The notes under the pieces are model-generated. The model did not search any database, was not told the origin of the DNA, and saw nothing but the letters and a program-made list of their open reading frames with translations. A stretch of 15,642 nt of DNA from Alphaproteobacteria bacterium (GTDB taxonomy: Bacteria; Pseudomonadota; Alphaproteobacteria; Sphingomonadales; Emcibacteraceae), in contig JAADGA010000051.1 in the NCBI GenBank assembly GCA_013152615.1, positions 1-15,642 on the forward strand, written 5' to 3'. Position 1 is the stretch's first letter. Every line of letters begins with the position of its first letter. The translations under genes were made by a program, and so were the position numbers. Shown in pieces: positions 1 through 15,642 of the stretch.

Positions 1-2435
1 AGACTCTGGTCTCAACGCTTGCCGGTTACCTCAATGCCCTGCCCGGCAAGGGGGTTCATATCGTCACCGTTAATGACTATCTGGCCCATCGTGATTCACA
101 GTGGATGGGACAGGTGTTTAATTTTCTCGGCCTCACCACCGGATGTATTGTCCCCAATATGGAGGAGGAAGACCGGAAAACGGCCTATGCCGCCGATGTT
201 ACCTATGCAACCAATAATGAGCTCGGCTTTGATTACCTGCGTGACAATATGAAATTCCACCCGGATGCCATGGTCCAGCGGCCCCCTTTCTTTGCCATCA
301 TCGATGAAGTCGACAGTATTCTCATTGATGAGGCCCGGACCCCGCTGGTTATTTCCGGCCCAACCGAAGATAAATCTGATCTTTATGTCTCCATTAATAA
401 AATTATCCCCGAACTGGGCCCGAAGGATTACGAAGTCGATGAAAAGGCACGATCTGTCACCCTGACCGAAGTCGGTATGGAAAATCTGGAACAGATTCTG
501 ATAAAACACGACCTTATTAAAGGGGAAAACATGTATGACTTCGGTAATGTGACCGTAGTCCATCATGTTAATCAGGCCCTGCGCGCCCATACCCTGTTCA
601 CCCGGGAAAAAGACTATATTGTCAAAGACAACGAAGTCATTATCGTTGATGAATTTACCGGACGGATGATGGATGGCCGTCGCTATTCCGATGGGTTGCA
701 TCAGGCGCTGGAAGCCAAGGAAAATGTCGAAATCCAGACAGAAAATCAAACTCTGGCTTCGGTTACATTCCAGAATTATTTCAGACTTTACCCTAAACTT
801 TCCGGCATGACCGGCACCGCCGTCACCGAAGCCGCTGAATTTGAGGAAATTTATGGTCTGGGGGTTGTCGAAATTCCAACCAACCTTCCGGTGTGCCGAA
901 TTGATGACGATGATGAAATCTATCGTACCGCACAGGAAAAATATGGTGCAATCGCTGAACAGATCGTGGCCTGTCAGCAAGCCGGGCAACCAATACTGGT
1001 TGGTACCGTCAGCATCGAACGATCAGAATATCTGTCTGATATGCTTAAATCCCGCAAGATTATCCATAATATACTGAATGCCAAATTCCATGAGCAGGAG
1101 GCCTATATCATCGGTCAGGCCGGCCGCCTTGGCACTGTCACCATTGCCACCAACATGGCCGGACGCGGCACGGATATTCAGCTTGGCGGTAATCTGGACA
1201 TGCGCATTGAATCTGAAGTAGATGACGTTGATGAAGCATCCCGACAGCAGTGTATCGACAAGATTACCGCAGAAGTCGCCGCAGAAAAGCAGCAGGTTCT
1301 CGAGGCGGGCGGGCTTTTCGTTCTGGGGACGGAACGCCATGAAAGCCGCCGGATTGATAATCAGCTCAGAGGCCGGTCCGGACGTCAGGGCGATCCTGGC
1401 CATTCAAAATTCTTTCTCAGCATGGAAGATGACCTGATGCGGATATTCGGCGGCGAACGGATGGATAGCATGATGCAGAAATTCGGCTTTGAAGAGGGAG
1501 AATCCCTGGTTCACCCATGGCTTAACCGGGCGGTGGAAAAATCCCAGGAAAAGGTTGAGTTCCGCAATTATGAAATCCGGAAAAACCTGCTGAAATTTGA
1601 TAATGTTATGAATGACCAGCGCAAGGTTATTTATGACCAGCGCCGGGAGGTCATGGTCAGTGATGATCTGACAGAGACGCTGGCCGATATGCGTGCCCAG
1701 GTGATTGAAGATATGATCAAGACTCATATTCCCCCGCGAGCCTATCCGCAGGATTGGAATGTTACCGGTATGAGCATCGAAACCGAACGTGTTTTTGGTC
1801 AGGATTTCGGTCTGAAAGAATGGATAAAAGAAGAAGGTATTGATGCCGACGGTTTTGAAGACCGCCTGCTGGATCAAACCGATCGTTTCATGGCAAAACG
1901 TGCCGCCGATATTGGCCCGGATATCATGCGCCAGGTGGAACGTAGTCTGTTACTTCAGGCCATCGATCGTTACTGGAAAGATCATCTGGCACAACTGGAT
2001 CATTTGCGTCAGGTGATTCAACTGCGGGCTTATGGCCAGCTTGACCCGCTTAACGAATATAAGACCGAAGCCTTTTCCATGTTTGAAACCATGATGGAAG
2101 AAACCCGCGATAATGTGGTAATGCTGTTATCCCATATCGAGATACAGGCGGAAGAGCAGATCCCGGATCTGGAAGAGCCTGATCTTGCTGCCTTTGATAT
2201 AAGCCATATTGATGCCACGACCGGGGAGAATGACGCCTTGATCGAGTTTGATTCCAATGACCCGGAATCATGGAAGACTCTATCTCGCAATACTCCCTGC
2301 CCTTGCGGATCAGGCAAAAAATACAAACATTGTCACGGTAAAGTGCAGCCGGTTACCAGTCACAAAACCGGCCGCAACGAGCCCTGCCCCTGTGGCTCCG
2401 GCAAAAAATACAAGCATTGCCACGGCGCGTTGTAG
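1..2435 (+). CDS. secA: Preprotein translocase ATPase SecA (5'-truncated by window edge)
   Basis: SecA is the cytosolic/peripheral ATPase that drives unfolded preproteins through the SecYEG channel. The reading frame is open from base 3, so about 810 residues are visible and the start, with the Walker A GEGKT segment, lies outside the window. Visible marks in order: VNDYLAHRD just after the missing Walker A region; [14 protein letters not shown] (Walker B); the preprotein-crosslinking domain; GMTGTA; then nucleotide-binding domain 2 with [14 protein letters not shown] and [13 protein letters not shown]. The helical scaffold/wing domain follows. The C-terminus carries two zinc-binding SEC-C motifs (CxCx8CH) where SecA normally has one; see the separate entry. 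No frame breaks are seen. It ends just before a block of structured repeats that probably forms its 3' UTR. Confidence 0.98.
2295..2426 (+). repeat. Duplicated SEC-C zinc-binding motif at the SecA C-terminus
   Basis: Two copies of the 15-residue segment [15 protein letters not shown] occupy 2295-2339 and 2382-2426, joined by a 14-residue linker. Each has the CxCx8CH pattern that binds Zn2+ and, in known SecA, contacts SecB or ribosomes/phospholipid. The two copies are identical in protein but differ at seven codon third positions, all synonymous. This is therefore an old in-frame duplication kept under protein-level selection rather than a recent slippage event. Confidence 0.93.
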
Positions 2436-2467
2436 GGATGGTTTTTTGTTTTAAGAAGTGGTGGTGT

Positions 2468-2495
2468 CCCCCGCACTCTTTTTTTAAGAGGTGGG
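2468..2495 (+). terminator. Possible terminator/hairpin at the end of the secA transcript
   Basis: CCCCC and CTCTT at 2468-2480 can pair with AAGAG and GGGGG at 2486-2495 around a run of five T, about 35 bp after the secA stop codon. It forms the leading edge of the first repeat unit. It has no classic T-tract after the stem, so intrinsic termination here is only a possibility. Confidence 0.35.
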
Positions 2496-3360
2496 GGTTC
2501 CCCCCGCTCGTCGCCTCGCTCCCCCGCCTACGCTAAAGCTCCGGGCGCGCGGTCGCGCTTGCCTCAGGCCTTCGGCCCTCGGAGTCTGAGTCTATCCGGA
2601 GAGGATTTTGGAGTGGCCTTTCTTTTTTTTAAGAGATGGGGGATACTCCCCCGCTCGTCGCCTCGCTCCCCCGCCTACGCTAAAGCTCCGGGCGCGCGGT
2701 CGCGCTTGCCTCAGGCCTTTTAGGCCCTCGGAGTCTGAGTATAAGCGGAAAGGATTTTGGAGTGGCCTTTCTTTTTTTAAGAGATGGGGGATACTCCCCC
2801 GCTCGTCGCCTCGCTCCCCCTCCTACGCTAAAGCTCCGGGCGCGCAGTCGCGCTTGCCTCAGGCCTCTGGCCCTCGGAGTCTGAGTGTAGGTGGAGAGGG
2901 TTTTTGGGCGGCCGGTCGCGCTTGCCTCACCCAAAAAAGGTTCGGTTACTGAGCTGTATTTAGGTAAGGTGGGAGAACATATCCATCCCCTGTCCGGTTA
3001 CACACTCTGTCTCCGAAGGCCGGGGGAAACCCTCAATCAGAAGCGAGAAGTCGGAAAAGAACAGCGTCCTTTCCGGACAGGCTGAGACTCCGAAGACCAT
3101 AATGGTCTGAGGCAAGGCCGACCGGCCGCCGCGCATAATTGCGCGAGGGGGAGCGAGGCGACGAGCGGGGGAGTATCCCCCATCTCTTAAAAAGAGAAAG
3201 GCAACCCCCAAACCCCATCCGGTTATACTCAGCCTCCGAAGCCCGCAGGGCTGAGGCAAGGGCGACCGCCCGCCCGGAGCTTTAGCGCAGGAGGGGGAGC
3301 GAGGCGACGAGCGGGGGAGTATCCCCCATCTCTTAAAAAGAAAAAAACACCCCCAAGACC
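2476..3360. repeat. Array of ~147-bp structured intergenic repeat units (3 direct, 2 inverted, 2 degenerate)
   Basis: The gap between secA and the GNAT gene (2436-3369) holds no credible gene and is filled with one repeat family. Plus-strand units lie at about 2476-2621, 2622-2769 and 2771-2905, with a degenerate piece at about 2905-2954. Minus-strand units lie at about 3218-3360 and 3071-3217, with a degenerate piece at about 2989-3030. Read in unit orientation each contains: a T-run then AAGAG; a GGGGGATACTCCCCC hairpin (a GGGGG/CCCCC variant in the first unit); the fixed block GCTCGTCGCCTCGCTCCCCC; a short variable segment; a stem-loop with GGTC (or AGTC) loop; TTGCCTCA; a second variable stem-loop; then TCGGAG/TTCGGAG and CTGAG. 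The stems change by paired substitutions between units (see findings). Read-through frames in the units are a by-product. Confidence 0.9.
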
Positions 3361-3369
3361 CTGTCCGGT

Positions 3370-3837
3370 TCACTTCTTTTCGTGACCATCATTGCCGCTC
3401 ATTTTATGGTCATAGGTGACCCAGCTGGTTTTATGGGCAAACTGATCATAAAATTTATGTGCGCCGCGGTTATCTTCCGCCGTAATCCATCTGATCACCG
3501 TGCAGCCCTGAGCCTTCGCAACATTTTCAAGGCGGTCGAGCAGCGCCTTGCCCACCCCTTTGCGCCGGGCAGAGGGACAGACAAAAATATCATCCAGAAA
3601 GATGCCAACCTCCCCCGCCATTGGCCGCAGGAAGCGCCGATAATGAATGATGCCCTGAGGCTCGCCGTCAACCAGTGCGGCCAGCCCGCGCAGCTCAGTC
3701 TCATGACCATCAAGCCAGCCCCACGCGGTTTGCAGCTGTTGCTGTGTCATCGACACCTTGTAAAATCCGGCATAAGCTTTATACAGCTCGGCCCATTTGG
3801 CAAAACCTATCTGCCGAACCTCAACAATCTCAATCAT
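3370..3837 (-). CDS. GNAT-family N-acetyltransferase
   Basis: A 155-residue protein of the GCN5-related acetyltransferase fold, which moves an acetyl group from acetyl-CoA to an amine; the substrate cannot be told from sequence. The acetyl-CoA pyrophosphate-binding motif A is clear: strand IFLDDIFVCPSARR, then RKGVGK (residues 92-97, matching R/Q-x-x-G-x-G/A), then helix ALLDRLENVAK. The C-terminal segment with NRGAHKFYDQF matches the usual motif B helix. Length is typical for a single-domain GNAT. The ATG at 3835-3837 has a weak AGGG site upstream. It is convergent with secA, and its stop codon directly abuts the inverted repeat units. The rpsU terminator upstream separates it from rpsU, although both are on the minus strand. 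Confidence 0.9.
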   Translation of the reverse strand: MIEIVEVRQIGFAKWAELYKAYAGFYKVSMTQQQLQTAWGWLDGHETELRGLAALVDGEPQGIIHYRRFLRPMAGEVGIFLDDIFVCPSARRKGVGKALLDRLENVAKAQGCTVIRWITAEDNRGAHKFYDQFAHKTSWVTYDHKMSGNDGHEKK

Positions 3838-3875
3838 TTTTGCCCTATATTTTTATGTTTTAACCACTATAGCGT

Positions 3876-3911
3876 AAAAAAGCCGCCCCTCAAAGTCATG
3901 AGGACGGCTTT
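3876..3911 (-). terminator. Rho-independent terminator of rpsU
   Basis: On the minus strand AAAGCCG pairs with CGGCTTT, and an inner CCTCA/TGAGG stem extends the hairpin. It is followed by a T-run (the six A at 3876-3881 on +). It lies 24 bp after the rpsU stop and before the GNAT start. The mirrored A/T flanks could let it work in both directions. Confidence 0.8.
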
Positions 3912-3934
3912 CAAGAAAAAATAATAAAACCTGC

Positions 3935-4141
3935 TTAAACGACGCCGTCGCGTTCCATGCGTTTGCGATCCAGCTTGCGCGCCCGTCTAACGGCGGCAGC
4001 GGCTTCGCGTGCCCTCTTTTCAGAAGGTTTTTCAAAAAAACGTCGCATCTTCATTTCACGATAGACGCCCTCGCGCTGTAACTTCTTTTTCAGCGCACGA
4101 AGAGCTTGGTCTACGTTATTATCGCGGACAGAAACCTGCAT
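3935..4141 (-). CDS. rpsU: 30S ribosomal protein S21
   Basis: A 68-residue basic protein of the bacterial S21 family, part of the small-subunit platform near the 3' end of 16S rRNA, where it takes part in mRNA selection during initiation. The N-terminal [25 protein letters not shown] and the following [21 protein letters not shown] are diagnostic. The C-terminal tail is rich in Arg/Lys as expected. Length is normal. The start is set by an AAAGGAG site 12 nt upstream of the ATG. It stands alone, with its own terminator downstream and a divergent COQ9 gene upstream across 176 bp that must hold both promoters. Confidence 0.97.
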
Positions 4142-4307
4142 TGGTCTGTCACACTCCTTTCCAGTTTAAAGGTTAAAACAAGCCCGTGAATAACGCTAAG
4201 CGAATCCACAGGGCAGTGACTTCTAGCAAAAGCCGGTGGGCTTGTGAAGTATTTTATGGAAATAATCCTGATCAGTGCTAAAATGATCACCCCGAAATGA
4301 ATATTCC

Positions 4308-4312
4308 AGAGG
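4308..4312 (+). promoter_or_regulatory. Ribosome binding site of the COQ9-family gene
   Basis: AGAGG with 5 nt to the ATG at 4318, a good match and spacing that supports this start. A TAAAAT sequence about 30 bp further upstream could be a -10 element, but no convincing -35 was found. Confidence 0.6.
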
Positions 4313-4317
4313 ATTAG

Positions 4318-4974
4318 ATGGCATCACCAAAGACCGATATTCCAGACGATCTGCGGGCGCCGCTGTTGCAGGCGGCGCTGGTGCATGTGCCGTTCGATGG
4401 CTGGTCAGACCGGGTATTGGCCCTTGCCGCCCGCGACCTTGACCTTGATCCCGGGTTGGCCGAACTGGCCTTTCCCGGCGGGGTCCGTGATATGATCGAC
4501 CTGTTGGCAACAACCCGGGACCGGGAAATGCTGGCCCGCTGCCGTAAAGACAACCTGAGTTCCCTGAAAACAGGTCAGAAAATTACCCTGCTGATTCGCC
4601 GACGCATCGAAACCGGACAGGATATTCGTGAAGTCGTCGGCCGCACGGTCACCTTTCTGTCGCTGCCACCAAACAGCCCGCTTGGGATAAAAATACTCGC
4701 CCGGACCGTGGATCTTATGTGGAAAGCCATTGATGACCCGTCAACGGATTTTAATTATTACACCAAACGCCTGACCCTGTCCGGGGTCTATAGCAGCACC
4801 CTGCTCTATTGGTTAAATGATGAGTCGGAAAATTATCAGGACACATGGGACTTCCTCGACCGGCGCATCACCAATGTCATGCAATTTGAAAAGGCCAAGG
4901 CAAAATTCAGAAATATGCGTGCCAAACTCCCCGACCTGTGGCAAAAGCTCCCACGTTTGTGGCCATCACTATAA
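4318..4974 (+). CDS. COQ9-family ubiquinone biosynthesis protein
   Basis: A 218-residue protein of the COQ9 family. In mitochondria COQ9 is a lipid-binding partner of the hydroxylase COQ7 in ubiquinone synthesis; alphaproteobacteria carry the bacterial homologue, whose role is inferred by analogy. The N-terminal half is an all-helical TetR-like region (DDLRAPLLQAALVHVPFDGW at residues 10-29). The C-terminal half carries the family signature, with DFNYYTKRLTLSGVYSSTLL at residues 144-163 followed by YWLNDES and TWDFLDRRITNVMQFEKAKA. A good AGAGG ribosome site fixes the start. The gene stands alone, divergent from rpsU and convergent with purE. UbiX, another ubiquinone enzyme, lies about 2 kb away. 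Confidence 0.92.
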   Translation: MASPKTDIPDDLRAPLLQAALVHVPFDGWSDRVLALAARDLDLDPGLAELAFPGGVRDMIDLLATTRDREMLARCRKDNLSSLKTGQKITLLIRRRIETGQDIREVVGRTVTFLSLPPNSPLGIKILARTVDLMWKAIDDPSTDFNYYTKRLTLSGVYSSTLLYWLNDESENYQDTWDFLDRRITNVMQFEKAKAKFRNMRAKLPDLWQKLPRLWPSL

Positions 4975-5044
4975 GGCCCACCAGCAATCGCCAAGGCTCA
5001 CAGATTAATCACCGGAATGATATTTAATATATTAATTAACGCGT

Positions 5045-5059
5045 GGCTCCCGAGCCTTT
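5045..5059 (+). terminator. Weak possible terminator between COQ9 and purE
   Basis: GGCTCCCGAGCC can form a short stem with a tight loop and is followed by TTTGTT. It sits in the 86-bp AT-rich gap between the convergent COQ9 and purE genes. The stem is short, so this is tentative. Confidence 0.3.
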
Positions 5060-5060
5060 G

Positions 5061-5552
5061 TTAATCCGCCGGTTCTGACGGGATGGCGGCGGCCTGAGCT
5101 TCGCGCCATGAAGCGAGCCTCAGGGCCAGTTCATCATCCGCCAGCGCCAGGATTGCCGCCGCCAGCAGGCCGGCATTCTTCGCCCCGGGATTGCCAATAG
5201 CAAGGGTTGCTACCGGCACCCCGCCCGGCATCTGGACAATGGACAACAGGCTGTCCATACCGTGCAATGCTTTACTTTCCATTGGCACCCCAAGGACCGG
5301 CAACGCGGTCAAAGCCGCCGTAACGCCAGCCAGATGGGCGGCCCCCCCGGCCCCGGCAATAATGATCTTCAGCCCTCTGGCCTGTGCGCCCTCGACATAG
5401 TCGCTCAGGCGTTTTGGCGTCCGGTGTGCCGAAATAATCTTTGCCTCATAGGCGATCTCAAGCTGTTCCAGGATAACCGTGGTATTTTTCATGGTCGCCC
5501 AATCGGACTGGCTGCCCATAATCACCCCGACAAGGGGTTTGCTTTCAATCAT
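5061..5552 (-). CDS. purE: N5-carboxyaminoimidazole ribonucleotide mutase
   Basis: PurE converts N5-CAIR to CAIR in de novo purine synthesis. The protein, 163 residues from the chosen start, has [13 protein letters not shown] at residues 9-21, [12 protein letters not shown] with the catalytic His at 43, and the [13 protein letters not shown] loop at residues 65-76; this is the class I pattern. Class I PurE normally works with PurK, usually the next gene, but here the gene downstream is the convergent COQ9 gene, so purK must be elsewhere. The ATG at 5552 gives the usual N-terminal length. A TTG at 5592-5594 adds 14 residues and has a strong AAAGGAG only 4 nt upstream, so the longer form is possible. 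Confidence 0.96.
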
Positions 5553-5625
5553 TACTCTATTCCCGTTATTGTTGATATAGCTTGAAATCCCCAACCTGCT
5601 CCTTTAACATGGATCAATCATGTGG

Positions 5626-5677
5626 GTCAAAGGCCCGGCATGCCGGTCAAAGGCCCGACACGCAGATCAAAGGAAAG
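5626..5677. repeat. Three GTCAAAGG-type repeats at exact 20-bp spacing
   Basis: GTCAAAGGCCCG begins at 5626 and again at 5646, and ATCAAAGGAAAG begins at 5666, so the period is exactly 20 bp (about two helical turns). They lie in the 230-bp divergent gap between purE (-) and the diguanylate cyclase (+), where promoters and operators for both are expected. They could be operator sites on one DNA face; no known regulator motif was recognised. Confidence 0.5.
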
Positions 5678-5782
5678 TCGCGGATTATAACGATCCTTCA
5701 ACCGGGTGCCAAGTATTCTGGATAATATATTAATTTATACTATCATACCCCGTAATAAATATTAGTTTATCAGGTTTACGTA

Positions 5783-6517
5783 ATGAGAGTCCCAACAACC
5801 GGACCAACCAGAAAATCAGAGCCGTTGCGTCGGAAAACTGCGGGCCGGATTAAGGGGGCGTCCTCGGCCTCGTCGGTGGATGCCGTGCGCAATATTCAGG
5901 ATACCGCCAGTATTATGGGCATTCCTGCCGAGGAAATGACCGACAAGGTCCGTACAGCGATCATGATGTTAATGTCAGAAGTGGACAGTATGCGCAAGGG
6001 GCTGGAGCTGGCCCACCGTAAAATTTCCGAGCTGGAAAAACTTGCCGATCAGGACAGCATGCTGGCAATATCAAACCGGCGGGCATTCGTCCGGGAAATG
6101 ACCCGGATGATTTCCTATTCCCAACGCTATGGCATCAGTAGTTCGCTGATCTATCTCGACCTGAATGATCTGAAGAAAATCAATGATGCCTATGGTCATC
6201 CCGCCGGGGATGCCGCCCTGTCCCATCTGGCAAATGTTATCGTTAAAAATCTGCGTAAATCGGATATAATAGGCCGGTTGGGCGGTGATGAGTTCGGCAT
6301 TATCCTGCCCAAGGCAGATGAAAAAACCGCCCATGAAAAGGCCCTTTCGCTTATTAATGCCATTAATGAAAGCCCGCTCAACTGGCAGGGCAAGATGCTA
6401 AATCTGAAAATGGCTTACGGCATTCACCCGCTCCTCGGTCATGAGAGCGCCGATCAGGCGCTCAATCAGGCCGATCAGAATATGTATGCCCACAAGAGGG
6501 AATTGAAGAAGCAATAA
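5783..6517 (+). CDS. GGDEF-domain diguanylate cyclase
   Basis: A 244-residue soluble protein predicted to make cyclic di-GMP from two GTP. The first 90 residues are basic then helical, with a heptad-like stretch before the domain (SEVDSMRKGLELAHRK, then ISELEKL) that probably serves as a dimerising coiled coil. The GGDEF domain starts at about 91 with SMLAISNRRAF and LDLNDLKKIND (residues 125-135). An intact GGDEF active site lies at 167-171, with a product-inhibition I-site RxxD (RKSD, 158-161) five residues before it. No membrane segment, receiver or EAL domain is present, so the input signal is not evident. The ATG has only a weak ribosome site. It is divergent from purE, with short 20-bp-spaced repeats between them. 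Confidence 0.93.
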   Translation: MRVPTTGPTRKSEPLRRKTAGRIKGASSASSVDAVRNIQDTASIMGIPAEEMTDKVRTAIMMLMSEVDSMRKGLELAHRKISELEKLADQDSMLAISNRRAFVREMTRMISYSQRYGISSSLIYLDLNDLKKINDAYGHPAGDAALSHLANVIVKNLRKSDIIGRLGGDEFGIILPKADEKTAHEKALSLINAINESPLNWQGKMLNLKMAYGIHPLLGHESADQALNQADQNMYAHKRELKKQ

Positions 6518-6547
6518 CGCGAGCAAGACACGGGGGCGGTCCGCAGT

Positions 6548-6751
6548 TCAGGCAATTATATCCGGCAACAGGTCATTCTCCATCCGGCTGATCCGGTCGC
6601 GAAGATAGAGTTTCTGCTTCTTAAGCCGCTGAATCTGGATAACATCCGATTTTCCGCTGTCAATCAGGGCTTCGATCGCCATATCAAGGTCCCGGTGCTG
6701 AACGACCAGTTCCTGAATTTTATCGGCAAGTTCATTTTCATCTATTGTCAT
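6548..6751 (-). CDS. YdcH-like DUF465 family small protein
   Basis: A 67-residue mostly helical protein of the DUF465 (YdcH) family, common as small proteins in alphaproteobacteria and of unknown biochemical role. The N-terminal helix (ELADKIQELVVQHRDLDMAI) and the conserved IQRLKKQKLYLRDRI helix form the typical helical hairpin, and it ends in the usual LLPDIIA. It lies downstream of ubiX on the same strand, with 113 bp between. The start codon has no clear ribosome site of its own; a short upstream reading frame ending on it may supply translation (see finding). A second DUF465 member is at 7601-7771. Confidence 0.88.
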   Translation of the reverse strand: MTIDENELADKIQELVVQHRDLDMAIEALIDSGKSDVIQIQRLKKQKLYLRDRISRMENDLLPDIIA

Positions 6752-6864
6752 ATCTGTACTTGGGTCATATCCATGCTTGGCACTTCCTTAACGCTATCAT
6801 AACATATTCCGGCTGAAATTATCACATATAATGGGCGCTGATAATCAGGGATACCCGCCTGATA

Positions 6865-7439
6865 TTATTCAGACTTCCAGCGCCGGACCCGGCCACTATC
6901 AATATCGAACAGGTCGAGCAGACGTCCCAGCGTATGATCAACCATGTCACCAATGGTTTTTGGCCGGGCATACATGGCCGGAACCGGAGGTGCTATAATC
7001 GCCCCCATCTCCGACAATGCGGTCATCGTCCGCAAATGACCGGTATGAAAAGGGGTTTCCCGAACCATCAAAACCAGCTTCCGCCGCTCCTTCAATACCA
7101 CATCCGCCGCCCGGGTGAGCAGGGTTGAGGTGACACCGGTGGCAATTTCCGACATGGTTCTGATTGAGCAGGGCACGATCAGCATACCCATCGTCCGCAC
7201 CGAGCCACTGGCAATCGCAGCACCAATATCATCCGCCGGATAAACCTGATCCGCAAGGGCGGCGACATCGGCCAGGTTAACATCCATTTCATAGCCGAGG
7301 GTTACCTTGGCCGAGCGTGAGATCACCAGATGCGTTTCTATATCTCCGTCTCCTGCAACAGCTCCAGCAAGCGGACGCCGTAACAAATCCCCGAGGCCCC
7401 GGTCAGGCCAATAATTATTTTATTTTTTTTAACAACCAT
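6865..7439 (-). pseudogene. ubiX: UbiX flavin prenyltransferase, split by an apparent one-base frameshift
   Basis: UbiX prenylates FMN to make the cofactor for the decarboxylase UbiD in ubiquinone synthesis. The true N-terminus starts at the ATG at 7437-7439 and reads IIIGLTGASGICYGVRLLEL, the family's nucleotide-binding start. It meets TAG at 7338-7340 after 33 codons. The rest of the enzyme continues in the -1 frame as IETHLVISRSAKVTLGYEM, then PCSIRTMSEIATGVTSTLL, ETPFHTGHLRTM and APPVPAMYARPKT, down to the stop at 6865. Adding one base near 7345-7352 (for example a third G in the GG at 7346-7347) would give QETGDIETH and a normal protein of about 191 residues. This is either a real inactivating deletion or a sequence error; no slippery heptamer for recoding is present at the junction. 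Confidence 0.85.
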
Positions 7440-7538
7440 AGCCCGACACCTGCTTTCAGCCCCCCGGAATATTAGGGGATATCCGTGAATAATAGTTCAC
7501 CATTATGCCAAATATTAGAAATGAATCATAGAATTTCG

Positions 7539-7568
7539 TGACAAAATCCACTTTTTATGGTCTAATAT
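7539..7568 (+). promoter_or_regulatory. Candidate sigma70-type promoter for the small DUF465 gene
   Basis: GTGACA (five of six matches to TTGACA) at 7539-7544, an 18-bp spacer, then TAATAT at 7563-7568. The predicted start of transcription would be about 25 bp before the ATG at 7601. Confidence 0.5.
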
Positions 7569-7600
7569 AGCGTCGAATCCTTACATACGGAGAAACACAT

Positions 7601-7771
7601 ATGCCTGTAGAAGCTCATCTTGCAACGCTTTCAGAAAAACACCAGAAACTTGATCAAATAATTCTTAAAGAAGGGCTGAGGCCTTCCCCGGACAGTGTCA
7701 TTCTCAACGAATTAAAAAAAGAAAAACTGAAGCTTAAAGATGAAATAGAACGGTTCAAACAGGTCCTGTAG
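7601..7771 (+). CDS. Second small DUF465 (YdcH-like) protein
   Basis: A 56-residue frame starting MPVEAHLATLSEKHQKLDQ and containing NELKKEKLKLKDEIERF. It matches the DUF465 pattern of a short helix, a variable turn (here LRPSPDS), and a basic second helix with the LKKxKLxLKDEI core. The start is supported by GGAG 8 nt upstream and by a good promoter match. It is shorter than the 67-residue relative at 6548 and lacks the PDIIA tail. It is divergent from ubiX and convergent with the ribbon-helix-helix gene. The function of the family is not known; the fold is a helical hairpin likely to pair with itself or another protein. Confidence 0.85.
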   Translation: MPVEAHLATLSEKHQKLDQIILKEGLRPSPDSVILNELKKEKLKLKDEIERFKQVL

Positions 7772-7795
7772 CTTTTTAGACAATAAAATACCCGA

Positions 7796-7839
7796 TACCG
7801 GTTAACCACGATTCTTCTACCGGTTAACTATGATTCTTC
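7796..7839. repeat. 22-bp tandem duplication at the 3' end of the ribbon-helix-helix gene
   Basis: Two adjacent 22-bp copies begin TACCGGTTAAC and end GATTCTTC, differing at two positions in between. The copy at 7818-7839 contains the last codons and stop of the minus-strand ribbon-helix-helix gene, so the other copy is a duplicate of a gene end. Each contains the palindromes ACCGGT and GTTAAC. It fills the short gap between convergent genes, and no other terminator is evident there. Confidence 0.7.
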
Positions 7840-8087
7840 AAAATGAAGACGCGGAGCGCACTGCTTAGATTTCCGCTTCTGTGGCCGTCGATCTGTGCCA
7901 CCAGACTACTCAGGCTGAGATTCGAGGTCCGGGCAATTTTCTTCAATTCATCCCAGAAGATATTTTCCAGAGTAAAGCTGGTCGGATGTCCGGCAATAAC
8001 GATGGAATGTTTCCGCAAGCTGGAGTCATTATCGGGCATTATCGCCGCACCATCACCGGGCATTGCCGCTGTGTCATCATCGGGCAT
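7824..8087 (-). CDS. Small ribbon-helix-helix domain protein downstream of fumarase
   Basis: Up to 87 residues. The core RKHSIVIAGHPTSFTLENIF, then WDELKKIARTSNLSLSSLVA, then NLSSALRVFIL fits the RHH_4 ribbon-helix-helix family, small dimeric proteins often proposed to bind DNA or control transporters; no target can be named. It begins 8 bp after the fumarase stop codon on the same strand, so the two are probably co-transcribed and translationally coupled. The start is uncertain: in-frame ATGs at 8087, 8063 and 8039 sit exactly 24 bp apart within a tandem repeat, none with a good ribosome site. The conserved domain needs only the last one, giving 71 residues. Confidence 0.82.
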   Translation of the reverse strand: MPDDDTAAMPGDGAAIMPDNDSSLRKHSIVIAGHPTSFTLENIFWDELKKIARTSNLSLSSLVAQIDGHRSGNLSSALRVFILKNHS

Positions 8088-8090
8088 GGC
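8031..8090 (-). repeat. Tandem 24-bp repeat carrying three in-frame start codons
   Basis: Three imperfect 24-bp units encode MPDDDTAA, MPGDGAAI and MPDNDSSL, each beginning with ATGCCC. They make up the whole N-terminal extension of the ribbon-helix-helix protein right after the fumarase stop codon. Confidence 0.75.
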
Positions 8091-8095
8091 CGCCG

Positions 8096-9706
8096 CTACA
8101 GATTCTGAAAGAAGTCATTACCCTTGTCATCAATGATGATAAAGGCCGGGAAATTTTTAACCTCGATTTTCCACACCGCTTCCATGCCGAAATCCTCAAA
8201 ATCAAGCACCTCAACCTTTGTGATGTTATTCTGCGCCAGAATCGCCGCCGGGCCGCCGATTGACCCCAGATAAAAGCCGCCATGCTGCTGACAGCTACGG
8301 GTGACCCCACGGCTGCGGTTACCCTTGGCGAGCATGACCATACTGCCACCTCTGTCCTGAAAACCGTCAACATAACTATCCATACGACCCGCCGTGGTCG
8401 GACCGAAAGAGCCCGACGCATAGCCCTCCGGGGTTTTGGCGGGGCCGGCATAATAGACAACATAGTCTTTCATATAATCGGGCATCGCCTCCCCCGCCTC
8501 CAGCTTTTTCAGAATGGCGGCATGGGCCAGATCACGGGCGACAATGATGGTGCCGGTAAGCGACAGGCGGGTCTTGACCGGATATTTGCCAAGTTCGGCA
8601 CAGAGCTGCGCCATTGGCTGGTCCAGATTTACGTCAACCACGGTTCCACGAAGATCTTTTGCGGTTATTTCCGGCAGATATTTTGCCGGGTCCCGTTCCA
8701 GTTCCTCAATAAAAATACCGTCCGAGGTAATTTTCGCCTTGGCCTGACGGTCGGCAGAACAGGACACCCCAAAGCCGATCGGGACCGAGGCCCCATGTCG
8801 CGGCAGACGGATCACCCGGACATCATGGCAGAAATATTTGCCGCCGAATTGCGCCCCGATACCAAAATTCCGGGTCATCTGGTGAATTTTTTCCTCAAGC
8901 TCCGGCACCCGGATGGCATGGCCATAGCTATTCCCCTCCGTCGGCAGGCTATCAAGGTAACGCGCACTGGCGAGCTTCACCGTTTTCATATTCATTTCGG
9001 CGCTCAGGCCGCCAATCACCACCGCAAGATGATAGGGCGGGCAGGCCGACGTCCCCAGCCGCTTTAATTCGACATCAAGAAATTCGAGCAATTTATCCTC
9101 GCGCAGGATGGCTGGTGGTTCCTGATACAGAAAAGTTTTATTGGCCGAACCGCCACCCTTGGCCATGAACAGGAAATGATATTCATCACCCTCCACCGCA
9201 TATAATTCGATCTGGGCCGGGGCATTGTTGCCGGTATTGACTTCTGTGAACATGGAGATTGGCGCCAGCTGCGAATAACGCAGGTTGGTCCCGGTATAGG
9301 TATCGACAATACCCCGGGAAAGGCTGGCACCGTCATCGCCGTCTGTCCACACATACTGGCCCTTTTTCGCCACCACAACCGCCGTGCCGGTATCCTGACA
9401 GCCGGGTAGAATCATTCCGGCGGCAATATTGGCGTTTTTCAGAAATTCCCGGGCGACAAAGCGGTCATTGTCCGAGGCCTCGTCATCCGCAAGAATATTG
9501 GCGAGCTGTTGCAGATGGCCGGGCCGTAACAGATGGGCAATATCGCGCATCGCCTCTTTTGCCAGCAGCCGCAACCCCGCCGGGTCCACCTTCAGGATCG
9601 TCCGGCCCTCCACCTGTAGAGTGGTGACATAATCAGCGGTGATTTTGCGGTAAGGCGTATCATCCCCGGCAACAGGAAACATATCGGTGTAATTTAGGTC
9701 GGTCAT
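8096..9706 (-). CDS. Class I (iron-sulfur) fumarate hydratase
   Basis: A 536-residue enzyme interconverting fumarate and malate in the TCA cycle, of the single-chain FumA/FumB type with an oxygen-sensitive [4Fe-4S] cluster. The three cluster cysteines are visible at C103 ([10 protein letters not shown]), C222 (TSACPPYH) and C316 (GVSCSADR), each two residues from the E. coli FumA ligands C105, C224 and C318. The N-terminal alpha-subunit-like and C-terminal beta-subunit-like domains are both complete, the latter with [20 protein letters not shown] and [20 protein letters not shown]. Length is normal. The ATG at 9706 has a weak ribosome site (GGATAG). The small ribbon-helix-helix gene follows 8 bp downstream. 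Confidence 0.96.
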
Positions 9707-9842
9707 AATATCTATCCGAATTGGTTAATCTGTAACAAGCTGGCAAACTCCCCGGAATATTTTTCATTGGGCCATACCGGAGATTATGTCGGGAAATCGA
9801 CACTGTCGCGGAAAATCTGTGAGCCGGATCTTTGGCCGGAAA

Positions 9843-10340
9843 TTATTTCTTCCGGAACATGTCCAGTGTCACGACATTACCGGGATTACCGGAATTGCCC
9901 GCATCCCCGGCATCCCCGCCATCGGCAACGATCTCCTCCTCTTCGGCGACGACCGGGAGGTCTTCCGAATTATCATTATTCACATCAGACGCATGGAAAT
10001 GGAGGCCGAAGTCAACGCTCGGGTCAAAAAATCCTTCCAGCGCCAGAAACGGAATATCAAGATGCTCAAGCTTGCTGTTAAAGCTCAGGGATATTTCAAA
10101 ATGGTTATCATCCACGACCAGATCGGAGAACTGATTCTGGACAACAATTGTCATTTCATCCGGGTAACGCTTGCGCAGATAATCGGGAATGATAACATCC
10201 GGATAGCGGGTACTGAAGGTAAGATAAAAATGATGGTCCCCGGGCAGGCCGGACTCTGCGGCATTTTGCAAAACGTCCTTTACCACGGAAAGCAGGGCCA
10301 TCTGAACCATAGCATCATATTGAATTATAGATTCTGTCAT
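9843..10340 (-). CDS. sspB: SspB-family ClpXP adaptor (alphaproteobacterial type)
   Basis: SspB tethers ssrA-tagged proteins to ClpXP for degradation. From the ATG at 10338-10340 it has 165 residues, starting MTESIIQYDAMVQMAL as in alphaproteobacterial SspB. The substrate-binding body shows EEMTIV-type sequence (YPDEMTIVVQNQFSDLVVDD), the GLPGDHHFYLTF strand, and IPFLALEGFFDPSVDFGLHF. An acidic flexible linker follows, then the ClpX-docking tail VVTLDMFRKK. The linker contains five 9-bp units (GDA GDA GNS GNP GN). A longer version from a TTG at 10400 is unlikely because that TTG lies at the likely transcription start just after a TATACT sequence. The tmRNA that makes its substrate tag is 3.6 kb away. 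Confidence 0.93.
   Translation of the reverse strand: MTESIIQYDAMVQMALLSVVKDVLQNAAESGLPGDHHFYLTFSTRYPDVIIPDYLRKRYPDEMTIVVQNQFSDLVVDDNHFEISLSFNSKLEHLDIPFLALEGFFDPSVDFGLHFHASDVNNDNSEDLPVVAEEEEIVADGGDAGDAGNSGNPGNVVTLDMFRKK
9876..9920 (-). repeat. Five 9-bp tandem units in the SspB linker
   Basis: Five successive imperfect 9-bp units encode a Gly-Asp/Asn-x repeat in the flexible linker between the SspB substrate domain and its C-terminal ClpX-docking peptide. Such units can expand or contract and so change tether length without breaking the frame. Confidence 0.7.
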
Positions 10341-10498
10341 TACTTTATTATCTGAATTAATTAAATCGCAGGTCACACACATCGAATCTGCGTCGAACAA
10401 AGTATAACGCGGAATATCAGAGGGGGCTAGTCTAATTTTTCACAGGATAATGTAAGGACGCCGCCCGTCATACCAGGCAACAGCCGGCGCCCCGGTTA

Positions 10499-12637
10499 TT
10501 AAAACTCAGCCTGGATTCGGCAGTAAAAGGACCGGCCGGGTTCATTGACCCGTACTGCCGTCGCATCATTCATACTTTCCCGATTGAGATGATTGGCATA
10601 AAGCCGGTTGAACAGGTTGGAAACCCCGAATCGTATCCGGGTGTTGTTAATAATTTCAACAGAAGCAAATATATCGACAACGGTATACCCTGCGGTTTTG
10701 CCGGCATCACGGCCACTGCCTGTCAGCAGGTTGGCATCCACCCGTGTCTGCTTTAATGCACCATGCAGACGACTACCCACTGACCAGATGTCTTTTCCAT
10801 AGGCTATGGTCAGGTCATAGCTGAGCGGCGGAATTTGGGCAAGCGGCAGATCAAGAGTCTTATTTTGGCCACGGGTATAGGAAATATTGCCGGAGACTTT
10901 TAAATCTTTGGTAAGATCAACACTGGTTTCAATGTCAAAGCCCCATATGCTGGCGTCAATATTGCGGTATATCAGGGCGTTATTATTCAGCAGAATATTT
11001 TTTTGACCCCGGGCATGGTCACGGAAGATATAATTATTTACATTATCATAATAGGCCGACAACAGGATATTCCAGTCAGCCTTGCGAATGCCGATACCCA
11101 TATCGATCTGGCTGTGTTTTTCCGCCAAAAGTGCCGGATTACCGATCCAGCTCTGATTTACCACAACCCCTGAAGGCATGGTTATATTTCCCATTATGCT
11201 GGCGATATAACGTTCAACCGTATTGGCACTTCTGGTGCTGCGACTGATGCCGAGGGAAAGGGCACTTTGACTGGTAATGTCATATTCAATCCTCAGCAAG
11301 CCACCAAAGTTATTTTCTGTTCGTGGCGTTGCCGTCACCCCGTAATAATTTTTATAGAGCATATTCGCCGACATTGGCATCATCCCCGTCATGGCAAGGG
11401 CAGTTTTCATATCAGCCTTGTCCGCCTGTGATTTGACATTGTCAAAACGCAGACCCGCCTTGAGTGTCAAATCATCAGATAATGCCATCACCGCCTCGGC
11501 AAACAGGCCGATATCACGAATGGTGGCATCCGGAATCAGGACAGACTGTATCGCCGCCAGATTTGTTCGGTCCATGTTATTGCCCCGTCTTAGGCCGTTA
11601 TGGTTCAGATTTTTAATATCGAGACCGACACTGACATCTGTTCCCCTGATCTGAAGATCAGCGACAACCTTCCCGCCGGTGGTATAGGCGTCCAGCTCCG
11701 CCCGACGAAACATCATCATCCGCTTGCGCAACGAGAAATTATCCATCACATGATAGGCATGGGAACGGTAAATATCCATCTTCACATATTTGACAATGCC
11801 GTCACCGTCAAAATCATGGTGCAGTTTTGCCCGAATAATGGTGGCTGAGCCCTGTGGGGAATCCATCCCGGCACCGGGGAATAAACTATTGCGAAGCTCC
11901 TCCTGACTGATGCCGATACTGGCCTGGGTGGCATCATCGCTATAGCCGGCTTCAGCACTGCCGCCATATGACCTGAAGGCGGTCCTGACTTTATTGCCGC
12001 TGCCATCGTCATAATTCCCGGCATCCTTGAAATGGCTGTTGAGACGGAGATAAAAATTATGCGCATGGGCAGAGATATTTCCCGCCCCACTCCAGACAGA
12101 TGCATTGCTTTCATAAGCCCCGTCAAAGCGGCCCTTGAAATTCTGCCCTTGTTCAAAAATCGGAGCATAATGTTTAACAATAATGGTTCCGCCACTGCCG
12201 CCGGGGCCGTTCTGCACCGATTGGTAGCCACGCTGGACAATCACCACATCAGCCGTATCAATATCGGCGAAGGCCACCGAAGTATCCATACGGTTCGGAC
12301 CGGCCCCTTCAAGGAAGGCACCATCGTTAATGATATTAAGCTGGCTTCTGCTCTGGCCCCGAATGACCGGTTCCAGCGCATGCCCCCCCATGCGGCCACT
12401 GGTCACGCCGGGAATGTTTCGAAGATAGTCACCGGTATCGGCAAATGGCTGGCCATCAATATCCTTGGGCACAGAGGTCGACAGGGCCGGCTTTGGCAGT
12501 CGCGTCCCCATGACGACAATTTCGTCTATTTGTTGTTGTGAGCCAATGATAACGGTCTGGGCACTGGCATTTTGCCCTGTGGCAGCAATGACTGAAGTAA
12601 CGCCGGCAATCAGGCGCATTTTAAGTAAATTTTTCAT
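10499..12637 (-). CDS. TonB-dependent outer-membrane receptor, OprC/NosA copper-receptor type
   Basis: A 712-residue outer-membrane receptor for TonB-energised uptake. The chosen ATG at 12635-12637 gives a signal peptide (MKNLLKMRLIAGVTSVIAA, cleavage near ASA-QT), a TonB-box-like DEIVVMG at 38-44, and a plug with DYLRNIPGVTSGRMGGHALE and VIRGQSRSQLNIINDGAFLE. The barrel ends in Phe (CRIQAEF). Plug residues GAGPNRMD (111-118) and HVMDNFSLR (296-304) match the OprC/NosA copper-receptor family. OprC binds copper through a CxxxM and an HxM motif: here the Met and HxM remain but the Cys is Gly. A Met-rich stretch MTGMMPMSANM lies at 416-426. The DUF2946 gene just upstream supports a copper role. 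Confidence 0.88.
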   Translation of the reverse strand: MKNLLKMRLIAGVTSVIAATGQNASAQTVIIGSQQQIDEIVVMGTRLPKPALSTSVPKDIDGQPFADTGDYLRNIPGVTSGRMGGHALEPVIRGQSRSQLNIINDGAFLEGAGPNRMDTSVAFADIDTADVVIVQRGYQSVQNGPGGSGGTIIVKHYAPIFEQGQNFKGRFDGAYESNASVWSGAGNISAHAHNFYLRLNSHFKDAGNYDDGSGNKVRTAFRSYGGSAEAGYSDDATQASIGISQEELRNSLFPGAGMDSPQGSATIIRAKLHHDFDGDGIVKYVKMDIYRSHAYHVMDNFSLRKRMMMFRRAELDAYTTGGKVVADLQIRGTDVSVGLDIKNLNHNGLRRGNNMDRTNLAAIQSVLIPDATIRDIGLFAEAVMALSDDLTLKAGLRFDNVKSQADKADMKTALAMTGMMPMSANMLYKNYYGVTATPRTENNFGGLLRIEYDITSQSALSLGISRSTRSANTVERYIASIMGNITMPSGVVVNQSWIGNPALLAEKHSQIDMGIGIRKADWNILLSAYYDNVNNYIFRDHARGQKNILLNNNALIYRNIDASIWGFDIETSVDLTKDLKVSGNISYTRGQNKTLDLPLAQIPPLSYDLTIAYGKDIWSVGSRLHGALKQTRVDANLLTGSGRDAGKTAGYTVVDIFASVEIINNTRIRFGVSNLFNRLYANHLNRESMNDATAVRVNEPGRSFYCRIQAEF

Positions 12638-12727
12638 GGGTCTTGTTCTTCCCAACAGATTTCTTGCAGTAAAATATACGCGCCTGAACGAACAGGCGTG
12701 TTGTGTGGTCATAATATGTAAGAAAAA

Positions 12728-13162
12728 TCAGGCGACAGGAGGCGCACGCGGAGTGCGGGATTTATCCAGGATGTCACGGGGGATGATGAGATGGTTATTG
12801 GTAAAATAGAATTTAAAGAGCGTGAATTCTATGTCAGGCGGCACGACATCCACGGAGAAAGTCGTGATATTTACCTTGTGAAAGGGTATGCAGTATACGC
12901 AATATTTTAACCCCGCCTTGTCGTTGCCGACGGGATTGCCCTCGTCATCCAGGGTGATCCGCTTTAGCCCCTGGGGGGTACAGATAATATAGCTCTGTGC
13001 GCCGGAACCAGTTTCCCGTGCATACTGTAAATCCGCACTTTTCGCTGAAAGTGCGGCGGTCGACAGAAAATTTGCCACCAGAATGCACAGCATAAACCAG
13101 CCAATTCTGCGCCCGAGACGTGGCGGGATCAGGGACAGGAGTGATGTTTCTTTGCCGTACAT
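12728..13162 (-). CDS. DUF2946-family protein, probably copper-associated
   Basis: A 144-residue membrane-anchored or exported protein from the ATG at 13160-13162. One hydrophobic segment (WFMLCILVANFLSTAALSA, about residues 22-40) is a signal anchor. After it come IICTPQGLKRITLDDEGNP and KYCVYCIPFHK, holding a Cys (61) and a CxxC pair (88, 91), and the protein ends in the Pro-rich TPRAPPVA. This layout fits DUF2946, small proteins often encoded beside TonB-dependent copper receptors; its biochemical role is unknown. The receptor gene follows 90 bp downstream on the same strand. A promoter match at 13211-13240 overlaps the TTG codon of a longer possible frame, which argues against that start. 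Confidence 0.78.
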   Translation of the reverse strand: MYGKETSLLSLIPPRLGRRIGWFMLCILVANFLSTAALSAKSADLQYARETGSGAQSYIICTPQGLKRITLDDEGNPVGNDKAGLKYCVYCIPFHKVNITTFSVDVVPPDIEFTLFKFYFTNNHLIIPRDILDKSRTPRAPPVA

Positions 13163-13200
13163 ATAAGCAGTATAACCAGACCGTGGATTCACAAATACAG

Positions 13201-13220
13201 ATTGCAGGACATTATTGCAG
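13201..13220. promoter_or_regulatory. Direct repeat over the -10/start region of the copper operon promoter
   Basis: ATTGCAG occurs at 13201-13207 and 13214-13220, a 13-bp period, overlapping the predicted -10 element and transcription start. The position suits a repressor site; the regulator is unknown. Confidence 0.35.
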
Positions 13221-13240
13221 ATAACCCCGCATTGTTTCAA
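13211..13240 (-). promoter_or_regulatory. Candidate promoter of the DUF2946-receptor operon
   Basis: On the minus strand TTGAAA (13240-13235), an 18-bp spacer, then AATAAT (13216-13211), each five of six to the sigma70 consensus. Transcription would start about 42 nt before the DUF2946 ATG. Confidence 0.5.
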
Positions 13241-13285
13241 GAGAATAATTCTTGACTCAGGGTTTGTTAATATCCTTGCAACATG

Positions 13286-13310
13286 GAATTGTAATTGTTA
13301 ACGTCAATTC
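13286..13310. promoter_or_regulatory. Inverted repeat upstream of the PAP2 gene
   Basis: GAATTG and CAATTC, 13 bp apart, flank a GTTAAC palindrome just before the ribosome site of the PAP2 gene, in the divergent gap with the DUF2946 operon. It could be an operator, but the region is AT-rich and chance is possible. Confidence 0.3.
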
Positions 13311-13325
13311 ATTTTGGAGCATGGA

Positions 13326-13886
13326 ATGGTTGGGAAACAGACGCGCGGAGGAATTTTTTTTCTGGCCGCTGTATTTATTTACACGGGCATATTTACGCAA
13401 CAGACGGCTTTGGCGCAAAGCACAACCGAAAAAGTCGGGGGCGTTTTGTCGGTATTGATTCCCGCCGTCGGTCTTGGCACCACATATTTTTATGAAAAAG
13501 GCAATGAGGGCACAATACAGTTTTTCGAGGCCATGATTACCTCCCAGATTATTACCCGGGGGCTGAAACTGACCATTAACAAGACCCGGCCCAATGGCGC
13601 CTGTTGTGATTCATTCCCCTCCGGCCATGCCTCGGCGGCCTTTGCCGGAGCGGCCTTCATTCAGCGGCGCTATGGCTGGAAATATGGTATTCCGGCTTAT
13701 CTCGGGGCGGCCTTTGTCGGCTATAGCCGGGTTCAGTCTGACGAGCATTACACCATAGACGTGGTTGCGGCCGCCGCCATTGGTATCCTGAGCAGCTATT
13801 ATTTCACCACGTCTTATAAAGGATTTCAGATAACACCGCTGGCCAGCAACGGAATTTACGGCGTTAACATCACCAAAAGATGGTAA
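13326..13886 (+). CDS. Exported PAP2-family phosphatase
   Basis: A 186-residue phosphatidic-acid-phosphatase type 2 superfamily protein, which removes phosphate from lipid or other phosphoesters on the outer side of the inner membrane. The ATG at 13326 is set by GGAG 6 nt upstream and gives a signal sequence (GGIFFLAAVFIYTGIFTQQT, cleavage after ALA30). All three acid-phosphatase motifs are present: K81-x6-R88-P89, PSGH at 98-101, and SRx5Hx3D at 134-145 (S134, R135, H141, D145). After the signal it has about two to three hydrophobic segments, fewer than the six of classical membrane PAP2. Substrate unknown. It is divergent from the copper operon and convergent with the tmRNA gene. Confidence 0.9.
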   Translation: MVGKQTRGGIFFLAAVFIYTGIFTQQTALAQSTTEKVGGVLSVLIPAVGLGTTYFYEKGNEGTIQFFEAMITSQIITRGLKLTINKTRPNGACCDSFPSGHASAAFAGAAFIQRRYGWKYGIPAYLGAAFVGYSRVQSDEHYTIDVVAAAAIGILSSYYFTTSYKGFQITPLASNGIYGVNITKRW

Positions 13887-13958
13887 TTTTTCCGACAGCG
13901 AAATGAAAGTGGAGGGCTTCTGTTGCTAGGTGCCCTCCGGACCCCGCGTAACAAGCTG

Positions 13959-13997
13959 TTAGGCTGCTACAGCAAATGCTTCATTGTTATCGTTTGC
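13959..13997 (-). other. tmRNA tag reading frame
   Basis: Twelve codons beginning GCA AAC GAT encode ANDNNEAFAVAA, then TAA. With the alanine carried by the tmRNA the added tag would be A-ANDNNEAFAVAA. The AND start and AVAA end fit alphaproteobacterial tags and the ClpX (C-terminal AA) and SspB recognition ends. Confidence 0.95.
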
Positions 13998-14082
13998 ATT
14001 TACAAATTTTGACCCGTCACAGCGGTATCATGCTGAGCAAAAGCTATATCTTTATTACGTACGTCGATCCTGTTTCGCCCCC

Positions 14083-14089
14083 ATAAAAA
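14083..14089 (-). other. Internal spacer removed between tmRNA acceptor and coding pieces
   Basis: Seven nucleotides (TTTTTAT on the minus strand) lie between the encoded CCA of the acceptor piece and the first G of the coding piece. Processing here creates the two-piece molecule. Confidence 0.8.
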
Positions 14090-14156
14090 TGGTGGAGGCG
14101 CCGGGTACCGCCCCCGGGTCCGCTCCGTCTATTCCATATATCCATTTATTGCCGTA

Positions 14157-14205
14157 GTCGGTTGCCCGACATCTTGTATATAATGCAAAAACATTAAAAA
14201 TTGAA
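14157..14205 (-). promoter_or_regulatory. Candidate ssrA promoter and 5' hairpin
   Basis: TATACA on the minus strand (14180-14175) is a likely -10; only a weak -35 (TCAATT/TTCAAT around 14199-14205) is seen. Just downstream, GTCGG-GCAA-CCGAC (14170-14157) forms a 5-bp stem with a GNRA tetraloop at the expected 5' end of the precursor. Confidence 0.45.
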
Positions 14206-14229
14206 TAGCTGAGGTAAAATATTTATAAG
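14201..14229 (+). promoter_or_regulatory. Candidate promoter of thyA-folA
   Basis: TTGAAT at 14201-14206, a 17-bp spacer, and TATAAG at 14224-14229, a good sigma70-type match. The start would lie about 26 nt before the thyA ATG. The region partly overlaps the likely -35 zone of the divergent ssrA promoter. Confidence 0.5.
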
Positions 14230-14261
14230 ATACCCTGTAACTGTCAGCATAAGGGGATACG

Positions 14262-15056
14262 ATGAAACAATATCTGGATTTAATGCGGCATGTTCGGGAC
14301 CATGGCGTGGTAAAAGGCGACCGCACCGGCACCGGAACATTAAGCGTCTTCGGCTATCAGATGCGCTTTGACCTTGCCGGAGGCTTCCCGCTGATCACCA
14401 CCAAAAAGCTCCATCTGAAATCGATCATCCATGAACTGCTGTGGTTTCTTGCCGGCGACACCAATATCCGTTACCTGACCGAAAACGGGGTGCGAATCTG
14501 GGACGCCTGGGCCGATGACAAGGGCAATCTTGGGCCGGTATATGGTCATCAATGGCGATCATGGCCGACAGCGGGCGGCGAAACTATTGACCAGATTTCA
14601 AATCTTGTCGACATGATACGGACCAATCCCGACAGTCGCCGCCTGATTGTCAGCGCATGGAATGTCGCCGATGTTGATCATATGGCCCTGCCACCGTGCC
14701 ATTGCCTGTTCCAGTTTTATGTCGCGAACGGCCGACTCAGCTGCCAGCTCTATCAGCGCAGTGCCGATATCTTTCTGGGGGTGCCGTTTAATATTGCCTC
14801 TTACGCCCTGCTCACCCGGATGCTGGCGCAGGTATGCGGCTTGGAGGCCGGAGACTTCATTCATACTTTCGGCGACGCCCATCTCTATCGTAATCATATG
14901 GCGCAGGTGGAGCAGCAGCTTGGCCGGGAGCCGTTCCCCCTGCCCACAATAAAAATCAATCCCGACATCAAAAATATCTTCGATTTTACTTATGCTGATT
15001 TTAACTTGGAAAATTACCGCTGCCATCCGCATATTGCCGCACAGGTGGCGGTGTGA
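14262..15056 (+). CDS. thyA: Thymidylate synthase
   Basis: ThyA methylates dUMP to dTMP using 5,10-methylene-tetrahydrofolate, releasing dihydrofolate. The protein has 264 residues, the same length as E. coli ThyA, with the catalytic cysteine at C146 in [11 protein letters not shown], the dUMP phosphate-binding loop DRTGTGT at 20-26, and the [19 protein letters not shown] block. The start has AAGGGG about 5 nt upstream and a good promoter match. The stop codon overlaps the GTG start of folA, so the two are co-translated. This ties dihydrofolate production to its recycling by the next gene. It is divergent from the tmRNA gene. Confidence 0.98.
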
Positions 15057-15562
15057 CAGTCAAATTATGCCTGATCGTGGCGATGGCGGAAAATGGTGTT
15101 ATCGGCAAAGACAACCGCCTGCCGTGGCACATATCCTCGGACCTTAAATATTTCAAACAGAAAACTCTCGGCAAACCGGTGATCATGGGGCGCAAAACCT
15201 TCCAGTCCATCGGCAGGCCATTGCCGAATCGGACCAATATTGTCCTGACCCGTGATGTGACCTTTGCCCCGGAAGGCGTAATCCCCGCACATACCCTCGA
15301 CATGGCCCTCGAGGTCGGCCGCAATATGGCACTGGTTAAAAAGGTTAACGAGGTCATGGTAATCGGCGGGGCCGAAATATACCGGCTTACCCTGCCGGAC
15401 GCCGATCGGCTGTATCTCACCCGTATTCACGACGAGATTGACGGTGACACTACCTTCCCGACCCTCAACAGCGATGACTGGCTCGAAGGCTCATGTGAAA
15501 GATTCACTGCTGGCGAAAAAGACAGTCACGACTACAGCCTGATTATCCTTGATCGGATCTAG
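15053..15562 (+). CDS. folA: Dihydrofolate reductase
   Basis: Reduces dihydrofolate to tetrahydrofolate with NADPH, regenerating the cofactor oxidised by ThyA. The protein has 169 residues, with [20 protein letters not shown] at residues 9-28, the catalytic acid D30 in [23 protein letters not shown] (NADPH and folate contacts), and VIGGAEIYR. The start is GTG at 15053-15055, overlapping the thyA TGA by 4 bp (GTGA), the standard coupling arrangement. The stop at 15560-15562 is followed by 80 bp of AT-rich sequence to the window end, in which no gene or clear terminator is seen. Confidence 0.98.
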
Positions 15563-15642
15563 GCCAATCCCGCCCTGCTGCCATATTAATTTCAAGCCTT
15601 GTTGCCGCTGTTAATAAATTAATAATTTTATTATATTAGATT

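Follow-up and report, generated by a model that had tools for sequence, protein, structure and literature searches.

The REP, BIME and REPIN sequences of E. coli and Pseudomonas are dispersed, intergenic, imperfect palindromes that occur in clusters of both orientations and as inverted close pairs. The RIME elements of rhizobia are mosaic intergenic palindromes, and the attC sites of integrons are recognised as a folded single strand with bulged bases. REPs with a CGTC tag occur in alphaproteobacteria, including sphingomonads. These are defined (PMC3733652) by a CGTC, TGTC or CCTC tag, the last being an accepted variant, by an 8-9 bp stem that begins with two A-T pairs, and by a CCA tail. RepRanger counts REPs in Erythrobacter cryptus (PMC12306157), and parts of the family described here may already stand in automated REP lists.

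The window, defined here as the whole stretch of 15,642 nucleotides that was analysed, corresponds to contig C51 in a draft genome of 2.1 Mb (G000; 83% complete, 272 contigs). It contains five near-complete units of a repeat, three in plus and two in minus orientation, and a degenerate sixth, all between the stops of two genes. On present evidence, this is a real modular hairpin repeat of the REP/BIME kind that is spread through its order and has made at least one clean insertion at an operon junction. The family probably consists of small modular mobile DNA hairpin elements of that kind, whose copies exchange modules and whose folded strand is kept.

Array and unit architecture

The gene to the left, secA (3..2435, plus), is truncated by the left edge of the window and has Pfam SecA domains on 105-2435. 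The gene to the right (3370..3837, minus) is convergent with secA and encodes a GNAT acetyltransferase (Pfam Acetyltransf_1, E 1.8e-17). Unit P1 (2479..2617, plus) begins 43 bases from the secA stop. Its hairpins H1, H3 and H4 are at 2493-2505, 2544-2563 and 2566-2578, and its core (2537-2585) scores 68.9 bits. Unit P2 (2620..2766, plus) has H1 at 2638-2652 and a core at 2684-2734 (69.0 bits), and served as the blastn query, to which P1 aligns with E 3.9e-52. Unit P3 (2772..2912, plus; blastn E 1.5e-51) has an AGTC loop in its core (2832-2880, 67.0 bits). The degenerate partial sixth core (2900..2948, plus; 22.6 bits, E 5.8e-4) has H3 arms, GGCC/GCGC, that no longer pair fully. Unit M1 (3067..3193, minus; core 3087-3137, 63.3 bits; blastn E 4.8e-25) has a different palindromic linker, GCGCAATTATGCGC. 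Unit M2 (3201..3345, minus; core 3233-3281, 70.9 bits; blastn E 8.3e-43) lies 24 bases from the stop of the GNAT gene. Protein coding was rejected because the ORFs across the array are mechanical and the units differ from each other by indels.

Neither the array nor the other gene is present in the 330 nt 3' of secA in 15 relatives or 3' of the GNAT gene in 10, the distance being less at contig ends. The junction is therefore read as peculiar to G000 or to its draft. The array site (2435-3370) is a synteny break, at a rearrangement point of G000, or else a misjoin of a fragmented draft; none of the relatives inspected has secA next to the GNAT gene. Elsewhere in the window, an alphaproteobacterial tmRNA gene (13908-14209, minus; 246 bits), also matched by the permuted tmRNA model, adjoins a thymidylate synthase gene. 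Two short tandem repeats, each of two copies, lie at 7796-7839 (22 bp) and 5619-5658 (20 bp).

In plus orientation, the unit is composed of a T-run, H1 (GGGGG/CCCCC), a block ending in a second C-run, a linker, H3, the nearly fixed sequence TTGCCTCA, H4, and CGG. The linker, which joins the 5' part to H3, is itself often palindromic. H3 has the form GGC-GNNC-loop-GNNC-TT-GCC, with a two-T bulge. The preliminary description had placed this stem at five positions, and it is found at each: GCGC-GGTC-GCGC at 2547-2558 and 2694-2705 and GCGC-AGTC-GCGC at 2842-2853 on the plus strand, and GGGC-GGTC-GCCC at 3260-3271 and GGCC-GGTC-GGCC at 3116-3127 on the minus strand. The next stem, H4, also varies as it was said to, being GGCC/GGCC, GGCCT/AGGCC, AGCCC/GGGCT or AGACCA/TGGTCT.

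Relatives have a further hairpin, H2, with a 5-bp stem between the C-runs; it is no longer evident in the copies of the window. Among 36 matches to a 13-base H2 pattern, one of which (L189) is evidently due to chance, 26 have C-G as the second pair and 9 have T-A; at the third pair, G-C occurs in 26 and A-T in 7. Other relatives have a different 5' module (GCCTCAATCGCCGGCG...), and in some the tip of H2 or H3 has a long insert. Units were sorted by 5' module only roughly, 58 of 227 falling into an "other" group. At four loci (L125, L129, L144, and L133), inserts that resemble one another, hairpins around CTTTAGTAAACTAAAG or a relative of it, sit at the tips of different hairpins, like nested small elements.

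Distribution, insertion and placement

The preliminary description had named confinement to this locus as an outcome that would count against its reading, and the family does occur elsewhere. The genome has 44 blastn matches to unit P2 at E<=1, fragments included. At E<=1e-3, the core model matches 13 of the 16 genomes of the genus and 37 of the 118 of the order, 27 of these 37 at E 1e-6. Blastn with the full unit matches 16 of 99 genomes. A sample of the class gave matches at E 1e-6 in 4 of 289 genomes, namely the own genome and three of other orders; the class sample was scored with 20 candidates per genome and the order survey with 50, and the two are not fully comparable. The family is rare in other orders. 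A pattern scan identified at least 113 stretches, most of which have titles that point to Sphingomonadales; a few are from Asticcacaulis, one is from Elstera, and some are from MAGs labelled otherwise. Three units are present on a 3.3-kb contig labelled Candidatus Fraserbacteria (L236), possibly a binning error. Inverted close pairs of units also occur (example, L237, Parasphingorhabdus marina, 3663 plus and 3728 minus). Carriage as plasmid or phage cargo was rejected, as unit P2 has no blastn match in the plasmid and phage collections.

One insertion could be resolved to the base. A unit in genome G011 is a clean insertion of 103 bp, and in G008 and G013 the 422-bp and 426-bp sequences that flank it abut exactly. 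At these empty sites, the end of the upstream gene and the start of the downstream gene overlap at ATGA. The insert begins with G-TAA, which provides a new stop for the first gene, and ends with AGGAAAGAAGAAAA, a Shine-Dalgarno-like leader, directly before the ATG. The product of the downstream gene presumably resembles 4-hydroxy-2-oxovalerate aldolase. No target duplication is visible at this site. Three units of G012 each have no counterpart at the corresponding position in two or more relatives, and their ends are less exact. Grouping by eye gives at least seven sites that are common to two or more species and have homologous genes on both sides. Since insertions are seen against empty sites and other sites are shared between species, the units both insert and persist.

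Only 3 of 118 units lie inside an ORF, as called with our own simple gene caller. The 3' neighbour is antisense, with its stop facing the unit, for 63 of the 89 units with a called 3' gene, and the unit follows the stop of its 5' neighbour in 51 of the 88 with a called 5' gene. Counted per gap, 15 are convergent, 27 tandem, and 9 divergent of 51, so the placement bias is only modest. A sense-strand unit is located between the 23S and 5S rRNA genes in G010 (L156, 2554-2604) and G011 (L132, 2503-2554), and some copies are therefore almost certainly transcribed. The G010 unit of L156 is carried by L158 and L159 too. Another unit of G011 (L364) lies antisense, just upstream of 16S.

The avoidance of genes, the facing stops, the sites occupied in more than one species, and the units between rRNA genes are all consistent with a cis-acting RNA element. 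Its hairpins, in mRNA ends or pre-rRNA, would protect the RNA, serve processing, or tune operon expression. Against this, harmless insertion would leave a like placement, the per-gap bias is weak, and units occur in either orientation. The pairing evidence given below further lowers the standing of this explanation, which is possible but doubtful.

Paired changes in the stems

Paired changes exceed shuffled controls on most measures, the controls being of a kind that ignores the relatedness of rows. Alignment A1 comprises 29 units, made up of 23 of the 25 own-genome units of at least 95 nt and 6 of 27 relatives; it omits two own units with loop inserts, 6 of the 31 own hits (those under 95 nt), and hits below 50 bits. 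In A1, 98.8% of cells pair against 87.7% in shuffles, and double-changed cells number 43 against 15.5, which bears out the claim of the preliminary description that pairing is kept beyond chance as the stems vary. Slid controls drop to 75% or less. Further pair types in A1 number 8 and show no excess over shuffles (8.3). Alignment A2 (26 of 28 distinct cores) has a covariation score of 0.303 against 0.082. Its further pair types (8 against 7.4) were reached by 244 of 500 shuffles and are thus not in excess.

Two larger sets were aligned to the model and so lean towards its structure. A3, mostly from the genus of the window, contains 118 matches (112 distinct rows, 75 sources) from a search that omitted loci L175-L180. 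A4, mostly from contigs titled Sphingomonadaceae or its genera, contains 115 matches (105 distinct rows) from 59 of the at least 113 pattern stretches, the other 54 being left out. The pattern used to fetch A4 required an NGTC loop in H3 and held the outer bases of that stem constant, and left the two variable pairs free. In each set, 97.8% of cells are paired and 8 of 12 pairs have double changes. Further pair types lie above those of shuffles in both, at 22 against 18.3 in A3 and 20 against 13.3 in A4. H1 hardly varies and gives little covariation information. Predicted folding is often no better than that of shuffles, with z values of -1.50 and -0.04 for two whole units and of -0.65 to -2.21 for six cores or strands.

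The H3 arms fall into few types. Among 196 cores with perfect arms, 104 are GGCC, 62 GCGC, and 23 GGGC, and the remaining 7 are rare versions. Rare stem versions (GGAC/GTCC, GACC/GGTC, and GCGT/ACGC) are likewise paired. GCCC/GGGC is absent from these 196 cores, against about 35 expected if the two variable positions were independent. Each of the three main types is present in both A3 and A4. Among the 31 own-genome cores, 7 of the 9 combinations of common H3 and H4 versions are present.

The preliminary description had left RNA and cruciform DNA as alternatives, and the nature of the mismatches bears on the choice. Selection on RNA of the plus strand would favour G·T departures, and on RNA of the minus strand A·C. 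Signal recognition particle (SRP) RNA of the same order was used as a yardstick (best 30 of 97 matching genomes among 99; 27 distinct rows). In the repeat (212 distinct cores, at pairs with at least two common Watson-Crick types), wobble accounts for 6 of 727 standard pairs, with 25 mismatches in addition. In SRP RNA it accounts for 62 of 326, with 52 mismatches; the rows of this test are related to each other, and the Fisher value overstates certainty. All departures in the 212 cores are 20 G·T, 20 A·C, and 29 others. Departures from pairing are thus rarer overall in the repeat than in SRP RNA and are not tilted to wobble, so there is no sign of RNA-level pairing on either strand. In H2, A·C or C·A occurs six times (one in L189) and G·T not at all, a hint towards minus-strand RNA that is too few in number to weigh. 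Since neither strand has a wobble preference, the data favour the DNA side of the earlier alternative.

Paired change with a G-U preference on the transcribed strand, as expected of a structured RNA, was not found. At gathering thresholds, Rfam 15 has no match in the array, and only the tmRNA models match, elsewhere in the window. Seven permissive matches in the array are to implausible families (E 2.2-7.1) and were rejected as assignments. The wider view of a structured, non-coding-looking, genome-wide family with no named match stands, as the covariation is real and Rfam gives no match at those thresholds.

The source of the paired changes was sought at sites shared by three close genomes, G008, G011, and G014. 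Flanks at shared sites are 91-99% identical in 20 of 24 comparisons and 70-90% in 4. In pairwise comparisons at six shared sites, 113 of 132 stem pairs are unchanged, 14 have double changes, and 5 have single changes; the counts are non-independent, coming from 12 pairs, 6 sites, and 3 genomes, and the stem table was typed by hand, with S12 of G014 read by eye. H3 of site S2 has a long loop insert and arms that are unpaired as parsed, and was absent from this first count. A recount with H3 of S2 and H4 of S9 added gives 124 unchanged, 14 double, and 9 single. At S2, H2 of G011 is of another type, as is the linker of S9, and these two were excluded from both counts. Joint arm changes are observed at some sites: 10 of the 14 are at S10, where the flanks are also most diverged, and 2 each are at S11 and S2. 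At S10, G011 has GCACC/GGTGC as H2 and GGCC as H3, and G014 has GTGCC/GGCAC and GCGC, respectively.

The preliminary description implied a model in which selection on pairing acts through ordinary, stepwise compensatory mutation. Covariation beyond shuffles and the pairing of the rare stem versions fit this model. Double changes nevertheless outnumber single ones at the shared sites, and half-changed forms are rare. By our own arithmetic for 132 pairs, a divergence of 5% would give about 13 single changes and 0.3 double, and one of 15% about 3 double. Stepwise covariation was rejected as the only mechanism for this excess, and the model as a whole is improbable. The covariation claimed earlier is real, but the paired changes alone do not demonstrate selection on structure, as joint arm change or exchange would also produce them.

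Exchange or copying probably makes many of the paired changes, because both arms mostly change together at one site and the H3 and H4 versions assort among copies. In G008, the units of S10 and S11 are 96% identical and so more alike than either is to its own orthologues (0.85-0.91), as would fit exchange within the genome. There is a counter-case: the units at S10 of G011 and S11 of G014 (L379 and L369), from different genomes and sites, are also 96% identical, equal to the best same-genome pair. Mean identity is 0.867 for 31 same-genome pairs, 0.853 for different sites in different genomes, and 0.923 for orthologues. Genome-wide homogenisation therefore appears weak, same-genome identity being hardly above that between different sites of different genomes. 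A palindrome-correcting template switch is an alternative cause of joint arm change, inseparable from exchange on these data.

A reading of the units as bidirectional intrinsic terminators, suggested by the T-runs at their 5' ends and by the convergent neighbours of 24 units among the 68 for which a gene was called on both sides, was rejected as highly improbable, because in the units inspected the T-run is on the wrong side, ahead of the hairpins on the plus strand, with none after them on the minus strand, and because units are also found inside operons, at the ATGA overlap, and between the 23S and 5S genes.

In the preferred explanation, that of mobile DNA hairpin elements, the units would enter intergenic sites, leave the neighbouring genes intact, and from then on be passed down at that position. 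Copies would exchange modules, and both arms of a hairpin would thereby change together. The property kept would be the ability of one DNA strand to fold, and that folded strand would probably be what is recognised by a putative protein acting in trans to copy, move, or bind the element. A more specific version is tentative and rather unlikely. It holds that the element is a mobile cassette for whose recognition the folded strand's shape, not its sequence, matters, moved by a non-RAYT enzyme, preadapted to operon junctions, and with interchangeable H3 types shared between families of the order. In this version, an insertion that splits the ATGA overlap while supplying an in-frame stop and a Shine-Dalgarno-like leader would let both genes survive. 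The family is a tractable case of very small elements entering operon junctions without breaking genes, and raises the question of the enzyme that moves them. More generally, covariation in a dispersed repeat seems here to be due to joint arm change at the DNA level and is not by itself proof of a structured RNA. An RNA cause can be told from a DNA cause quite simply by the wobble test, in which G·U is set against A·C and SRP RNA serves as the yardstick.

Comparison with known systems

No named family with this core was found among the open-literature titles listed; a search for three core strings gave two unrelated medical papers. The Y1 transposase (PF01797) was not found in the own genome (83% complete) or in four other unit-carrying genomes (G001, G003, G008, and G015). 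Of 31 genomes, 15 have it, and its presence does not evidently go with the number of units. Of the 29 Y1 places listed, 4 were inspected, and no unit was found around them. A REPIN/RAYT system was thus rejected as a proven mobiliser, there being no Y1 gene in the own genome and none beside the copies checked. A MITE was also rejected, since the sole base-resolved insertion has no target duplication and the ends, by inspection, are not inverted repeats of each other.

The intrastrand triplex motifs of E. coli (BoxC/TM; PMC4666352) resemble H1 and the second C-run, which have the same purine-pyrimidine-pyrimidine order. Form-A units (example, 2638-2680 of the window) have a G-run, a C-run, and a second C-run of matched length, five, or mostly six in G026. 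Judged by sequence, these runs might fold into an intrastrand triplex or into alternative hairpins. With at least 11 nt, the second loop exceeds the 1-6 nt of the triplex finder described in that source, and the likeness extends to one module only.

The CGTC-tagged REPs, as PMC3733652 defines them, resemble the family in that H4 is preceded by CCTC and its first pair is mostly A-T in the lineage of the window. By the same definition, they differ in that the H4 stem is about 5 bp rather than 8-9, the second pair is G-C, and there is no CCA tail, and membership was rejected on these three grounds. The most fixed part of the family is also a different one, H3 with TTGCCTCA. The GTAG tag of REPs, as given in that source, was not seen in the family.

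The likeness to RIME as mosaic palindromes and to attC as a folded strand with bulges is drawn from descriptions rather than from sequence comparison, and nothing at these loci indicates the integrase or cassette of an attC system. The nearest described kind is REP/BIME. Taken broadly, the family has the features of that kind, with many intergenic palindromic copies, in clusters and in both orientations, and it differs from the REP, BIME and REPIN sequences in its longer unit, its several hairpins, and its exchangeable modules.
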